From Myxococcaceae bacterium JPH2 (lineage in GTDB: Bacteria > Myxococcota > Myxococcia > Myxococcales > Myxococcaceae): DNA of 64,000 nucleotides. Under the pieces are notes generated by a model. It was not told the origin of the DNA and searched no databases. It was given only the letters and a program-made list of their open reading frames with translations. This document shows, one piece after another, positions 1-64,000 of the stretch; position 1 is the stretch's first letter, and every line of letters starts with the position of its first letter. The translations under genes and the position numbers were made by a program. The DNA lies in contig JAEMGR010000003.1 of assembly GCA_016458225.1 (NCBI GenBank), forward strand, positions 682,001 to 746,000. The letters are read 5' to 3'.

Positions 1-1244
1 TTCCCCAGGTACTCGGGCGTGCGTCCCACCATGAGCCCCGCGATGAAGACCGCGAGCACCACCATGATGAGGATGCCGTAGAGGCCCGCGCCCACGCCGC
101 CGAAGATGACCTCACCCAGCTGCATGTTCACCAGGGGCACCAGGCCGCCCAGCGCCGTGAAGCTGTCGTGCATCGAGTTCACCGCGCCGCACGAGGCGTC
201 CGTGGTGACGGTGGCGAAGAGGGCCGAGCCGCACACGCCGAAGCGCAGCTCCTTGCCCTCCATGTTGCCGTCCTGCGCGACGCCCGAGGCCACCAGCGCG
301 GGGTTGGCCTGGGACTCGGCGGCGTACGCGGCCGTCACGCCCGCGAAGAAGAGGATGGACATGGCCGCGAACAGGGCCCAGCCCTGCCGCGTGTCTCCCG
401 CCATCTTCCCGTACGTGTACGTGAGCGCCGCGGGGATGGCGAAGATGGAGAGCATCTCCACCAGGTTGGTGAGCGGCGTGGGGTTCTCGAACGGGTGCGC
501 GCTGTTGGCGTTGAAGAAGCCGCCGCCGTTGGTGCCCAGCATCTTGATGGCTTCCTGAGACGCCACCGGGCCCATGGCGAGCGTCTGCTTCACGCCCTCC
601 ATGGTCATCAACTCCCGATAGGGCGCGAAGTTCTGGAGCACGCCCTGCGACACCAGGAACAGCGCGTAGACGAAGCAGATGGGCAAGAGCACGTAGAGCG
701 TGGCGCGGATGAGGTCCACCCAGAAGTTGCCCAGCGTCTTCTGTCCCGCGGGGCCGGGCCGGCGGGTGAAGCCTCGCGCCAGGGCCAGCGCCACGCCCGC
801 GCCCACCGCCGCGGAGACGAAGTTGTGCCACGCCAGTCCCATCATCTGGGACAGGTAGCTCATCGTCGACTCGCCCGCGTAGGACTGCCAATTGGTGTTG
901 GCCGTGAAGCTGGCGGCCGTGTTGAAGGCCAGCTCGGGCCCCACCGCCGGCAAGCCCTGCGGGTTGAGCGGCAACACGTGCTGGAGCCGCTGAATGGCAT
1001 ACGTCCCGAGCATGCTGAGCAGGCTGAACGCCAGCATCGCCACGGTGTATTGCGTCCAGGTCTGCTCCTGCCGAGCGTCCGCGCCGCACAGCCGCAGGAG
1101 CACGCGCTCCACCGGCCCCAGCACGCGCGGCAGGGGCTGGTGCTCTCCCTCGAACACACGGAAGAGATAGCCGCCCAGCGGCTTCGTCAGCGCCAGCACG
1201 AGCGCGAAGAACAACAGAATCTGCAACCAACCCATCAAAGTCAT
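1..1244 (-). CDS. kdpA: Potassium-transporting ATPase subunit A, KdpA (3' end outside window)
   Basis: KdpA is the K+-binding, channel-like inner-membrane subunit of the high-affinity KdpFABC pump. About 414 of the usual 560-600 residues are visible; the C-terminus lies beyond the left edge. The reading begins MTLMGWLQ and carries family hallmarks: the segment [14 protein letters not shown] (a selectivity-filter-type loop near residue 110), [12 protein letters not shown], and [19 protein letters not shown]. Many hydrophobic helices alternate with these loops. The start ATG at 1244 lies 10 bases after the kdpF stop, so the two are probably translationally coupled; an in-frame ATG at 1235 is the alternative. 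Identification is very secure. Confidence 0.97.
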
Positions 1245-1253
1245 AGCAGGCGC

Positions 1254-1343
1254 CTAGAAGTGCTCGGGACGGAGCAGGGCGAAGACGAGATAGCCAGCCA
1301 ACAGCACCGCGAGCGCCGCGCCCGCGACATATTCAAACATCAT
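1254..1343 (-). CDS. kdpF: KdpF, small subunit of the Kdp potassium pump
   Basis: A 29-residue hydrophobic peptide beginning MMFEYVAGAALAVLL and ending in LLRPEHF, the size and composition of KdpF: a single membrane helix with a short charged tail ending in xRPE-x-F. KdpF stabilises the KdpABC complex in the inner membrane. It sits directly upstream of kdpA (10-base gap) and 10 bases after a second membrane micropeptide. A GAGG ribosome-binding site overlaps the upstream stop codon. The second ATG (1340) could also serve as start. Confidence 0.93.
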   Translation of the reverse strand: MMFEYVAGAALAVLLAGYLVFALLRPEHF

Positions 1344-1353
1344 GACTGTTGCC

Positions 1354-1434
1354 TCACAGACGCTCGCAGCCGTGGGTATAGGCCCACGTGAGCGCGAAGA
1401 AACCGACGGTGACGAGCACCAACACCAGGTCCAT
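1354..1434 (-). CDS. 26-residue membrane micropeptide in the kdp operon
   Basis: A short reading frame with a good GGAG ribosome-binding site about 9 bases before its ATG. It encodes one predicted membrane helix: N-terminus MDLVLVLVTVG, then FFALTWAYTHGCERL at the C-terminus. It lies between the outer-membrane barrel gene and kdpF with gaps of about 20 and 10 bases. From memory, similar FFALSW...CERL-type peptides precede kdpF in other bacteria and are usually left unannotated. A small accessory of the Kdp complex is inference; nothing in the sequence gives a biochemical role. Confidence 0.72.
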   Translation of the reverse strand: MDLVLVLVTVGFFALTWAYTHGCERL

Positions 1435-1454
1435 GTTCCGTGACTCCGTTTGTT

Positions 1455-2540
1455 TCAGAAGTAGGCGACGGCGCCCGCCACCACGAGCGTCTCGTGGGGC
1501 TTCAAGATGGGCGCGCCGTCGACAGTGGTCTCTCGCCCCGCGAAGACATCCTCCGTCGAGCGGTCGTGCCGCGCCTCCAGCTTGAGGGTGAGGTGTTCGG
1601 CGGGCTTCACCTCCAGCGTGAGCGTGCCCTCGGCCAGCGTCTGCGCCGTGCCGCTGAGCAGGCCGTCGCGGTCCCGGTACACCTCGGCGCGCGCGGCCAG
1701 CGCCACGGCCTCGGCCAGCTTCACCCGCGCGTTGACGCCCGCCGCGTACCACAGCGCCGCGTCCTGCTCGGGCCGTGCCTGCCGCCCCACGTCCACCGAG
1801 GCGGCCACGCTGAGCGCGTCCGTCACCTTGTACGTGGCCACCAGGTCACCGAAGAGGCGCAGCCCTTGCGCGTCGCCGGAGCCCTCGTTGCCGATGAACG
1901 TGTTGAACGACGCGGAGAGCCGCTCGCCCGAGTACGCCACCTGCGTGCCCACGGCCTTGCCGTGGTTGTTCTCGCCGATGGTCTGCCAGCCATTGATGAG
2001 GTGGAGCTGCGCGCTCCATGCGTCATTGAACTTCCAGGTGCCCTTCACGCCCGTCTGGTAATAGGGCGACAACTCCCCCATCCACGAGCGCGTGTAGGTC
2101 CAGTTGAGCTGGGATTGAAAGGACTCCAGCCCGATGTGGCTGGGGTAGATGCCCGCCTCCAGCGTCAGCGCCCCCGTGACGAACGACAGCGAGGCCTGCT
2201 GCACGTGGCGCCACACCTCGGGGCCCACGTCCGTGCCCGAAGGCTCGGCCAGGTGCAGCACCTCCATGCCCGTGCCGAAGCCGAGCAGCACCTTGAAGCC
2301 CACCGGCTCGGGGGCGAGGCTCACCCCCAGCGAGGCGAGGTTGATGGAGGCCTCGTCGTGGCGCTTGGCGGTGGTGCCCGTGCCGGGGATGAAGTTCGCG
2401 GCATCCGCCGGGCGGTTGAAGTTGTAGCCGAAGTAGGTGTCCACCCCGCCCTCCACGGTGAGCCGCGAGAGGGCCGAGGGGGACTCGGTCTGGGACAGCA
2501 GGAGACTGGAGAGAAGGGCTGAGAAGTCGAAGGGGGACAT
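1455..2540 (-). CDS. Outer-membrane beta-barrel (BBP2/OmpL-like porin), first gene of kdp operon
   Basis: Predicted 361-residue outer-membrane barrel. After a short hydrophobic N-terminus (MSPFDFSALLSSLLLSQ) come features of the putative beta-barrel porin-2 family: GGVDTYFGYNFNRP near the start, a GIYPSHIGLESFQ segment, YQTGVKGTWKF, alternating hydrophobic/polar strands throughout, and a C-terminal AVAYF ending in Phe, as in barrels handled by the BAM machinery. The chosen ATG has a purine-rich AGGGGCGGAG site upstream; a start 13 codons earlier is possible. It ends 20 bases before the membrane micropeptide, suggesting co-transcription with kdpF and kdpA and a role in solute passage across the outer membrane. 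Confidence 0.8.
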   Translation of the reverse strand: MSPFDFSALLSSLLLSQTESPSALSRLTVEGGVDTYFGYNFNRPADAANFIPGTGTTAKRHDEASINLASLGVSLAPEPVGFKVLLGFGTGMEVLHLAEPSGTDVGPEVWRHVQQASLSFVTGALTLEAGIYPSHIGLESFQSQLNWTYTRSWMGELSPYYQTGVKGTWKFNDAWSAQLHLINGWQTIGENNHGKAVGTQVAYSGERLSASFNTFIGNEGSGDAQGLRLFGDLVATYKVTDALSVAASVDVGRQARPEQDAALWYAAGVNARVKLAEAVALAARAEVYRDRDGLLSGTAQTLAEGTLTLEVKPAEHLTLKLEARHDRSTEDVFAGRETTVDGAPILKPHETLVVAGAVAYF

Positions 2541-2696
2541 GAGCGCTCCGCCCCTTCCCTTGAGCAGCCGCCGTACCAAGCCCCCAGCGGTGTCACCTCA
2601 AGGACATCCAGGGGTTGGGCGACAGGCCCCCTCCCCCCGGATTGCAAGCTGCACGACGGGGCCCCTCGAGCCCGTGCGCGCTGAAAGGAGCGCGGC

Positions 2697-3413
2697 TCAG
2701 TCCAGGCCGGCCTTGCCCTCGGACCAGTAAGCCTTGTTCCTCCCCGGCCGAGCGAGCCCCTCCTCGCGCAGCCGGGCGCGCATGGCCTGGATGGCCTGGG
2801 CCCGCCCGGTCAGGACCAGGTCCGCCTCCGGCAGCGCCAGGAGCGCGTCGCGGAGCTGCGCAGAGAGCAACTCCAGGTGGCCATCCCCGGCCTCGCGCGG
2901 GACGCAGTCCGCATGCTCCACGCCGAGCCGCTGGAGGACATTCGCGCTCGCCACGGGGTCGGATACCTCGAACACGCAGCGAAGCGCCTGGGCGCGCCGG
3001 GTGTGGCGCAGCGCATGGGCCACCGCGAAGGACGTCTCGTCCCCGAAGAGCACCGCGCGGGCGGTCAGGCTCGCGCCGTCGATGGAGGAGCGAGGCCCGA
3101 GGAATTGGCAGACATCCCCCACCTTCGCCTCACGGCCCCACCGGGCGCCGGGCGAGTCGCCATGGACATACACGAGCAGCCGCGTGGTCCCGGTGGACGC
3201 GTCCCACGACAGCGGCGTGTAGGTCCGCATGCCCACCGAGGGCAGGAACACCTGGACCTTGTCCCCTGGCGTCCAGGGCACGCCGACCAGCCCCGCCCCC
3301 ATGCACGTCAACCGACGAAACCGAGGCGCGAGTTCCTCCACCTCGGTGATGCGCGCGCTGCGAAAGAGAAACCGTCCCAGGACGCTGCCCAAGAGGGCCT
3401 TGCCCGATGCCAT
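2697..3413 (-). CDS. Siderophore-interacting protein family FAD/NAD(P)H oxidoreductase
   Basis: A 238-residue protein resembling ferric-siderophore reductases of the ViuB/YqjH type. The FAD-binding half contains RTYTPLSW (the R-x-Y-T-P flavin motif) preceded by FRRLTCMG and GDKVQVFLP. The nucleotide-binding half has VLFGDETSFAVAHAL and ends with RNKAYWSEGKAGLD, close to the YW-x-G-x-x-G terminus of the family. The start at 3413 has an AAGGAG site 7-8 bases upstream. Expected role is cytoplasmic release of iron by reduction of ferric siderophores. No siderophore genes are adjacent, so another electron-transfer role cannot be excluded. Confidence 0.82.
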   Translation of the reverse strand: MASGKALLGSVLGRFLFRSARITEVEELAPRFRRLTCMGAGLVGVPWTPGDKVQVFLPSVGMRTYTPLSWDASTGTTRLLVYVHGDSPGARWGREAKVGDVCQFLGPRSSIDGASLTARAVLFGDETSFAVAHALRHTRRAQALRCVFEVSDPVASANVLQRLGVEHADCVPREAGDGHLELLSAQLRDALLALPEADLVLTGRAQAIQAMRARLREEGLARPGRNKAYWSEGKAGLD

Positions 3414-4069
3414 GCGTGGCTCCTTCCCAAGCCCGCATGGAACGCGCGAAGGCGCCTCCACACCCGTTAACTTTCATGAACCTTCGGTGAAGACGGTCCA
3501 AGCCAGCGCGAGGGGCTGACTGGAGAAAACCCTCCTCAAGGACGCCCTGGCGCGTTGCCTCGAAGCCCCCGCATCTACCCATGGGCTCCTGCCGTGACCG
3601 AACGGCCGATGCATCTGACTGCGAGCCAACTTCATCCACTTCGGGCCGAAGGCCCCTGCCTGCGGCGTCCCCGTGTCACTCGGCATCACGCAGCGCATGG
3701 CCACGTGATGCGAGGACAGGCCCCTTTCGCGATGCGGCGTGGGGCGAACTGAACACTCGCCTGCTGCGTTGGTTTTCACACAGGCGCCGGAGACAGCCTC
3801 TGGCTCGGCCGGACACCTTGGCGTACGACTCGGAGACGAGGGATGCGTCCGAGGGCAGCATCAATCCCGGACTCAGCACAGGTACGTGCCTGCATCACCT
3901 GGCCGGATGCAGGCTCCGACGGCACGGCGACAGCACGCGCAGCGCCTCTTCGCCACGCCATAGGAAGTCCGGGGCGCTGCCAGTCAACAGACACAACAAG
4001 CGCCAGCCCATGCCGTGAACCACGTTGCAGCATTCGCGCGACGAACAATGCCAGTGCCAGGGGGGCACC
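3414..4069. other. Gene-free stretch between flavoprotein and peptidase module
   Basis: No convincing gene is seen in these roughly 650 bases. Open frames here lack family-like composition and ribosome-binding sites and overlap one another. An inverted repeat GCATCACG / CGTGATGC (3683-3690 and 3704-3711, 13-base loop) is the only clear structure; it could be an operator or a weak hairpin. The stretch separates divergent transcription units and should hold promoters for both, but none can be assigned with confidence. Confidence 0.4.
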
Positions 4070-4543
4070 ATGGAAGAAGAGCAGCGGGACGTCGCTACGT
4101 TCAATACGGGCGATGTCGCAGTGAACACGCTGAAGGTGGCTCTGCGCGACGTGATCGTCCCGATTGAAATGGACCTCGAGGACGACGCGCTTCAGGACGA
4201 CGAGGTTCGCCTGACGAGCCTGGGCGGCGCGATGGAGCGCGTGCTCTCAAGGAACTCTCCCGATGTCGAGGCGGACCGCCAGGAGCGGCGCCTCTACTTC
4301 CGGTTCCGCGCAGTGCCGCTGGGCGCGTACCGGGTTTGCGTGCGGATCGCCGGCGAGTGGACCGCTGTCTTCCGCGATCTGGTGGTGCGTGGCGAAGGAG
4401 CGTTCTCCGGCGGCATGAGGCTGGACACGCAGAGGCCGAGGACGGAACTCGCGCCGCCGGTCGAGGTGGCGGCGGAACCCGTCAACTCCGAGAACGATGA
4501 GGACTTGTGGGTGGAGCAGATCGAACTGGCGGAGGAGCCCTGA
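4070..4543 (+). CDS. Hypothetical protein with Ig-like (carboxypeptidase-regulatory-like) fold, first gene of peptidase module
   Basis: A 157-residue soluble protein, acidic at its C-terminus. The central part (GAMERVLSRNSPDVEADRQ, then YFRFRAVPLGAYRVCVRI) reads like the strand-turn pattern of small regulatory Ig-like domains in which a G-x-Y-x-V strand follows a polar turn. There is no signal peptide or membrane segment. The ATG at 4070 follows a GGGGGG stretch; an upstream in-frame start at 4025 has no good site. It ends two bases before the next ATG, implying one transcript with the peptidase and LysM genes. An adaptor or structural partner for delivery is inference from position. Confidence 0.6.
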   Translation: MEEEQRDVATFNTGDVAVNTLKVALRDVIVPIEMDLEDDALQDDEVRLTSLGGAMERVLSRNSPDVEADRQERRLYFRFRAVPLGAYRVCVRIAGEWTAVFRDLVVRGEGAFSGGMRLDTQRPRTELAPPVEVAAEPVNSENDEDLWVEQIELAEEP

Positions 4544-4544
4544 A

Positions 4545-4844
4545 ATGGCTGACGCAGCGGCAGGGCCCACGCGCATCTCCAAGAGCGCTCCACAGTCCGT
4601 GTTCGCGCCCGAAGGAGCAATCATCCGGGTCGTCTGCGATGCAGGTCACCCACTGAGCGGGCTGTTCGTCATCTGGGCGCCCCTCAAAAGCAACGTAGGG
4701 GCAGACCCAATCCGGACACAGACGCCAGAGGAAAAGATTCTTGCAGTCGCGGACGCGCACGAGCCGCAGCAGGATCTCTTCTCGCTTGGCATTGTCAATA
4801 CCGCCGGCTACCTGGAACCCGTGCTATCGGGAAGGAATCCGTAG
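4545..4844 (+). CDS. Short ORF that appears to be the N-terminal part of the downstream peptidase, ended by an in-frame TAG
   Basis: A 99-residue frame starting MADAAAGPTRISK with an excellent GGAGGAG site 7 bases before the ATG. It stops at TAG 4842-4844. The same frame then stays open without another stop to 7763, through the whole M15 peptidase. No ATG, GTG or TTG with a good ribosome-binding site restarts translation; the first candidate is GTG at 4950. It is therefore likely that 4545-7763 was one gene and that this TAG is a nonsense mutation. A genuine separate small protein, or stop-codon readthrough, are the alternatives. No domain is recognised in this part. Confidence 0.55.
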   Translation: MADAAAGPTRISKSAPQSVFAPEGAIIRVVCDAGHPLSGLFVIWAPLKSNVGADPIRTQTPEEKILAVADAHEPQQDLFSLGIVNTAGYLEPVLSGRNP

Positions 4845-4949
4845 CACGACATCTTCGTCAAATCCCAGCCGTTCGCATTCAAGCTCGGAGCACAGCGCAG
4901 CTATCGCTTTTGCCTTTTACGACATCCCTCGGTAAGGCTCGCACGCCAG

Positions 4950-7763
4950 GTGACCGCATTCCTGAACGGAAAGGGGCGTCTGGATGTTGCCGCGTGGGGT
5001 GGCAAGGATGCGTGGGGAGGGAAAGAGGAACTCGCCCCTGAAGCCTTGGTCCTGACGCGGGAGTTGACCCAATCAGGCGACCCAGATGGCTCGAAGCCCG
5101 CAGAAGTGGTTCTCGAAGTGCCGGAGCAGGCGACACCCATCGACTATTTTCCCAAGGGGCATTCCCTCTACAATGGGTGGACACTCTATGCGGACATGCC
5201 GGGTCGTACCTGCGATGGCTTCGCCACCCGAGTGGGTCGAATGCAAGTCCATCTGGCCGCGCTCCGATTTCCCATTGGCACGCAGGAGGAGCCCTATCGT
5301 CCTTTCGACTCGAAGAAAGGAGGTAACAAGGGAATCTTCGACCTTCGTACTGCGGCAGGACTCACCCGATTCCAAGAGCACGCGCGTGAGGGCAAGGCTT
5401 TTCAGATTGCGGAGGCGGTCAGACCTCTGACCCACGGCCAGTTGATCAACTTCTCCTCCCCAGTCCTCGATGAGAACAGCACGGCGCACTCCGGGAAGAC
5501 CGCGTGGAACTACCTCCTCGGAGAGAATGGGCGGGAGCTACCCAAAGAGCATCGCCTTGAAGGATATGTGCCGGGCTTGCTGGATCTCTCGACCGGAGAT
5601 GCAATCCAGTACTGGCTCAAGAATGGTTATCGGAAACCAGGGAAGATCCTCCTTGAGGTTCCTGGACATCCAAGGACAAGCATCTTCCTTCGCGAAGACG
5701 CCTCGATTCAGCTCGAGACCTGGCGCAAGCTGGTTGCGACCTTTGGCGTCTCCTACGGCCTCCCTTCGGGGCACTCCTTTCGAAACATCAGCACCATCCA
5801 GCGTGGCCAAAGTGGCGTGCTCAACAACTCGATCCACAAGACGGGGATGGCTATCGACTTTGCCGTGAATGGCAACCCCAGCGAAGCCAATTTCACCCGA
5901 CCCGTGACCTCCTGGCCCATCCGGATGGAACAGCGCTTCGAGGACATCACCCGAGATCCAACCGCGTCGCGGCGCAAGCGCCTGGAGGAGGCGAAGCGGG
6001 AGCAGCAATCGGCCAGGGCCCAGAGACAAGCGGACCAGCTACTCCGTGCGAAGCACGCGCCCGCTGGGTCCTCCATGCCATCCCCGCCAGCCATGGCGCC
6101 TACGACTCCAGAGGAGGCTGCCAGAGGCACCCAAGCGGCAAAACGCAGCGTGGATGCCGCGCGCAAAGTCACCACAGGAGCGCTTGCCCTCGAGAAGCGG
6201 AACGCAGCGCTCTTCGCCAAAGCCACGGTGGCCCTCGATGACTTGGTGGCAAAGGACGACGCGTGGCTCCAGGCGCTGGCCCAGGAGATCGAGCTACTTC
6301 AGGCGGATATCGATCGGCAGTTGCGAGAGAACGCGCGGACCAAGAACGCCTATCGTATGCGTTGGTGCCTGTACGGACACTCATCGATGGATGCGCTGGG
6401 TCCGGGCAGGACCGCGGCGCTCAAGGAACTGGGCGGTGCGTTGGAAGCACTGGGCACCTCACTCGAGGAACAGCTTGCTTCTCACTTCGATGCGTCTCTG
6501 AAAGAGCAGGCCACTGCCTGGGTTCGCGACGTGGCCGCGCAGATCTTGCCGTTCGCCCAGATCGGAAAACAGCTCGCTCAAGAACTGAGCACACCCGAGG
6601 GCTGTGCGAATGTGGTGGCAAGGTACTTCCGGGATCGGATCCGACCCTTTCTTCCCGATCCTTACGAGGCAGATGGAGGCACCTCGGCGCAACGGGACTT
6701 GCTGGCCACCGAGGACCGGCCTGGCGTGATGCCCAAGCTGACCCCCTTCAGCGGTACCGCACGCGCGTACGTCAACATCTCCAGCCTCGGATTCCTCTGT
6801 GGCATGCACGGAATTGGCACGGCAGGAACCAGATGGAAGCTGGGCTATCAGTTGCTGAACGCCACGCATGGGTTCTCCAGCATTGCTCGGATGGTCGCCA
6901 CCGCAGACGACCACCCCGACGCAGAGGAGCAGCCCGTGCTGTTTGCTCGGGGGAACGGTCTCCGATTCAGTCGCGCGCATGCAGAGCTCGACGCCAGCTT
7001 CCTGAACGCCTGGGCCACGGTCCTCGAAGACCTGGTTGTGGCGCCCGCCGGAACACCGCCGACAAGGAGGGGCGCGAAGCCTGGGAGGTCGAGATCGATC
7101 TCCACCAATGCCCCGCAGCTCACCGTGGCATTGCCTCCACCAGAGCTGAAGGAAGACGCAGGACGGCTCATCGGAAAGCTCAAGGGCGACTTCGCATCCA
7201 AACGGTTCTTCGTCGTGAGCGCCGGACAAGAGACTGGCCTGGCGGACCTGGTGACGGCCGGGATGCAAACTGGAAGGGTACTTGGGGCGAGACTGGAGTC
7301 CGCCTTCAAGCCATTCGAGGAACGGCTTACTTCTGTCAAGACGGAGGATGCGTCCTCCTCGAAGGGCATGAGACAGCACGCGCGCAAGCGAGATCGCACG
7401 TGGCTGGAAGTGACACTCCAACCCGTCTTCGAGAAGCGAGGTCATCCTACGAGTATTTCGGACATCGGCTTCCTCCCGAAGGACCAGGTGCAAGTCAGTG
7501 CGCCTGGCTTTCCGCGCACCCTCGAGTGGTGGCACTACCAGAGCAAGTTTGCTCGCGGCGGCTCATGGGAGGAGCAGGTCAACGAAATTGGCTTCTCGGA
7601 TGTCTACCTCATCACTTCGCCTGATGCGCTCGCATTGGAGGGAGGACCCATGGATGGGCGAGGACTTGGGTATACGGGATCAGAGATGGAGTCGACCCGA
7701 GGAGGCATGGCACTCACGACAGATCCCGGCAACGTGTGGCGGCTGCCGCCGCAGGGGTGGTGA
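4950..7763 (+). CDS. M15-type peptidoglycan peptidase (D,D-carboxypeptidase/dipeptidase-like) with very large internal insertion
   Basis: A 937-residue protein from GTG 4950. Residues about 95-150 resemble a peptidoglycan-binding repeat (GIFDLRTAAGLTRFQEHA). Residues 294-303 (SIHKTGMAID) match the M15 zinc motif S-x-H-x-x-G-x-A-x-D. Residues 859-862 (EWWH) match the second motif, E-x-x-H, of VanX/VanY enzymes, giving ligands His296, Asp303, His862 and catalytic Glu859. About 555 residues separate the motifs, against several tens of residues in typical members. The insert begins with a charged, Ala-rich, probably coiled-coil stretch (about 345-480). Expected activity is cleavage of cell-wall stem peptides. 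The start is poorly supported and the frame is open upstream to an in-frame TAG at 4842. Confidence 0.75.
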   Translation: MTAFLNGKGRLDVAAWGGKDAWGGKEELAPEALVLTRELTQSGDPDGSKPAEVVLEVPEQATPIDYFPKGHSLYNGWTLYADMPGRTCDGFATRVGRMQVHLAALRFPIGTQEEPYRPFDSKKGGNKGIFDLRTAAGLTRFQEHAREGKAFQIAEAVRPLTHGQLINFSSPVLDENSTAHSGKTAWNYLLGENGRELPKEHRLEGYVPGLLDLSTGDAIQYWLKNGYRKPGKILLEVPGHPRTSIFLREDASIQLETWRKLVATFGVSYGLPSGHSFRNISTIQRGQSGVLNNSIHKTGMAIDFAVNGNPSEANFTRPVTSWPIRMEQRFEDITRDPTASRRKRLEEAKREQQSARAQRQADQLLRAKHAPAGSSMPSPPAMAPTTPEEAARGTQAAKRSVDAARKVTTGALALEKRNAALFAKATVALDDLVAKDDAWLQALAQEIELLQADIDRQLRENARTKNAYRMRWCLYGHSSMDALGPGRTAALKELGGALEALGTSLEEQLASHFDASLKEQATAWVRDVAAQILPFAQIGKQLAQELSTPEGCANVVARYFRDRIRPFLPDPYEADGGTSAQRDLLATEDRPGVMPKLTPFSGTARAYVNISSLGFLCGMHGIGTAGTRWKLGYQLLNATHGFSSIARMVATADDHPDAEEQPVLFARGNGLRFSRAHAELDASFLNAWATVLEDLVVAPAGTPPTRRGAKPGRSRSISTNAPQLTVALPPPELKEDAGRLIGKLKGDFASKRFFVVSAGQETGLADLVTAGMQTGRVLGARLESAFKPFEERLTSVKTEDASSSKGMRQHARKRDRTWLEVTLQPVFEKRGHPTSISDIGFLPKDQVQVSAPGFPRTLEWWHYQSKFARGGSWEEQVNEIGFSDVYLITSPDALALEGGPMDGRGLGYTGSEMESTRGGMALTTDPGNVWRLPPQGW

Positions 7764-7766
7764 GAC

Positions 7767-8414
7767 ATGTCCCGAAAACACATTGTCCTGCAAGGAGAGT
7801 CGCTCTCGGAGATCTCCCTTCGCTACGGCTTCGCGGACTGGAAACAGGTCTACAACCATGCTGACAACGCCGGCCTGCGGCACCTTCGGCCGGACCCCAA
7901 CGTGCTGTTCCCCGGCGACGAGGTAGCCATCCCCGCCCTTCAACAAAAGGAACGGCCCGTCGAAACGGGGGCGACGCGTCGATTCACGGTGAAGGCTCCG
8001 CCGCGAGTGCTTCGGCTCAAGTTGTTGGATGAGCAGGGGCAGCCGCTGGCGGGTGCGCCCTATGAACTCATCATGCAGGGACAGTCGCCCATGGGTGGAA
8101 TCGTCCCGGGCAATGGCATCCTGGAACTTTCCATCCCGCTGATTGGCCGTGAGGGACAGTTCACGGTGGGCGATCGCACATTCGTGTTGAAACTCGGACA
8201 TCGCAACCCGCTGCGTGACAGTCCAGATGGCGGGCTCTCGGGGGCCCGTGTCCGGCTTGAGAATCTGGGCTATGCCGTACCTGGACCCAAGGACACACTG
8301 GATGCCGCGATGCGCGTAGCACTCGCCACCTTCCAGGCGGACCATGGCCTCGAGGTCAATGGTGAGTTGAGCGCGGAGACACTCGACAAGCTACACGAGG
8401 CCCATGGAAGTTAG
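7767..8414 (+). CDS. LysM-like and peptidoglycan-binding-domain protein
   Basis: A 215-residue protein three bases downstream of the peptidase, surely in the same operon. The N-terminus (GESLSEISLRYGFADW, then NVLFPGDEVAIP) is a LysM-type carbohydrate-binding module. The middle (PRVLRLKLLDEQGQPLAG then YELI) is a small Ig-like domain. The C-terminus (ARVRLENLGYAVPG, then FQADHGLEVNGELSAETLD) is a PG_binding_1 repeat. There is no signal peptide. This LysM / Ig-like / PG-binding order is, from family knowledge, common in proteins encoded beside contractile-injection or type VI cargo, but no VgrG, Hcp or PAAR gene is visible here. It probably guides the peptidase to peptidoglycan. Confidence 0.8.
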   Translation: MSRKHIVLQGESLSEISLRYGFADWKQVYNHADNAGLRHLRPDPNVLFPGDEVAIPALQQKERPVETGATRRFTVKAPPRVLRLKLLDEQGQPLAGAPYELIMQGQSPMGGIVPGNGILELSIPLIGREGQFTVGDRTFVLKLGHRNPLRDSPDGGLSGARVRLENLGYAVPGPKDTLDAAMRVALATFQADHGLEVNGELSAETLDKLHEAHGS

Positions 8415-8443
8415 ACCCTTCGCTTGGACCGGGGAGATTGTGG

Positions 8444-9304
8444 ATGCGCTCATTTCTGATGGCACTCTGGCTCTCACTCGCCTTCGCGTGCTCGGCCTCT
8501 GCTGGGGCCACGGAGCCTGCTCCGGTGGCTGGGGTTCCGGAGTCCTCGGGTGGGCGCACCGCGGAGAGTCCGAAGGTCGCGCGCGAGGCTGTCGTCATTC
8601 GCGTGGCCAGCAACTCGGGCGAGGCCAGCTCCTGGAAAGCACGATGGGCGCGGATCCTTCTGACGTATGACGAGTTGATCCAGTCCCCTGAAGCGTATCC
8701 GAGCATCCTCCGAGGCGAGGAGTTGGGACTTCCTCCTGGCTCATACGCGGTCGTCGCGGGCATCTGTGAGCCGACCGAAGCCGCGCGATTCTTGACGGTG
8801 GTTCAAAGCATCTACCCGGACGCCATGGTGAAGGACATCAGGGAGACGACGCCTCTTGCTTGTCCCAACCTCCGAACCCGCGCCAAGGTCCACACCCACA
8901 AGTCGCTCGCGAGCAATGGATGGCGGCTGGCGTTCAACGTCTACCTCTCTCAGCCAATGGGGGCGGATGGCTATGCCCAGCGCAAAGAACCTCCTGCCCC
9001 AGACTCCGGCTATCTCAAAGTGATCGCCACGCTCTTTGATCCGGACGGCAACTTGAAGCGACGGGAGAAGGACAGCTACGCCTACTTCCCTGACTTGATC
9101 AGCCAGCCTCCCGATGTCTGCAAGCTGAAGTTCACCGAGAGACCGGACCGAATCATCGTGAATGCGGTCTGCGACTCAGAGCCAATGCCATGCTCGGGGA
9201 ACGTATGGCATTGGGTCGAGAAGGTCACCTACCGCATCGTTGGCAACAGCCTGGAGGTCAAGCGCAAGGTGGTTGAGAAGAAGACCGAACCCCTGTGCGA
9301 CTAA
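8444..9304 (+). CDS. Secreted protein with SPOR-like segment, candidate periplasmic immunity protein
   Basis: A 286-residue exported protein. The ATG at 8444 has GGGGAG 7 bases upstream; TTG 8438 is less likely. The signal sequence MRSFLMALWLSLAFACSASA is clear; cleavage after SASA or lipidation at the Cys are both possible, though F at -2 is unusual for a lipobox. A central segment, PPGSYAVVAGICEPTEAARF followed by YPDAMVKDI, has the spacing of a SPOR-type domain. Six or more cysteines (CEP, CPN, CKL, CDS, PCSG, LCD) suggest disulfides. It lies 29 bases after the LysM gene. Export together with linkage to a cell-wall peptidase fits an immunity role, but that is inference. Its TAA overlaps the stop codon of the convergent gene. 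Confidence 0.65.
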   Translation: MRSFLMALWLSLAFACSASAGATEPAPVAGVPESSGGRTAESPKVAREAVVIRVASNSGEASSWKARWARILLTYDELIQSPEAYPSILRGEELGLPPGSYAVVAGICEPTEAARFLTVVQSIYPDAMVKDIRETTPLACPNLRTRAKVHTHKSLASNGWRLAFNVYLSQPMGADGYAQRKEPPAPDSGYLKVIATLFDPDGNLKRREKDSYAYFPDLISQPPDVCKLKFTERPDRIIVNAVCDSEPMPCSGNVWHWVEKVTYRIVGNSLEVKRKVVEKKTEPLCD

Positions 9305-10563
9305 CCCCCGGCGCCTTGTCTCGCTTCAGCGCGCGCGGCCTCCGCGATGAGGGCCTGGGTCTGCTCGGCGCTGTCGATCCACGGCCAGAAGCGCTGCGGC
9401 TCTCCGAAGTTGTCGAAGAAGAGGTCGCCCAGCGAGCGCACCTCGGACGCGGCGCCCAGGAAGCCTTGCATGTGCGGCGACGCGGGCGACAACAGCAGGT
9501 TGGTGAACGCGGTGATGTACTTCCCCTCGCGCTGCCAGAAGCGCTCGGAGGCCTCCCGCATCCAGTCCTCCGTGAAGGGGCGGTCGCCCCACTCGCGGAT
9601 GGCCTCGAACAGCGCGTGCGCGGCCTTCGAGGCGCAGTTGAGGCCCTGGCCCGCGATGGGGTCGTTGAGGATGACCGCGTCCCCCAATCCCAACACCACC
9701 TTCCCCGAGGCGAGCCGACCCACCGGCTTGCGAATCGTGGGCGTGAAGGCTCCCACCAACCACGACGACTCATCCACGATGGACGCGCCCTCCAGCCGCG
9801 ACTCCAGCCAGGGGGAGAAGTCATGCACCAGCCCGCGCAACCGCGCCATCATCCCCGCCGCGTCCCTGGCGTCCCCGAAGCGGTCCAATCCCTGTCCTGG
9901 AATGGCCTCGACCAGGACGCACATCTCGGAGCCCCGGATGCGGTCATGGTAGGGCATGGAGAAGTACTCCCCCTGCCCAGGCGCCAGGACGAACTTGAGC
10001 GCCGGAAAAGGCGTGTCGTTCCAGGGGCGCATGCCGCGCACGACCATCGCCGCCAGGTTGCGCGGGGGGCGCGTGTGCAGGCTGCGCTCCGCGTCTCGCT
10101 CGAACAGCCCGGGCAAGGAATTGCGGCCCGTCGTCACCACCACCAGGTCGTGACGCGACGCGAGTGACTCCAGGCCCTCCAGGTCCATGGCCTGATAGAC
10201 CACCGTGCCACCGCGCCGCTCCAGCTCACCGAGCCATCGCGGATACTTGACGCGCAGGTCCAGGGCCATGCCCGGCGCGCGCACCCGCCCATAGACGCGG
10301 AGCGCTCGCGTCCCCGGCGCCCCACAGATGTCCAGGTCGCCGCCCTGGGAGTGGTCGCCTTGACCCTCCCAGAAGTTCAATCCCAGCTCGCGCTCGTACT
10401 GACAGGCCCGGCCGAACAGATACGTCGTGGCCTGGATTCGCGCGTTGAAAATCTGCTCCGGCGTCCGGTCCGAATAGAGCGTGACTGGATAGCCTTCAGA
10501 CCGCAGGGCAAACGCGAGCAACAAGCCCGCCTGCCCCGCCCCCACAATGCCAATGTCCCGCAT
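9301..10563 (-). CDS. StyA-like FAD-dependent monooxygenase
   Basis: A 420-residue flavoprotein with an N-terminal dinucleotide-binding motif IGIVGAGQAGLLLAFAL followed by VTLYSDRTPEQI, the layout of styrene monooxygenase StyA and related indole oxygenases. Further family features are HDLVVVTTGRNS in the middle and GLGDAVILNDPIAGQGLN near the C-terminus (the GD flavin-contact motif). Enzymes of this type use FADH2 supplied by a separate reductase to epoxidise or hydroxylate aromatic alkenes or indoles. No StyB-type reductase is adjacent, so the donor and substrate are unknown. The gene is monocistronic and converges on the secreted protein gene, with the stop codons overlapping by two bases. 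Confidence 0.8.
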   Translation of the reverse strand: MRDIGIVGAGQAGLLLAFALRSEGYPVTLYSDRTPEQIFNARIQATTYLFGRACQYERELGLNFWEGQGDHSQGGDLDICGAPGTRALRVYGRVRAPGMALDLRVKYPRWLGELERRGGTVVYQAMDLEGLESLASRHDLVVVTTGRNSLPGLFERDAERSLHTRPPRNLAAMVVRGMRPWNDTPFPALKFVLAPGQGEYFSMPYHDRIRGSEMCVLVEAIPGQGLDRFGDARDAAGMMARLRGLVHDFSPWLESRLEGASIVDESSWLVGAFTPTIRKPVGRLASGKVVLGLGDAVILNDPIAGQGLNCASKAAHALFEAIREWGDRPFTEDWMREASERFWQREGKYITAFTNLLLSPASPHMQGFLGAASEVRSLGDLFFDNFGEPQRFWPWIDSAEQTQALIAEAARAEARQGAGG

Positions 10564-10772
10564 GGCCCCTCATTTCCCGGCTGGTCTCGCGAACTCTACG
10601 TCGCGAATCAAGACGCCGAGAACGACCGAGTCTTGGACTCAATCGATTGCGAAGACATTTCCCGCCGGGACAGCATTGGCCGTCCGCCTTGAACCGGGAG
10701 TTCCGCTGAGAGGGCGAAGATTCGAGCCGCCTGGATGCGAGCGCGGCGTCGACAGGGAAGCCCCCACATGAC

Positions 10773-10804
10773 GACGCCCGGCACCAGGGAAGGTGCCGGG
10801 CGTC
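10773..10804 (-). terminator. 13-bp stem-loop after lipoprotein gene
   Basis: Perfect inverted repeat GACGCCCGGCACC / GGTGCCGGGCGTC with a 6-base loop, 30 bases beyond the stop of the minus-strand lipoprotein gene. There is no U-tract on either side, as is common for hairpins in very GC-rich genomes. It probably ends the 13166-10835 transcript. Confidence 0.65.
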
Positions 10805-10834
10805 AGGCCTCGCCGGAGCGAGGTCAGTGGGACT

Positions 10835-11434
10835 TCAGTAGGCCACCACGGTGCTCGGCAGCAGGAGCGTGTCGCCCGCGCGCTGCGAGACCACGGACCG
10901 GCTCAGGTCGACCTGCACCACCGCGTGACGGCGAGGCGTCAGCAGGGCACGAGTGACCTCGAAGCGGATGGGCGCCGTGCGGACATCGAGCGCGCCAGAC
11001 GGGCCGCTGACGCCGGACGGGCCATTGGCGCCGTCGAAGCCACCGAACTCGTCCAGGCGGATGACGACCTGGGCGGAGTCCGTGCCGGGCGGCAGGGTGA
11101 AGAGGCCGACGAGGAACGCGTGGTCCGTGCGAGCGAGGTCCATCACGGTGGACTTCATCTCCACCGGCAGGGGCGTGCCGTTCGCGGTCACCGTCATGCT
11201 GTCCACGTTGATGAACGCGCCCTGGAACTTCTTCGCGCTGGTGCCGAGGATGCGCACCTCGTACTGGTTGTCGTTGAGCTGCACCACCGAGTCGTCATCC
11301 CCCACGGGCGAGCTGCCGCCATTCGTGGGAGGAGGGGTGGTGTCCGGCGTGTCCACCGGCGGCTTCGAATCACCGCACCCCGCGAGCGCCAAGCTCCCCA
11401 GCACCGCCACCGTCCACTGCTTCCAGTTCTTCAT
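10835..11434 (-). CDS. Lipoprotein, DUF4382-like
   Basis: A 199-residue lipoprotein: MKNWKQWTVAVLGSLALAGC gives a typical signal II peptide with lipobox L-A-G-C. After a Pro/Gly linker come beta-strand-rich segments (QYEVRILGTSAKKFQGAFI, then MTVTANGTPLPVEM) resembling secreted DUF4382-type proteins. A short GPSGVSGPSG run sits in a loop near residue 145. The gene lies 52 bases downstream of the secreted propeller-like protein on the same strand and is probably co-transcribed. An upstream in-frame extension exists, but the lipoprotein start is far more likely. Function is unknown. Confidence 0.7.
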   Translation of the reverse strand: MKNWKQWTVAVLGSLALAGCGDSKPPVDTPDTTPPPTNGGSSPVGDDDSVVQLNDNQYEVRILGTSAKKFQGAFINVDSMTVTANGTPLPVEMKSTVMDLARTDHAFLVGLFTLPPGTDSAQVVIRLDEFGGFDGANGPSGVSGPSGALDVRTAPIRFEVTRALLTPRRHAVVQVDLSRSVVSQRAGDTLLLPSTVVAY

Positions 11435-11486
11435 GTCTGTATTCTCCAGAATCCGTTGGGTTGTGATTGAGGCCCGAGTCCTGGAC

Positions 11487-13166
11487 TCAGCGGCTGCTGC
11501 CCCGAGGCGCGCTGGCGATGGAGAGGGCATGCCGCGCCCCCGCCGGACCACCGTTGAAGGCCGAGGGCAACGACAGCTTGGAGCCCTGGTCGTTGAGCAC
11601 ACGCAGCTCCTTCAGCCGCGTCTCCATCTCCGCGGGCGTGCCGGAGTCCATGGCCGAGCGGGCGCCGTCGATGCTCTGCTGCGCAGGCGAGCCGAAGAGG
11701 CGCGCGTTGCACGTGGCGGTGAGCGTCTGACGACCGAGCTTCACGCGCATGGCGTCCTCGTCGGTGCGCTGACGGCGATCCGCCGTGGTGGCGGAGCTCA
11801 TCCACAGGACGCCCAGGGCCTCCTCCTTGGTGCCAATCACGCCGAGCTTGCCCAGGTCGATGTCGCCACCCTTCGCGAGGCACGCGGCCACCGCCTGCTC
11901 ATGCGTCTTGAAGTAGCCCTCGTTGCGGGTGATGGACGGCTGGCCACCGCCCACGGCCGGGGCGAACGCGCACATGGCGAAGTTCTCGTTGCCGTTGAGG
12001 CTCACGTCACCCACGGCGACCACCGTGAAGGCGCCCGTGGCGATGTCCACCTTGTAGAGGGTGTTCACCGGGTGGAGGAGGCCCGTCAGGTCACTGCCGT
12101 AGATGTAGAAGTTGCCGGCGGTGTCGAAGGCGGCGGCGGGCGCGACGAAGTAGAGCGCCGGCAGACCGGTGAGGGCGTCGTTCGGACCCACGGGACCGAA
12201 GTCGGTGGTGTCACCCGTGGCCGGATCGAACGTGGTGAGCCGGTGGGTCACGTGGTTATAGCCATACACCTTGCTGTCGAGCGGGTTGGTCGCGAAGTCG
12301 AGGACCTCGGCGATCGTCAGCGTGGGACCCGAGAACGTGACGGTGTTCGTGGTCAGGTTGATGCGCGCGTACTCGGGCAGGATGCCGAAGCCCGGGCCGC
12401 TGTAGACCAGGTACGTGCCGTCGGCGAGCACGGTGCCCGCGGGGAACGTGTTGAGCCCCAGCTCGGGGAGCGGCGCCACCGCCGAGGCCACGCCGTCCGC
12501 GCCAATCTTGATGAGGTTCTTCAGCGGCAGCGTGTTGTCGATGGCGTAGACGTAGCCATCCAGGTGGTTGAACGCCGCCGCGGAATAGAAGGAGGACGCG
12601 GTGGAGAACGGCGTCAGCGCGGCCGTCGTCGTGTCCATCTTGTTGAGCGAGGTGTTGGGCAGGCCCAGACCGCTCATCGAGAAGTACAGCGTGTTGTCAC
12701 AGGGGAGCGCGTTGGACGCCTTGCACGTCACCTTCACCGAGCTCTGCGCGGTACCGCTGTCCCAGGTGACCGCGAAGGTGTTGGTGAACGAGGAGTCCGG
12801 CGAGCCCGGCGTCGTCGGGTCGTCATCCGCGTTGCCCAGCGCAATGCAGTCATCGACGCTGTTGATGACGTACTTGTAATAGCTGATGAGGTTGCCGCCG
12901 ACCGGGACGGACTGGGGCAGGGTCGGGGTGAAGGTCCAGCCGAACGGCTCCATCAGCGGATCCGTGGCGGTCAACAACTCCGAAGGGAGCGTGGGGTGAG
13001 AGTTGAGGGCGACTGTCGTGAAGTCGATGGTCGTCGGATAGGAGGTGATATCGATGGTCTGGTGTCCATTCACCAGCTTCAACACAACGAAGTCATGTGC
13101 CTGTGCCGCACCGCCCCCCACCACCACCGCTGCCGCCGTGAGCGCGGCCTTCCATGGCTGCTGCAT
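11487..13166 (-). CDS. Secreted beta-propeller-like protein (DUF6923-like)
   Basis: A 559-residue exported protein with signal peptide MQQPWKAALTAAAVVVGGG followed by AAQA and a probable cleavage site. The mid-region contains repeated blades with the pattern L-x-x-I-x-x-x-G (for example NLIKIGADGVASAVAP, YARINLTTNTVTF, TLYKVDIATGAFTVV) and segments such as FNHLDGYVYAIDN, as in secreted YVTN/DUF6923-like propellers. The C-terminal 150 residues differ (EGYFKTHEQAVAACLAKGGD onward) and may be a separate helical domain. The gene heads a two-gene unit with the lipoprotein. Role is unknown; extracellular or periplasmic location is well supported. Confidence 0.7.
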   Translation of the reverse strand: MQQPWKAALTAAAVVVGGGAAQAHDFVVLKLVNGHQTIDITSYPTTIDFTTVALNSHPTLPSELLTATDPLMEPFGWTFTPTLPQSVPVGGNLISYYKYVINSVDDCIALGNADDDPTTPGSPDSSFTNTFAVTWDSGTAQSSVKVTCKASNALPCDNTLYFSMSGLGLPNTSLNKMDTTTAALTPFSTASSFYSAAAFNHLDGYVYAIDNTLPLKNLIKIGADGVASAVAPLPELGLNTFPAGTVLADGTYLVYSGPGFGILPEYARINLTTNTVTFSGPTLTIAEVLDFATNPLDSKVYGYNHVTHRLTTFDPATGDTTDFGPVGPNDALTGLPALYFVAPAAAFDTAGNFYIYGSDLTGLLHPVNTLYKVDIATGAFTVVAVGDVSLNGNENFAMCAFAPAVGGGQPSITRNEGYFKTHEQAVAACLAKGGDIDLGKLGVIGTKEEALGVLWMSSATTADRRQRTDEDAMRVKLGRQTLTATCNARLFGSPAQQSIDGARSAMDSGTPAEMETRLKELRVLNDQGSKLSLPSAFNGGPAGARHALSIASAPRGSSR

Positions 13167-13404
13167 TTTCGTCGTTCCTCCAGAGAGTAAAGCCTCCCTC
13201 AGTGAGAAAGGCCGTGCCCTCCCTGTTCATCCGCCGTGCCACGTCGGAGAAACGCGATTCCTCATCAGGTGCTCAACAGACAACCGTGCACCTGCGTGCA
13301 CGATTGGGAGTCTCCTGATACAAAGACATCACTCGAATTACACGAGTTGATTTGACATAAAAACCAACATGCACGTTTCGTTCAATCCGAGGCGCAATTG
13401 AGCG
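13167..13404. promoter_or_regulatory. AT-rich upstream region with inverted repeats
   Basis: This stretch is clearly more AT-rich than its neighbours and precedes the secreted propeller gene on the minus strand. It contains the inverted repeat ACTCG-N7-CGAGT (13331-13347) and two copies of the palindrome GTGCAC four bases apart (13286-13301). They are plausible regulator sites; no promoter hexamers can be assigned convincingly. Confidence 0.35.
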
Positions 13405-13869
13405 CTAGTCGACGAAGTGGAGTTCAGGCTCGACGTGGATGTCGGTGCGCAAGCTGTTGGCGATGTAACACTCGCGGTGGGCCTGCTCGACGAGCGCGCG
13501 CACCCGCTCCTCACGGGGGCCCTTGGCCAGGACGATGCGGGGCCGCAGGACGATGGAGGTGATGCGCACGGGCTTGTCATCCTCGGGCATCACCGCCTCC
13601 GCGTGGTCCTCATAGCGGAGCACGTTGATGCGCGCGCGGGCGGCGACCGCGAGGAAGGCGAGGAGCTGGCAGGACGACGCGGCCACCACCAGGAGTTGCT
13701 CGGGGTTGGTGCGCGCGGGGTCGCCTCGGAACGCCGGGTCCGAGCTGAGATCCAAGGACGCGGCCGTGGGAATGGCTCGCGCGACATGTGCGCGGGAATA
13801 CGACTCGTAGCCCACTCCGGTGGAACCCTCCCACCGACACTCGACCTCGTAACGATGCGTGTGTGCCAT
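13405..13869 (-). CDS. OsmC family protein
   Basis: A 154-residue OsmC/Ohr-fold protein. MAHTHRYEVECRWEGSTG is the usual N-terminal strand; NPEQLLVVAASSCQLLAFLA carries the first active-site Cys in the family's helix, and the C-terminal region has AHRECYIANSL with a second Cys. These two thiols reduce organic hydroperoxides in OsmC/Ohr proteins. An AGGAGGT site lies just before the start. There is no signal peptide, so it is cytoplasmic. It appears to be transcribed alone, with no OhrR-type regulator beside it. Confidence 0.9.
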   Translation of the reverse strand: MAHTHRYEVECRWEGSTGVGYESYSRAHVARAIPTAASLDLSSDPAFRGDPARTNPEQLLVVAASSCQLLAFLAVAARARINVLRYEDHAEAVMPEDDKPVRITSIVLRPRIVLAKGPREERVRALVEQAHRECYIANSLRTDIHVEPELHFVD

Positions 13870-14224
13870 CTGAACCTCCTGAACAACAGGCTTAGCTGGT
13901 GAACAGCTTGAAGTCTTGAACGTTCTGGGGGGCCCACATGCGAGGACCATGTCGGACACGATGGGCCGCCGCGGGACTGATACTCAGATATTCCAGAAAC
14001 ACAAACATGCCATGCAATTCCGCGCCACGCAGCGCGGCGGACCTCCTGGATAGCCTGCAACGCGGCGGAGCGCGGGTGAAACATTCAGGCGCAACGTGTC
14101 TGGATTCCAGAAGCTGGATCCAGCCCTCGGAATCGTCACGGGGAGCGGCAGCGCCACGTGTTTGAAATTGTTGAGCGCGAGGGAGCGCCGTGGTCGTGGC
14201 CCTGCCGTTGCTCTGCGAAGCCGC
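13870..14224. other. Intergenic region upstream of giant surface protein
   Basis: This region separates the OsmC gene (leftward) from the giant surface protein (rightward). Near the right end are adjacent palindromes CTGGATTCCAG (14100-14110, imperfect) and CTGGATCCAG (14114-14123, perfect), three bases apart, possibly an operator. The coding frame remains open here back to 14096, so part could be coding if an earlier GTG or TTG start is used. No clear promoter was found. Confidence 0.35.
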
Positions 14225-17200
14225 GTGCAAACGCCCCCTCTCGTCCCCCTGTGTCGTGCTCCGCGCTCGCGGGCGTTCTCGCTCGCGGCCTTGCTGGTTT
14301 TCCTGCTCCCGGTGGCGTCGCGCGCCACGCCTGGGCTGCGCCATCAGGAGGACCAGCACGGTGACTTCGTGCTGATTGGAAACACGCTCGCGCACGAGTG
14401 CGCGGTGGGCACGCCCGCACCGGTGGTGGGGACGGTGGGCACCTGTGGCTCGTCCACCGCGGACACGGCGCCGGACGTGTTCTGGACGCTGGAGGGGAGC
14501 ACCACGCGCGCGGACCTCACGGTGGCGCCCTCGGCGAGCAGCAGCCAGGCGATGCTCACCCTGCCTCCGGGAGCGCTCATCACCTACGCGCGGTTGTACT
14601 GGGGCGCGACCCGCTCGGTCCCCGCCGTGACGGGGACCCTGTCGCCCGATACGCAGGTCACGCTGCGGCGGCCCGGAGGCTTCACGCAGGCGGTGTCCTC
14701 GGACGCGGAGCAGGTGCACTCGGCGGACGGCGTGTATGCCTATCAGTCCACGGCGGACGTGACGGCCCTCCTGCAGGCACAGGGGCCCGGCATCTACGGC
14801 GTGACGGGCGTGGACGCGGTCGACCTGCGCAACGTCAATGACGCCAACCCGTTCACAGGCTGGTCGCTCATCGTCTTCTACCGGCTGGACAGCGAGCCGC
14901 TGCGCAACCTCACCCTGTTCGACGGGCTGGACAAGGTGGTCGCCGGGTCACACACGGACACGGCGCTGTCTGGCTTTCTGGTTCCCCAGACGGGCTTCAG
15001 CGCGAAGCTGGGTGTCATTGCCTATGAGGGTGACAACACCATCACGGGGGACCAGCTCGTCTTCAATGGCGTGGCGCTCTCGGACGCGGTTCGGCCCCAG
15101 GGGAACTTCTTCAATGGCTCACGCTCGTACCTGGGGCAGCCGGTGAGCAACGCCGGGGACCTGCCTCGGCTGACCGGGACGGCGGGGAGCATGTCTGGGT
15201 TGGACCTGGGCGTGGTGGACGTGACGTCGCGCGTGTCGGCCGGGCAGACGTCCGCATCGGTGTCGGCGACGTCCACGGGAGATGGCTACTGGTTGGGCGC
15301 GTTCGTCACGTCCATCTCCACGCAGGAGCCGGACTTCAACCACACCGTGAAGTCGGTGCGGACGCTCGCCACGCATCCGGATGGCGGCGCGCGCGCGGGT
15401 GACCTGCTCGAGTACACCCTGACGACGCGCAACTCGGGAACCGATACGGGCGTCTCCGTGGTGCTGGTGGATCCGCTGTCTCCGAAGGTCGCGCTGGTGC
15501 CGGACTCGCTCCAGGTCGTCGCGGGTGCGAATGCGGGCGTGAAGACAGACATCGCGGGGGATGACTCGGCGGAGTACGACGCCGCGCAGCACCGGATTGT
15601 CTTCCGGCTCGGGAGCGGCGCGACGGGGACACAGGGCGGAGTGCTCGCTCCGGGGGAAGGCGCGACGGTGTCGTTCCGCGTGGTCGTCCGGCCCGGAGTG
15701 ACGGGCCCGGTGGACAATCAGGCGTTCATCACCAGCCAGGGTCTGCTCGGCGCAGCGGCGACCACCGTGGGCTCCGCGCCGGGCGAGGGCCAGGGCGCGA
15801 ACCCCACCCGCGTGGTCCTGACCTTGCCGCCCGCGCCCGAGGTGACGCAGCCCTCGGAGGGGGCGCTCCTGGGCGGTGACACGCCGACGTTCGCGGGCAC
15901 CGCGGAGCCAGGGAGCAGCGTGTCCGTCGTGGTGGATGGCACGCAGGTGTGCACGGCCGTGGCGAGCGCCTCCGGGGCGTGGTCGTGCACGTCCACGGTG
16001 CCGCTGCTGGATGGGGCGCACTCGGGCAGCGCGACGACACAGGACGCGGCGGGCAACGTGAGTCCGGCGACGGGCTTCGGGTTCGCCACGGACGCCACGG
16101 CGCCCTCCGTCACGCTGACCGTCACGCCGTCCGCGAACACGTCGTTCGAGGGGACGGCGGATCCGGGCAGCACCGTGACGCTGGTGATTGACGGCACCGC
16201 CCATGGGCCCATCCCCGTGGATGTGCATGGACACTGGACGTTCATCCCGCCCGAGCCCATTCCGGATGGAAGCCACACGGCGACCGCGACCAGCACCGAC
16301 ACGGTGGGCCACACGAGCACGCCCGTGACGGTGCCGTTCGAGGTGGACACGGTGGCGCCCGATACGTTCATCGACGCGGGCCCGGCGCTCACGGGGGCCT
16401 CGGCGCAGGCGGTGTTTGACTTCAGCGCCTCGGAGGCCAGCGTCACCTACGTGTGCAGCGTGGATGGGCAGCCGTATGTCCCGTGCGCGGACCCTGCATT
16501 CATCTCGGGCCTCGCGGACGGTGGACACACCCTCTCGGTGAGCGCCATCGACGCCACCGGCAATGTCGATCCGACTCCCGCGCGCTACGCGTGGACCGTG
16601 GGCGGTGGCACCGGCAACGGCGGAGATGCCGACGGTGGCTCGGGCAATGGGGGTGGCATCGACGGTGGCTCGGGCAATGGCGGCAACCCTGACGGCGGCA
16701 CGGGGGGCGGCAACACCGACGGTGGCACGGGTAACGGCGGCGACAACGGCAGCTCTGACGGCGGCACGGGGGGCGGCATCGACGGTGGCTCGGGCAACGG
16801 CGGCGACACCGATGGTGGCACGGGGGGCGGCATCGACGGTGGCTCGGGCAATGGCGGCGACACTGACGGTGGCTCCGGCAACGGTGGCAACTCTGACGGC
16901 GGCACGGGGGGCGGCAACACCGACGGTGGCTCAGGTAACGGCGGCAACTCCGACGGCGGCCCCGGCAACGGTGGCGACACTGACGGTGGCTCGGGCAATG
17001 GCAATGGCGGCACCTCCGACGGCGGCCCCGGCACCGGTGGCAACTCCGATGGCGGCAATGGTTCGGGTGGCGGTGATGGCTCGGGCAATCCGGATGGCAG
17101 CGGCGATGGCGAGGAGGGAACGCATCTCTTCTCGGTAGCGGGCCATGGCTGCGGCGCCACGGGCCCGAGCGATGCCGCTCCGCTCGCGCTCCTGCTGCTG

Positions 17201-18148
17201 CTCCTGCCGTGGATGATTCGCCGGAGGGGCGAGGCCCGCTCACTCACGGGCATGGCCGCGGTGCTCGCCGTGCTCGTGGGCTCGACCTCTCGCGCCCAGG
17301 ACAGTGCATCGCAAGCCATTGATGCGCAGCAGTACAAGCCGGGCCCCGGCGCGTTCGACGTGCTCGGCGTGCAGAGTGCTCAGGTCGCCTCGCACCTGAG
17401 CGCCTCGTTCGGGGTCTCCGTCAACTACGCCGACAAACCACTCAGCGTCTTGATGGATGGGCAGTACTCCGCGCAGCTCGTGAAGAATCAACTCACGGCG
17501 GACTTCCTGGGCTCTATCTCGCTCGGAGGGCGATTGGAGATGGGTGTCGCCATTCCCATCACGGGCCATGGCTCGCAGCCCGCCGGGAGCGCGGACCCTG
17601 GATTGGCCTCGGGGACGTCGGGCGTGGGACTGGGAGACATCCGACTCGTTCCCAAGCTGCGGCTGCTGTCCTCGCGACAGGGATTGCACCTGGCCGTGTC
17701 CGCGCCCGTCGTGCTGCCCACCTCGGGCGGCAAGGACTTCCTCGGAGAGAGCGGACCCTCATTCCAACCGCGACTCGTGGGCGAATGGTCACACGAGCGG
17801 ATCCGCCTGATGGCGAACGCGGGCGTGGTGCTCCGCCGCTCCGAATCACTGCTCAACCTGAAGGTGGGCCACGCGCTGACGTACGCCGTGGGCGCCGAGG
17901 TTCCACTCGGTGAGGCGCGACAGCTCCTCGTGGAGGCCTCGCTCGCCGGGAGCATGGGCCTGCAAGCGAACCGCGCCGAGGAGCGTCCCCTGGAGGTGCT
18001 CGGCGCGCTGAAGTACCGCTTCGCGAAGGGGCTCGCCGTGCACCTGGGGGCCGGCCCCGGCATCGGTCGTGGATATGGGACGCCCGCGTTCCGCGCCTTC
18101 GGCGGACTGACGTGGAGCCCCTCCCGCGACGCACCTCGCGAGGAATGA
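14225..18148 (+). CDS. Giant surface protein: Ig-like repeats, Gly/Asp/Asn stalk, internal MYXO-CTERM-like anchor, then beta-barrel
   Basis: About 1307 residues from GTG 14225; the start is uncertain (frame open from 14096). Order: signal peptide ([18 protein letters not shown]); a region with [18 protein letters not shown] and [15 protein letters not shown], as in exported DUF3344-like proteins; a DUF11-like repeat ([20 protein letters not shown]); two bacterial Ig-like repeats (residues about 540-710); a last Ig-like domain; a low-complexity Gly/Asp/Ser/Asn stalk (about 793-964); then [10 protein letters not shown] with Cys976, a Leu-rich helix and IRRR, the layout of a MYXO-CTERM sorting tail. 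A second hydrophobic segment ([10 protein letters not shown]) ends in SRAQD and leads into a 280-residue barrel like the N-terminal half of TraB/OmpA-type proteins, without an OmpA domain. It looks like a fusion of two envelope genes. Confidence 0.75.
16601..17116 (+). repeat. Degenerate tandem repeat encoding Gly/Asp/Ser/Asn-rich stalk
   Basis: Inside the giant surface protein gene about 510 bases consist of imperfect copies of roughly 27-36 bases built on GACGGTGGCTCGGGCAATGG, encoding variations of DGGSGNGG(D/N)(T/S). Copies differ by silent changes and by insertion of GGTGGG units, as expected from slippage with purifying selection on composition. It forms a flexible extended linker before the membrane anchor and is likely length-variable between strains. 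The opposite strand shows a long Pro-rich open frame here that is only a shadow. Confidence 0.9.
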
Positions 18149-18315
18149 TGGGTTGCATTCCACGTGCGACCTTCTTAGGTTCACCGCCGGTCGGAAAACG
18201 GCAGATCGGTTCGGTGAGCCCCGGTCACGTCCACGGTGGACGCACTTGTTCCCCCCATTCGGGGTGAGAACCCACGGCCTATCCAAGGCACACGTGTGCC
18301 TTCGTGAGGCTCACC

Positions 18316-18681
18316 ATGAAGCTCAACCACCTGGACCTCCAGGTCCCCGACGTCCAGAGCACCGTTCAGTTCTTCGAGCGCTACTTCAACTTCGAGATGT
18401 GCTCGAACCGCTCCTCCCCGGCCGTCGCCATCATGGAGGATCGCCACGGCCTGGTGCTCGTCCTGCAGCGACTGAAGAACCCCGCCGAGAAGTACCCCGA
18501 GGGCTTCCACATCGGCTTCATCGTCGAAGACGAAGCGCTCGTGCATGAGGTCCAGGCCAAGGCCCGCGCCGACGGGCACGAGGTCTCCGACATCATCCGC
18601 AACAACCGCGGCACGATGCTGTACTTCAAGGCCCCCGGCGACCTCCTCGTCGAAGTGAACTGCCGCCCCCGCGCGGCATAA
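18316..18681 (+). CDS. VOC (glyoxalase/bleomycin-resistance fold) protein
   Basis: A 121-residue single-domain vicinal-oxygen-chelate protein. MKLNHLDLQVPDVQSTVQFF is the typical first strand and helix (the H-L-x-L-x-V-x-D pattern); HIGFIVEDEALVHEV and YFKAPGDLLVEVN give the second half with metal-ligand-type His and Glu residues. The fold covers lyases, dioxygenases and resistance proteins, so substrate cannot be told. GTG 18304 is an alternative start. The gene is flanked by truncated or fused outer-membrane barrels and followed by strong hairpins, so it is probably transcribed alone. Confidence 0.85.
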   Translation: MKLNHLDLQVPDVQSTVQFFERYFNFEMCSNRSSPAVAIMEDRHGLVLVLQRLKNPAEKYPEGFHIGFIVEDEALVHEVQAKARADGHEVSDIIRNNRGTMLYFKAPGDLLVEVNCRPRAA

Positions 18682-18700
18682 GGCGGGCCAGCGCGTCGAA

Positions 18701-18729
18701 GCGGTTCGCCACCCCGCGTGGCGAACCGC
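18701..18729 (+). terminator. 12-bp stem-loop after VOC gene
   Basis: Perfect inverted repeat GCGGTTCGCCAC / GTGGCGAACCGC with a 5-base loop, 20 bases after the VOC stop. No T-run follows. It is followed by a smaller palindrome GCGTTCC-AAT-GGAACGC at 18767-18783. Confidence 0.65.
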
Positions 18730-18819
18730 CCCTGTCGCGACGTGGCGCACTGCGCGACACGCACGCGCGTTCCAATGGAACGCAGCGCGGGCCGCGTCAA
18801 ACCTGACGCGAAGCCCCTT

Positions 18820-18854
18820 GTGAGAGGGAGCCCGGGCGCTCCCGGCCCTCTCAC
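18820..18854 (+). terminator. Nested stem-loop upstream of truncated barrel gene
   Basis: GTGAGAGGG (18820-18828) pairs with CCCTCTCAC (18846-18854), and inside it CCGGG pairs with CCCGG, giving a long, nearly continuous hairpin. It is the third hairpin in 180 bases and may be a second terminator or a structured leader for the gene that follows. Confidence 0.5.
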
Positions 18855-18953
18855 GCCTGACTGGTACAATGATTGCTATCGGACGGCGCATCCCGCTCGG
18901 GGACCTCGCGTCTGTCGGCGCGGGGCTCGCGACGCACCCAGGGGGCGCCCGTC

Positions 18954-19580
18954 ATGCCGTCCATTCGCGCCGTCTCCCCGAGCCTGGGGGGAACGCTCGT
19001 CGTCTGTCTTGGATTGGCCCACCCCGCCCAGGCCCAGTCCACCGCGACGCTGCCGCCCTTCGTCATGGAGCGGCTGGAGGTGACCGCAGGCGAGGGCCCT
19101 CTCGTGGTGGGGGGCGCGAAGCTGCTGGACGCGGGCGCGCTACGGACCTCCTTGGTTGGCCACTACGAGCACAACCCACTCACGCTGCAAGGTGATGGCG
19201 AACGTCTGTCATTGATTCGCGAGCGGACGACGGGCGTGCTCGCGCTCGCGTGGGGCGCGCGCTCCTGGCTGGAGCTGGACGCGCACCCTCCCCTCCTGAC
19301 CCAGCAGGAAGGGGCGGAGCTGAGCACCCGGCGCATCGCGGCCCCCGCTCGCGGCGGATTGGGCGCGCCGCGCCTGGGCACCCGTCTGGGATTGATGAGT
19401 CGGGAGCAGGGCGCGGCCGTGGACCTCGCGCTGGACCTGGGTGTGCTGTTGCCCTCGGGCACCGGGCAGGCGCTGGCGCGCTCGGAGGGGGCGAACGTCT
19501 CGGGGCGCGTGCTGGTGGGGGGACGACTGGGGGATGTCCTCGCGAGCCTCGCGGCCCGTCGAAAGAGCAAGCCTTCATGA
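18954..19580 (+). CDS. OmpA-type outer-membrane barrel, truncated before the plug/OmpA domain
   Basis: A 208-residue exported protein starting MPSIRAVSPSLGG, with hydrophobic GTLVVCLGLAHPAQAQ and cleavage after AQA. The mature part (LPPFVMERLEVTAGEGPLVV, LRTSLVGHYEHNPLTL, WLELDAHPPLL, VDLALDLGVLLPSGTGQA) matches the barrel of myxobacterial OmpA-family proteins. These normally continue through the rest of the barrel, calcium-binding thrombospondin-3-type repeats and an OmpA domain. Here the match ends at about GDVLASLAA and a stop follows within seven codons, its TGA overlapping the next ATG as ATGA. The gene is most likely a 3'-truncated remnant; a short functional barrel is possible but half-length. 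Confidence 0.65.
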   Translation: MPSIRAVSPSLGGTLVVCLGLAHPAQAQSTATLPPFVMERLEVTAGEGPLVVGGAKLLDAGALRTSLVGHYEHNPLTLQGDGERLSLIRERTTGVLALAWGARSWLELDAHPPLLTQQEGAELSTRRIAAPARGGLGAPRLGTRLGLMSREQGAAVDLALDLGVLLPSGTGQALARSEGANVSGRVLVGGRLGDVLASLAARRKSKPS

Positions 19581-21268
19581 CGAAATACCAATGCAGGAAA
19601 TGCTTTGTCTATTTCTACGCCCTGACCCCGTGCGTCTGGTGTCCGGCCTGCGGGGGCGAGGTCGAGGCCGACGAATACAACCTTCCCCACCGTGAGAAGC
19701 CCACCAAGCGCACCTGTGGGGCGTGCCAGGAGTCCTTTCGCTGCGCGCTCCCGGACGACGAGCGGCCGAAGTTCTGCCCCCTGTGCAGTGAGCCCTTCCG
19801 GCCCGCGCAGGCGAACTCGATTGTCCCCGTCGCTCCGTTTCCCATTCCCATCACGACGACGACGACCCCTCCGACGACGCCACGGGTGCGTGGCTCGCTC
19901 CGGCGGCCGCCCCCAGGCTCCCTCAGTTCGGGCTTCAAGCCGCCGGCCCAGCGACTCACGCCACAGCCTCCGGCGCCCTCGCCCTCCTCGAGCCCTCCTG
20001 TGCAGCAGGAGGAGCAGGTCCCGACCCCGACCCCGCCCGCCAAGAAGCCCAAGACCCAGACCACGACCCCGCCGAGTGCTCCGCCCCCCTTGGTCGTCAT
20101 CCCCCTGACGCCCTGTGCCCAGTTCGCGCAGGGCGTCCTCACGAACCTCTACACGGGCCAATCGCACGGCTCGCGGTACGCGACCCTGTGCGCGTGGTCC
20201 CGCGCGAACCGCGCGCAGCGCAACCCGAGCCTCATGCGCTTGCTCTTCCAGGAGTTCGTTCACGCGGCGCAGAACCAGAACGGGCTCCTGGAGAACCTCT
20301 TGGATCTCCTGTGCAGTCGGGCCGCGGGGATCCAAAACCAGCTCAACGGACTCATCCACGCCGAGTTCCTCAGACAACCGCCCAGGGACCAGCGCTTCCG
20401 CGACACCCTGGTCGTCAACGTGGAGGGTGACTGGCTCAACTGCCTGGCGCTCAACACCATCAACAAGAAGATTGGGAAGGAGCAGACGGCGAGACACGAG
20501 GGCAGCTTCCAGGTGGCGGGCTGCACTCACACGATTGTTCAAATCCAAGGGGGCACGACCCGAATCCATCTCGTGTGCAGCCAGGACTACGACCCGTCCT
20601 ACGGCTGCATCCAGAACGTGATGACTCAGCTCACGCATCACCTCGGGGGGGCCCAGGGCATCGCCAGCCACATGCTCCAGCTCGTGCGTCACCCCGCCCA
20701 CTTCGTATCAACCCACTTCCCGCCCCAGCCGAACCCTCGGCTCAGAAGCAGGCTCTACAGCCAGCATGGCAATGACGGCGTCGAGTCCTTCACCGCCAAC
20801 AGCTTCCTCTCCTGCCTGCTGGGATTGCTCCTGGTCGTGGAGCCCTACTACGCCACGGTCCTCTTCGGCTCGTCGCTCGACATGCTGGAGTTGATCGAAG
20901 ACGGGCTGATGGACTTCGACGACGTGTTCGGCCACTTCGGCGCGTGGCAGGGAGGGCTGTTCCCGCTCTACAACACAGGCGAGCACGAAGGCAGCGCGCG
21001 CCTCCTCGCCGACGTCGACATCCAAGGCCTCCATCAGAACGTGCGTCAGCGGTTGTTGCAGCAGCTGCGCCAGGGCTTCGGCCCCGAGACCTGCGCGCTC
21101 TACAAGGCCCTCTTCATCCAGGCCCTGCACCGGTTGGCGCTCGATGCACGCGCGCCGCGGGTGCTCCTGTCCGCCCAGTCGTCACAGCCCTCGGGGGGGC
21201 CGCCGAGTCCCTCGAGCGATCGAAAGCGCGGCCCTCCTCCCGGAGGCGAGAACAACTTGTTGCTGTGA
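19577..21268 (+). CDS. Novel protein with two N-terminal zinc ribbons and a Pro/Thr-rich linker
   Basis: A 563-residue protein I do not recognise. The N-terminus has two four-cysteine sets: C6-x2-C9 with C22-x2-C25 and C47-x2-C50 with C67-x2-C70, each a classic zinc-ribbon spacing. Residues about 85-175 form a Pro/Thr/Ser-rich flexible linker. The remaining 390 residues form a mixed helical domain with distinctive stretches FVHAAQNQNGLLENLLDLLC, GDWLNCLALNTINKKIG, LYSQHGNDGVESFTA and DIQGLHQNVRQRLLQQL. There is no signal peptide or long membrane segment. The ATG overlaps the truncated barrel's stop. Nucleic-acid or protein binding by the ribbons is plausible; activity of the large domain is unknown. 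Confidence 0.6.
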   Translation: MTKYQCRKCFVYFYALTPCVWCPACGGEVEADEYNLPHREKPTKRTCGACQESFRCALPDDERPKFCPLCSEPFRPAQANSIVPVAPFPIPITTTTTPPTTPRVRGSLRRPPPGSLSSGFKPPAQRLTPQPPAPSPSSSPPVQQEEQVPTPTPPAKKPKTQTTTPPSAPPPLVVIPLTPCAQFAQGVLTNLYTGQSHGSRYATLCAWSRANRAQRNPSLMRLLFQEFVHAAQNQNGLLENLLDLLCSRAAGIQNQLNGLIHAEFLRQPPRDQRFRDTLVVNVEGDWLNCLALNTINKKIGKEQTARHEGSFQVAGCTHTIVQIQGGTTRIHLVCSQDYDPSYGCIQNVMTQLTHHLGGAQGIASHMLQLVRHPAHFVSTHFPPQPNPRLRSRLYSQHGNDGVESFTANSFLSCLLGLLLVVEPYYATVLFGSSLDMLELIEDGLMDFDDVFGHFGAWQGGLFPLYNTGEHEGSARLLADVDIQGLHQNVRQRLLQQLRQGFGPETCALYKALFIQALHRLALDARAPRVLLSAQSSQPSGGPPSPSSDRKRGPPPGGENNLLL

Positions 21269-21394
21269 CCTTCGCGTGTCCGCCACACGCGCATTTCCAG
21301 ACGGAACGAAGGCGCGCGACGGCCGTTCCGCTTGACTCCGAACGGCGCATCACGGATGGGGCACTACCGCCTCGTGTTCCTGGAGACAGAGTCC

Positions 21395-22588
21395 ATGCGC
21401 CGTGTCCTTCCGTTGCTTCTCGCCACGCTCGCCTTGGGGATGAGCGCCTGCGAGAAGAAGTCCTCTTCGAGTAACGCCGCGCCCGCGCAGGCCGGCTCGC
21501 CAAGCCCCCAGGCGGCCACGCCCGCGCCCGCGGACACGCTGCGCATCGGCGTGCTGGCGAGCCTCACCGGCGGCGAGGCCACCTACGGCATCTCCGCGCG
21601 CAACGGCATCATGCTGGCGCTCCAGGAGGCGAACGCGGCGGGCGGCGTCCACGGCAAGAAGCTGGACGCGCGCATCTACGACACGCAGGGGAAGCCGGAG
21701 GAGGCGGCGCAGTCCGCGACGCGGCTGCTCACGCAGGACCAGGTGGTGCTCATCCTCGGGGACGTGGGCTCCTCCGCGACGCTGGCGGTGGCGGAGAAGG
21801 CGCAGTCCGCGGGCGTGCCCGTCATCACGCCGAGCGCGACGAATCCCTCGGTGACGCAGAAGGGAGACTTCATCTTCCGCGTCTGTTTCATCGACCCGTT
21901 CCAGGGCTGGGTGATGGCGAAGTTCGCGCGTGAGCACCTGAAGCTGAACACGGTGGCGGTGCTGCGCGACAACAAGAATGCCTACAGTCTGGGATTGGCG
22001 GACACGTTCGTGCGCACGTTCACGGAGCTGGGGGGCAAGGTGGTGGCGGACGAGAGCTATTCCAAGGGAGACACGGACTTCCGCGCGCAGCTCACCGCCA
22101 TCAAGAAGATGAAGCCCGAGGGTCTCTACATTCCGGGCTACTACAGCGACGCGGGCATCATCGCGCGGCAGGTGCGGGAGCTGGGCCTGACGGTGCCGAT
22201 GATGGGTGGAGACGGCTGGGGTTCGGACAAGCTGTTCGAGCTGGGAGGCAGCGCGGTGGATGGCAGCTACTTCTCCAGTCACTATTCGCCGGACAATCCC
22301 GACGCGCGCACGCAGAAGTTCATCACGGACTACAAGGCGGCGTATGGAAGCGTGCCGGACGCCATCGCGGCGCTGGGCTACGACGCGGCGCGAGTGGCCG
22401 TGGAGTCGCTGAAGAAGGCGTCCCCGCCCTCGGGAGCCACGCTGCGCGACACGATTGCCACGACGCACGACTTCCCCGGCGTGACGGGCACGCTGAGCAT
22501 GGACGCCAACCGCAACCCGGTGAAGCCCGCGGTCATCCTCAAGGTCGGCGAGGGCAAGACGACCTTCGTCACCACCGTGGCGCCCTGA
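21395..22588 (+). CDS. Branched-chain amino-acid-type ABC transporter substrate-binding lipoprotein
   Basis: A 397-residue periplasmic-binding lipoprotein: MRRVLPLLLATLALGMSAC is a signal II peptide with lipobox M-S-A-C, then a Ser/Ala/Pro-rich tether. The mature domain has the LivK/Leu-Ile-Val-binding pattern: LRIGVLASLTGGEATYGISA, NGIMLALQEANAAGGVHGKK, LLTQDQVVLILGDVGSSATL, AGVPVITPSATNPSVT, VPMMGGDGW and a C-terminal FPGVTGTLSMDANRN. Ligand is probably an amino acid or amide, but this fold also binds aromatics and urea. No LivHMGF permease or ATPase genes are adjacent, so the partner transporter must lie elsewhere or the protein works as a sensor. Confidence 0.9.
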   Translation: MRRVLPLLLATLALGMSACEKKSSSSNAAPAQAGSPSPQAATPAPADTLRIGVLASLTGGEATYGISARNGIMLALQEANAAGGVHGKKLDARIYDTQGKPEEAAQSATRLLTQDQVVLILGDVGSSATLAVAEKAQSAGVPVITPSATNPSVTQKGDFIFRVCFIDPFQGWVMAKFAREHLKLNTVAVLRDNKNAYSLGLADTFVRTFTELGGKVVADESYSKGDTDFRAQLTAIKKMKPEGLYIPGYYSDAGIIARQVRELGLTVPMMGGDGWGSDKLFELGGSAVDGSYFSSHYSPDNPDARTQKFITDYKAAYGSVPDAIAALGYDAARVAVESLKKASPPSGATLRDTIATTHDFPGVTGTLSMDANRNPVKPAVILKVGEGKTTFVTTVAP

Positions 22589-22616
22589 GGCACGGCGGCC
22601 CGATGCGCCGTGCCTC
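22587..22616. terminator. Bidirectional 11-bp stem-loop between convergent genes
   Basis: Perfect repeat GAGGCACGGCG / CGCCGTGCCTC with an 8-base loop. It begins within the TGA of the binding-lipoprotein gene and ends 8 bases before the stop of the convergent gene at 22625, so it can serve both transcripts. Confidence 0.7.
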
Positions 22617-22624
22617 GGGCCGTG

Positions 22625-25309
22625 TCACCAGAGGGGCGCGTCGTTCGTTACCCCCATCCACCGGGAGAGCGTGGAGGCCACCGCGCTCGTCTGGTTTTGC
22701 GTCGCGGTCACCGCGCCTCCCGCCACGGTGACCGACAGGTCGCCCGCCTGCGCCGCCTGGAAGTAGAACACCGCCTCGCGCTGCGCGCCTTCCAGCGGCA
22801 ACGTGGTCACCGCCGCGTCACTGCAGTCGGGCTTCAGGTGGAACGTCACCCCCGCCGCCGCAGTCCCCGTCGCGGACACCGACACCGTGTCCGAGACCAG
22901 CGCCGCCAGGTTCCCCACCGTGTCCTGCGCCTGCACCACCAGCCTCGGTGAACACGCCTTCGCCACCACCGAGCGCTCGGGGTTGAGGAACACCAGCTTG
23001 CGGTCCGTCCCCACCGACAACACATCCACGTCGAACGTCGAGTCCGGACGCGTCGCGCGCGAATACCCCGGCCCCGTGATTGCGTTCAGGCTGATGACGT
23101 TCGCGCTCCCCAGGTCCGCGATGCCCGCCTGATACACATACCCGTTCGTCACGTCTGTCTTGTGGATGCGATTCTCCGTCACCTGGATGCGTGTCATCTC
23201 CGCCGGCGGAATCACGTTGCCATGCGCATCCGTCCCGTCCGCTTGCGCGAGGTTGATGCCCACGTCGTTCTCGTCCAGCGTGTTTCCGTCCAGCACCACG
23301 TCCTTGCAGAGCGGCGTCCCCGGTCCGTAGTACGCGCCGCCCACCACGAGGATGCCGGACGCGACGTCCAGCCCCGTGTATCCATTCGCCGTCACCGTGT
23401 TGCGGTTCACGCGCCCCGTCACGCCGTACCCGAGCTGGATGCCACTGGGCGCGATGAAGGCTTGCGGCCCCACACCCGTCACCGTGTTGTCGGTCAGCGT
23501 CGCATCCACCCTCCCCGACACCACGATGCCCGCCTTCTGATACCCAGACACTTGATTGCGCAGCACGTCCACTCGCGCCACCTGCGTCCCGCTCGTGGCG
23601 CCGCGCACGTCAATGCCCAGCCCCTCCTGGCAGCCGCTCCGCCCTTCCTTCTGATGGATGTCCCGCACCTGCGTGTCGGTGATGGCGCCGCTCGCCTCCT
23701 GCAACTGGATGCCCACGAGGCGATCCACTCCGGAGTCACAGAGGTCCGCGAGCCCACGCGCCGTCACCACCACCTGCCGCACGCTCGCCGAGGCCCCTCG
23801 GTTGCGCAGCACCGCGCCCTTCCAGTGCGAGGCCGGCGTCCCGTCCTGCTCCACCGCCGTCAGCGTGAATCCCCCGCCGTCGAACACGTAGCCATCCGGG
23901 ACGTACACCGTGCCCTCCGTCGTGCAGTCCGCCGTCAGCGTCACCGTGCCTGTCCCCAGCGTCACCGCGCAGGGCCGCTGTGCGCCACATGAACGGCCGC
24001 CCCACGTCACCGGGAATGTGCGACTCACCCGCAGCCCCGCCGCGTTCGTCACCGTCACCGCGATGACCGGCAGCGTGTCCGCGGGCACGCACGACAGCTC
24101 CGTCCACGTCACCGTGCTCGAGGTCGCCGTGCTCGTCGGCGGCCCAACCGCACCGGTCGTCGCCGTCCACGTGAACGTCAGCGGACGCCCCTGCGGATCC
24201 ATCGCCGCGACGTCGAACTGGAGCACCTGTCCCGCCACCGCGTCGGTCGAGGACTGCGCCGTGCTCGTGATGCGCGGTGGCTGCCGCTGCACCACGCACA
24301 CGTCCAGCCCACGCGTCGCCTCGCCGCCGTAGGCATCTCGCATCGTCACCGTGAGCCGGCAGCTGCCGCACGTGTCCGAGCCCGGCATCGCCGTGGGCGT
24401 GAAGTGCGGCGTCGCCGCCGTCGCGTCGTCGAAGGTGCCCTCGCACGTGGCCGCCCAGCCATACGTCAGCGCATCCCCATCGTCGTCCGTGGCCGAGGCC
24501 TCCAGCGCCGCGGCCTCGTCCACCGGCAGCTCCGCCGAAGGCCGCGAGCCCAGCTCCGTCACCGCCGGCCAGCGGTTGAACACCGCCTGCGGCGAGGGCT
24601 CGCCCAACCCCGCCAGACCCACGCTCACCGCGAAGCCCAGCGTCGCCACCGCGCCGTGCGCGTCCGACACCGACAGCGTCACCGTCACGTTGCCCGCGTC
24701 CGCCGGTGCCGTCCACGTGGGCGCCGCGACCGCCGCGTCCGAGAACGCGCCCGCCGAGGCCTTCCACGCATACTTCAGCGTCGCCTCCGCGTCGTCCGGG
24801 TTCGGGTCATGCGCGCGCGCTCGCAGCGCCACCGTGGCGCCCGGCTTCACCACCGCCTCCGCGGCCACCACCGCGTCGATGACCGGCGCCACGTTCCCCA
24901 CCGGCGGCTTCGTCGAAGCCACCTGCGGCAGCAGCAACAGCAGCGCGGCGTGATGCGGCGGAAGGTCCACCGCGTCCGCATCCAACGTGGCCAACGCCGA
25001 GCCCGCCGCGTCCAGCACCTCCGCGCGCACTCTCGCCGCGCCGGACTGGACGTGCGCCACCGACCCCGCCCACAAGGTGCCCGAGCCGGACAGGTCTCCC
25101 TCCACCGCCGCACCCTCCGCGGGCGTCGCGGTGGCCCTCACGCGCGCCACCGCGTCGGAGCGCAGCGAGCGAGGCAACACCACCATCAGCCGCACCGCAC
25201 CCGAAGGCTCCAGGTCGAAGGAGGGCTCATCCGGGAGCGTACAGCCTCCCGCGAGCACCCACAGCGCTCCGGCAAACAAAGACAACCACCGCGTGTTCGC
25301 CTGATTCAT
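22625..25309 (-). CDS. Surface lipoprotein with PKD-like domains and right-handed beta-helix
   Basis: An 894-residue lipoprotein. MNQANTRWLSLFAGALWVLAGGC gives signal II with lipobox A-G-G-C, and the ATG has a GGAGGGG site 8 bases upstream. After an Ala-rich domain come PKD/Ig-like repeats with the pattern D-x-x-G-x-x-x-x-Y-x-W (LKYAWKASAGAFSD, DGDALTYGWAATC, LTFTWTATTGAVG). Residues about 500-790 form short repeated turns rich in Asn and Val (NQVSGYQKAGIVV, DNTVTGVG, NTVTANGYTGLDVASG, NTLDENDVGINLA), the parallel beta-helix pattern of NosD/pectate-lyase-like folds. A polysaccharide- or surface-binding role is plausible; the catalytic residues of lyases are not identifiable. Confidence 0.75.
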   Translation of the reverse strand: MNQANTRWLSLFAGALWVLAGGCTLPDEPSFDLEPSGAVRLMVVLPRSLRSDAVARVRATATPAEGAAVEGDLSGSGTLWAGSVAHVQSGAARVRAEVLDAAGSALATLDADAVDLPPHHAALLLLLPQVASTKPPVGNVAPVIDAVVAAEAVVKPGATVALRARAHDPNPDDAEATLKYAWKASAGAFSDAAVAAPTWTAPADAGNVTVTLSVSDAHGAVATLGFAVSVGLAGLGEPSPQAVFNRWPAVTELGSRPSAELPVDEAAALEASATDDDGDALTYGWAATCEGTFDDATAATPHFTPTAMPGSDTCGSCRLTVTMRDAYGGEATRGLDVCVVQRQPPRITSTAQSSTDAVAGQVLQFDVAAMDPQGRPLTFTWTATTGAVGPPTSTATSSTVTWTELSCVPADTLPVIAVTVTNAAGLRVSRTFPVTWGGRSCGAQRPCAVTLGTGTVTLTADCTTEGTVYVPDGYVFDGGGFTLTAVEQDGTPASHWKGAVLRNRGASASVRQVVVTARGLADLCDSGVDRLVGIQLQEASGAITDTQVRDIHQKEGRSGCQEGLGIDVRGATSGTQVARVDVLRNQVSGYQKAGIVVSGRVDATLTDNTVTGVGPQAFIAPSGIQLGYGVTGRVNRNTVTANGYTGLDVASGILVVGGAYYGPGTPLCKDVVLDGNTLDENDVGINLAQADGTDAHGNVIPPAEMTRIQVTENRIHKTDVTNGYVYQAGIADLGSANVISLNAITGPGYSRATRPDSTFDVDVLSVGTDRKLVFLNPERSVVAKACSPRLVVQAQDTVGNLAALVSDTVSVSATGTAAAGVTFHLKPDCSDAAVTTLPLEGAQREAVFYFQAAQAGDLSVTVAGGAVTATQNQTSAVASTLSRWMGVTNDAPLW

Positions 25310-25434
25310 CGTCAAGCCCCTCCCTGTCACGTCGATAGGAGCAGGTCCCACGATGCAAAGGAAGACGCTCATGTGTCACGCCGGCTCGTCTTCACGAACG
25401 AGCCACGCGTCCGCTGGACGACGTCCTGACGCGC

Positions 25435-26166
25435 GTGCGTCACCTACCCGGCGATGGCCTGTCTCGCGGCACTTTTCCGAGCCGGCTGCATGCTGTGGTC
25501 CCGCGCGTGCGCGCGCCCGAAGAACGCCGTCCCCAGCCCTGGCCCATCCGCATCGCCCACTGGGCCCATGTGCCGCTGCTCGTCATCATGGCGGGCAGCG
25601 GGCTCCAAATCCTCGCGGCCTATCCCAGGCTCGGCCCGCGCGGGCAGCCGTTTGACTGGTATCCCTTTCAAGGCGTGACACCGCCCGCGTGGACGCGGCT
25701 GGGAGACTGGCTCGCGGGCGCGCGTCACTGGCACTTCGCCTTCGCGTGGTTCCTCGTCCTCAACGGCGCGGTGTATGGGTTCTACCTGGCGCTCAGCGGC
25801 GAGTGGCGCCGCCGCGTCTTCCTCCCTCGCCGCGACGCGCGCAACGCGCTCCAGACGCTCGCGTTCTATCTGCGCCTCCGCAAGGAACCGCCCCAGCAGG
25901 GGCTCTACAACGGCCTCCAGCGACTGGCGTACTCGGGCGCGCTCCTGCTCGGGCTGTTCGCGGTGCTCTCCGGGCTCGTGCTCTACAAGCCCGTGCAGCT
26001 GCGCGGACTCACCGCGCTCTTCGGGGGCTACGACACCGCGCGCGCCGTGCATCTGGTCGTGCTCGCGCTGTTCGTCCTCTTCACGCTCGGACACCTCCTC
26101 CTCGTGGCGCTGCATCCGCGCGCCCTCGTCGAGATGGTGACGGGCGGGAGCAAGCCCCGTGCGTGA
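25435..26166 (+). CDS. Membrane cytochrome b (b561/thiosulfate-reductase-type)
   Basis: About 243 residues with at least four membrane helices: HWAHVPLLVIMAGSGLQIL, HWHFAFAWFLVLNGAVYGFY, LAYSGALLLGLFAVLSGLVL and AVHLVVLALFVLFTLGHLLL. Histidines in these helices (HW, HWHF, VH, GH) fit the two b-heme ligand pairs of prokaryotic b561-type cytochromes. Its stop overlaps by 8 bases the next gene for a molybdopterin oxidoreductase, so it is very likely that enzyme's quinol-oxidising membrane anchor, as in the MsrPQ/YedYZ arrangement. The start is uncertain: GTG 25435 is the longest, and GTG 25495 or 25507 would remove an unremarkable N-terminus. Confidence 0.8.
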   Translation: MRHLPGDGLSRGTFPSRLHAVVPRVRAPEERRPQPWPIRIAHWAHVPLLVIMAGSGLQILAAYPRLGPRGQPFDWYPFQGVTPPAWTRLGDWLAGARHWHFAFAWFLVLNGAVYGFYLALSGEWRRRVFLPRRDARNALQTLAFYLRLRKEPPQQGLYNGLQRLAYSGALLLGLFAVLSGLVLYKPVQLRGLTALFGGYDTARAVHLVVLALFVLFTLGHLLLVALHPRALVEMVTGGSKPRA

Positions 26167-26854
26167 TGCGCGCCTCACTCGACGGCGGCTGCTCGTGGGC
26201 GCCTCGGCGCTCGGGCTCGCCGCGTGCGATTCGAAGCGGCCCCAGGCGGGCTTCCTGGGCGCCATGGAGCGCTTCAACCTGCGTGCGCAGACGGCCCTGT
26301 TCAACCCGGAGCGGCTGGCGCCCGAGGAGCCCCTCTCCGCGCTCACGCCGCCCGGGCACTTCCCCGCCTACTTCATCTCGCCCCAGGTCCCACAGGCTCC
26401 CGTGAACTGGGCACTGAAGGTCGGCGGGCTCGTCGCGCGGCCGAGCGTGCTGACCTCGGAGGACCTGCGCCGACTGCCGCGCACCGACCTGCGCGTGCGC
26501 CACCACTGCGTGGAGGGCTGGAGCGCGGTGGCGTCATGGCACGGCGTGCGCGTGCGCGACGTGGCCGAGGCCGTGGGCGCGGACCCTCGCGCGGGCTACG
26601 TGGAGTTCCGCTCGTTCGACATGGGCTACGCGTCGTCGTGGGACCGGCCCAGCGCGATGCACGCGCAGACGCTGCTCGCCTACGGGATGAATGGCGAGCC
26701 CTTGCCCGCCGCGCACGGCGCGCCGCTGCGCCTCTATTCGGCGGTGAAGCTGGGCTACAAGATGGTGAAGTACCTCACCGAGGTGAACTTCCTGCCCGAG
26801 CCCACCGGGGGCTACTGGGAGGACCAGGGCTACGAGTGGTTCGCGGGCGTCTAG
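26159..26854 (+). CDS. Tat-exported molybdopterin-dependent oxidoreductase (sulfite-oxidase/MsrP fold)
   Basis: A 231-residue enzyme beginning at GTG 26159. The twin-arginine signal RLTRRRLLVGASALGLAAC also carries a lipobox (L-A-A-C), so the enzyme may be anchored as a lipoprotein after folded export. The catalytic domain has RVRHHCVEGWSAVASWHGV, with the Cys expected to ligate molybdenum; YVEFRSFDMGYASSWD; YGMNGEPLPAAHGAPLRL; and VKYLTEVNF. It is short like MsrP/YedY and lacks the dimerisation domain of plant and animal sulfite oxidases. Expected work is reduction or oxidation of a periplasmic substrate with electrons passing through the upstream cytochrome b. Confidence 0.85.
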   Translation: MRDARLTRRRLLVGASALGLAACDSKRPQAGFLGAMERFNLRAQTALFNPERLAPEEPLSALTPPGHFPAYFISPQVPQAPVNWALKVGGLVARPSVLTSEDLRRLPRTDLRVRHHCVEGWSAVASWHGVRVRDVAEAVGADPRAGYVEFRSFDMGYASSWDRPSAMHAQTLLAYGMNGEPLPAAHGAPLRLYSAVKLGYKMVKYLTEVNFLPEPTGGYWEDQGYEWFAGV

Positions 26855-26865
26855 AGCCGCGCCGC

Positions 26866-27309
26866 TCACGCCTTGCTGCTGCGCATCACGCTGCCGCCAA
26901 ACGGCGTGAAGCCGTTCTTGCGCAGCGCCTCGCGCTCGCCCATCAGCGCGCTCAGCGCCTCGTCGCGCGTGGCGAAGTGGTTCACCGCCGCGCCGTTGAT
27001 GGCGCCGCTGGTGAGGATGAACATGCGCGTCATCTCGTCACCGCCGAAGCGGTAGGAGCGGTGCGTGTACTTCTCCAGCACCTCGCGGCGCTCGCGGCCG
27101 AACGTGCGGCCCGCGGTGAACTTCACCACCAACCCATCCAGGTTGATGAGCAGGTCCACCTTCCCGTTCCGGGTGAAGCGCTGAAACTGCTCCTCCACCT
27201 CGCGCCGCCACCGCACGACGTCCGCGTCACTGACGAGGACGCAGTCGGTGAAGCCGGCCGTGACCACGTCGTGCTGGGCGTCGTACTCGAAGGTCATGCT
27301 CCAGGCCAT
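26866..27309 (-). CDS. Hypothetical SpoIIAA/STAS-like protein
   Basis: A 147-residue soluble protein. The start has GGGAG about 6 bases upstream; an internal ATG at 27297 (MTFEYD) is an alternative. The fold pattern of an initial antiparallel pair (MTFEYDAQHDVVTAGFTD), a helix, then KVDLLINLDGLVVKF, a long basic helix, and FATRDEALSALMGERE recalls SpoIIAA-like domains that bind lipids or regulators, but similarity is by pattern only. It is followed 40 bases upstream by the alpha/beta hydrolase on the same strand and may share its transcript. Convergent with the molybdoenzyme gene, 11 bases apart. Confidence 0.55.
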   Translation of the reverse strand: MAWSMTFEYDAQHDVVTAGFTDCVLVSDADVVRWRREVEEQFQRFTRNGKVDLLINLDGLVVKFTAGRTFGRERREVLEKYTHRSYRFGGDEMTRMFILTSGAINGAAVNHFATRDEALSALMGEREALRKNGFTPFGGSVMRSSKA

Positions 27310-27349
27310 CTGCGCTCTCCCACGAACCGCTCGGCCGCGTGTCGCGCCG

Positions 27350-28135
27350 CTACGCCTGCGCGCTCCCTGCCAGATACGCCCCCAACAGGGCCGCGATTTC
27401 CGCCGGACGCTCCACCTGCGGGTAGTGCCCCGGTCCCGGCAGGTACGTCAGGCGCGCGCGACGAATGGGCGCCACCACCGCCTGCTTGAGAAAGGGCGCC
27501 GGAAGGAACGCGTCATCCGTGGCCACCACCAGCGTGGGCGCGGAGATGTTCGCGAGCTTCTCGGCGAAGCCACCCGCCGTCCAGGCATCGAAGCCCTGCT
27601 CGATGGCGGCCGCGGACACCGTCGCCGAGTCCTTGAGCAGCGCCTCCAATGCCTCGGGCGACAGCTGACGGCACGCCAACCCCAGGATGGTCTGCTGCTT
27701 GCCGCGATCGCCCGCCGAGGTGCGGAACAGGCCCGCCGCGTCCGCGGGCAGCGGCAGCCCCGCCGCCGGCACCGAGTTCAAGCACACCAGCCCGTCCACG
27801 CGGTCCGCCACCGTGGCGGCGATCCACTGCGCGACCTGACCACCCATGCTGTGGCCCACCACCGTGAAGCGCTTCGCGCCCACGTGGTCCACCACCGCGA
27901 GCACGTCCTGCGCATGCTGCGCCAGCGTGTGCCCCGTGGCGGGCCGCCCCGAGCCGCCCGTGCCGCGCAGGTCCGGAATCACCAGCCGCAGCCCCGTCGT
28001 CTCCAGGCGCTCCACCATCGCGTCCCAGACCGCGCCCGACACCATCCACCCGTGCACCAGCACCACCACGCGAGGCCCCTCGCCGATGACGCGATAGTGA
28101 ATGGACGTTCCGTCAGTCGCGGAAATCGTGGGCAT
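27350..28135 (-). CDS. Alpha/beta hydrolase
   Basis: A 261-residue hydrolase with the complete fold signature: the oxyanion-loop segment VVVLVHGWMVSG, DLRGTGGSGRP, the nucleophile elbow VVGHSMGG with Ser at about residue 95, APTLVVATDDAF supplying the acid region, and a late His in LPGPGHYPQVERP. It is the size of single-domain esterases, lactonases or haloperoxidases, so substrate is not predictable. The ATG is preceded by AAGGA at about 7 bases, and a promoter with a consensus TATAAT lies just upstream, so it probably starts the transcript that continues into the SpoIIAA-like gene. Confidence 0.9.
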   Translation of the reverse strand: MPTISATDGTSIHYRVIGEGPRVVVLVHGWMVSGAVWDAMVERLETTGLRLVIPDLRGTGGSGRPATGHTLAQHAQDVLAVVDHVGAKRFTVVGHSMGGQVAQWIAATVADRVDGLVCLNSVPAAGLPLPADAAGLFRTSAGDRGKQQTILGLACRQLSPEALEALLKDSATVSAAAIEQGFDAWTAGGFAEKLANISAPTLVVATDDAFLPAPFLKQAVVAPIRRARLTYLPGPGHYPQVERPAEIAALLGAYLAGSAQA

Positions 28136-28168
28136 GAACGAATCCTTATTTAAGCGGACAGGCTTGGA

Positions 28169-28196
28169 ATTATAAATTTAGCGGGAGCTGTAGCAA
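28169..28196 (-). promoter_or_regulatory. Sigma-70-like promoter of the alpha/beta hydrolase gene
   Basis: On the minus strand TTGCTA (28196-28191) and TATAAT (28174-28169) are separated by 16 bases in an unusually AT-rich patch about 35-60 bases upstream of the hydrolase ATG. The -10 is a perfect consensus and the -35 matches four of six positions, which is rare in this GC-rich DNA. Confidence 0.65.
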
Positions 28197-28255
28197 GCCA
28201 TGAATCCTGTCCGTGCGTCCACCGGCTGCGCGGCTCCAACCCGACACGTCGCACG

Positions 28256-28753
28256 CTAGCTCGCCAGGCGGCGCACCCACCACGCCGCGGCCTCGCGCAC
28301 CTCGCCGTCGCCGTGGGCCAGCGCCTGGCGCGCGTGAAACAGCGCCTGCGTCGGCGCGTCCTGCGCCACCACGCGCGCATACGTGAGGTGCGTCAGCGCC
28401 TCCGTCTCATTCACTTCCAGTGCGGCATCCAGCAACCGCCGCGCGCGCGCCATGCCGTCCCGCTGCCGCGCGTAGAGCAGGACCAGGTCGCACACCGTGG
28501 CCATGTCACGCGGGGCGAGCTGCACCGCGCCCTCCAGCAGCCGCTGGGCACCCGCGCCATCGCCCATGGCCGCCCGGAGCCGGGCCAGCGTGCGGCGCAC
28601 CTCGATGGACAAGGGCGAGCGCGCCAGCGCCGCCTCCAGCACCTCCCGGGCCTCCTCCACCCGGCCCAGCGTCAGCAGCGCCAGCCCCTGCGCGCACGCC
28701 GGCAGCGGCTGACCGCTCTCGCGCAGCTCCCCGTCCGGGTTCGCCTTCGCCAT
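28256..28753 (-). CDS. TPR-like repeat protein
   Basis: A 165-residue helical protein with repeated 34-residue-type units: ACAQGLALLTLGRVEEAREV then LEAALARSP, RRTLARLRAAMGDGAGAQRL then LEGAVQLAP, and CDLVLLYARQRDGMARARRL then LDAALEVN, each with the G/A-P spacing of tetratricopeptide repeats. The last part (HARQALAHGDGEVREAA) has a HEAT-like flavour. There is no signal peptide; it is a probable cytoplasmic scaffold. The leader contains a perfect 8+2+8 inverted repeat 17 bases before the start codon. Confidence 0.75.
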   Translation of the reverse strand: MAKANPDGELRESGQPLPACAQGLALLTLGRVEEAREVLEAALARSPLSIEVRRTLARLRAAMGDGAGAQRLLEGAVQLAPRDMATVCDLVLLYARQRDGMARARRLLDAALEVNETEALTHLTYARVVAQDAPTQALFHARQALAHGDGEVREAAAWWVRRLAS

Positions 28754-28769
28754 GTCCGCGCCTTTCGCA

Positions 28770-28882
28770 AGAAAAACAAGTTTTTCTCGTCTTAAACGCC
28801 TGAAGTTGCTGCGTTTTGCAACTGTCTTGGCGGCCCGAGTCGGTTCAACCCCGCAGGAAAGATGAAATTTTGATGTAATTTC
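28770..28882. promoter_or_regulatory. Three successive inverted repeats between TPR and methyltransferase-like genes
   Basis: An AT-rich divergent intergenic region holding AGAAAAAC-AA-GTTTTTCT (28770-28787), AGTTGC-N8-GCAACT (28804-28823) and GAAATT-N7-AATTTC (28864-28882). The first is too tight to form an RNA loop and looks like a dimeric repressor site. The others have operator-like half-site spacing. No promoter hexamers are assigned with confidence. Confidence 0.5.
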
Positions 28883-28976
28883 GCGAGGTTACGAACAGGC
28901 GCCGTCTCACCGCACCCAGGCGATTCCTCCAAGGGGCGCGGCGAGGCGGGAGGCGTCTGGCAGACTCCGGCGGGTG

Positions 28977-29717
28977 ATGACGGATGAACGGGATGGGATG
29001 GGCGGCGCGACGGGTGCGCGACGCACGGTGCACTGCGAGGACGCGCTGAAGTGGCTGGAGGCGAGCCCCGTGCTGGAGGGGTGCTCGGTGGTGGCCTCGC
29101 TGCCGGACGTGTCCGAGTTCCCCGCGCTCTCGGTGGCCGAGTGGAAGGAGTGGTTCGTGCGCGCGGCGGGGCTCGTGCTGTCGCGCGTGCCTCCGAACGG
29201 CGTGGCGGTGTTCTACCAATCCGACGTGAAGAAGGACGGCGCCTGGGTGGACAAGGGCTACCTGGTGTCTCGCGCGGCGGAGGCGGCGGGCTTCGAGACG
29301 CTCTGGCACAAGGTGGTGTGCCGACGGACGCCGGGGACGGTGACGTTCGGGCGGCCGGCGTTCTCGCACCTGCTGTGCTTCTCGCGGGACGTGCGCGTGG
29401 ACCTGGCGAAGTCCTCCCCGGACGTGCTGCCGGACGCGGGCGAGGTGACGTGGACGCGCGGGATGGGCGTGCGCGCGTGCCAGCTGGCGTGCCGCTTCAT
29501 CCTGGAGCAGACGACCACGCGCACGGTGGTGGACCCCTTCTGCGGACACGGCACCGCGCTGGCCGTGGCCAACGCGATGGGTCTGGACGCGGTGGGGGTG
29601 GAGCTCAGCCGCAAGCGCGTGCGCAAGGCCAAGGCCCTGCGCGCGACCTGGACTCCCGAAGGGCTGGTGCTCTCCGGCACGGGCGCCTCGGGCCCGGAGC
29701 CCGAGGACGCCGACTGA
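28977..29717 (+). CDS. DNA-methyltransferase-like SAM-dependent methyltransferase with atypical catalytic motif
   Basis: A 246-residue protein. The C-terminal half carries motif I of N4/N6 amino-methyltransferases, TVVDPFCGHGTALAVANAMG followed by LDAVGVELSRKR, which binds S-adenosylmethionine. As in beta-class enzymes, the catalytic region lies N-terminal to it, but instead of a (D/N/S)PP(Y/F) motif the equivalent strand end reads CSVVASLPDVSEFPAL. FSHLLCFSRD and MGVRACQLACRFILEQ resemble conserved elements around the SAM site. Target may be DNA, RNA or a small molecule; loss of the canonical tetrapeptide makes the activity uncertain. GTG 28974 is an alternative start. It converges with the ferritin-like gene four bases away. 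Confidence 0.65.
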   Translation: MTDERDGMGGATGARRTVHCEDALKWLEASPVLEGCSVVASLPDVSEFPALSVAEWKEWFVRAAGLVLSRVPPNGVAVFYQSDVKKDGAWVDKGYLVSRAAEAAGFETLWHKVVCRRTPGTVTFGRPAFSHLLCFSRDVRVDLAKSSPDVLPDAGEVTWTRGMGVRACQLACRFILEQTTTRTVVDPFCGHGTALAVANAMGLDAVGVELSRKRVRKAKALRATWTPEGLVLSGTGASGPEPEDAD

Positions 29718-29721
29718 CGAC

Positions 29722-30336
29722 TCAGGCCGCGGAGGCCGCGCTCACCGAGGCGACGTGCGCCTCCAGGGCCCCGAGGAACGGCTCGAACAGGCGCTCCTCC
29801 ATGGCCAGCGCCGGCTCCAGCGTGGCGCCCACGGCGGCGAGGCGCGCGACGCATGCGTCCTCCAGGGTGCGGCGGTGGCTCTGCTCTTCCACCACCACGC
29901 GGCCCAGCTCCTCACGCACCACGGCGTTGCGGCTGGCGGCCTTGTAGAGCGGGTAGAGCACCATCGCGCGCCGCTCCACCACCGCGGTGGTGAGCAGGTA
30001 GTGCAGGTACACGTCCGACGTGCCGGTGAGGGACGTGGCCCACTCGGCCAGCCCGCGGTCCAGCGACTGGAACCACGTGGCCGCCTCGGTCGCGCACAGA
30101 TGCTCCGTCACCTCGCCGCCCGCCACCGCGCACGCGAGGTTCTTGAAGGTGAAGGCATGGCGCGTCTCGTCCGCCAGGTGCCCGAGCACCTCCAGCGACG
30201 GGTGCCGGTCCGCCACGGTGCGCGAAATCTTCCGCGCCCCGATGAACTCCATCAGGGACAAGGTGTTGAGCCACCGCGCCTCGACCTCGGGCGTCTGGGC
30301 CAGCTGGCGGAGCACCGCCTGGATTCGGTCACGCAT
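29722..30336 (-). CDS. Ferritin-like (probable diiron) protein
   Basis: A 204-residue all-helical protein with spaced Glu/His residues expected of a ferritin-like four-helix bundle: LMEFIGARKISR, LGHLADETRHAFTFKN (an E-x-x-H pair), TAVVERRAMVLYPLYK and VVVEEQSHRRTLEDA. The pattern E ... E-x-x-H ... E ... E-x-x-H matches carboxylate-bridged diiron centres. Length suits a single-domain oxidase, hydroxylase or iron-handling protein. Its neighbours give no pathway. The identification rests on helix and motif pattern, so metal binding is inferred. Confidence 0.65.
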   Translation of the reverse strand: MRDRIQAVLRQLAQTPEVEARWLNTLSLMEFIGARKISRTVADRHPSLEVLGHLADETRHAFTFKNLACAVAGGEVTEHLCATEAATWFQSLDRGLAEWATSLTGTSDVYLHYLLTTAVVERRAMVLYPLYKAASRNAVVREELGRVVVEEQSHRRTLEDACVARLAAVGATLEPALAMEERLFEPFLGALEAHVASVSAASAA

Positions 30337-30447
30337 GGGGCGCCCCTCTAGCCCGACCCTGGCCGGGGCGCGAGCCCGGAGCGCGCCGCCCCCCGTGCCT
30401 CCCGCTTCTGTCCCCCTGTAGCCCCGCGCGTGCCGTGTGGGGCCATG

Positions 30448-31086
30448 TCAGGCGTAGGGCGTGCCCCGCGCGCTCGCGCTCATCATGGCCAGCCCGCGCT
30501 CGAACAGCTCCACGACCGCGGCGCGGGCCACCTCCGGAGCCTCGCCCTTCGCCATTTGACGGAGCCCCTCGCTGTAGGCGACCCGGATGGCCGCGACCAC
30601 CTGGGCGGCCAGCAGCCGGGCGATGGGGTCCTCAGGGGGCGCGCCCACCTGTCCGGTCAGCTCCGCCACCAACACCGCCTCCGCCTCCTCGCCCATCTCG
30701 CGCAGCCGCGCTCGCAGCGCCGGGCTCTCGGCCACCATGCGCCAGAACCCCGCCACGCCCGCGCTCATCTTCACGAACGCGTGGTCGCTCTCCACCAGCG
30801 ACCGCGCCAGCGCGCGCAGCACCGCGACCGGCGACGCCCCCTTGCGGCGCTCCTGGAACGCCTGCCGCAACAGCTCGACGCCCTCCTCCTGCCGGTCGAA
30901 GAAGAGGTCCTCCTTGCGCGGGAAGTAGTTGAACACGGTCATCTTGGAGACGTTCGCCGCCGCCGCCACCTCGGCCACCGTCACCGCGTCGAAGCCGCGC
31001 GCCAGGAACAGCCCCGTCGCCACATCCGAAATCATCTTCCGCGTCTCGCGCCGCTTGCGCGCCCGCAGTCCCTCGTCTTCCGCCAT
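30448..31086 (-). CDS. TetR family transcriptional regulator
   Basis: A 212-residue TetR regulator. Its N-terminal helix-turn-helix reads TVAEVAAAANVSKMTVFNYF followed by PRKEDLFFDRQ, the most conserved stretch of the family. The preceding helix is SDVATGLFLARGFDAV. The C-terminal two-thirds is a helical ligand-binding and dimer domain rich in Ala/Leu. It is divergent from an aromatic-hydroxylase-type FAD monooxygenase with only 63 bases between starts and an 11-base perfect palindrome there, so repression of that enzyme and itself, relieved by an aromatic ligand, is the natural inference. Confidence 0.92.
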   Translation of the reverse strand: MAEDEGLRARKRRETRKMISDVATGLFLARGFDAVTVAEVAAAANVSKMTVFNYFPRKEDLFFDRQEEGVELLRQAFQERRKGASPVAVLRALARSLVESDHAFVKMSAGVAGFWRMVAESPALRARLREMGEEAEAVLVAELTGQVGAPPEDPIARLLAAQVVAAIRVAYSEGLRQMAKGEAPEVARAAVVELFERGLAMMSASARGTPYA

Positions 31087-31132
31087 GCCCCGAAGCCTAC
31101 CCCGAATCAAAACTTGTACTCGGTAAATATTT

Positions 31133-31143
31133 AGACTAAGTCT
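31133..31143. promoter_or_regulatory. Palindrome between divergent TetR and FAD-monooxygenase genes
   Basis: AGACTAAGTCT is a perfect inverted repeat of AGACT around one A, ending 6 bases before the monooxygenase ATG, in the short AT-rich gap between the divergent genes. It is a good candidate operator for the adjacent TetR protein. TTGTAC at 31114 could be a -35 element for the rightward promoter, but no good -10 follows. Confidence 0.5.
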
Positions 31144-31149
31144 TGACTC

Positions 31150-32673
31150 ATGGCGAACGAGACATTCGACGTGGTGGTCGTCGGGGCAGGGCCCACGGGG
31201 TTGGTGCTCGCGAGTGAGCTGGCGCTGGGCGGGGCCTCCGTGGTGGTGCTGGAGCGGCTGGAGGCCCTGGACCCCACCATCAAGGCGGGCTCGCTGGGCG
31301 TGCTGGCGGCGGAGGCGCTGGAGCGGCGCGGGCTGGGGCCGGCGATGGACGAGCAAGAGCGCCAGATGGGCGAGGCCGTGGCGAAGATGGTCCAGCAGTC
31401 GGGCGCCAAGGCGAACCCGCTGGCCCAGGGCTGGAAGAAGATTGGCGGCCACTTCGCGGGGCTGTTCCTCATCGACGCGAGCCGGCAGCGCGAGCCGGAG
31501 CGGCGCTTCCGCGGCGTGAACCAGCTGGGCCTGGAGACGATGCTGGGGGCGTACGCCCAAGCGCGCGGCGTGCCGGTGCGGCGGGGGCAGGAGGTGCTGG
31601 GCTTCACGCAGGACGACACGGGCGTGACGCTGGAGGTCCGCTCGGCGGAGGGCACGCACACGCTGCGGTGCGCGTGGCTGGTGGGCTGCGACGGCGGGCG
31701 CAGCGCGGTGCGCAAGCAGGCCGGCTTCGACTTCCCCGGCACCGAGCCCACGCTCACCGGCCATCAGGCCGTGGTGGAGTTGGATCATCCGGAGAAGCTG
31801 CTGCCGCTCGGCTGGCGGCGCACGCCGGTGGGGATGATGGCGTATGGCCCCACGCCCGGCCGCGTCTTCCTGCTCGAGTTCGACGGGCCGCCCGCGGACC
31901 GCACCGCGCCCGTCACCCGCGAGGAGATTGAGCGGAGCCTGCGGCACGTGAGCGGCACCGACGTGTGCGTGACGGCGGTGAAGACGGCCACCCGCTTCAC
32001 CGACAACGCGCGCCTGGTCACCGACTACCGGCGCGGGCGCGTGCTGCTCGCGGGCGACGCGGCGCACGTGCACTCGCCCTTCGGCGGACAGGGGTTGAAC
32101 CTGGGCGTGATGGACGCGGTGAACCTGGGCTGGAAGCTGGCCGCCACGGTGCGGGGCCACGCGCCAGAGGGGCTCCTGGACTCGTACACCGCCGAGCGCC
32201 ACCCCGTGGCGGAGCGGGTGCTGGAGAACACGCGCGCGCAGGCCGCGCTGATGCGGCCCGACGCCCAGACGACCGCGCTGCGCGCCGTCATCTCCGGCGT
32301 CATGGAGACCGACGAGGGCAACCGCTTCTTCGGGGAGATGATGAGCGGCGTCACGAACCGCTACGCGCTGGGCAGCGAGCATCCCCAGGTGGGGCGGCAG
32401 ACCTCCAACCGCGTCGCGACGGTGGAGCGCGGCGAGGTGCACCTCCACGCGCTGATGGGCGAGGGCGAGGGCGTGCTGCTCGACGCGGGCGACGGCGCCG
32501 CGTCCCAGCTCGCGAGCGCCTGGGCCCCGCGCGTGCGCGCCGTGCGTGTCCAGGGAGAGACGTCCCGGCTGCTGCGCCCGGATGGCTGCATCGCCTGGGC
32601 GACAGACGGCGGCGAGCTGACGGGGCTGCACGCGTCCCTGTCGCGCTGGTTCGGCGCGCCCCCCGCGCCGTAG
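31150..32673 (+). CDS. FAD-dependent aromatic hydroxylase-type monooxygenase
   Basis: A 507-residue class A flavin monooxygenase (PheA/TfdB or polyketide-hydroxylase type). Visible motifs: FDVVVVGAGPTGLVLASELA (G-x-G-x-x-G), WLVGCDGGRSAVRKQAG (the DG motif for FAD/NADPH), and RVLLAGDAAHVHSPFGGQGL followed by NLGVMDAVNLGWKL (the GD motif). The C-terminal 130 residues form the thioredoxin-like tail typical of this subgroup, ending LHASLSRWFG. It uses NAD(P)H and O2 to hydroxylate aromatic compounds, perhaps for detoxification. Control by the divergent TetR gene is inferred from layout. Confidence 0.9.
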   Translation: MANETFDVVVVGAGPTGLVLASELALGGASVVVLERLEALDPTIKAGSLGVLAAEALERRGLGPAMDEQERQMGEAVAKMVQQSGAKANPLAQGWKKIGGHFAGLFLIDASRQREPERRFRGVNQLGLETMLGAYAQARGVPVRRGQEVLGFTQDDTGVTLEVRSAEGTHTLRCAWLVGCDGGRSAVRKQAGFDFPGTEPTLTGHQAVVELDHPEKLLPLGWRRTPVGMMAYGPTPGRVFLLEFDGPPADRTAPVTREEIERSLRHVSGTDVCVTAVKTATRFTDNARLVTDYRRGRVLLAGDAAHVHSPFGGQGLNLGVMDAVNLGWKLAATVRGHAPEGLLDSYTAERHPVAERVLENTRAQAALMRPDAQTTALRAVISGVMETDEGNRFFGEMMSGVTNRYALGSEHPQVGRQTSNRVATVERGEVHLHALMGEGEGVLLDAGDGAASQLASAWAPRVRAVRVQGETSRLLRPDGCIAWATDGGELTGLHASLSRWFGAPPAP

Positions 32674-32838
32674 CGCCCGCGCCGAGCGACGGGAAGGGCA
32701 CTGGCCAACACAGTGCCGCGCCCCGGGTTTGACGGCGCGGACACCGGGCCGCTTTGCTCTCTCCGACAGAGAAAGCGCGGCGCTTCGCGGCGCCGCATTC
32801 CATGGAACGGCTGTGCCTGGTGCAGGGGGGTGACCAGC

Positions 32839-33714
32839 ATGAGGCCACAGGAAGGGCTCTTTCATCCGCCCGGGGCCTTCAGTGCCTTGGCCGTGTGGCG
32901 GTTGAGCCGCGCCAGCGAGGGGGCCCAGGTGCGGGAGGCGGCCTCGCGCGTGCACGCCGAGCTGCGCGCCGCCGAGGGCGTCCACGCCGTGCTCGCCTTC
33001 GACGCGGCCCTGGTGTCTCCGCTCGCCGAGGGCGAACAGGGCGCGCCGCTTTTGCCGCGCCGTGGCGCCCACCTGCGCATCCCTTCCACGCAGGCCCAGG
33101 TGCTGCTCCAGCTGGGCGCCGACACCCAGTCCCGCCTGCAGTGGGCGCTGCGCCGCGCGGCCGCGCTCTTCGCCGGCGTGCTCGTCCCCGAGGAGGAGGT
33201 GCTGGGCGGCTGTCTCGACGAGACCTGCCAGGCCCCCACCGTCGAGGAGATTCGCCGCGCGGCCATCGTCCCCGCGGGCCCCCTGGCCGGCGCCGCGTGG
33301 GTGCTCTACCTGCGCTTCCAGCGCGACTCCATCCGCGCCCGGGCCCGCGCGCTGCGCCTCAGGGGTGACTTGTCTCGCGCGCGTCCCCACGCCGCCGCGC
33401 TCCGGCCCGCGCCGCTGCGAGGCGACACTCCCCCGCTGCGCCACCGCCGCGCGCCCGCGCCCGAGTCGTGGCCCCTCATCCGCCGCAGCTTTCCCTTCCA
33501 CCAAGGCCCCGACGAGGGGCTGGCCTTCGTGGCCGCGTCCTCGGACCCGGCCCGGTTCCGCCGCGCGCTGGACGCCATGCTCGGGCCCGGACTTCCTCCC
33601 CCAGGCGCGCCGCCCTACCAGGCCTCGGCGGTGGGCGGCGGCCTCTACCTGGCCCCCCCAAGGCCCTGGTTCTCCGAGGTGACGCACCAGCCCCAGCGGC
33701 AGGTGGCGCCATGA
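32839..33714 (+). CDS. Dyp-type-peroxidase-like protein apparently lacking the heme ligand
   Basis: A 291-residue protein resembling Dyp peroxidases in outline. IPSTQAQVLLQLGADTQSRL (81-100) and the late RRSFPFHQGPDEGLAFVAAS with DPARFRRALDAMLG, ending SAVGGGLYLAPP, match the family's conserved segments. However, the G-x-x-D-G-T motif reads GCLDET (124-129), and where Dyp enzymes have Q-R-W-V-H-D with the heme-ligating His, this protein has L-R-F-Q-R-D (158-163), placing Arg at the His position. It is probably non-heme and non-peroxidatic. The start has a GGGGGGTGA site. It precedes an isoprenyl-synthase-like gene and a methyltransferase on the same strand. Alignments are from memory. Confidence 0.55.
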   Translation: MRPQEGLFHPPGAFSALAVWRLSRASEGAQVREAASRVHAELRAAEGVHAVLAFDAALVSPLAEGEQGAPLLPRRGAHLRIPSTQAQVLLQLGADTQSRLQWALRRAAALFAGVLVPEEEVLGGCLDETCQAPTVEEIRRAAIVPAGPLAGAAWVLYLRFQRDSIRARARALRLRGDLSRARPHAAALRPAPLRGDTPPLRHRRAPAPESWPLIRRSFPFHQGPDEGLAFVAASSDPARFRRALDAMLGPGLPPPGAPPYQASAVGGGLYLAPPRPWFSEVTHQPQRQVAP

Positions 33715-33881
33715 CGCCCGAGGAAGCGTCCAATGCTCGACGTTCGCGCGGGTGGGCCGATGCGGGATGCCGGACGCGTGCACATCCCTGCGGTCCTGGG
33801 GTCCTCGCGCGGTGGAGTCGCGCCCCAGGCTCCGGCGCCCGGCCATGAGCCGCCGCCCCCGCGCCTTCCCCGGGAGTGACC

Positions 33882-34610
33882 ATGAGCGAGGGAACCGTGT
33901 ACCAAGAGGCGCTGCGCCGGCTGCGGCTCCTGTCGCTGTCGCCGCCCTTCGCGAACCAGGTGCTGGAGGCCCTGGAGTCCGGCCGCCCCGGGCCCCTGCC
34001 CCTGCTGTACGAGGCGGGCGCCGAGGCGGGCCTGGCCCTGCCGGTCCTCCAGACGCGCGGCGCGGGCATCTACTTCGGATTCTGCGCGGCCCGACTCGCC
34101 GCGCCGGCCGTTCGCTTCGGCGCGCCGCTGTTCGGTGAGGGGCCGCGCGTGCAGTACCTGCTGCAGAACCTGGCCTTCTCCACGCTCGCGCACCCGCAAG
34201 CGCGGGTGCCGCAGCATGTGCTGGAAGAGGCCACGCGGCTGCTCGCCTCCGCCGTGGTTCCCCCCGCGCTGAGCACGCCCGTGGAGGCGTGGACGGCGCC
34301 GGTGTTCCGCCGGGTGGCGCAAGGGCTCGCGGGCGTGCAGTGGGCGGCGTACCTGCGCCTGCTGTGGGCGGGCACGGCAATGGAAGACACGGCCGAGGCC
34401 GCGGGACAGAACCTGGGCATCGCCGCGCACGTGGCGGAGGACATCCGCGCGCGCGCGCCGCGCTTCTACGCCATGCCCGAAGAGGACCAGCGCCAGGTGG
34501 CGGCCTGGGGACGCGAGGCCGCCGAGGACCTGCGCCGACACGGCCTGCGCTGTCTGGACGCCGCGCTGCGCAGGCTCGAACCCACGCTGCCGGAGGAGGG
34601 CACCCCATGA
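33882..34610 (+). CDS. Isoprenyl-diphosphate-synthase-like helical protein without Asp-rich motifs
   Basis: A 242-residue, Ala/Leu-rich, all-helical protein. Its overall plan and the C-terminal half (AYLRLLWAGTAMEDTAEAAG followed by QNLGIAAHVAEDIR) recall class I trans-isoprenyl synthases, where a G-x-x-L-G-x-A-x-Q-I-x-D-D helix binds magnesium. Here the second Asp-rich motif is reduced to AEDIR (185-189), and no DDxxD is present in the first half (YEAGAEAGLALPVLQ, then GFCAARLAA). It is therefore probably not a prenyl synthase and may bind a lipid or partner. The ATG follows GGGAGTGACC. Its TGA overlaps the next ATG. An unrelated helical fold is quite possible. Confidence 0.45.
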   Translation: MSEGTVYQEALRRLRLLSLSPPFANQVLEALESGRPGPLPLLYEAGAEAGLALPVLQTRGAGIYFGFCAARLAAPAVRFGAPLFGEGPRVQYLLQNLAFSTLAHPQARVPQHVLEEATRLLASAVVPPALSTPVEAWTAPVFRRVAQGLAGVQWAAYLRLLWAGTAMEDTAEAAGQNLGIAAHVAEDIRARAPRFYAMPEEDQRQVAAWGREAAEDLRRHGLRCLDAALRRLEPTLPEEGTP

Positions 34611-35380
34611 GGGAATCGAGCGCGTCGCTCGGGGAGGCGTTGCCCCTCGCGCCCAGACCCGGACGGGGTCCTCGGGTGCACGACCACGCGGGGATGGTGG
34701 AGGGGCTGCCACCGCCGGGACTGGACGCGGCCACGCTGCGCGGTCTCATCCAAGCCGCGCAGGAGGCCCTGCTCACGGAGTTGGCGCGCGCCATGGGGCC
34801 GCTGCCCCACCCCATCGAGCTGCTGGACCTGGGCTGCGTGCGCGGCGGGAGCCCGGTGTACTGGGCGGCGCGCCACGACGCGCAAGTGACGGCGGTGACG
34901 AGCGTGCCCTCGCACGTGGACATCGTGCGCCGCCGCGCCCAGGCCACGGGATTGGGGACGCGGGTGCGCACGCTGCTGGGCGAGCCTCGGGAGGTGCTCG
35001 GCCGCGCGCGCTTCGACGCGGTGGTGGCCGTGGAGGGAGGTCGCGCCCAGCCACGCGCCGACTGGTTCCGTCAGGCCCGCGCGCTGCTCCACCCGGGCGG
35101 CATCCTGGCCGTGGCGGATTGCTTCCAGGGGCCCCGGACAGGAGGCGTGGACGCGGAGCTGGACGAGGCGCGCGCCGCGGGGCTCGAGGTGGAAGCGCGG
35201 CGGGATGTGTCCTCGCGCGTGGTGGGCTTCTGGACACTCACCTCGGAGCTGCTCGCTCGCGAGACGGCCTCGGCGAGACACGCGCCGCGCGAGGCCCAAC
35301 GCGAGCACCTGTCCTTGCAGCAGGGCTTGCTCGACGGGCGGCTCGAGTACGCGCTGCTCGTCCTGCGACGGCGCGACTGA
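34607..35380 (+). CDS. SAM-dependent methyltransferase, class I
   Basis: A 257-residue Rossmann-fold methyltransferase. Motif I is ELLDLGCVRGGSPVYWAARH (71-90), followed by VTAVTSVPSHVDIVRRRAQA as the second strand-acid region (Ser replaces the usual Asp/Glu), FDAVVAVEGG for motif II, and ARALLHPGGILAVADCF for motif III. The C-terminal helix and strand LQQGLLDGRLEYALLVLRR resembles the end of small-molecule and isoprenoid methyltransferases such as the geranyl-diphosphate C-methyltransferase group. It overlaps the upstream gene by ATGA, so the two are co-translated. Substrate is unknown; a hydrophobic small molecule is suggested by neighbours only. Confidence 0.75.
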   Translation: MRESSASLGEALPLAPRPGRGPRVHDHAGMVEGLPPPGLDAATLRGLIQAAQEALLTELARAMGPLPHPIELLDLGCVRGGSPVYWAARHDAQVTAVTSVPSHVDIVRRRAQATGLGTRVRTLLGEPREVLGRARFDAVVAVEGGRAQPRADWFRQARALLHPGGILAVADCFQGPRTGGVDAELDEARAAGLEVEARRDVSSRVVGFWTLTSELLARETASARHAPREAQREHLSLQQGLLDGRLEYALLVLRRRD

Positions 35381-35524
35381 GCCTGCACCCCTGGGGCGAG
35401 CCGGGGCCCGCCTGTCCGCTTGGACAGACGCCGGCCGGTGCGCGCCCATTCCGTGGGGCGGGATGGCGAGCGATGGCGCCAGCACCAGCCTATGGGCCAG
35501 TCACTCACCCATGGAGGTGTCGCG

Positions 35525-35887
35525 ATGACGGGTTGGTCCAAATGGATGGCGCTGGGCGCGGTGGCGGCGACGATGACCCTCACCGGCTGCAAGAACGACC
35601 GGAACAACAACGGCTCCATCTCCTCGAAGGAGCACAGCGGTGGCGGCGTCGGCTCCACCGGCGCCAGCTACAACGAGGAGGGCACGGGTGGCAGCGGCAA
35701 GAGCGGCACCCACGGCAAGAAGGGCACCATGGCCGCGGACGCGGGCACCATGGGCATGGACGCGGGCTCCGGCGGCTCCGGCATGCTGGACGAGTCGGGC
35801 AGCGGCTCCATGGGCAACGATTCCTCGGGCTCCATGGGCGGCTCCACGGGGAGCAACTCCGGCAGCGGCTCCGACAGCACGCACTAG
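35525..35887 (+). CDS. Small Gly/Ser-rich lipoprotein
   Basis: A 120-residue lipoprotein with signal MTGWSKWMALGAVAATMTLT and the lipidated Cys at position 22 (L-T-G-C). The mature part is low-complexity, rich in Gly, Ser, Asn and Met (GSGSMGNDSSGSMGGSTGS), with no recognisable domain and probably disordered. An AUGGAGGUG-type ribosome-binding site is ideally placed. A strong hairpin follows its stop, so it is likely monocistronic. Similar short disordered lipoproteins are common in myxobacteria; role unknown. Confidence 0.75.
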   Translation: MTGWSKWMALGAVAATMTLTGCKNDRNNNGSISSKEHSGGGVGSTGASYNEEGTGGSGKSGTHGKKGTMAADAGTMGMDAGSGGSGMLDESGSGSMGNDSSGSMGGSTGSNSGSGSDSTH

Positions 35888-35895
35888 CGTCCGCG

Positions 35896-35926
35896 CTCTT
35901 CCAGGGGGGCGCTCCCCCTGGAAGAG
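35896..35926 (+). terminator. 13-bp stem-loop after small lipoprotein gene
   Basis: Perfect repeat CTCTTCCAGGGGG / CCCCCTGGAAGAG with a 5-base loop, starting 9 bases after the lipoprotein stop. No T-run follows. It separates the lipoprotein gene from the VOC gene at 35980. Confidence 0.75.
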
Positions 35927-35979
35927 TGGGCGCGCGGCATCGACTCGAGGTTCCACCGAAGTTCCAGGAAGGGGGGCAC

Positions 35980-36441
35980 ATGGCCAAGGCGATTCCCGAG
36001 GGATTCCACTCCATCACGCCGTACCTGTCGCTGCGCGATGCCTCGAAGGGCATCGAGTTCTACAAGAACGCGCTGGGCGCGAAGGAGCTGTACCGGCTGC
36101 CCACGCCCGACGGGAAGGTGGCGCACGCGGAGCTGCAGGTGGGCGACTCGCGGGTCATGCTCGCCGAGGAGAACCCCACCTGGGGCAACACGAGCGCGAA
36201 GGCCCTGGGCGGCACGCCCGTCATGTTGTGTCTCTACACGGAGAACGTGGACGCGCTCGCGGACCGCTTCGTGAAGGCGGGCGGCAAGGTGGTGCGCCCG
36301 GTGGAGAACATGTTCTACGGCGACCGGTCCGGCACGTTCGAGGACCCCGAGGGCTACCGCTGGACACTGTCCCAGCACGTCGAGGACGTGGCGCCCGAGG
36401 AGATGAAGACGCGCATGGCCAAGATGATGAAGGGCGGGTAG
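35980..36441 (+). CDS. PhnB-like VOC family protein
   Basis: A 153-residue glyoxalase-fold protein of the PhnB type: IPEGFHSITPYLSLRDASKG followed by IEFYKNALGAKELYR is the conserved opening, then AHAELQVGDSRVMLAEEN, CLYTENVDALADRFVKAGGK and FYGDRSGTFEDPEGYRWTLS, the usual ending. PhnB-like proteins lack a defined enzymatic role and often serve as small-molecule-binding or resistance proteins. The ATG has GGAAGGGGGG upstream. It lies between a terminator hairpin and the large regulatory-repeat protein, 60 bases before the latter's start, so they may be co-transcribed. Confidence 0.9.
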   Translation: MAKAIPEGFHSITPYLSLRDASKGIEFYKNALGAKELYRLPTPDGKVAHAELQVGDSRVMLAEENPTWGNTSAKALGGTPVMLCLYTENVDALADRFVKAGGKVVRPVENMFYGDRSGTFEDPEGYRWTLSQHVEDVAPEEMKTRMAKMMKGG

Positions 36442-36501
36442 CGCCTCAGCGCCCCATCTGGCGCGGCTGCTATGGTCCTCCGGACAGCACCGGAGGACGG
36501 C

Positions 36502-39500
36502 ATGCGAAGGTGGACGGTGGCGGTGGTGGTGGCGCTCGTAGGGCTCGTGCTCGCGTTGGGTCTGCTCGTGCATCGAGCACCGCGCAAGACCAAGCCTCAC
36601 GACGACGCGGCGCAATCCCAGACATCGGCGCCGCGCACGGCACCGACAGTCCTCGTCCCCACAGACACGCGCCCGAGCCAGGGCACCGCGCACATCCGCG
36701 GCATCGTGTTCGACGAGCGAGGTCCCGTGGCCGGCGCGCGAGTCCTCGCCACCCGCGCTGAACCGGGCGAGACGCTGTCCGAGCGCACGTGCGAGCCACC
36801 TCCGGATCCGGAGCAAGACGCGGAGCAAGTCTTCGAGAAGACGCCGGTGCCCTGCAGCCAGACGTCTCACCGCGCATTCATCGACCTGGTGCGCCTGCGC
36901 GAGGGCGAAGCACCCGTGTACGCGGAGACGGTCTCCGCCCCAGGCGGCACGTTCACGCTCGAAGGGCTCCCGGATGGCATCTTCACGCTCTGGGCCGAGA
37001 GCGCGCGCGGCGCCACGGTGCGCTTCGGAGTCTTCACGGGCACGGAGGGATTGGAGTTGCACCTCGGTGGCGCGAGCAACGTGGCGGGGGTCGTGTGGGA
37101 AGAGGACTCCTTCACCCCCATTCCCCATGCCCGGGTGACCGCCGTCTCTGACAAAGACACACGCTTCTTCGACGCGGTCGCGGACAAGGAAGGGCGGTTC
37201 CAGCTCGGCCCTCTGCCTGACGAGGTGAACATCCTGGTGGTCGTCCACGCCGACGGGTGGAACCCAGCGATCGTCCCACTCCCCATCATCGAGAACTCGC
37301 TCTACCCCGTGCGCCTCTCCCGCCCCCGCGTGCTTCACGGTCGCGTGGAGGAGCGCGGAGTGCCCGTCGCCGGGGCCAAGGTCCACCTCGAACTCCAAGG
37401 CGACGGCATGGGCGCCGAAACAATGAACACCACCTCGGACGAGCAAGGACGCTTCGTATTCGAGTCGCTGCCCATCGATGCCTACGAGGTCACCGCGAGG
37501 CATGCGAAGAGCAGGGGCCGCGCGCTCGGCAGTCTGTCGGAGCCTCAACCCGCCGAGGTGGTGATCTCGCTGGTCGATATGCTCTTCGCGGAGGGCTCGG
37601 TGCGCGACGACACCGGGAAGCCCGTGACGGGCGCGACCGTGGCCCTGACCCTGGAGAACGGTCCCTATCTTCGAGTCGAGCGGCAGGTCCACGAAGACGG
37701 ACACTTCCGCGTCGGCCCCCTGGAACCCGGGACGTACACCGTCAGGGCCAGCGCGCCGGGATATCTCTCGTATCACGACGGGACGTTGAGTCTCGCCGCG
37801 GACACGAAGCCGCTCGAACTCGTCCTCCAGCGAGCGAGCCTCATCGAAGGACAGGTGCTCGATGGCGCGAAGCAGCCGGTCGCATCCGTCACCATCGAGG
37901 CGTGCCTGATGGGTCCCCGGACGCTCTCCGCGATCGACACGCTGACGTGCGAGCGGGGCATGTCCGATTCGGACGGACACTTCGAGGTGGAGATCTCCAA
38001 GCCCGGCGAATACCGCGTCGAGGCCCAAAGCGAGCAGCACCTAAGCGTCCCCGTGACGGTGCGAGGCCCGGCCCAAGGTGTGCTCGTCACGGTGAGGCGC
38101 GGGGCTCGCATCTCCGGTGACGTCCTCGACGCGAAGGACCAGCCGCAGGAGAGCGCGTCCATCTCCCTTTGGGAGAACAGCCCCTCGGACGAACCCGTGC
38201 CGTTCCCGGTGCGGACGGTGACCGCGGACGCGCAGGGCCACTTCACGCTCCAGGGCCTGCCGGCGGGCCATTACGTCGTGGAGGCCACGCAGACCGAGGG
38301 TGGCGTGGAGCGCACCGCGACCCAGAACCTCGACCTGAGCGACGACGCCGAGGCACAGGTGACCGTGCGGTTCGAAGCGGGATGGTCGCTCGCCGGCGTC
38401 GTGGTGGATGGCGCCGGACACCCCATTCCGGATGCCCGACTTCGCGCCACCGTGGCGCAGAACGTCCTCCCCTCCTGGAAGCAAGGCATCGTGTCGACCG
38501 GCTACCGGGGTGTCGCCATGCCGCTGGGTGCGCGCACGGGGCCCGATGGTCGCTTCGTCCTGCGCCAACTCATGGCGGACGCGTACGACCTGGAGGTCTT
38601 GAAGAGTGACTTCGTCTGTCGAGACGCCAATCCCTGCCAGCGCGTGGAGCGCGGTCAGCCTGAGGCTCGCGTCGTCATGGAGCGCGTGGCTCAGGTGCGA
38701 GGACGCGTCGAGGGGCCCGACGGCGCGCCCCTCACCCAATTCTGGGTGAACACACAATCCTTCGCGAACAAGACGGGCACCTTCTCGCTCCCCATCAACG
38801 AGACCGGGACCGTGCCCTTCACCATCACCGTGCCCAAGCTCGCGCCCTTGTTCCGCTCGGTGGAGGTGCGCCGCGGCGAGGACGTGGACCTGGGCACCTT
38901 GCGCATGGAGCACGGCCGGACGTTGAGCGGACGCGTGGTGGATGCGGAGACCTCTCAGCCGCTGGAGGTCGGCTTGCTGATCTCGGCGCTGAGCAGCGAC
39001 CCCGACTACCCGCAACAGCACCGGCTCCATCACTCCTCCGCGGATGGGACCTTCCGGCTCGAACACATCTCCACCAGTCCCTTCGCCCTGAAGATTGACG
39101 AGCACCGCGCGGGGTATCTGCCCAAGGAACTGGTCATCACTTCCGACATCGAGCAACTCACGGTGAGGATGGAGCGAGGAGCGCGCCTCGAGGTCGACGT
39201 GCGCGACGCACACGGACAGCCTCTGCCAGCCACAGTCGAGCTCAACGGCGGCGACCTGGGCGACCGACGCATCGGGCCCGAGGATCCGAAAGTGGTCACG
39301 GGACTTCCTCCCGGAGCCTACGTGGTGCGCGCGGACGCCGAGTCCCACGCGCACATTCCCAGTCAAACGGTGACGGTGCCCGCGACCGGCAAGGTCTCCA
39401 TCACCCTGACCGAGCAGGTGAGGGAGGGCGGAGCCACGTTGAAGGTTCACGTGATGGACCGCAACGTGGAGCAACTGTTGTGGGTCCCCGGCATCGTGCC

Positions 39501-39738
39501 GTTTCCGCTCACCATGCCTGTCATCGACCAGGTGTTCGACCAAGGCACGCGTCCCGACGCCTGGGAGCCCATGGACATCGCCGTGTTCCATCACCTCCCG
39601 CCTGGCCCCTCCACGCTCGTCTTCACCTATTCCTGGGGAGACACCTCCCTCTTCGCCAAGGAGGACATCAACCTCCCCGCGGAGGGCACCGTCACCCGCG
39701 AGGTGCGCCCCAAGTGGACGGAAGTGCAGAATCCCTAG
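36502..39738 (+). CDS. Large carboxypeptidase-regulatory-like repeat protein, membrane-anchored
   Basis: A 1078-residue protein starting MRRWTVAVVVALVGLVLALG, a signal anchor or uncleaved signal with no lipobox. The rest consists of about nine carboxypeptidase-regulatory-like/transthyretin-type Ig domains, each with a recognisable V-x-G-A-x-V ... D-x-x-G-x-F-x-x-x-x-L-P-x-G-x-Y (for example GPVAGARVLATRAEP, DEQGRFVFESLPIDAYEVTA, DGHFRVGPLEPGTYTVRASA, DAQGHFTLQGLPAGHYVVEA, DGRFVLRQLMADAYDLEV). No catalytic domain is attached. Such proteins are periplasmic or surface scaffolds in myxobacteria. The start was set by GGAGG before the ATG. Confidence 0.85.
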   Translation: MRRWTVAVVVALVGLVLALGLLVHRAPRKTKPHDDAAQSQTSAPRTAPTVLVPTDTRPSQGTAHIRGIVFDERGPVAGARVLATRAEPGETLSERTCEPPPDPEQDAEQVFEKTPVPCSQTSHRAFIDLVRLREGEAPVYAETVSAPGGTFTLEGLPDGIFTLWAESARGATVRFGVFTGTEGLELHLGGASNVAGVVWEEDSFTPIPHARVTAVSDKDTRFFDAVADKEGRFQLGPLPDEVNILVVVHADGWNPAIVPLPIIENSLYPVRLSRPRVLHGRVEERGVPVAGAKVHLELQGDGMGAETMNTTSDEQGRFVFESLPIDAYEVTARHAKSRGRALGSLSEPQPAEVVISLVDMLFAEGSVRDDTGKPVTGATVALTLENGPYLRVERQVHEDGHFRVGPLEPGTYTVRASAPGYLSYHDGTLSLAADTKPLELVLQRASLIEGQVLDGAKQPVASVTIEACLMGPRTLSAIDTLTCERGMSDSDGHFEVEISKPGEYRVEAQSEQHLSVPVTVRGPAQGVLVTVRRGARISGDVLDAKDQPQESASISLWENSPSDEPVPFPVRTVTADAQGHFTLQGLPAGHYVVEATQTEGGVERTATQNLDLSDDAEAQVTVRFEAGWSLAGVVVDGAGHPIPDARLRATVAQNVLPSWKQGIVSTGYRGVAMPLGARTGPDGRFVLRQLMADAYDLEVLKSDFVCRDANPCQRVERGQPEARVVMERVAQVRGRVEGPDGAPLTQFWVNTQSFANKTGTFSLPINETGTVPFTITVPKLAPLFRSVEVRRGEDVDLGTLRMEHGRTLSGRVVDAETSQPLEVGLLISALSSDPDYPQQHRLHHSSADGTFRLEHISTSPFALKIDEHRAGYLPKELVITSDIEQLTVRMERGARLEVDVRDAHGQPLPATVELNGGDLGDRRIGPEDPKVVTGLPPGAYVVRADAESHAHIPSQTVTVPATGKVSITLTEQVREGGATLKVHVMDRNVEQLLWVPGIVPFPLTMPVIDQVFDQGTRPDAWEPMDIAVFHHLPPGPSTLVFTYSWGDTSLFAKEDINLPAEGTVTREVRPKWTEVQNP

Positions 39739-39755
39739 GACCTGAGGCGCAGTCC

Positions 39756-39786
39756 GACTCGCCAGGTTCGCGCCATCTGGCGGGTC
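39756..39786 (+). terminator. Stem-loop after regulatory-repeat protein gene
   Basis: GACTCGCCAG pairs with CTGGCGGGTC (one T-G pair) around an 11-base loop, 18 bases after the stop. It is less perfect than other hairpins in the window, but suitably placed before the nuclease operon. Confidence 0.5.
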
Positions 39787-39889
39787 CTCGACGCCTGTGA
39801 CCCGCACACTTCCACGGGTTGTCCACCAGCCATCGCACGACGCGGCGGAAAGTCGGGGCCGCGTCGAGTCTCGGTTACGGTGCGAGCCG

Positions 39890-41140
39890 ATGCGTTTCTC
39901 CTTCGTCCACGCCGCCGACCTGCACCTGGATACGCCGTTTCGCGGAGTGGCGTCGCAGGCGCCCCTGCTCAACCGCTTCCAGTCCGCCACCTTCCAGGCC
40001 CTCACCCGCATCGTCGACTTGTGTCTCCGCGAGCGCGTCGCCTTCCTGCTCCTCGCGGGCGACCTCTTCGACGTGCGCGACCGCTCCGTGCGCGCTCGCC
40101 TCGCGCTGCGACGCGAGCTGACTCGCCTGGACACCGCGGGCATCCAGACCTTCATCGTCCACGGGAATCATGATCCGCTCAGCGGCGACACCGGCACGCT
40201 GGGACTCCCCGCCTCCGTGAAGGTCTTCGGCCCCGAGTGGGAGGACGTGGAGGTCCGCCGCGAAGGCCGCCGCCTGTGCCGCGTGCAGGGCGTGTCCTAT
40301 CCAGACGTCGAGGTGCGCGAGAACCTCTCCGCGCGCTTCCGTCGCACCGGCCCCGACTTCTCCGTGGGCCTGCTGCACACCAACCTGGGCGGCGCGGAGG
40401 GCCACGCCAACTACGCACCGTGCACGAGCGCGGAGCTGGCCGCGCGCGGACTCGACTACTGGGCCCTGGGCCACGTGCACACGCGCGCCGAGCACCTGCT
40501 CGCCGGTGGAGGCGTGGCCGTCTACCCAGGCAACCCGCAGGGCCGACACGTTCACGAGACCGGCGAGCGCGGCTGCGTGCTCGTCGAGGTCGAGGACGGC
40601 GCCACCCGCCGCAGCTTCGTGCCCGTGGACCGCGTGCGCTGGCACCGGCTGGAGCTGCCCCTCACGGGCGTGAAGTCGCTCGACGCGCTGCAGGCCCTGG
40701 CTCGCGAGCTGGTGGACTCACGCTGCGCCAACGAGCTGGATGGCCACGCGGTGCGACTCACCCTCGTGGGACGCGGCCCGCTGCATCGCGAGCTGGCGCG
40801 CCCAGGTGCACTCGCGCAGCTCGAAGTGGACCTGCGCGAGCAGTTCGCCCACGGCCACCCGCCCGTGCTGCTGGAGTCGCTGCGCGATGGCACGCGCCCG
40901 GAGCTGGACCTGGACGCGGTGCGCGCCGCGGGCGGCTTCATGGGCACGCTGCTCACCGAGGCCGAGGCCCTGGCGCACGACGAGAACGCGCTGACGGCGC
41001 TGTGGCATGACGAGGAGCTGGCCAGCCTGGGGCAGCGGCTCAAGCGGCTGGGCGTGGACACGCTCGAGGCACCGCGCCCGGAGCTGCTCGCGCGCGCGGG
41101 CCAGCACGTGGTGGAGCACCTTCACGAGGAGACGCCGTGA
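39890..41140 (+). CDS. YhaO/SbcD-like DNA repair exonuclease (metallophosphoesterase)
   Basis: A 416-residue calcineurin-like nuclease. The phosphoesterase motifs are in order: FVHAADLHLDTPF (D-x-H), LLLAGDLFDVRDR (GD-x-x-D), FIVHGNHDPLSG (GNH-D), VGLLHTNLGG and YWALGHVHTRAE (G-H-x-H), supplying the two-metal site of SbcD/Mre11 proteins. The C-terminal third has the capping and partner-binding region. Its TGA overlaps the GTG start of the adjacent ATPase gene, the usual nuclease-ATPase coupling. The complex is expected to process DNA ends or hairpins in repair. An earlier in-frame start at 39797 is unlikely. Confidence 0.92.
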   Translation: MRFSFVHAADLHLDTPFRGVASQAPLLNRFQSATFQALTRIVDLCLRERVAFLLLAGDLFDVRDRSVRARLALRRELTRLDTAGIQTFIVHGNHDPLSGDTGTLGLPASVKVFGPEWEDVEVRREGRRLCRVQGVSYPDVEVRENLSARFRRTGPDFSVGLLHTNLGGAEGHANYAPCTSAELAARGLDYWALGHVHTRAEHLLAGGGVAVYPGNPQGRHVHETGERGCVLVEVEDGATRRSFVPVDRVRWHRLELPLTGVKSLDALQALARELVDSRCANELDGHAVRLTLVGRGPLHRELARPGALAQLEVDLREQFAHGHPPVLLESLRDGTRPELDLDAVRAAGGFMGTLLTEAEALAHDENALTALWHDEELASLGQRLKRLGVDTLEAPRPELLARAGQHVVEHLHEETP

Positions 41141-44100
41141 AGCCCGGGCTGCGCATCGACGGCTTCCAAGTGCAGGGCTTCGGCCACTTCGCGGGCTTCT
41201 CCAGCGCGCTGCGGCCGGGGCTCAACCTCCTCTACGGTCCAAACGAAGCGGGCAAGAGCACCCTGTTGGCCTTCCTGCGCGGCGTGCTGTTCGGCTTCGA
41301 GAAGCGCGGCCAGGCGGAGCGCTACGAGCCCGAGTCCGGAGCCTTCGGCGGAGAGCTGCGCCTGGAGACAGGCGCGGGGCCGCTGGTGGTGCGCCGCCTC
41401 GCGGGCCGCCGCTCCGAGGGCGAGCTGACGGTGCACGGCCCGGACGGGGACGCGTTGCCTGAGTCCTTCCTGCGCGACGCGCTCACGCATGTCCCGCGCG
41501 AACTCTTCTTCGAGGTCTTCGCCTTCCGCCTGGATGAGCTGTCGTCCTTCCAGAACCTCGCCGAGCAGCGCGGTGTCTCCGAGGCCCTCTTCGCCGCGGG
41601 CATGCGCGGCGCGCGCCGACTACCGGACGCGGTGGAGCGGCTGCGCAAGGACGTGGACGCGCTCTACGCGCCGCGAGGGCAGAAGCCCGAACTCAACCGC
41701 GTGATGCGCGAGCTGGAAGAGGTGCAGCGCCAGCTCCGCGAGGTGGGCGACCGGCCCGCGCGCTACTTCGAACAGCGCGAAGCCCTGGGTGCCCGAAGCG
41801 CGGAGCAACAAGCACTGGAGGCCGAGCTGCGCGCCACCGCGCGCGAGGTGGACCGGCTGTCCCGGCTCGACTCGGCGCTGGGGGACCTGACAGAGCTGGC
41901 TCGGCACCACGCCGAGCGCGAAGCACTCCCGCCGCTGGAGGGCTTCCCCACCGCGGGCGCGGCCCGTCTGGACGACATCCTCCAGCGCCGCAAGGCGTAC
42001 CGAGCCCAACAGGCCCAGCTCGCCGAGCGGCTCTCCTTCTGCAGCGGTGAGCTGGCCAGGCTCGCCGCGCCGTGGCCCGTGCGCGAACGCGCGGACTTGC
42101 TGCGCGCCGCGCTCGCCGCCTTCTCCGAGCGCTCCGAGCTGATGCGCGGACTGCCCGCCCGCCGCGCCGCGCTCGCCGCCAAGCGTCGGCAGGTGGAGCA
42201 GGGCCTGGGCGAGTTGGGGCTCTCGGTGGACGCCGTCGGGCTCCTCGCGCTGGACCTGAGCGCCAGCGCGCGCGGCGAACTGGAGCGTGTGGCCGGCCGC
42301 CTGGAAGCCGCGGACACCCGCTGCCGTGAAGCCGAGTCCGCCCGAGCCAGCGCGAGAGAAAGTCGCGAGCGCCTGGAGGACACCGCCGTCCGAGCGGAGA
42401 CCGAGCACGCCGTGCTGCCCGACGCGCGCCCCGCCCAGGTCCGTCAGCGGCAAGCCGCGGCGGCCCGCTTCCGCACCGCCCGAAGCGACCTGGAGCGGCT
42501 GGGCGAACAGCGGTTGGAGCTGCGCCGCCAGATCGACAGCGTGCGCGTGCAAGGCGAGCCCGCGCCGTCACAGTCGCCGCTGCCCGCGTGGCTGGTGGGC
42601 GTGGGCATCGCGCTGGCCCTGTTGCTCGCGGCCGTTGCGGGGCTCGTGTCCGGGTGGCTCATGGCGGTGCTGTGCGGTGGCGTCGCGCTCGCGCTGGTGG
42701 GGCTGCTGGCCTATGCGCGCCAACGGGTGGAGGCGACCCAGCATGCCCACCGCGAGGCCCACGCGGCTCGTCAGCGCTGGAGACAACAAGAGGAAGAGCG
42801 ACTGCGCGCGACGCTGGCGACCCTGGCGACGCGGGAGGAACTCATCCTCCGCGAGCTGCTCGGTGCCTCCTCCGACCTGGGTCTGGCGCCGGGCGCATCC
42901 CTGGCGGACCTGGCCGCGCGAGACACCGCGCTGCTGGAGGAGCTGCACCAGGCCGAGCGGCGGGAAGCACTCCAGCGCGAGCGCGACGCCCTGCGCACCC
43001 AGCGGGACGCGGCCCTGCGCGATGAGCAGCGCGCGGAAGAGTCCTTCCAGCTCGCCGGGGCGCGGAGTCAGGCGCTGCGCGCGGAGCTGGGCGCCTTCCT
43101 CGAGGCCCGACGCTTCCCCGCCACCGCCACCGCCTCGACGGCCCGCGCGCTGTGGAGCGACGCCGCCGCGCTCCGGCAGCGGCTCCAGGATGTGATGGCG
43201 GATGAGGCCGCGCTCGCCGAGGACGAGGCCACCTGCCACGAAGCCGCCGCGCGCCTCCAGGCCGAGGCCGCTCGCGCGGGCCTGCCACCGGGCGCCGTGG
43301 AGGCCGTGGCCGCGCGAATCGCCGCCGCGCTCGACGAGGTGCGCACCCAGACCGCCGAGCAGCGCCAGCGCGAGTCCTCGTACCACGACCTCCTGGCGGA
43401 CAAGGCCCTGCTGGACCAGCACGTCCGCGATGAGGACGGCGCCCTGGAGCTGCTCCTCGCGAAGGGTGGCTGCGCGGACGAGGAGTCCTTCCGCCGCCGC
43501 GCCGGACAGGCCCTGCGCTACGCGGAGCTGACCGCCCGGGTGCGCGAGCTGTCCCAGCGCATCGAGGCGCTCACCGGCCTGGACGACGGCGCGGCCCGCG
43601 AGGCCGCGCGAGAGGCGGGCGGCGAGGCCGGCCTGAAGGAGGCCCTGGACTTCCTGCGCGAGCGCCACCGCGTGGGCAGCGAGCGGCTCAAGGCCGTCCT
43701 CACCGAGCAGGGCGCGCTGAACAACCAGCTCCAGCAATGGGAGAACGACGAGCAGCTCGCCACGCTGCGCATCCAGGAGGAGTCCCTGCGCGCCCGCGCC
43801 TCGGAGCTGGCCACGCGCTACGCGGCGGACCGGCTGGCGCTGGCCCTGCTCGGCCGAGCCCGTCGCCGCTTCGAGGAGGAGCAGCAGCCGCGCGTCATCC
43901 AGCTCGCCAGTGAGCTGTTCTCCGAGCTGACCCAGGGACGCTACCGCCGCGTCTTCATGCCCGCGGGCGGAGAGCGGGAGCTGCGCGTGGGCGATGGACA
44001 GCGGGACTGGACCGCCGAGCAGCTCTCCCGCGGCACCCGGGAGCAGCTCTTCCTGGCCTTCCGCCTGGCCGCCATCCGTGACTTCGGTGAGAAGAACGGG

Positions 44101-44316
44101 GCCCTGCCCCTCATCGCGGATGACGTGCTGGTGAACTTCGACCCCGAGCGCGCTCGGGCCGCCGTCCGCCTGTTCGCGCGGCTGGCCGAGCGCCACCAGG
44201 TCATCGCCTTCACCTGCCACCCCTGGCTGCGGGCACAGTTCGAAGCGGAAGGGGCCTGCGTGCGGGAGCTGTCCTCCTCGACCGCGCGCTTGGCCGGTAC
44301 CGGCACCGAACCCTAA
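41137..44316 (+). CDS. YhaN/SbcC-like SMC-type ATPase with central membrane hairpin
   Basis: A 1059-residue ATPase partner of the upstream nuclease, starting at GTG in a GTGA overlap. Walker A is LLYGPNEAGKSTLL (34-42). Long Ala/Arg/Glu-rich coiled coils run to about residue 480. Two hydrophobic helices (about 483-527: WLVGVGIALALLLAAVAGLV and LMAVLCGGVALALVGLLAYA) interrupt the coil where SbcC/Rad50 proteins have a zinc hook. A second coiled coil leads to the signature LSRGTREQLFLAFRLA and Walker B LPLIADDVLVNFD. The membrane hairpin is typical of the YhaN subgroup in my memory and would tether the complex to the membrane. Confidence 0.9.
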   Translation: MKPGLRIDGFQVQGFGHFAGFSSALRPGLNLLYGPNEAGKSTLLAFLRGVLFGFEKRGQAERYEPESGAFGGELRLETGAGPLVVRRLAGRRSEGELTVHGPDGDALPESFLRDALTHVPRELFFEVFAFRLDELSSFQNLAEQRGVSEALFAAGMRGARRLPDAVERLRKDVDALYAPRGQKPELNRVMRELEEVQRQLREVGDRPARYFEQREALGARSAEQQALEAELRATAREVDRLSRLDSALGDLTELARHHAEREALPPLEGFPTAGAARLDDILQRRKAYRAQQAQLAERLSFCSGELARLAAPWPVRERADLLRAALAAFSERSELMRGLPARRAALAAKRRQVEQGLGELGLSVDAVGLLALDLSASARGELERVAGRLEAADTRCREAESARASARESRERLEDTAVRAETEHAVLPDARPAQVRQRQAAAARFRTARSDLERLGEQRLELRRQIDSVRVQGEPAPSQSPLPAWLVGVGIALALLLAAVAGLVSGWLMAVLCGGVALALVGLLAYARQRVEATQHAHREAHAARQRWRQQEEERLRATLATLATREELILRELLGASSDLGLAPGASLADLAARDTALLEELHQAERREALQRERDALRTQRDAALRDEQRAEESFQLAGARSQALRAELGAFLEARRFPATATASTARALWSDAAALRQRLQDVMADEAALAEDEATCHEAAARLQAEAARAGLPPGAVEAVAARIAAALDEVRTQTAEQRQRESSYHDLLADKALLDQHVRDEDGALELLLAKGGCADEESFRRRAGQALRYAELTARVRELSQRIEALTGLDDGAAREAAREAGGEAGLKEALDFLRERHRVGSERLKAVLTEQGALNNQLQQWENDEQLATLRIQEESLRARASELATRYAADRLALALLGRARRRFEEEQQPRVIQLASELFSELTQGRYRRVFMPAGGERELRVGDGQRDWTAEQLSRGTREQLFLAFRLAAIRDFGEKNGALPLIADDVLVNFDPERARAAVRLFARLAERHQVIAFTCHPWLRAQFEAEGACVRELSSSTARLAGTGTEP

Positions 44317-44322
44317 AAAAAA

Positions 44323-44357
44323 CACTGGGAGCGCGCCCCCTCGACGCGCTCCCAGTG
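44323..44357. terminator. 13-bp stem-loop after the nuclease operon
   Basis: Perfect repeat CACTGGGAGCGCG / CGCGCTCCCAGTG with a 9-base loop, beginning 7 bases after the YhaN stop. A run of eight A bases on its left would be a U-tract for leftward transcription, so it could also stop transcripts entering from the right. Confidence 0.75.
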
Positions 44358-44660
44358 ACATGCGTTTCTCCCCCAGAGAAACGCTCCCCCTCTAGAAGCC
44401 GTGCCCCCCGGCACGACTCCATCGCCCCATCAGACGCGATGCGCCCGAATCCTTGAGCGCGGGGACAACCGCCCCACCGCTCCCCCTCTGACTGCACAGA
44501 CGCTGAGCGTCTGAAACCTTGAGCACCGGAACATCCCTCCGGCACTCCCCCCGCCCCACGGATGCTCCGCACCCGCTTCCTTGGGCACCGGCGGCTCTGC
44601 CCCCAGCGCCCCGACCTTTGTCTTGAAGACGCCACCCCGCCGATTCCTTGATTTTGGACA
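44358..44660. repeat. Phased tandem repeats of hairpin-forming units in intergenic region
   Basis: Between the nuclease operon and the trifunctional kinase gene, at least four imperfect units share a core CCTTG(A/G), at 44451, 44517, 44579 and 44646 (spacings 66, 62 and 67 bases). In the first three units it is preceded by a short palindrome (CGCGATGCG; CAGACGCT-G-AGCGTCTG; CGGA-TGC-TCCG) and followed by a second GC hairpin and a C-rich tract. A further hairpin GCGTTTCTC / GAGAAACGC (44362-44384) stands before them. The stems differ in sequence but keep pairing, suggesting a structured element. No coding frame here is convincing. Confidence 0.6.
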
Positions 44661-44793
44661 TCTTTATTTTTCGCCCGGCCTTCCCAGGACCCAGGCGAAG
44701 GGGGCCTCCGGTCCCGGCCGAGCGCCCGAGGGGGGCCGGGCACAGATTCAGCGGGTGCGTTCCGGAGCAGCGCCGCGCACGGGGACCCGCCCC

Positions 44794-47700
44794 ATGAGTC
44801 AGGCGTACGCCATCACCGAGACCCTTCAGGAAGGCGGACGGCTCCGCTGGTACCGCGCGACCCGGCTCGCGGACGGGCGCCCGGTGCTGCTGAAGGTGCT
44901 GGACCCTCAGCGGGGCCAGCCCGAGGACGTGGAACAGCTCCGTCACGAACAGGCCCTGGCTGAAGCGCTGGACCTCCCGTCGCTCGTGCGTCCGCTGGCC
45001 TGGGACAGCTGGCGCGGCATGCCCGCGCTGGTCCTGGAGGACTCGGGCGGGCAGCCCCTGGAGCGACTGCTGGGCGCCCCCGTGCCGCTGGAGCGCGTCC
45101 TGGAGCTGGCGGTGCGCATCGCGGCGGCGGTGGCGGCGCTCCACGCGCGGGACGTGCTCCACAAGGACCTCAAGCCCCCCCACATCTTCGTCCACCCGAC
45201 CACCTCCGAGGTGAAGCTGACCGGGTTGGGGCTCGCCTCGCGGCTGCCGCGCCACCCCGAGCCCGCTCCCGCGCCAAGGCGAGTGGAGGGCTCCCTGCCC
45301 TACCTCGCGCCGGAGCAGACGGGGCGCACGCACCGGGCTCCGGACCTCCGCGCCGACCTGTACGCGCTCGGCGTCACGCTCTACCAGCTCCTCACCGGCC
45401 GGCTCCCCTTTGAAGCGGGGGACGCGCTGGAGTGGATCCACTGCCACGTGGCGCGCCCGCCGCGCTCGCCCTTCGAACTCGTGCCGGACCTGCCTCGGCC
45501 CGTGGGAGAGATTCTCCTCAAGCTCCTGGCGAAGATGCCGGAGGACCGCTACCAGAGCGCGCGCGGGCTGGAGGATGACCTGGCGCGGTGCCTGGAGCAG
45601 TGGCGCGCGCATGGACGCATCGAGCCCTTCGCCCTCGACGCGCGGCAGGTGTCCGGCCGGCTCCAACCGCCGCGCAAGCTCTACGGCCGCGACGCGGACG
45701 CGGCCACCCTGCACCGCCACCTCCAGCACGTCATCGACACCGGGACGCCCGAGCTGCTCCTCGTGTCCGGCTACTCCGGCATCGGCAAGTCCACGCTGGT
45801 GCGGGAGCTGCTCGCGCCCGAGGCACGGGCTCGCGGCGCCTTCGTGTCCGGCAAGTTCGAGCAGTACCAGCGCGACCTCCCCTACGCCACGTTCGTCCAG
45901 GCGTTCCGCGAGCGCGTGCTGGAGCTGCTCGCGCAAGGTGAGGAGCGCATCGCGACGTGGGGCGCGCGCCTGCGCGAGGCCCTGGGCATCAACGGCCAGC
46001 TCGTCGTCGACGTGATTCCTCAAGTGGAGCTGCTCATCGGGCCGCAGCCTCCCGTGCCCGAGGTGCCCCCCGCCGAGGCGCGCAACCGGTTCCGCACCGT
46101 GCTGCGTCGGTTCATCGGCGTCCTCACTCAGGACGGGCAGCCGCTCGTGTTGCTGCTGGATGATCTCCAATGGGCGGACTCCGCGAGCCTCGCGCTCCTC
46201 CAGGACCTGCTCACCTCGCCGCACGCGCACCCCCTCTTCATCGTGGGCACGTACCGGGACAACGAGGTGACGCCCCGGCACCCGCTGACCTGGATGCGCG
46301 ACGAGGCGCGGCGCGAGGGCGCGCGCATCACGAACCTGGACCTCGGTCCGCTCGCGGAGGAGGACGTGGCCGCGCTGCTGGCCGACACGCTGCGCGGCTC
46401 GCGCGAGGACGTGGCGCCGCTCGCCGGGCTCGTTCACGAGAAGACCGCGGGCAATCCCTTCTTCACGCTCCAGTTCCTCGCCGCGCTCTACGAGGAGCAC
46501 CTGCTCGAATTCGACGGGCAGACCCTGGCCTGGCGCTGGGACCTGGAGCGGATCCGCGACAAGGGCTTCACCGACAACGTCGCCGAGTTCATGGCGGACA
46601 AGCTGCGGCGACTTCCTCGGGAGACCCAGGAGGCGCTCGGCCCGCTCGCCAACCTGGGGTCGCGCGCGGGACTCGACCTGCTCGCGAGGTTCCTCGAGCG
46701 CGACGAGACCCGGACCCGCGCCGCGCTCGAAGAGGCCGTCCGCGCGGGACTCCTTCGTCCGGAGGAAGAGAGCTACGCGTTCGTCCACGACCGCGTGCGC
46801 GAGGCAGCCGCGTCACTCGTCCCCGAGGAGCAGCGCCCTGCCCTGCACCTGCGGCTCGGCCGCATGCTGCGCGCGCGCCTGACGCCCGAGTCCCCCACCG
46901 AGCAGCGCTTCGCCGCCGCGCATCAGCTCAACCTGGGGCGGCATCTGCTCACCGACCCCGAGGAGCGCGAGGACCTGCGCCGGCTCGACATGCAGGTGGC
47001 CGCCCGCGCGAAGGCATCCGTCGCGTATGCCTCCGCGCGCGACCACTTGCGACTGGCCACGGAGCTGCTCCCCGAGGAGGCCTGGGATGCGCATCCCGCG
47101 GAGACCTTCGCGCTCTACCTGGAGCGCTCCGAATGCGAATACCTGGCTGGAGACTTCGCGTGCGCGGACGCGCTGTTCCATCTGCTCGTCGACCACGCGC
47201 GCACGGACGTGGAGCACGCGCGGATCGCCATCCTGCGCATGCGGCTGTATCAGGTGTCCGGGCGCTACAGCGACGGAGTGGACGTCGCGCTGGAGGCCCT
47301 GGCGCGGCTGGGCGTGACGTTCCCCGAGTCGGCATCGGAGCTGCGCGCCGCGACGCAGGCCAAGGTGCAGGCCGTGCCCAACGACTTGCACGGCCGCCGC
47401 ATCGAGGACCTTGAAGAGGCGCCGGTGGTCACCGACCCACGCGTGCGAGCCATCCTCGACCTGCTGGCGGAGTCCATCCCGTGCGCGTCCATCAGCCGGC
47501 CCGAGCTGTTCCCCGTGCTGGCCCTGGAGGCGGTGCGCGTCTCGCTGCGCGAGGGGAACACCGAGGCGTCCTGCTTCGCCTACAGCGCTTACGGTTCGAT
47601 GCGGGTGTCCCTGTTCCAGGACATCCCCTCGGCCTTCGCGTACTCGGAGATGTCGCTGCGCCTCAATGCGCGGTTCCACGACGTGCGGCGCCGCGGAATG

Positions 47701-50466
47701 CTCCTGCACCTGCACGGCAACTTCATCCACTCGTGGGGCCGGCCCTTCTCCGCCACGCTGCCCATCGTCGAGGAGGCGTTCCGCTCCTGCCTGGAAGTGG
47801 GCGACCTCGTCTTCGCGGGCTACCTGTCCGCCCTCACCGTGTGGCTGCACTGGGAGCTGGGCGAGCCGCTCGACGCGGTGCTGGAGGCTTCGCGCCCGTA
47901 TGCCGCGTTCGCGCGCGACAGCCACAACGAGCCCATGTACCAGTCCATCCGCGCGCAGCAGCAGTTCGTGGCCGCGCTGCGCGGACGGACGCGGGGCCCC
48001 ACGCGACTCGATGACGCCACCTTCGACGCCGAGGCGTGCCTCGAAGCGCTCACCCGGGTGAGCGCCCACACCGCGCTCGCGTTCTTCCACGTCATCCACG
48101 AACTGACCGCCCTCATCCAGGATGAGCCCGAGGAAGCGCTGGAGGCGGCCCTGCGCGCGGCACCCTGGGCCCGCGCGCTGATGGGTCTGCCCATGGAGGC
48201 CACCCACACCTTCGCGCTCGGACTCACGCTCACCTCACCCGCGGCACTCGCCGCCGACGCCGCCCGCCGCCAAGGACTCCCCTCGCTCCAGTCCCTGCTC
48301 GACCGGCTCGAATACTGGGCGGAGCACAGCCCGCGGAACTACCGCGCGCCCTACCTGCTGCTGTCCGCCGAGGTCGCGCGCGTCGAGGGCCGAGAGACCG
48401 AAGCCGAGCGCCTGTACCCCCAGGCCGCGCTCGCCGCGCGCACCAGCGGCCTCTTGCACCACGAGGCCCTGGCCCACGAGCGCGCCGCCGCCTTCCACCG
48501 TGCCCGCGGCGCCGATGCCCTCGCGGACGAAGCCCTGCGCGACGCCCGAGCCGCCTATGTCCGCTGGGGCGCCGAGGGGAAGGTGCGGCGGCTCGACCAG
48601 CACCACCCGAGTCTGGCGGAGGTCCGCGCCGCGCCCACCAGCGCCACCGTCGCGGTGTCCAACGAGCAGCTCGACCTGCTCGCGGTGGTGAAGGCTTCGC
48701 AGATCATCTCAGGCGTCATCGAGCGAGGCGCGCTGATCCGCACGCTGCTGCGCGTGGTGCTGGAGCAAGGCGGTGCGCAGCGGGGTGTGCTCGTCCTCGC
48801 CCAAGGGGAGGACCTGCTCATCGAGGCGGAGGCCACCCTGGAGGACAACCGCGTGGAGACCGCGCTGCACCCCTCGCTCCCGGTGGTGACTTCTCCCACG
48901 CTCGTGCCGCCATCGCTCCTGCGATACGCGGCCCTGACCGGGGCGCGGGTGCTGCTGGACGACGCCTCGCGCAGCGACCGGTTCTCCCAAGACCCGTACA
49001 TCGCGCTGTGTCGGCCTCGCGCGGTGCTGGCGCTGCCCGTGCGCCGGCAGGCCCGCGTGGTGGGACTGCTCTACCTGGAGAACAACCTGCTGACCGGGGC
49101 CTTCACGCCCGAGCGCCTCGCCGCCCTGGAGCTGCTCGCGTCCCAGGCGGCCATCTCGCTGGAGAACGCGCAACTGCTCGCGCGAGAGCGGACCTCGCGC
49201 GAGGCGGCCGAGGCGGAGCGACAGCGCTCCACCTTCCTCGCCGAGGCGGGCGCGCTGCTGTCCGAGTCGCTCGACGCCGACGAGACGCTCGCGCGCCTGG
49301 GACGGCTGAGCGTGCGCTCGCTGGCGGACTGGTGCGTCATCGACCTCGTCATGGAGGGAGGCGGCATCCGCCGACTCGCGGGCGCTCACGCGGACCCGTC
49401 CAAGGAACCCCTGCTTCAGGAGCTCCGACGGCGCTACCCACCCCGACGCGACGCGATGCACGTGACCCCCAGCGACCTGCAACGCGACGAGCCCCTCCTG
49501 CTCCCGGACCTGTCGGAGGAGTTCCTGCGCGGGACCTCCGACGACGACACGCAGGCGCGGCTCCTCCGCGAGCTGGGCACCCGCAGCGTGCTGGTGGTTC
49601 CGCTGATGGCGCGCGGGCAGGACATCGGCGTGCTCACCCTCGCCTCGGGAACACCCGGCCGCTGGTCGCGCGCCGACCAGACCCTCATCCAAGAGGTGGC
49701 GCGCCGGGCTGCGGTGGCCATCGACAACGCGCGGCTCCACCAGGAAACCCAGCGAGCCGTCCGCATGCGCGACGAGTTCCTCTCCATGGCGGCCCACGAG
49801 CTGCGCACGCCGTTCACGTCCCTGCGACTCCAGCTCCAGAGCCTCCAGCGCGCGGTGGATCAGGAGCGGGTGCACCTGCCGGACACGGAGGGCCGCAAGC
49901 TCTCTCGCGCGCTCGCCCAGTCAAACCACCTGGTGGAGCTGGTGAAGACGCTGCTCGACGTGTCGCAGGTCAGCGGCGGGCAGGTCATCGTGGAGCCCGG
50001 ACCGGTGGACCTCGCGGAGCTGGCGCGAGAGGTGACCCGTCGCTTCGAGGAGGCGTTCGCGCGCGTGGGCTGCCGGCTCGTCCTGCACACCGTCCCCTGC
50101 CCAGGCCAGTGGGACGGGCCCCGGCTGGAGCAGGTCCTCACCAACCTGCTCACCAACGCGCTCAAGTTCGGCGCGGGCCGGCCCATCGAGGTCACCGTCG
50201 AGGCCGAACCGGGGCTGGCGCGGCTGACGGTGCGGGACCATGGCATCGGCATCGACCGGGAGCGCCAGCCTCGGCTCTTCGAGCGCTACGGGCGCGGGGT
50301 GTCCCCCTCCCACTATGGCGGCCTGGGGCTGGGCCTGTACCTGAGCCGCAAGGTGGTGGAGGCGCACGGCGGCAGCATCCACGTCCACAGCCAGCCCGGG
50401 GCGGGGGCGACCTTCACCGTGGAGCTGCCTCGCGCCACCGGCCGGGCCCGAGCGGACGGGGCCTGA
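44794..50466 (+). CDS. Trifunctional Ser/Thr-kinase / AAA ATPase / GAF sensor histidine kinase
   Basis: A 1890-residue signalling protein. Residues about 1-280 are a protein-kinase-like domain (VLLKVLD, HKDLKPPHIFV with Asp125, PEQTGRTHR, LGVTLYQLLTGRLPF), but the DFG motif is GLG (144-146) and the glycine loop is weak, so ATP chemistry is doubtful. Residues about 300-600 are an STAND/AAA NTPase (Walker A GYSGIGKST at 326-334; Walker B LVLLLDDLQWAD), followed by a long TPR-like helical region. Two GAF domains (about 1300-1450 and 1480-1640) precede HisKA (MAAHELRTPF, His1668) and HATPase_c (LTNLLTNALKFGAG, RDHGIGIDRERQ, GGLGLGLYLSRKVVEAHGG). No receiver is attached or adjacent. This giant architecture is characteristic of myxobacteria and cyanobacteria. 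Confidence 0.93.
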   Translation: MSQAYAITETLQEGGRLRWYRATRLADGRPVLLKVLDPQRGQPEDVEQLRHEQALAEALDLPSLVRPLAWDSWRGMPALVLEDSGGQPLERLLGAPVPLERVLELAVRIAAAVAALHARDVLHKDLKPPHIFVHPTTSEVKLTGLGLASRLPRHPEPAPAPRRVEGSLPYLAPEQTGRTHRAPDLRADLYALGVTLYQLLTGRLPFEAGDALEWIHCHVARPPRSPFELVPDLPRPVGEILLKLLAKMPEDRYQSARGLEDDLARCLEQWRAHGRIEPFALDARQVSGRLQPPRKLYGRDADAATLHRHLQHVIDTGTPELLLVSGYSGIGKSTLVRELLAPEARARGAFVSGKFEQYQRDLPYATFVQAFRERVLELLAQGEERIATWGARLREALGINGQLVVDVIPQVELLIGPQPPVPEVPPAEARNRFRTVLRRFIGVLTQDGQPLVLLLDDLQWADSASLALLQDLLTSPHAHPLFIVGTYRDNEVTPRHPLTWMRDEARREGARITNLDLGPLAEEDVAALLADTLRGSREDVAPLAGLVHEKTAGNPFFTLQFLAALYEEHLLEFDGQTLAWRWDLERIRDKGFTDNVAEFMADKLRRLPRETQEALGPLANLGSRAGLDLLARFLERDETRTRAALEEAVRAGLLRPEEESYAFVHDRVREAAASLVPEEQRPALHLRLGRMLRARLTPESPTEQRFAAAHQLNLGRHLLTDPEEREDLRRLDMQVAARAKASVAYASARDHLRLATELLPEEAWDAHPAETFALYLERSECEYLAGDFACADALFHLLVDHARTDVEHARIAILRMRLYQVSGRYSDGVDVALEALARLGVTFPESASELRAATQAKVQAVPNDLHGRRIEDLEEAPVVTDPRVRAILDLLAESIPCASISRPELFPVLALEAVRVSLREGNTEASCFAYSAYGSMRVSLFQDIPSAFAYSEMSLRLNARFHDVRRRGMLLHLHGNFIHSWGRPFSATLPIVEEAFRSCLEVGDLVFAGYLSALTVWLHWELGEPLDAVLEASRPYAAFARDSHNEPMYQSIRAQQQFVAALRGRTRGPTRLDDATFDAEACLEALTRVSAHTALAFFHVIHELTALIQDEPEEALEAALRAAPWARALMGLPMEATHTFALGLTLTSPAALAADAARRQGLPSLQSLLDRLEYWAEHSPRNYRAPYLLLSAEVARVEGRETEAERLYPQAALAARTSGLLHHEALAHERAAAFHRARGADALADEALRDARAAYVRWGAEGKVRRLDQHHPSLAEVRAAPTSATVAVSNEQLDLLAVVKASQIISGVIERGALIRTLLRVVLEQGGAQRGVLVLAQGEDLLIEAEATLEDNRVETALHPSLPVVTSPTLVPPSLLRYAALTGARVLLDDASRSDRFSQDPYIALCRPRAVLALPVRRQARVVGLLYLENNLLTGAFTPERLAALELLASQAAISLENAQLLARERTSREAAEAERQRSTFLAEAGALLSESLDADETLARLGRLSVRSLADWCVIDLVMEGGGIRRLAGAHADPSKEPLLQELRRRYPPRRDAMHVTPSDLQRDEPLLLPDLSEEFLRGTSDDDTQARLLRELGTRSVLVVPLMARGQDIGVLTLASGTPGRWSRADQTLIQEVARRAAVAIDNARLHQETQRAVRMRDEFLSMAAHELRTPFTSLRLQLQSLQRAVDQERVHLPDTEGRKLSRALAQSNHLVELVKTLLDVSQVSGGQVIVEPGPVDLAELAREVTRRFEEAFARVGCRLVLHTVPCPGQWDGPRLEQVLTNLLTNALKFGAGRPIEVTVEAEPGLARLTVRDHGIGIDRERQPRLFERYGRGVSPSHYGGLGLGLYLSRKVVEAHGGSIHVHSQPGAGATFTVELPRATGRARADGA

Positions 50467-50525
50467 ACCCCCCGGAAACCGACGGGCGCGCACCCACCGC
50501 CGCGCCTGTGTTAAATCCGCGACCC

Positions 50526-53255
50526 ATGTCCACGAGCGATGTGCTGAGCGCGGCCGACCTCGAACGACTGGCCCGAGCCGAGGCGCCGGACCTGGCGGAC
50601 GCGGTGCTCGCGTTCCTCGGTCAGCCCGAGCCGACCTCCGACAAGCCCCTGCCCAAGGGCGCCCTCGACTTCGACAAGCTGCTCCGCCTGCTCTCGCAGG
50701 CCCAGGAACGCGCCGACGCCAAGGACCGCCACACCGCCGCCCACGAGGCCTGGCAGCGTTACCTGGCGCAGAAGGACGTGCCCCTGCCGGCGCGCTTCGC
50801 CCTGGCGGACCTGCTCGTGTCCCTCTACGAGAAGAACACCGACGCCTCGCGCGCGGCCCTGTTCGAACTCGTCCGGCGCGCGGATCTGCGCTTCGGCCTG
50901 TGGGGCGGCCTCAAGCGCATCTACAAGCTGGCCGAGGCCCGCCATGACGCCGAGATGTTCGGCATCCTCGCGTGGCGCTTCGACACCGAGCGCGGCGCGG
51001 GCAGCCGTCGCCGCGAGGTGAGCGGCGGCACCCTCACCTACCTCCAGCGGCGCGCGTGGCGTTACCTGCGCCTGCTGGGCGCGGGCGTCCCGGAGCTGTA
51101 CCCGCAGTTCGCCGTCGAGGTGCTCCGGCACTACACGCCCGAGACGCGGTGGCGCTCGAGCTGGGTGGCGAACCACGTCTGGGCCCACGCCAGCAAGAAC
51201 TACGCGGCCTCCACCTTCCCCATCGAGCCGCCCAAGGACATGGTGAAGCAGCGCGCGTTCCCGGACGCGTGGAAGCGCTCGCCGGACGCGCTGATGCGAC
51301 TGCTCGACACGTGCCAGGCGGACCCCGCCGCGAGCTTCGCCATCCAGGGCCTGCGCAAGGACTTCCCCGAGGCGCTGCGCAAGGTGACGCCCGCGTGGTT
51401 GGACCGGCTCGCGCGCCGGCCGCTGGGCAGCGCGCACGACTTCCTCGTGGAGACCCTCCAGGGCTCGCCCGAGTTCCACCAGGGCAAGCTGCGCGCGCTC
51501 GGCCTGCATGAGGCGGTGCTCGCGCTCCTGCTGTCACCCAGCACGCAGGCCCGCGCCTACGCCATCGAGTACGCCCGCGCGCACGCGCAGGACCTGGCGC
51601 CCGAGCGGCTCGCGGAGCTGGTGGCCAAGGGCGCCAACGACGTGAAGGCCTACGCCGCCGCCGCGCTGGAGAAGCACAACCCGCGCGAGCTGGGGCTGGA
51701 GCTGTTGGGGCGGCTGCTCATCACCAAGCCCACCGCGGCCTTCGCGGCCAAGGCGCTGGAGCAATCCTTCGACCGCGCCGAGCTGACGCACCCCTTCCTC
51801 CAGAGCCTGTTCTACGGCACCAGCGAGCAGCTCGCGTGGGCCAAGGGCTACGTATCCTCCAAGTACGCCGCGGGGGAGATGCCCGCCGCGTTCTGGAAGG
51901 ACCTCATCGCCGACGCGAAGCGCTCCGCGCAGCCCGCCCAGGTGGAAGACCTGGCGATGAAGACGCTCGCGACCTACAAGCCGGCGGACATCGGTCCCGA
52001 GTGGCTGCTGGACAAGGTGGCCCACCCGCGGCTGGGACGTCAGGCCGCGCAGTGGCTCACGCGCGCGGACAGCCTGCCCGGCCTGGATGTGGAGCGGGTA
52101 AAGGCGCTCGTCTTCAGCGCCAAGCACCGCGCCACCGCGCTGGCCCTCTTGGGCAACCGCAAGTTCTTCACCCCGCGCCAGCTCACGGTGCCCTGGCTGT
52201 TGGCGCTGGCTCGGCGCGCGGACCCCACGCTGCACGACTTCGCCCACCGCTACCTGCTGGAGAACGTGGCGCCGGCGGACTTCAGCGACTCCGGCGACGC
52301 GGCCGCGGGCCTGGAGCGCCTCTTCGAGCTGGCCCTGGGCGCCAAGCAGCCCGTGCCGGCGCGCGCCTTCGCGCAGACGTACCTGCGCTGCCACCACCCC
52401 ATCATCGGACCGGAGCAGCCCGAGGCGAAGTCCTACGACATCAAGCCCAAGGCGCCGCGCAAGGCGTACACGCCGGAGAAGCTGTGGCCGGCGCTGTTCG
52501 ACGCGCGCGACGACGTGCGCCGCTTCGCCCTGGCCATCACCCGCGCGGAGCTGCGCGCCTGGGGCTGGCACACGCGCGTGTATGAGCTGGCCGAGTCGGA
52601 CGCCAAGGAAGTGCGCAACCTCGCCTATGACGCCCTCCTGCGCGCGGGCGAGGCGGGCGCGGACGCGCGCTGCACCCTCCAGCCCGAGGAGCTGGACGCG
52701 GTGAAGGTGTTCACGCTCACCGAGTCCACCAAGCGCAGCACGCGCGAGGTGGCGGTGGAGCTCATCCGTCGGCACTACGCGCGCCTGGGCGGCGCCGAGC
52801 GGCTCGCGTGGCTCATGCAGAGCGCGGACCGCGAGGTGGGCCTCTTCGCCGTGCGGCTGCTCTGGGAGAAGCACCGGCCCATGCACCTGCCGGAGGGCTG
52901 GAAGCCCTCGGGGCCGAAGAACGCGCTGCCGGACCGCACGGGCTCGGATCGCTTCGCCAACGTGGAGGCGCTGCGCACCTTCCTGCGGCGCATGCTCTTC
53001 GGCCTGCCGCCGGGCCGCGCCAAGGAGGCCCGCGAGGGCGAGGTGCAGCGCCGCCTCTCCGCGAGCGTGGCCAAGCGCCGCGTCATCGAGCTGGTGCGCG
53101 ACCTGGGCCTGGAGGACGAAGCCTTCGCGCGGGTGGTGGCGCCCGTGCTGAGCGAGTTCACCGGCTCGATTGCGAAGGGCGAGTGGCAGAGCTGCCTCGC
53201 CTCGCTGGTGCAGCTGCGCGCCGCGCACCCGGCCGCGCAGCTCGGCGGCGTCTGA
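50526..53255 (+). CDS. HEAT-repeat-like helical scaffold protein
   Basis: A 909-residue all-helical protein without signal peptide, starting MSTSDVLSAADLERLARAE. Conserved-looking N-terminal stretches (WQRYLAQKDVPLPARFALAD, LWGGLKRIYKLAEARHDAEM, GGTLTYLQRRAWRYLRLLGAG) precede repeated helical pairs such as DLAPERLAELVAKGANDVKA followed by YAAAALEKHNP, and DAKEVRNLAYDALLRAGEAG, typical of HEAT/armadillo solenoids. No enzymatic motif is seen. No Shine-Dalgarno sequence precedes the ATG, which sits 12 bases after a TTAAAT sequence, so leaderless translation is possible. A second, much larger HEAT protein lies 4 kb downstream; a common system is possible but unproven. Confidence 0.7.
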   Translation: MSTSDVLSAADLERLARAEAPDLADAVLAFLGQPEPTSDKPLPKGALDFDKLLRLLSQAQERADAKDRHTAAHEAWQRYLAQKDVPLPARFALADLLVSLYEKNTDASRAALFELVRRADLRFGLWGGLKRIYKLAEARHDAEMFGILAWRFDTERGAGSRRREVSGGTLTYLQRRAWRYLRLLGAGVPELYPQFAVEVLRHYTPETRWRSSWVANHVWAHASKNYAASTFPIEPPKDMVKQRAFPDAWKRSPDALMRLLDTCQADPAASFAIQGLRKDFPEALRKVTPAWLDRLARRPLGSAHDFLVETLQGSPEFHQGKLRALGLHEAVLALLLSPSTQARAYAIEYARAHAQDLAPERLAELVAKGANDVKAYAAAALEKHNPRELGLELLGRLLITKPTAAFAAKALEQSFDRAELTHPFLQSLFYGTSEQLAWAKGYVSSKYAAGEMPAAFWKDLIADAKRSAQPAQVEDLAMKTLATYKPADIGPEWLLDKVAHPRLGRQAAQWLTRADSLPGLDVERVKALVFSAKHRATALALLGNRKFFTPRQLTVPWLLALARRADPTLHDFAHRYLLENVAPADFSDSGDAAAGLERLFELALGAKQPVPARAFAQTYLRCHHPIIGPEQPEAKSYDIKPKAPRKAYTPEKLWPALFDARDDVRRFALAITRAELRAWGWHTRVYELAESDAKEVRNLAYDALLRAGEAGADARCTLQPEELDAVKVFTLTESTKRSTREVAVELIRRHYARLGGAERLAWLMQSADREVGLFAVRLLWEKHRPMHLPEGWKPSGPKNALPDRTGSDRFANVEALRTFLRRMLFGLPPGRAKEAREGEVQRRLSASVAKRRVIELVRDLGLEDEAFARVVAPVLSEFTGSIAKGEWQSCLASLVQLRAAHPAAQLGGV

Positions 53256-53271
53256 GGCCGGTCGCTCGGCT

Positions 53272-53832
53272 TCAGCGCAGCGCGCGGATGACGCGAGCGG
53301 GGTTGCCCGCCGCGAGCACGTAGGGGGGCAGGTCCTTGGTCACCACGCTGCCCGCGCCCACCGTGGTGCCCTCGCCCACGGTGACGCCCGGGACGATGAC
53401 GGTGCCCCCGCCCACCCACACCTTCGCGCCGATGCGCACGGGCCGGGTGGACTCAGGGCCTTGGATGCGAACGTCGGGGTCCAACGGGTGCGTGGCCGCG
53501 TAGACGTGCACGCCCGGGCCGAAGAAGACGTCGTCGCCGATCTCCACGTGGTTGCAGTCCAGGACGACGCACTGGAAGTTCATGTACACGCGCGCGCCCA
53601 GGTGCAGGTACGTGCCGTAGTCGCAGAAGAACGGCGGCTCGATATAGACGCCGGGCCCCACGTCTCCGAGCAGCTGCTCCAGCAGGGAGCGCCGCAGCTC
53701 GGCCGCTTCCATGTCCGTCTCGTTGTAGGCGCGCAAGAGGCGCCGTGCTCGCACCCGCGCGGCGGTCAGCTCCGGGTCGTTGCCCAGGTAGAGCTCGCCC
53801 GCCAGCATCTTCTCGCGCTCGCTCCGCGCCAT
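53272..53832 (-). CDS. Maltose/galactoside O-acetyltransferase-type hexapeptide-repeat enzyme
   Basis: A 186-residue left-handed beta-helix acyltransferase. The N-terminus (SEREKMLAGELYLGNDPELT) is the Mac domain of maltose acetyltransferases. The helix region has IEPPFFCDYGTYLHLGARVY, VVLDCNHVEIGDDVFFGPG and VHVYAATHPLD with the catalytic-type His in ATHPLD, then GAKVWVGGGTVIVPGVTVGE and GSVVTKDLPPYVLAAGNPAR, the ending for acetyl-CoA binding. It probably acetylates a sugar in the cytoplasm. The gene is divergent from the MATE pump gene and converges with the HEAT gene; no sugar-metabolism genes are adjacent. Confidence 0.93.
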   Translation of the reverse strand: MARSEREKMLAGELYLGNDPELTAARVRARRLLRAYNETDMEAAELRRSLLEQLLGDVGPGVYIEPPFFCDYGTYLHLGARVYMNFQCVVLDCNHVEIGDDVFFGPGVHVYAATHPLDPDVRIQGPESTRPVRIGAKVWVGGGTVIVPGVTVGEGTTVGAGSVVTKDLPPYVLAAGNPARVIRALR

Positions 53833-54010
53833 GACGTGCCTTTCGCGCCGAGGGGCCTTGTGCCCTCGCCGCCACGATGGACACCGACGCGGAGGACGGC
53901 AAACAGGCCGCCCGCCTGGAGAGGCGACGGGGAGACACTCGGGCCCGGGACGCGTCCCTCGCCCTTCGATGCGGTTGCTGAAAAAAGGACGGGCCTGTAC
54001 GCACCCCGCC

Positions 54011-55408
54011 ATGGAATCCGCGGTCGCCGCGCCCGGCGCTGCTCCCGAGCCACGGGAGCTTCGTCTGTTTCAGCTCACGTGGCCCCTGTTCCTCGAGATT
54101 CTCCTCTTCATGCTGATGGGCACGGCGGACACGCTGATGCTCAGCGGCATCTCCGACGAGGCCGTGTCCGCTGTCGGCGTCGTCAATCAATACCTCTCGC
54201 TCTGCATCCTCATCATGGAGATGGTGAGCAACGGCGCCTCCGTCGTCGTCGCGCAGTACCTGGGCGCCCGCCGCAACGCCGAGGCCGCGCGCATCTCCGC
54301 GCTCGCCATCACCTTGAACCTGCTGCTCGGCGTGACGGTCAGCGCCGCGTTCCTGGTGTTCGGCAATGCCTTGCTCGCGCGGATGAACCTGGCGGGACAG
54401 GTGCTCGAATATGCCCGCACGTACCTGGGCATCGCGGGCGGCTGCATCTTCCTCCAGGCGCTCATCAACGTCTTCGCGAGCCTGCTGCGCACGTACGGCT
54501 TCACGAAGGAGTCCATGTTCGTGTCGCTGGGGATGAACGCGGTGCACATCCTCGGCAACGCGCTCCTCATCTTCGGACTGCTCGGCGCACCGAAACTCGG
54601 CGTGGCCGGCGCCGCGGTCTCCACGGTGGTGAGCCGCTCCACCGCGCTGCTCGTCTTCATCTGGATGCTGTACCGGGTGATGGACGTGAAGATGGTCGCG
54701 CGCGACTACGTGACGTTCTCGAAGGACTACATCCTCAAGATATTGAAGGTGGGCATCCCCTCGGCGGTGGAGCAGCTCACGTACCACTCGTGCCAGACGG
54801 TGTTCCTCTTCTACGTCACGTTCCTCGGGCCCACGGCGCTGGCGTCGCGCCAGTACGCGATGTCCATCTCCCAGTACGTGTTCCTCTTCAGCATCGCGGT
54901 GGGCGTGGGCACGTCCATCATCGTGGGACGGCTGGTGGGCGCGCGCCGCACGGAGGACGCGTACCGCCGCGTGCTGGAGAGCCTGAAGTGGAGCGTGGCC
55001 ATCACCGTAGCGGTGGACGTGCTCGCCATCCTCTTCCGCAAGCCGCTGGTGGGGCTCTTCACGCCGCACGCAGACGTCATCGAGCTCACCTCGCGCGTCA
55101 TCGTGTTGGGGCTGCTGTTGGAGACGGGGCGCTCGTTCAACCTCGTGCTGGTGAACGCGCTGCGCGCCGCCGGAGACGCGCCCTTCACCGTCTACATGGG
55201 CTTCACGTCCATGGTCTGCCTGAGCCTCTCGCTGGGCTACGTCTTCGTCTTCAAGCTGAACCTGGGGCTCGCGGGCGTGTGGCTCGCCGTGGCCGTGGAC
55301 GAGTGGACGCGCGGCATCACCTTCTGGTTCCGATGGAGGAGCCGGGCCTGGCAGAGCAAGTCCCTGGTGAGCGCGGCCGATCCGGCGCCCTCGCTCGCGG
55401 CGGGCTGA
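54011..55408 (+). CDS. MATE family multidrug efflux transporter
   Basis: A 465-residue transporter with 12 predicted helices in two halves. The opening FQLTWPLFLEILLFMLMGTA followed by DTLMLSGISDEAVSAVGVVN is the MATE signature, and the second half begins KILKVGIPSAVEQLTYHSCQ. The mid loop and ISQYVFLFSIAVGVGTSIIV with GRLVGARR match the family. Cytoplasmic tails are short. Transport is expected to be drug/Na+ or H+ antiport at the inner membrane. No regulator is adjacent, and an upstream start at 53831 is out of character, lacking hydrophobicity. Confidence 0.93.
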   Translation: MESAVAAPGAAPEPRELRLFQLTWPLFLEILLFMLMGTADTLMLSGISDEAVSAVGVVNQYLSLCILIMEMVSNGASVVVAQYLGARRNAEAARISALAITLNLLLGVTVSAAFLVFGNALLARMNLAGQVLEYARTYLGIAGGCIFLQALINVFASLLRTYGFTKESMFVSLGMNAVHILGNALLIFGLLGAPKLGVAGAAVSTVVSRSTALLVFIWMLYRVMDVKMVARDYVTFSKDYILKILKVGIPSAVEQLTYHSCQTVFLFYVTFLGPTALASRQYAMSISQYVFLFSIAVGVGTSIIVGRLVGARRTEDAYRRVLESLKWSVAITVAVDVLAILFRKPLVGLFTPHADVIELTSRVIVLGLLLETGRSFNLVLVNALRAAGDAPFTVYMGFTSMVCLSLSLGYVFVFKLNLGLAGVWLAVAVDEWTRGITFWFRWRSRAWQSKSLVSAADPAPSLAAG

Positions 55409-55419
55409 GCCACGCGGCT

Positions 55420-55812
55420 TCAGTGCACGGTGCGGTGAGACTTCGTCCGCGCCGAGCGCTTCAGGCGCGCTTCCAGGTAGTCCTTCAGCACCACGGCGTT
55501 GTTGTGCTCGGTGTCGCGCGCGCCGTACAGCAAGGTGACGCGGCCGTGGCGCGCGGCCTCCAGCAGCGGCTCCCAGGCGTCGTGGTGCGCATCCAGCTCG
55601 CGGGTGTAGCGGCGCCGGAACTCATCCCAGCGCTCCACGTCGTGCGCGAACCACCGCCGCAGCTCCGTGCTGGGGCCCACGTCGCGAGGCCAGCCATCCA
55701 GCCGGAGGTCCGTCTTCTTGACCCCTCGCGGCCACAGCCGATCCACCAGGAAGCGAGTCCCCGTCCGAGCGTCCGCACCCTGCTCGCCATAGACACGCTG
55801 GACTTGAATCAT
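55420..55812 (-). CDS. DUF488 family protein
   Basis: A 130-residue protein of the DUF488 family, identified by RVYGEQGADARTGTRFLVDR followed by LWPRGVKKTDLRLDGWPRDV, RRWFAHDVERWDEFRRRYTR, and VTLLYGARDTEHNNAVVLKD. Members are small soluble proteins of unknown enzymatic role, usually stand-alone. The start at 55812 is favoured by the GGGGG site; 55821 and 55854 are alternatives. The gene converges on the MATE pump gene, 11 bases away. Confidence 0.92.
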   Translation of the reverse strand: MIQVQRVYGEQGADARTGTRFLVDRLWPRGVKKTDLRLDGWPRDVGPSTELRRWFAHDVERWDEFRRRYTRELDAHHDAWEPLLEAARHGRVTLLYGARDTEHNNAVVLKDYLEARLKRSARTKSHRTVH

Positions 55813-55978
55813 CGTCGCCATCCCCCGAGGGGACATGCTGCCCACGCGCGGCACACGTGGGGAGCCGCGAGGGGGACGCTCCAGTCAGGCGCCTCGCCCC
55901 GAGGACGCGAACCGCCCGTCCCGCGAGAGGTGCTCACGCGAGACGGGCAACGTAGCGAACGCGGACCGGGGTCACCGC

Positions 55979-56884
55979 TCAGAGCAGCAGGGCGGAGCTC
56001 ATGGCCGGCACGGCGAGGCCGTACAGCGACACCGAGCCGCGCTCGTCCAGGTTGGTCAGCGTCATGTCCGAGGACAGGACCCCGTTGCACCACTGGTAAT
56101 GCATCACGCTGGACGGGTCATACGGCGTCAACGAGCGCCAGTTCGAGTTCTCGAAGCACGTGCCCGACGCGGGGTTGGTGTGCTCATGCCGGAAGCCGAG
56201 GATGTGGCCCAGCTCGTGGCGCAGCACGCCCTCGGTCGTCATGTTCGGTGCAATCGTCTGCCAGTTCGGATTGGTGTCGAAGTCGTCGTAGTTGATGACC
56301 AGCGTGCGAGCCACGCAGGCGTCGCCGTTCGGGAAGAAGGAGCAGGCCCCGTCGGAGTTCCACGGCACCACCGCGAACATCACGTTGAAGTTGCTGCCGG
56401 TGCAGGAGCCATCCTGCGTCGGGTCATCGATGAACGCGACGTTGGCCAGTCGCGCCCACGAGGAGGCCGCCGCGTGCATCTCCTGCCGCACCCGCGCCTG
56501 CCGCGAGCCGAACGCGGTGCTCACGCAGTAGCTCAAGTGCGTCACCGTCGGGTCTCGCCACAGGTCATCCACGCCGTTCACCTGGTTGACCATCAGCGAT
56601 TGTCCCGTCGAGCCGGTGTCCGTGCCCGCGACCTGCTGGTCGTAGTACGCGCGCAGCGCCTCGAGGGAGGCGAGCGGACGGTCCCACTCGACGACGTAGA
56701 TGTCTCGGCCGTCCACGTGCTTGGTGCTGCGCGCGAGGAAGTCCTCCCAGCTCGGCGCATGGGACGTGGACAGCGTGGGCGGGGTGGGCTCGGCGGGGTC
56801 TGCTCCACCACACCCGGCGAGCGCTCCCAGCAACGCCAGGGACGCCAGCCCGCGCCAGGGCGGTCTGAATTGTCGTGTCATCAT
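55979..56884 (-). CDS. Lipoprotein zinc metalloprotease (metzincin-like)
   Basis: A 301-residue lipoprotein protease. The signal LASLALLGALAGC has lipobox L-A-G-C. The active site is HELGHILGFRHEH (around residue 221), the H-E-x-x-H-x-x-G-x-x-H-E metzincin motif of astacin/matrixin-type enzymes, with a Met-turn SSVMHYQWC downstream. Conserved pairing cysteines (SYCVS, SCTGS, ACSFF, ACVAR, CFEN, WCNG) suggest disulfides. Upstream, ASSWARLANVAFIDD matches the strand before the active site in M10/M12-like proteases. It probably degrades extracellular or surface proteins. The gene sits 19 bases after a small secreted protein gene and is likely co-expressed with it. Confidence 0.88.
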   Translation of the reverse strand: MMTRQFRPPWRGLASLALLGALAGCGGADPAEPTPPTLSTSHAPSWEDFLARSTKHVDGRDIYVVEWDRPLASLEALRAYYDQQVAGTDTGSTGQSLMVNQVNGVDDLWRDPTVTHLSYCVSTAFGSRQARVRQEMHAAASSWARLANVAFIDDPTQDGSCTGSNFNVMFAVVPWNSDGACSFFPNGDACVARTLVINYDDFDTNPNWQTIAPNMTTEGVLRHELGHILGFRHEHTNPASGTCFENSNWRSLTPYDPSSVMHYQWCNGVLSSDMTLTNLDERGSVSLYGLAVPAMSSALLL

Positions 56885-56903
56885 GATGGCGTCACCTGGG
56901 ACA

Positions 56904-57302
56904 TCACATCTCGACCAGGATCATCTTGATGTAACAGGTGCCGCTCACGCCCTCGTAGGCGATCTTCATGTTGCGACGCGCGAGCCCACCCGTGAGGATG
57001 GTCTTCGAGAGCTGGTCGAACAACGGGTGGGTCTGCGAGATGACCAGTCCGTCGTTGCCGGCGCACTGATTCACGCCATTGCCATCCGGATAGTTCGTGA
57101 TGCGCGTGCCCGCGCTGTTCTCGAACCACACGACGATGTCACCGGTGTTCGAGACGCGGTACTGGTCCACGAAGCCCCAGACCTGCCAGACGTAGTAGTT
57201 GCTGGAGGGGGTGGCGTGACCGATGCCCGGCAGGAGGGCCGAGAGGGCGAGCGCGGCACCCAGGACGTACTTCTGGAACAGCGTCTTCTTCGAGCTCTGC
57301 AT
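56904..57302 (-). CDS. Small secreted protein upstream of metalloprotease
   Basis: A 132-residue exported protein. MQSSKKTLFQKYVLGAALAL followed by SALLPGIGHA is a Sec signal, with cleavage after GHA. The mature part is about 100 residues, with strand-like segments YYVWQVWGFVDQYRVSNTGD, LVISQTHPLFDQLSKTILTG and KIAYEGVSGTCYIKMILVEM, and two cysteines that could pair. I recognise no family with confidence. It is the first gene of a two-gene unit with the metalloprotease, so substrate, inhibitor or co-secreted partner are all reasonable inferences. Confidence 0.65.
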   Translation of the reverse strand: MQSSKKTLFQKYVLGAALALSALLPGIGHATPSSNYYVWQVWGFVDQYRVSNTGDIVVWFENSAGTRITNYPDGNGVNQCAGNDGLVISQTHPLFDQLSKTILTGGLARRNMKIAYEGVSGTCYIKMILVEM

Positions 57303-57482
57303 GGCGAAAGCCTTCCGTTGTTGGTGGATGTGAGTCACCCAGTCCAACGAGAGAGGCCGGGAATCTTCCCGAGCCCCCCGCGCCACGCGTCCTTTCCACC
57401 TTCCGCTCCCCGTGGGGCTCGCCTACGCTCCTGCCGCGCTCGACCGCGGAAGCACCCCGCGCGGTCGCTCCGGAAAGACACC

Positions 57483-60400
57483 ATGGCCAACCTCGCCATC
57501 GGCAACATCGAGAAGGTTCGTGCACTGGCGGCCAACGCCCGCTTGCTCCTCGTGGGCGGCGCTCGCGCGTCCACCGACAGCCGGCTCATCGCCTACGAGC
57601 CCGGCACCAACAAGGTGGTGTGGAGCACGGAGCTGCCCTCGGCGGTGCTCGCGCTGGCGCTCCTGGGCGAGCGTTGGTTCGCGGGTGGCGCGGACGGCAC
57701 CGTCGTCTTCGGCTCGCTGTCCGACGGCAAGGTGCAGTTCCAGCTCCACGGCGCGCACGCGGGCGGTTGCACCGCGGTGGCCGCGAGCCCGGATGGAAAG
57801 CTCCTCGCCACGGCCGGCGTGGACGGCATCGTGCGCGTGTGGGAGGTCGAGTCCACCCGCAAGGTGAAGGAGTGGCGGGCCTCGTCGCAGCCGCTGCGCG
57901 CGGTGGCGGTGGACCCCTCGAACACGTACGTGGCCTGCGCGGGTGATGACGGCGTGGTGCGCGCCTTCACCCTGGCCACGGACGCGCGGCGCGACATGCC
58001 GGGCCATGAGGGCGGCGTGCGCGCCCTGGCCTTCACGCCTCGCGACGGGCGCCTGGTGTCCGGCGGCGACGACGGCAAGCTGCGCCTCTGGTACCTGGTG
58101 GGCGCGGTGGAGTTCGAGGTCCGCGGCGACAAGGACAGCGGCCACGCGGGCTCGGTGCTCGCGCTGCTGTTCCCGCCCACGCCCACCGCCGAGGCGGGTG
58201 AAGAGGCCTCGGACCGGGTGTGGTCCGCGGGCAGCGACGGCAAGCTCAAGGTCTGGCGCCTGGATGAGCGCCGCAAGCCGCGCACCTTCGACGTGAGCAG
58301 CAAGCCCGTGACGGCCCTCGCCTTCTCGCAGCCGCCCGCCAACTCGCGGCTGGCCAAGCTGGCGCAGGGGCACGTCTTCGCGGGCGGCGATGACCGCAAG
58401 GTGGCCCGCTACACGGTGGGCCTGGATGGCAAGCCCACCGACGAGACCGTGACGTACGCGCACGGCTTCGACCTGCTCGCCGAGGCCCCGAAGGGAGGCC
58501 GCTCCAAGCGCGAGGCCGCGGTGCGTGAGGCCACCGCGCTGGAGGAGCCCGAGGCGCTGGAGTTCGTCCTGGGGCTCTTGACCTCGGACAACGAGCCCGA
58601 GGTGCGCAAGCTGGCCGCGCTGGAGCTGGCCGCGCGAGGCCGCGCCGGGGCTCGCCCCAAGCTGCGCGAGCGACTCAACGACAATCAGCCCGCGGTGCGG
58701 CTGGCCGCGCTGGAGGCCCTGGAGAAGCTGGAGACGGAGTCCGTGCTGGGCGCGCCGCGCGCGGCCTTGGACTCGCGCTTCTCGGAGATCCGCACCCTGG
58801 GCCTGCGCCGGCTGGCGAAGCTCGGCGGCGCGTCTCCGCTGGTGCCGGGGCTCGTCGCGGGCCGGCTCGCGGACTCGGAGCCCTCGGTGGGGCTGGCGGC
58901 GCTGGACGCGCTCGTCGCCGTCTCTCCGTCGGACAGCCTGGAGCCGCTGAAGACGGCCTTCGAGCGGGGCCCCTCGCCCCTCAAGGTGGAGGTGCTCATC
59001 CGCGCCGCGGGTGGCGGACTCCTGAGTCACCCGCAGCTCCAGCCGCTGGTGGCGCGCGCGCTGGATGACGCGGACGCGGATGTGCGGCGCGTGGCCTTCA
59101 CGGTGCGGGCGCTGGAGCGCCGTCCGCTGGCCGCGGCGCTGGAGTCGCGCGATGAGGACTTCGCGCGCGCGGTGCGTGACGTGGCGCGGATGCTGGCCCT
59201 GCGCGCCAAGCGCAACGCCGGGGACGCGGACGCGAAGTTCACCACCGAGGCCGAGGTCACCGCCTCGCGAGACGCGCTGCTCGCGGGTGCCCCGACGCAG
59301 GGCGCGCTCGCGGAGCCGGACCTCGAGCCGCTGCTCGCCTCCATGGCCTGCCGCACTCCGGACACCGCGCTGCGGGGTGCTCGCGGTCTGGCGCAGGTGG
59401 GCGATGCCCGCGCGCTGGGTGCGCTGCTCCAGCTGTCGCGCGAAGGCGACGCATTCATCCGTCGGCAGGCGGCCTCCTCGCTCCAGGCACTGCAGGATCC
59501 GCGCGCTCGCGAGCGCCTGGTGTGGATGCTGGACGACACCGACGCGGACGTGCGCGCGGCGGCACTGGACGCGGTGGTGACGCTCGACGTGGAGGCGCCG
59601 CTGTCCGCCGCCGAGGCCGCGCTGCGCTCGGGCCACGAGGACGTGCGCGTGCGCGGCCTGGACCGGCTGGTGAAGCTGGGTGCCCAGGCCCAGGGCGCGG
59701 AGCCGCTGCTCGGCAACGCGCTGGAGGACGAGTCCGGCAAGGTGCGCGGCGAGGCCTTCCGCACGCTGTGGGCGTGGAACGAGAAGGAGCCCCAGAAGGC
59801 GCTGGACCGCGCGCTCACGGGTCGCTTCCCGGACCTGCGCCAGCGCGCCGTGGAGGTGCTCACCGAGCGCGGCGCCGAGAACTGGGCCCTGGAGCGGCTG
59901 CGCAAGTCCGTGGAGGACCGCGACGCCACCGTGGCCACCGCCGCCTACGAGTCGTGGGTGAAGCTCGCCGGCAAGGAGAAGCCCGAGCCGCATCTGGCCG
60001 CGCTGACGAGCACCCACGCCTCGCTGCGCGCGCTGGCGGCGAAGAACGCCGCGCAGGCGTCCGCCGAGCCCCTGCGCTCGCCGCTGCTGAAGCTGGTGCA
60101 GGACGAGCGCGTGGACGTGGCCATCGCCGCGCTGGAGTCGCTGGACAAGCTGATCCCGAGCGAGAACGGGCCGCTGCTGGCCGGGCTCGTGGCGGCGGAG
60201 CTGCCGGTGCGCGTGCGGGCCGCGGAGCTGCTGTCCCCGCGCGGCGCCGAGGACATCATCGAGCCGATGCGCGGGTTCATCACCGACAAGGACCTGGAGC
60301 GCATCTACCCGCCTGGGTTGCTCAACCCGCTGCGCGTGCGCGCGGCGCGAGCGCTGGCCTCGCTGGGCTCGCGGCGCCTGTTGGGCTTCTTCGCCACCAC

Positions 60401-63400
60401 GCTCATCCCGCATGAGCTGGGCGACCTCCAGGAGCAGGGCGCGCGCGGCCTCGCCACCGCGAGCCGTCGCGGCGACGAGGGGTTCCTGCTGGATGCGCTC
60501 GGCCACGCCAACGTGGCGGTGCGTTCATGGGGCGCGGACGGCCTGTCGCGCCTGGGCGATGCGCGCGCGCTGCCGGTGCTCACCGGCAACCTGCGCCATG
60601 AGCACCTGCCCATCCGGCTGGGCGCCATCCTCTCCTTCGCGGCGCTGGGGTCCGAGGGCGATGGCGGCCTCCTGCACGGCTTGGAGGACTCCGCGCGCGA
60701 GGTGCAGGAGATGGTGTTCGCCATCGTCCTCGCCCGTGACCTGCGCGCCACGCGCCGTGGCGAGCCGCCCGACCTGCTCACCAGCGCGCTGTCCGGAGGC
60801 CGTCCCGACGTGCGCTACGCCGCCGCCCGCGCGCTGGAGCTGCGCACGGAGCCGGACGCGTACCGCGCGCACCTGGTGGACGTGCTGTTGCCGCCGCGCC
60901 CGGAGAAGGTGGGCGACATGAAGGACTGGCCCTCGGAGGAGGACCGCGCCAAGCGCGTGGTGGGACTCGCCGAGGCCCTCTCCAGCGACCAGCCCGAGCA
61001 GCGCTACGCGGCGGCCCAGGTGCTGCTGCTGCGCAACAAGCCGCTCGACTACTTCCGCGAGGCGCAGAAGGTCGCGCGGCCTCGCACGCTGGACGCCCCG
61101 TGGAAGCCGGAGACGGCGCCCGGCGCCAGCACCGTGCAGACGGGACAGACGGGCGGCGGCAAGAGCTGGCTGCGCCGCCTCTTCTCCGCGGTGAAGCCTG
61201 GCGCGGCGGAGCCCTCGGCCGAGGCCACCGTCGCCGCCGAGCGGCAGCACCTGCGCCGGCTCGCCTTCGGCGCGTACGTGGGCCTCTTGCGGCAGGTGGT
61301 CGCGGGGGATGACGAGGGGCACCGCGTGCGCCGCGATGCGGTGGACCGCGTGGTGAAGCTCACCCAGGAAGGCTACGCGGGCACGCCGGCCGCGGTGGCC
61401 GCGCTGCTGCGCGCGCTGGAGGATCCGCACCAGCTCGTGCGCAAGGCCGCGCTCGCGGGCATCAAGGAGCTGTTCCCCGCCGGCAGCGATGAGCCGCTGG
61501 CGCTGGCCTTGGCCTCGCTGTCGCCGGACGTGGCGCGCGCCGCGCTGGACGAGCTGGCCGAGCGCGGCGACGCGGCCCGGCCCCGAGTGGCCGCCGCGCT
61601 CAACTCGCCGCTCGCGGACGTGCGCAAGTACGCGTTCGAGCTCTTGGAGAAGCTCAGCCCGGCGGGCAGCCTGGAGCCGCTGCTGGCGGCGCTGAGCAGC
61701 GAGCACGCCGACCTGCGCGTGGGCGTCATCGAGCGACTGGCGGGCGCCAACGACGCGCGCGTCACCGAGGCGCTCGGCCGCGCGATGGCCAGCGAGCACG
61801 AGGACCTCCGGCTGCGCGCCGCCGAGCTGCTCGCGTGGCGAAGCGATGACCGCGCCGTGGAGGTGCTGGGCGCCTTCCTGCGCGCCGAGGCCGCGCCGCT
61901 GGTGAAGCGCGCGGTGGAGGGACTGGCGCGGTTGGCCACCCCCGCCGCCGTGGCCGCGCTGGGTGCGCGCCTGTCCGTCGCCACGGACGCCAACGAGCGC
62001 ACCAACCTGGTGAAGGCCCTGGGACGCACGCATCGGGTCGAGGCGCTGGACCTGCTCGCGCGCCGCAGCGTGGACGACGAGGCCCCCGCCGTGCGCCTCG
62101 CCTGCGTGGCGGCCGCCATGAAGGTGGCGGGCACGGACCGCGAGAAGACGAAGGACCGCGAGGCGACGAAGCGAGACCCCGAGCTGGCCGTGCGCTTCCT
62201 GCGCGTGGCGGTGAAGAGCCTGGACGTGGAGGTGCGCAAGGCCGCCGCCGTCGAGTTGCAGATGGGCAAGGAGGCGGGCCAGGACGCGCTGCTGGTGGGC
62301 CTGTTCAACGACCGCGACGCCACCGTGCGCGCGGAGGCCGTGGCGCGCTACTCGAAGCGGGTCATCCACCAGGGCTCGCCGGTGGAGCCGCTGGAGGAGG
62401 TCCTGCGCGCCGGCGACCGGCTGGTGATGCTGCCCGCCGCCGAGGGCGTGGCACACAAGGGCCGCGTCAGCGCGCTGCGTCCCCTGCTGCTGTACGCGCG
62501 CGCCGGAGAGCCGGGCGACCGGGAGCGGGCGCTGATCGCGCTGGGCACGCTGGGTGACGCGCGCGCCCTCGCGGAGCTGGAGACGGTGGCCGCGGGCGGC
62601 ACGCCGGAGGCTCCGGCCGAGCCCTCCATGATGGTGGCCGCCATCGAGGGCCTGGGGCGCCTCGCGGGCCGACTGCCCGAAGGCGAGGAGCGCCGCCGGG
62701 TCGAGGAGAAGGTCGAGGCCGCCGCGTTGGAGGGCCAGACCGAGGAGATGCAGCGCGCGGGCGTGTGCGGTCTGCGCGCCATCGGCGGCGAGCGCGCCCG
62801 GGTGAAGCTGGAGGCCCTGCTGGCGGACGACGGCACGGACGTGGATGTGCGCGTCACGGTGGCCGAGCAGCTCGGGAAGATGGGAGACCTCGCCGCGGAG
62901 GCCGCGCTGGCCGCCGCGCTCGATGACGATGAGGACGAGCTGCGCGAGGCGGCCCGCAAGGCGCTGGACGTGCTCTTCCCGCAGGAGCGCACGCGGGTGG
63001 AGTTCCTCGCGGTGGCCAGCAAGTACACGGACATCTCCGAGCCGGCCGCGGCCTACCTCTCCGGCGAGGGAGACCCCGCGCTTCTGGTGCCCCGCCTGGC
63101 CACCCTGGACAACGCGACGTTGCGGCTGCGGCTGCGCCGAGGCCTCGCGCGACGTGGCGCCCTGCCCATTCCCGAGCTGACCGCGCTCCTGGGCCACGAC
63201 AAGGCGCAGGCCCGCGAGGAGGCCGCGTGGCTGGTGGGCACCTGGACCGGAGAGACGCGCCCGGCTGGCACGGTGGACACCTCCGCGCTGGCGAAGACGC
63301 TGCTCACCACCGAGCGCCGCACCGCCACCGAGTGGGCGGCCACGCCCGCGCCCAAGCGCGCCCCGGTGGCCTCCGCGTGGGAGCGCGTGCTGTGGGCGGC

Positions 63401-63980
63401 GTCTCGGCTGGGTGTGCGGGAGCTGGTCGGCCCCGCGAGCGCGCTGCTGCGCTCGGGCGAGTCCGTGGCGCCGGCGAACGTGCGACAGGAAGCCGCGCGC
63501 GCGCTGGGTCGGCTGGGGGCCGTGAAGGAGCTGGACGCCGTGCGCGCCGCCCTCTCCGACCCCGACGCGCGAGTGCGCGCGGCGGCAGCGGACACGCTGG
63601 CGAGGCTCGCGCCCGAGCAGGCGGCGGCGTGGGCGCTGGAAGTGAAGCCCTTCGACCCGGTGGCCCTCGGCCCCACGGGCGCGAAGGTGGCCGCGGAGGC
63701 GCTGGCCACGGACGAGGCCCGCCGGCTCGCGCTGCCTGCGCTGCTCGGCGCCAAGCAGACGGAAACCCTGCGCCCGCTCGCGGCCAACGCGAAGCCCGAG
63801 GTCCGCCAGGACGCCTGGGCCGCGCTGGGTCGCGTGGGTGGAGACGCGGCGACGGAGCTGCTGCACACCGCCGCCTTCGACAAGTCGCAATCGGTGGAGC
63901 TGCGCAAGGCCGCATGGCGCGCCCACAAACGTGCACGCCGTGCCAATGAGCGCGTCCGGAAGGAAGGAACCCCGTCGTGA
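57483..63980 (+). CDS. Giant WD40 plus HEAT-repeat scaffold protein
   Basis: A 2165-residue cytoplasmic protein. Residues about 10-330 form WD40 blades (GGCTAVAASPDGKLLATAGV followed by DGIVRVWEVES; GGVRALAFTPRDGRLVSGGD followed by DGKLRLW). From about residue 350 to the end are dozens of HEAT/PBS-lyase-type repeats of about 30 residues with the pattern D-x-x-x-x-V-R-x-x-A-x-x-A-L-x-x-L (EPEVRKLAALELAARG, DTDADVRAAALDAVVTLDVE, DADVRRVAFTVRAL). A short Gly/Ser linker (TGGGKSWLRRLFS) breaks the solenoid at about residue 1225. No catalytic motif is seen. Its TGA overlaps GTG of the next gene as GTGA. Large WD40-HEAT scaffolds accompany MoxR-ATPase/vWA-type conflict systems in my memory, but the partner gene is outside the window. 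Confidence 0.88.
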   Translation: MANLAIGNIEKVRALAANARLLLVGGARASTDSRLIAYEPGTNKVVWSTELPSAVLALALLGERWFAGGADGTVVFGSLSDGKVQFQLHGAHAGGCTAVAASPDGKLLATAGVDGIVRVWEVESTRKVKEWRASSQPLRAVAVDPSNTYVACAGDDGVVRAFTLATDARRDMPGHEGGVRALAFTPRDGRLVSGGDDGKLRLWYLVGAVEFEVRGDKDSGHAGSVLALLFPPTPTAEAGEEASDRVWSAGSDGKLKVWRLDERRKPRTFDVSSKPVTALAFSQPPANSRLAKLAQGHVFAGGDDRKVARYTVGLDGKPTDETVTYAHGFDLLAEAPKGGRSKREAAVREATALEEPEALEFVLGLLTSDNEPEVRKLAALELAARGRAGARPKLRERLNDNQPAVRLAALEALEKLETESVLGAPRAALDSRFSEIRTLGLRRLAKLGGASPLVPGLVAGRLADSEPSVGLAALDALVAVSPSDSLEPLKTAFERGPSPLKVEVLIRAAGGGLLSHPQLQPLVARALDDADADVRRVAFTVRALERRPLAAALESRDEDFARAVRDVARMLALRAKRNAGDADAKFTTEAEVTASRDALLAGAPTQGALAEPDLEPLLASMACRTPDTALRGARGLAQVGDARALGALLQLSREGDAFIRRQAASSLQALQDPRARERLVWMLDDTDADVRAAALDAVVTLDVEAPLSAAEAALRSGHEDVRVRGLDRLVKLGAQAQGAEPLLGNALEDESGKVRGEAFRTLWAWNEKEPQKALDRALTGRFPDLRQRAVEVLTERGAENWALERLRKSVEDRDATVATAAYESWVKLAGKEKPEPHLAALTSTHASLRALAAKNAAQASAEPLRSPLLKLVQDERVDVAIAALESLDKLIPSENGPLLAGLVAAELPVRVRAAELLSPRGAEDIIEPMRGFITDKDLERIYPPGLLNPLRVRAARALASLGSRRLLGFFATTLIPHELGDLQEQGARGLATASRRGDEGFLLDALGHANVAVRSWGADGLSRLGDARALPVLTGNLRHEHLPIRLGAILSFAALGSEGDGGLLHGLEDSAREVQEMVFAIVLARDLRATRRGEPPDLLTSALSGGRPDVRYAAARALELRTEPDAYRAHLVDVLLPPRPEKVGDMKDWPSEEDRAKRVVGLAEALSSDQPEQRYAAAQVLLLRNKPLDYFREAQKVARPRTLDAPWKPETAPGASTVQTGQTGGGKSWLRRLFSAVKPGAAEPSAEATVAAERQHLRRLAFGAYVGLLRQVVAGDDEGHRVRRDAVDRVVKLTQEGYAGTPAAVAALLRALEDPHQLVRKAALAGIKELFPAGSDEPLALALASLSPDVARAALDELAERGDAARPRVAAALNSPLADVRKYAFELLEKLSPAGSLEPLLAALSSEHADLRVGVIERLAGANDARVTEALGRAMASEHEDLRLRAAELLAWRSDDRAVEVLGAFLRAEAAPLVKRAVEGLARLATPAAVAALGARLSVATDANERTNLVKALGRTHRVEALDLLARRSVDDEAPAVRLACVAAAMKVAGTDREKTKDREATKRDPELAVRFLRVAVKSLDVEVRKAAAVELQMGKEAGQDALLVGLFNDRDATVRAEAVARYSKRVIHQGSPVEPLEEVLRAGDRLVMLPAAEGVAHKGRVSALRPLLLYARAGEPGDRERALIALGTLGDARALAELETVAAGGTPEAPAEPSMMVAAIEGLGRLAGRLPEGEERRRVEEKVEAAALEGQTEEMQRAGVCGLRAIGGERARVKLEALLADDGTDVDVRVTVAEQLGKMGDLAAEAALAAALDDDEDELREAARKALDVLFPQERTRVEFLAVASKYTDISEPAAAYLSGEGDPALLVPRLATLDNATLRLRLRRGLARRGALPIPELTALLGHDKAQAREEAAWLVGTWTGETRPAGTVDTSALAKTLLTTERRTATEWAATPAPKRAPVASAWERVLWAASRLGVRELVGPASALLRSGESVAPANVRQEAARALGRLGAVKELDAVRAALSDPDARVRAAAADTLARLAPEQAAAWALEVKPFDPVALGPTGAKVAAEALATDEARRLALPALLGAKQTETLRPLAANAKPEVRQDAWAALGRVGGDAATELLHTAAFDKSQSVELRKAAWRAHKRARRANERVRKEGTPS

Positions 63981-64000
63981 GCACCGCCACCCCTCGCCAT
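63977..64000 (+). CDS. Start of a further gene (5' end only)
   Basis: GTG at 63977 overlaps the stop of the WD40-HEAT gene (GTGA) and opens MSTATPRH before the window ends. Eight codons are too few to identify; the overlap implies translational coupling and function together with the scaffold protein. Confidence 0.5.

Follow-up and report, generated by a model that had tools for sequence, protein, structure and literature searches.

Three apparent pseudoenzymes retained after partial loss of a histidine kinase operon in Citreicoccus

The window, by which we mean the whole 64,000-nucleotide stretch of DNA analysed here, groups with the genus Citreicoccus and belongs to the 8.99 Mb genome of a soil bacterium. 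It carries three consecutive genes (A, B and C) on its plus strand, which together with their neighbouring and internal features are as follows.

32674..32838, plus strand: intergenic stretch 5' of A, a possible regulatory region
32839..33714, plus strand: gene A, a DyP-fold protein of 291 residues with the GxxDG segment deleted and the IRR arginines kept
33215..33230, plus strand: site in A at which, by alignment, the relatives have nine further residues that contain the DyP GxxDG motif
33715..33881, no strand: 167-bp gap between A and B, the site of a small gene (S) and a histidine kinase gene in A-bearing relatives
33882..34610, plus strand: gene B, an isoprenyl-diphosphate-synthase-fold protein of 242 residues without DDxxD
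34092..34136, plus strand: remodelled block of B that carries a 4-residue deletion and lies at the position of NLADDxxDG, the first Asp-rich motif of the relatives
34607..35380, plus strand: gene C, a class I methyltransferase-like protein of 257 residues, with an ATGA overlap with B
34832..34852, plus strand: SAM motif of C, changed from GCGLGGG in the relatives to GCVRGGS
35126..35137, plus strand: 13-residue deletion in C that takes out the FDRYWRTRIG region of the relatives

Genes A and B start with ATG at 32839 and 33882 and end at 33714 and 34610, and the ATG start codon of C overlaps the stop codon of B as ATGA, so that the coupling of the methyltransferase gene to B given in a preliminary description of this DNA stands. 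We compared the window with its sister, the only other Citreicoccus genome in the comparison (G001, locus L058; n = 2), and sorted the differences by codon position. A has 6/2/36 of them at positions 1/2/3, B 8/4/26 and C 14/5/44, and third positions thus account for 106 of the 145 differences in the three genes (P 1.5e-22), whereas the same split in the gap between A and B gives 4/2/2, with two of eight at the third position. The three frames are therefore coding, which bears out the gene calls of the preliminary description, and the gap is without such a pattern. A 45-residue open reading frame within it (33711-33848) was rejected as a peptide gene, with six non-synonymous and no synonymous codon changes. 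Upstream of A the two Citreicoccus genomes differ at 4 of 154 aligned bases, and no sigma-70-type promoter match was found in the stretch 32674..32838. Searches of the window genome returned a single match each for A (E <= 0.001), B (E <= 1) and C (E <= 1e-10). In two Myxococcus loci (L025 and L026) the operon described below is flanked by homologues of the window's 28998, 29722, 39890 and 41137 genes, and the window locus is therefore the orthologous place.

We found B in 45 of the 96 genomes of the family Myxococcaceae in the comparison and, of 56 loci, compared the 53 distinct ones, leaving out L061-L063 as duplicates of L033-L035. In the usual arrangement S is followed by the histidine kinase, B and C, and the full parent operon can be written (A)-(RR)-S-kinase-B-(C), where the genes in parentheses are optional. 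S, a protein of about 100 residues, is present in 49 of the 53 loci, C in 41, A in 14 and a receiver protein in eight; the Archangium loci, for instance, read A - receiver - S - kinase - B and are without C. The kinase occurs in 47 loci; in 46 it immediately precedes B, and in L032, the order of which is B-C-A-S-kinase, it lies downstream. It is a membrane histidine kinase, and eight operon kinases have 3-6 hydrophobic segments over threshold. The preliminary description had taken A, B and C to be a distinct three-gene system, a view that does not survive this comparison: the recurring unit is S-kinase-B, and only six loci (the window, L023, L032, L099, L100 and L105) contain all three of A, B and C. 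No description of the operon or of the trio was found in the part of the open-access literature that was searched.

The kinase is absent from the window, its sister, L035 (which lies at a contig end) and three distant loci (L053, L055 and L056), and among loci of the family itself both S and the kinase are missing only in the two Citreicoccus loci. The S profile matches 42 of the 96 family genomes, namely the 45 B-positive ones minus both Citreicoccus genomes and G106, and with this positive control it gave no match in the window genome. The kinase profile has 96 matches there, of which the best covers profile positions 199-449 and none starts before 167; these are therefore other kinases and not that of the operon. 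No remnant of the kinase, S or receiver genes was detectable in the gap between A and B: a likeness to the kinase C-terminus noticed by eye did not stand out, and codon shuffles reached the real score in 103, 59, 53 and 105 of 300 cases for the four profiles used. The preliminary description had remarked neither on the absence of these genes between A and B nor on the damage to C set out below.

The Dyp-like nature of A, proposed previously, is supported by two sub-threshold matches, one to Dyp_perox_C of Pfam (E 0.0037) and one to TIGR01413 of NCBIfam (E 2.4e-6), together with a structural match of its predicted model. The model is mediocre (pLDDT 67.9, pTM 0.70; pLDDT <50 over residues 176-210) and superimposes on the DyP peroxidase 6fks_A over most of its length (Z 24.1, rmsd 3.7, 250 residues aligned), which at this model quality assigns A to the DyP fold. 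The GxxDG motif with its distal Asp is absent from A through the nine-residue deletion. A GF(R/V)DG sequence with a following His is found in 9 of the 14 A proteins and is deleted in both Citreicoccus genomes; in genus g23, three loci likewise have it altered (L099, L100 and L105, the last with its match split in two). As these g23 loci drop the motif yet keep the other operon genes, its loss from A is not necessarily tied to the losses in B and C. A retains the IRR arginines, one of which we take to be the catalytic distal Arg. The heme ligand had been described as replaced by Arg, and an ungapped count back from IRR does place an Arg in that column; MAFFT alignments instead place His202 there, within the part of the model at pLDDT <50 (176-210). 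The apparent His-to-Arg exchange thus depends on the alignment chosen and is not confirmed as originally worded, and A may keep its heme-ligand His.

For B the predicted model is of much higher confidence (pLDDT 90.3, pTM 0.89), and its match to the isoprenyl diphosphate synthase 1rqj_A (Z 21.3, rmsd 3.0, 234 residues aligned) lies well over the maximum of about Z 14 for mostly helical models that have no clear structural counterpart, identifying the all-alpha isoprenoid-synthase fold. At the sequence level no Pfam family was assigned to B, PF00348 gave no match at E <= 1 for 21 members of the B set (A3), intact B included, and comparison with the sequences of solved structures yielded no meaningful match. 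DDxxD is present in 51 of the 53 B proteins, and both exceptions are the Citreicoccus proteins, in which the corresponding block reads RLAAPAVRF and is identical between the two genomes. In the model, residues 71-90 around this block have a confidence of 68-69 and are one of the weakest stretches within the protein (residues 121-130: 70). The second Asp-rich motif is already degenerate in intact B, where it mostly reads ED..S.D, and its last Asp is replaced in L108 as well; the change of the window protein at this position is therefore of little significance. The isoprenyl-synthase-like protein without Asp-rich motifs of the preliminary description is thus borne out in its fold and in the loss of the first motif.

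Gene C matches Methyltransf_25 (E 5.3e-9) and CMAS (E 1.6e-6), its best profile matches including CMAS, cyclopropane synthases and geranyl-PP 2-C-methyltransferase, and its earlier assignment to the class I methyltransferases holds at the level of the domain. As an intact member of that class it does not hold: 39 of 41 C proteins carry GCGLGG, and both Citreicoccus proteins read GCVRGG, with the middle Gly lost, so that the SAM-binding Gly motif is gone while the domain profile still matches. Both are also without an ESSCYLP-type stretch, in addition to the 13-residue deletion of the YWRTRIG region. The closest homologues outside the genus carry intact B and C motifs, an outcome that the preliminary description had itself named as speaking against its proposal. 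Two further candidate contexts were discarded. Of seven proteins scanned with PADLOC only the two C proteins matched, to mad2 in the methyltransferase part, and a defence system was rejected; encapsulins, whose known cargo types include DyP and terpene enzymes, have matches in five of six genomes tested, in the window genome on contig C10 and not C3, and no link to the locus was found.

We next turn to selection, for which dN/dS was calculated by NG86, without correction for GC bias, on the single pair of Citreicoccus genomes. Over whole genes the ratio is 0.067 for A, 0.176 for B and 0.121 for C (0.107 in the HMM-matched part of C), and neutrality is rejected for all three (binomial, 7e-16, 2e-7 and 2e-13, respectively). 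Thirteen other pairs, picked by hand, served for comparison. Three motif-bearing pairs give 0.25, 0.295 and 0.44 for A, and the motif-less pair L099/L100 gives 0.38; the excess constraint in Citreicoccus A is significant (Fisher, 0.0016 against one pair; 2.9e-5 when three pairs, two of them with L116 in common, are pooled). The ratios of the other pairs span 0.075-0.64 for B, with 10 of 13 above the 0.176 of the window, and 0.05-0.36 for C, with 8 of 10 above the window's 0.107; some motif-intact pairs have ratios equally low or lower. The dS of A and C (0.19-0.25) is higher than that of small neighbouring genes (0.09-0.14) and thereby lowers the ratios of both, and the dN of the trio (0.013-0.030) resembles that of the small neighbours (0.009-0.046), with the large 36472 gene at 0.195. 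A small lipoprotein gene (35527-35887) is excluded from this comparison, its length not being a multiple of three and its partner containing two stops. Since the two Citreicoccus genomes split, purifying selection on all three genes has been about as strong as in the motif-keeping relatives, and on this one genome pair a useful protein is therefore still made from each. In a tree of the 53 B proteins Citreicoccus falls inside the starred set of 38 Myxococcaceae rows. Its stem there measures 0.72 and its tips 0.017 and 0.029, which reads as a burst of change and then constraint; its nearest join (L032) is flagged as a possible long-branch artefact and was not relied on.

Judged by their motifs, A, B and also C look catalytically disabled, and the loss of motifs in genes that selection still preserves suggests binding rather than chemistry. 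For A and B, the earlier proposal that folds were kept while catalytic motifs were lost fits non-catalytic roles under ongoing selection. We therefore consider it probable, though by no means firmly so, that A, B and C are pseudoenzymes left over from the operon and kept for a non-catalytic role in binding or regulation. The Citreicoccus lineage would have lost S and the kinase from the operon, and A would have lost its GxxDG segment, B its DDxxD, the binder of Mg and diphosphate, and C the middle Gly of its SAM motif together with the YWRTRIG region; the motif losses in all three proteins are common to both Citreicoccus genomes. The proteins would then act without their ancestral chemistry. 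By analogy with known inactive subunits, B could modulate an active partner, for which the three PF00348 matches elsewhere in the window genome are candidates; a binding role for A and C is a guess.

The strongest competing explanation is that all three proteins remain enzymes that have acquired new active sites, and are not non-catalytic binders. Any kind of new function would fit purifying selection that follows a long stem; the IRR arginines and possibly the His persist in A, and C is still recognised by a methyltransferase domain profile. We nevertheless regard this as unlikely, with the DDxxD of B and both the Gly motif and the YWRTRIG region of C gone and no replacement motif recognised. 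Another explanation is that the locus is a decaying remnant, its genes being pseudogenes that do not yet carry stops, as the lost S and kinase, the motif losses in three genes and the long stem of B might indicate. Frames that are open and motif losses that are shared in both genomes, dN/dS of 0.07-0.18 and a third-position bias that vanishes in the adjoining gap speak against decay and make it quite improbable. The scaffold that was earlier envisaged around a lipid or terpenoid in methylated form, with an active methyltransferase, could draw on the lipid and prenyl methyltransferases among the best profile matches of C, but C is damaged too and the trio as such is not conserved, so that we give it very little credence.

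Single pseudoenzymes are already known; here, an operon has lost part of its genes and three apparent pseudoenzymes remain, each lacking motifs that some orthologues keep, under selection that has been measured, which makes the locus a clean natural experiment on the passage from enzyme to non-catalytic protein. The locus further draws attention to an operon, traced by way of B in those 45 family genomes, in which a histidine kinase is combined with an isoprenyl-synthase-fold protein. A further-reaching and distinctly tentative idea, which we rate as more doubtful than the retention of pseudoenzymes, is that the parent operon constitutes a Gram-negative signalling system, prenyl-based and as yet undescribed, made up of a sensor kinase, a small protein, a prenyltransferase with one Asp-rich motif, a methyltransferase and, optionally, a DyP protein and a receiver, and that after loss of the sensing half the three Citreicoccus enzymes jointly gave up catalysis and became a non-catalytic module for binding that is under selection.

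Several known systems resemble parts of this locus. A shares with the DyP-type peroxidases (6fks) its fold and the IRR arginines, and differs from them in its deleted GxxDG segment and alignment-dependent heme ligand. ComQXPA quorum sensing combines a linked kinase and receiver, a Trp peptide and a kinase H-box His. The intact operon likewise has a linked kinase and, in the eight loci mentioned, a receiver protein; in contrast, no Trp peptide was found in the operon, and 13 of its 47 kinases are without His at the H-box column. For S, none of ten proteins scanned gave an NHLP row in NCBIfam, hhalign against seven myxobacterial NHLP-like stretches returned a probability of 0.2, and the copies have variable ends, with Trp in 9 of 49; an identity of S as an NHLP or Trp-acceptor precursor is accordingly not supported. 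Small subunits of plant GPP synthases are described as catalytically inactive modulators of an active partner (PMC6651613). They resemble B as inactive regulatory subunits of a related synthase family, but their active partners are known, whereas B has the three PF00348 candidates. A Paenibacillus cluster encodes the histidine kinase PalP, the NHLP precursor PalX and the peptide prenyltransferase PalQ of the isoprene synthase superfamily; the same source names both Asp-rich motifs for PalQ and gives ComQ as having the first and not the second (PMC10853753). Intact B has the motif pattern of ComQ and in this differs from PalQ. The intact operon resembles PalPXQ in uniting a histidine kinase, the small S and, encoded beside the kinase, a B of isoprenyl-synthase fold with DDxxD. 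It departs from PalPXQ in its additional gene C and in an S mostly without Trp and without NHLP similarity, and the window further in having no S, kinase or DDxxD. With S lacking a conserved Trp or NHLP similarity, we do not claim membership in either system; by analogy, the intact operon may work like a system of the PalPXQ or ComQXPA type.

Alignment of the 47 operon kinases revealed that the histidine is absent at the H-box column in 13 of them, encoded at L024, L027, L028, L092, L093, L098, L109, L111, L112, L119, L122, L123 and L124 (L-numbers denote loci with B, the isoprenyl-synthase-fold gene, or its relatives). The NHD found at the H-box in Archangium is replaced in these His-less kinases by SQD, TQE, HQE or similar, and gene-order comparison placed the receiver protein at none of the same 13 loci. 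Together, the missing H-box histidine and the absence of the receiver protein suggest, at the level of sequence and gene order, that some of the H-box-altered kinases have lost autophosphorylation.

At the distant loci L053, L055 and L056, the gene for the small protein S adjoins B, and no operon kinase was found between or beside the two by gene-order comparison. The records behind L056 and L040, titled Klebsiella pneumoniae MAG and Comamonas sp. KCTC 72670, respectively, contain the parent operon or a distant relative of it and look mislabelled or misbinned. At L099, L100 and L105, which belong to genus g23, the motifs are gone from the DyP-like A, as they are in the window, while S, the kinase, B and C, the methyltransferase-like gene, are all retained; at L105 the match to A falls into two separate pieces.

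Three features lie near the trio of A, B and C in the window:

30448-32673, regulator with a TetR-like start and divergent FAD monooxygenase, just upstream of A
32674-32838, stretch upstream of A
36472-39738, 1088-aa protein

Among the compared loci, the regulator and monooxygenase cluster with those of the sister genome alone, and the monooxygenase scores 371.8 bits against the rifampin monooxygenase profile, below its cut-off of 800. A search for a sigma-70-type match in the stretch upstream of A returned none. Window and sister genome differ there at 4 of 154 aligned bases, a lower proportion than at the third positions of the trio's codons (P 2.6e-5, two genomes compared). Divergence of the 1088-aa protein between the same genomes (dN 0.195, dN/dS 0.42) lies far above that of its neighbours.
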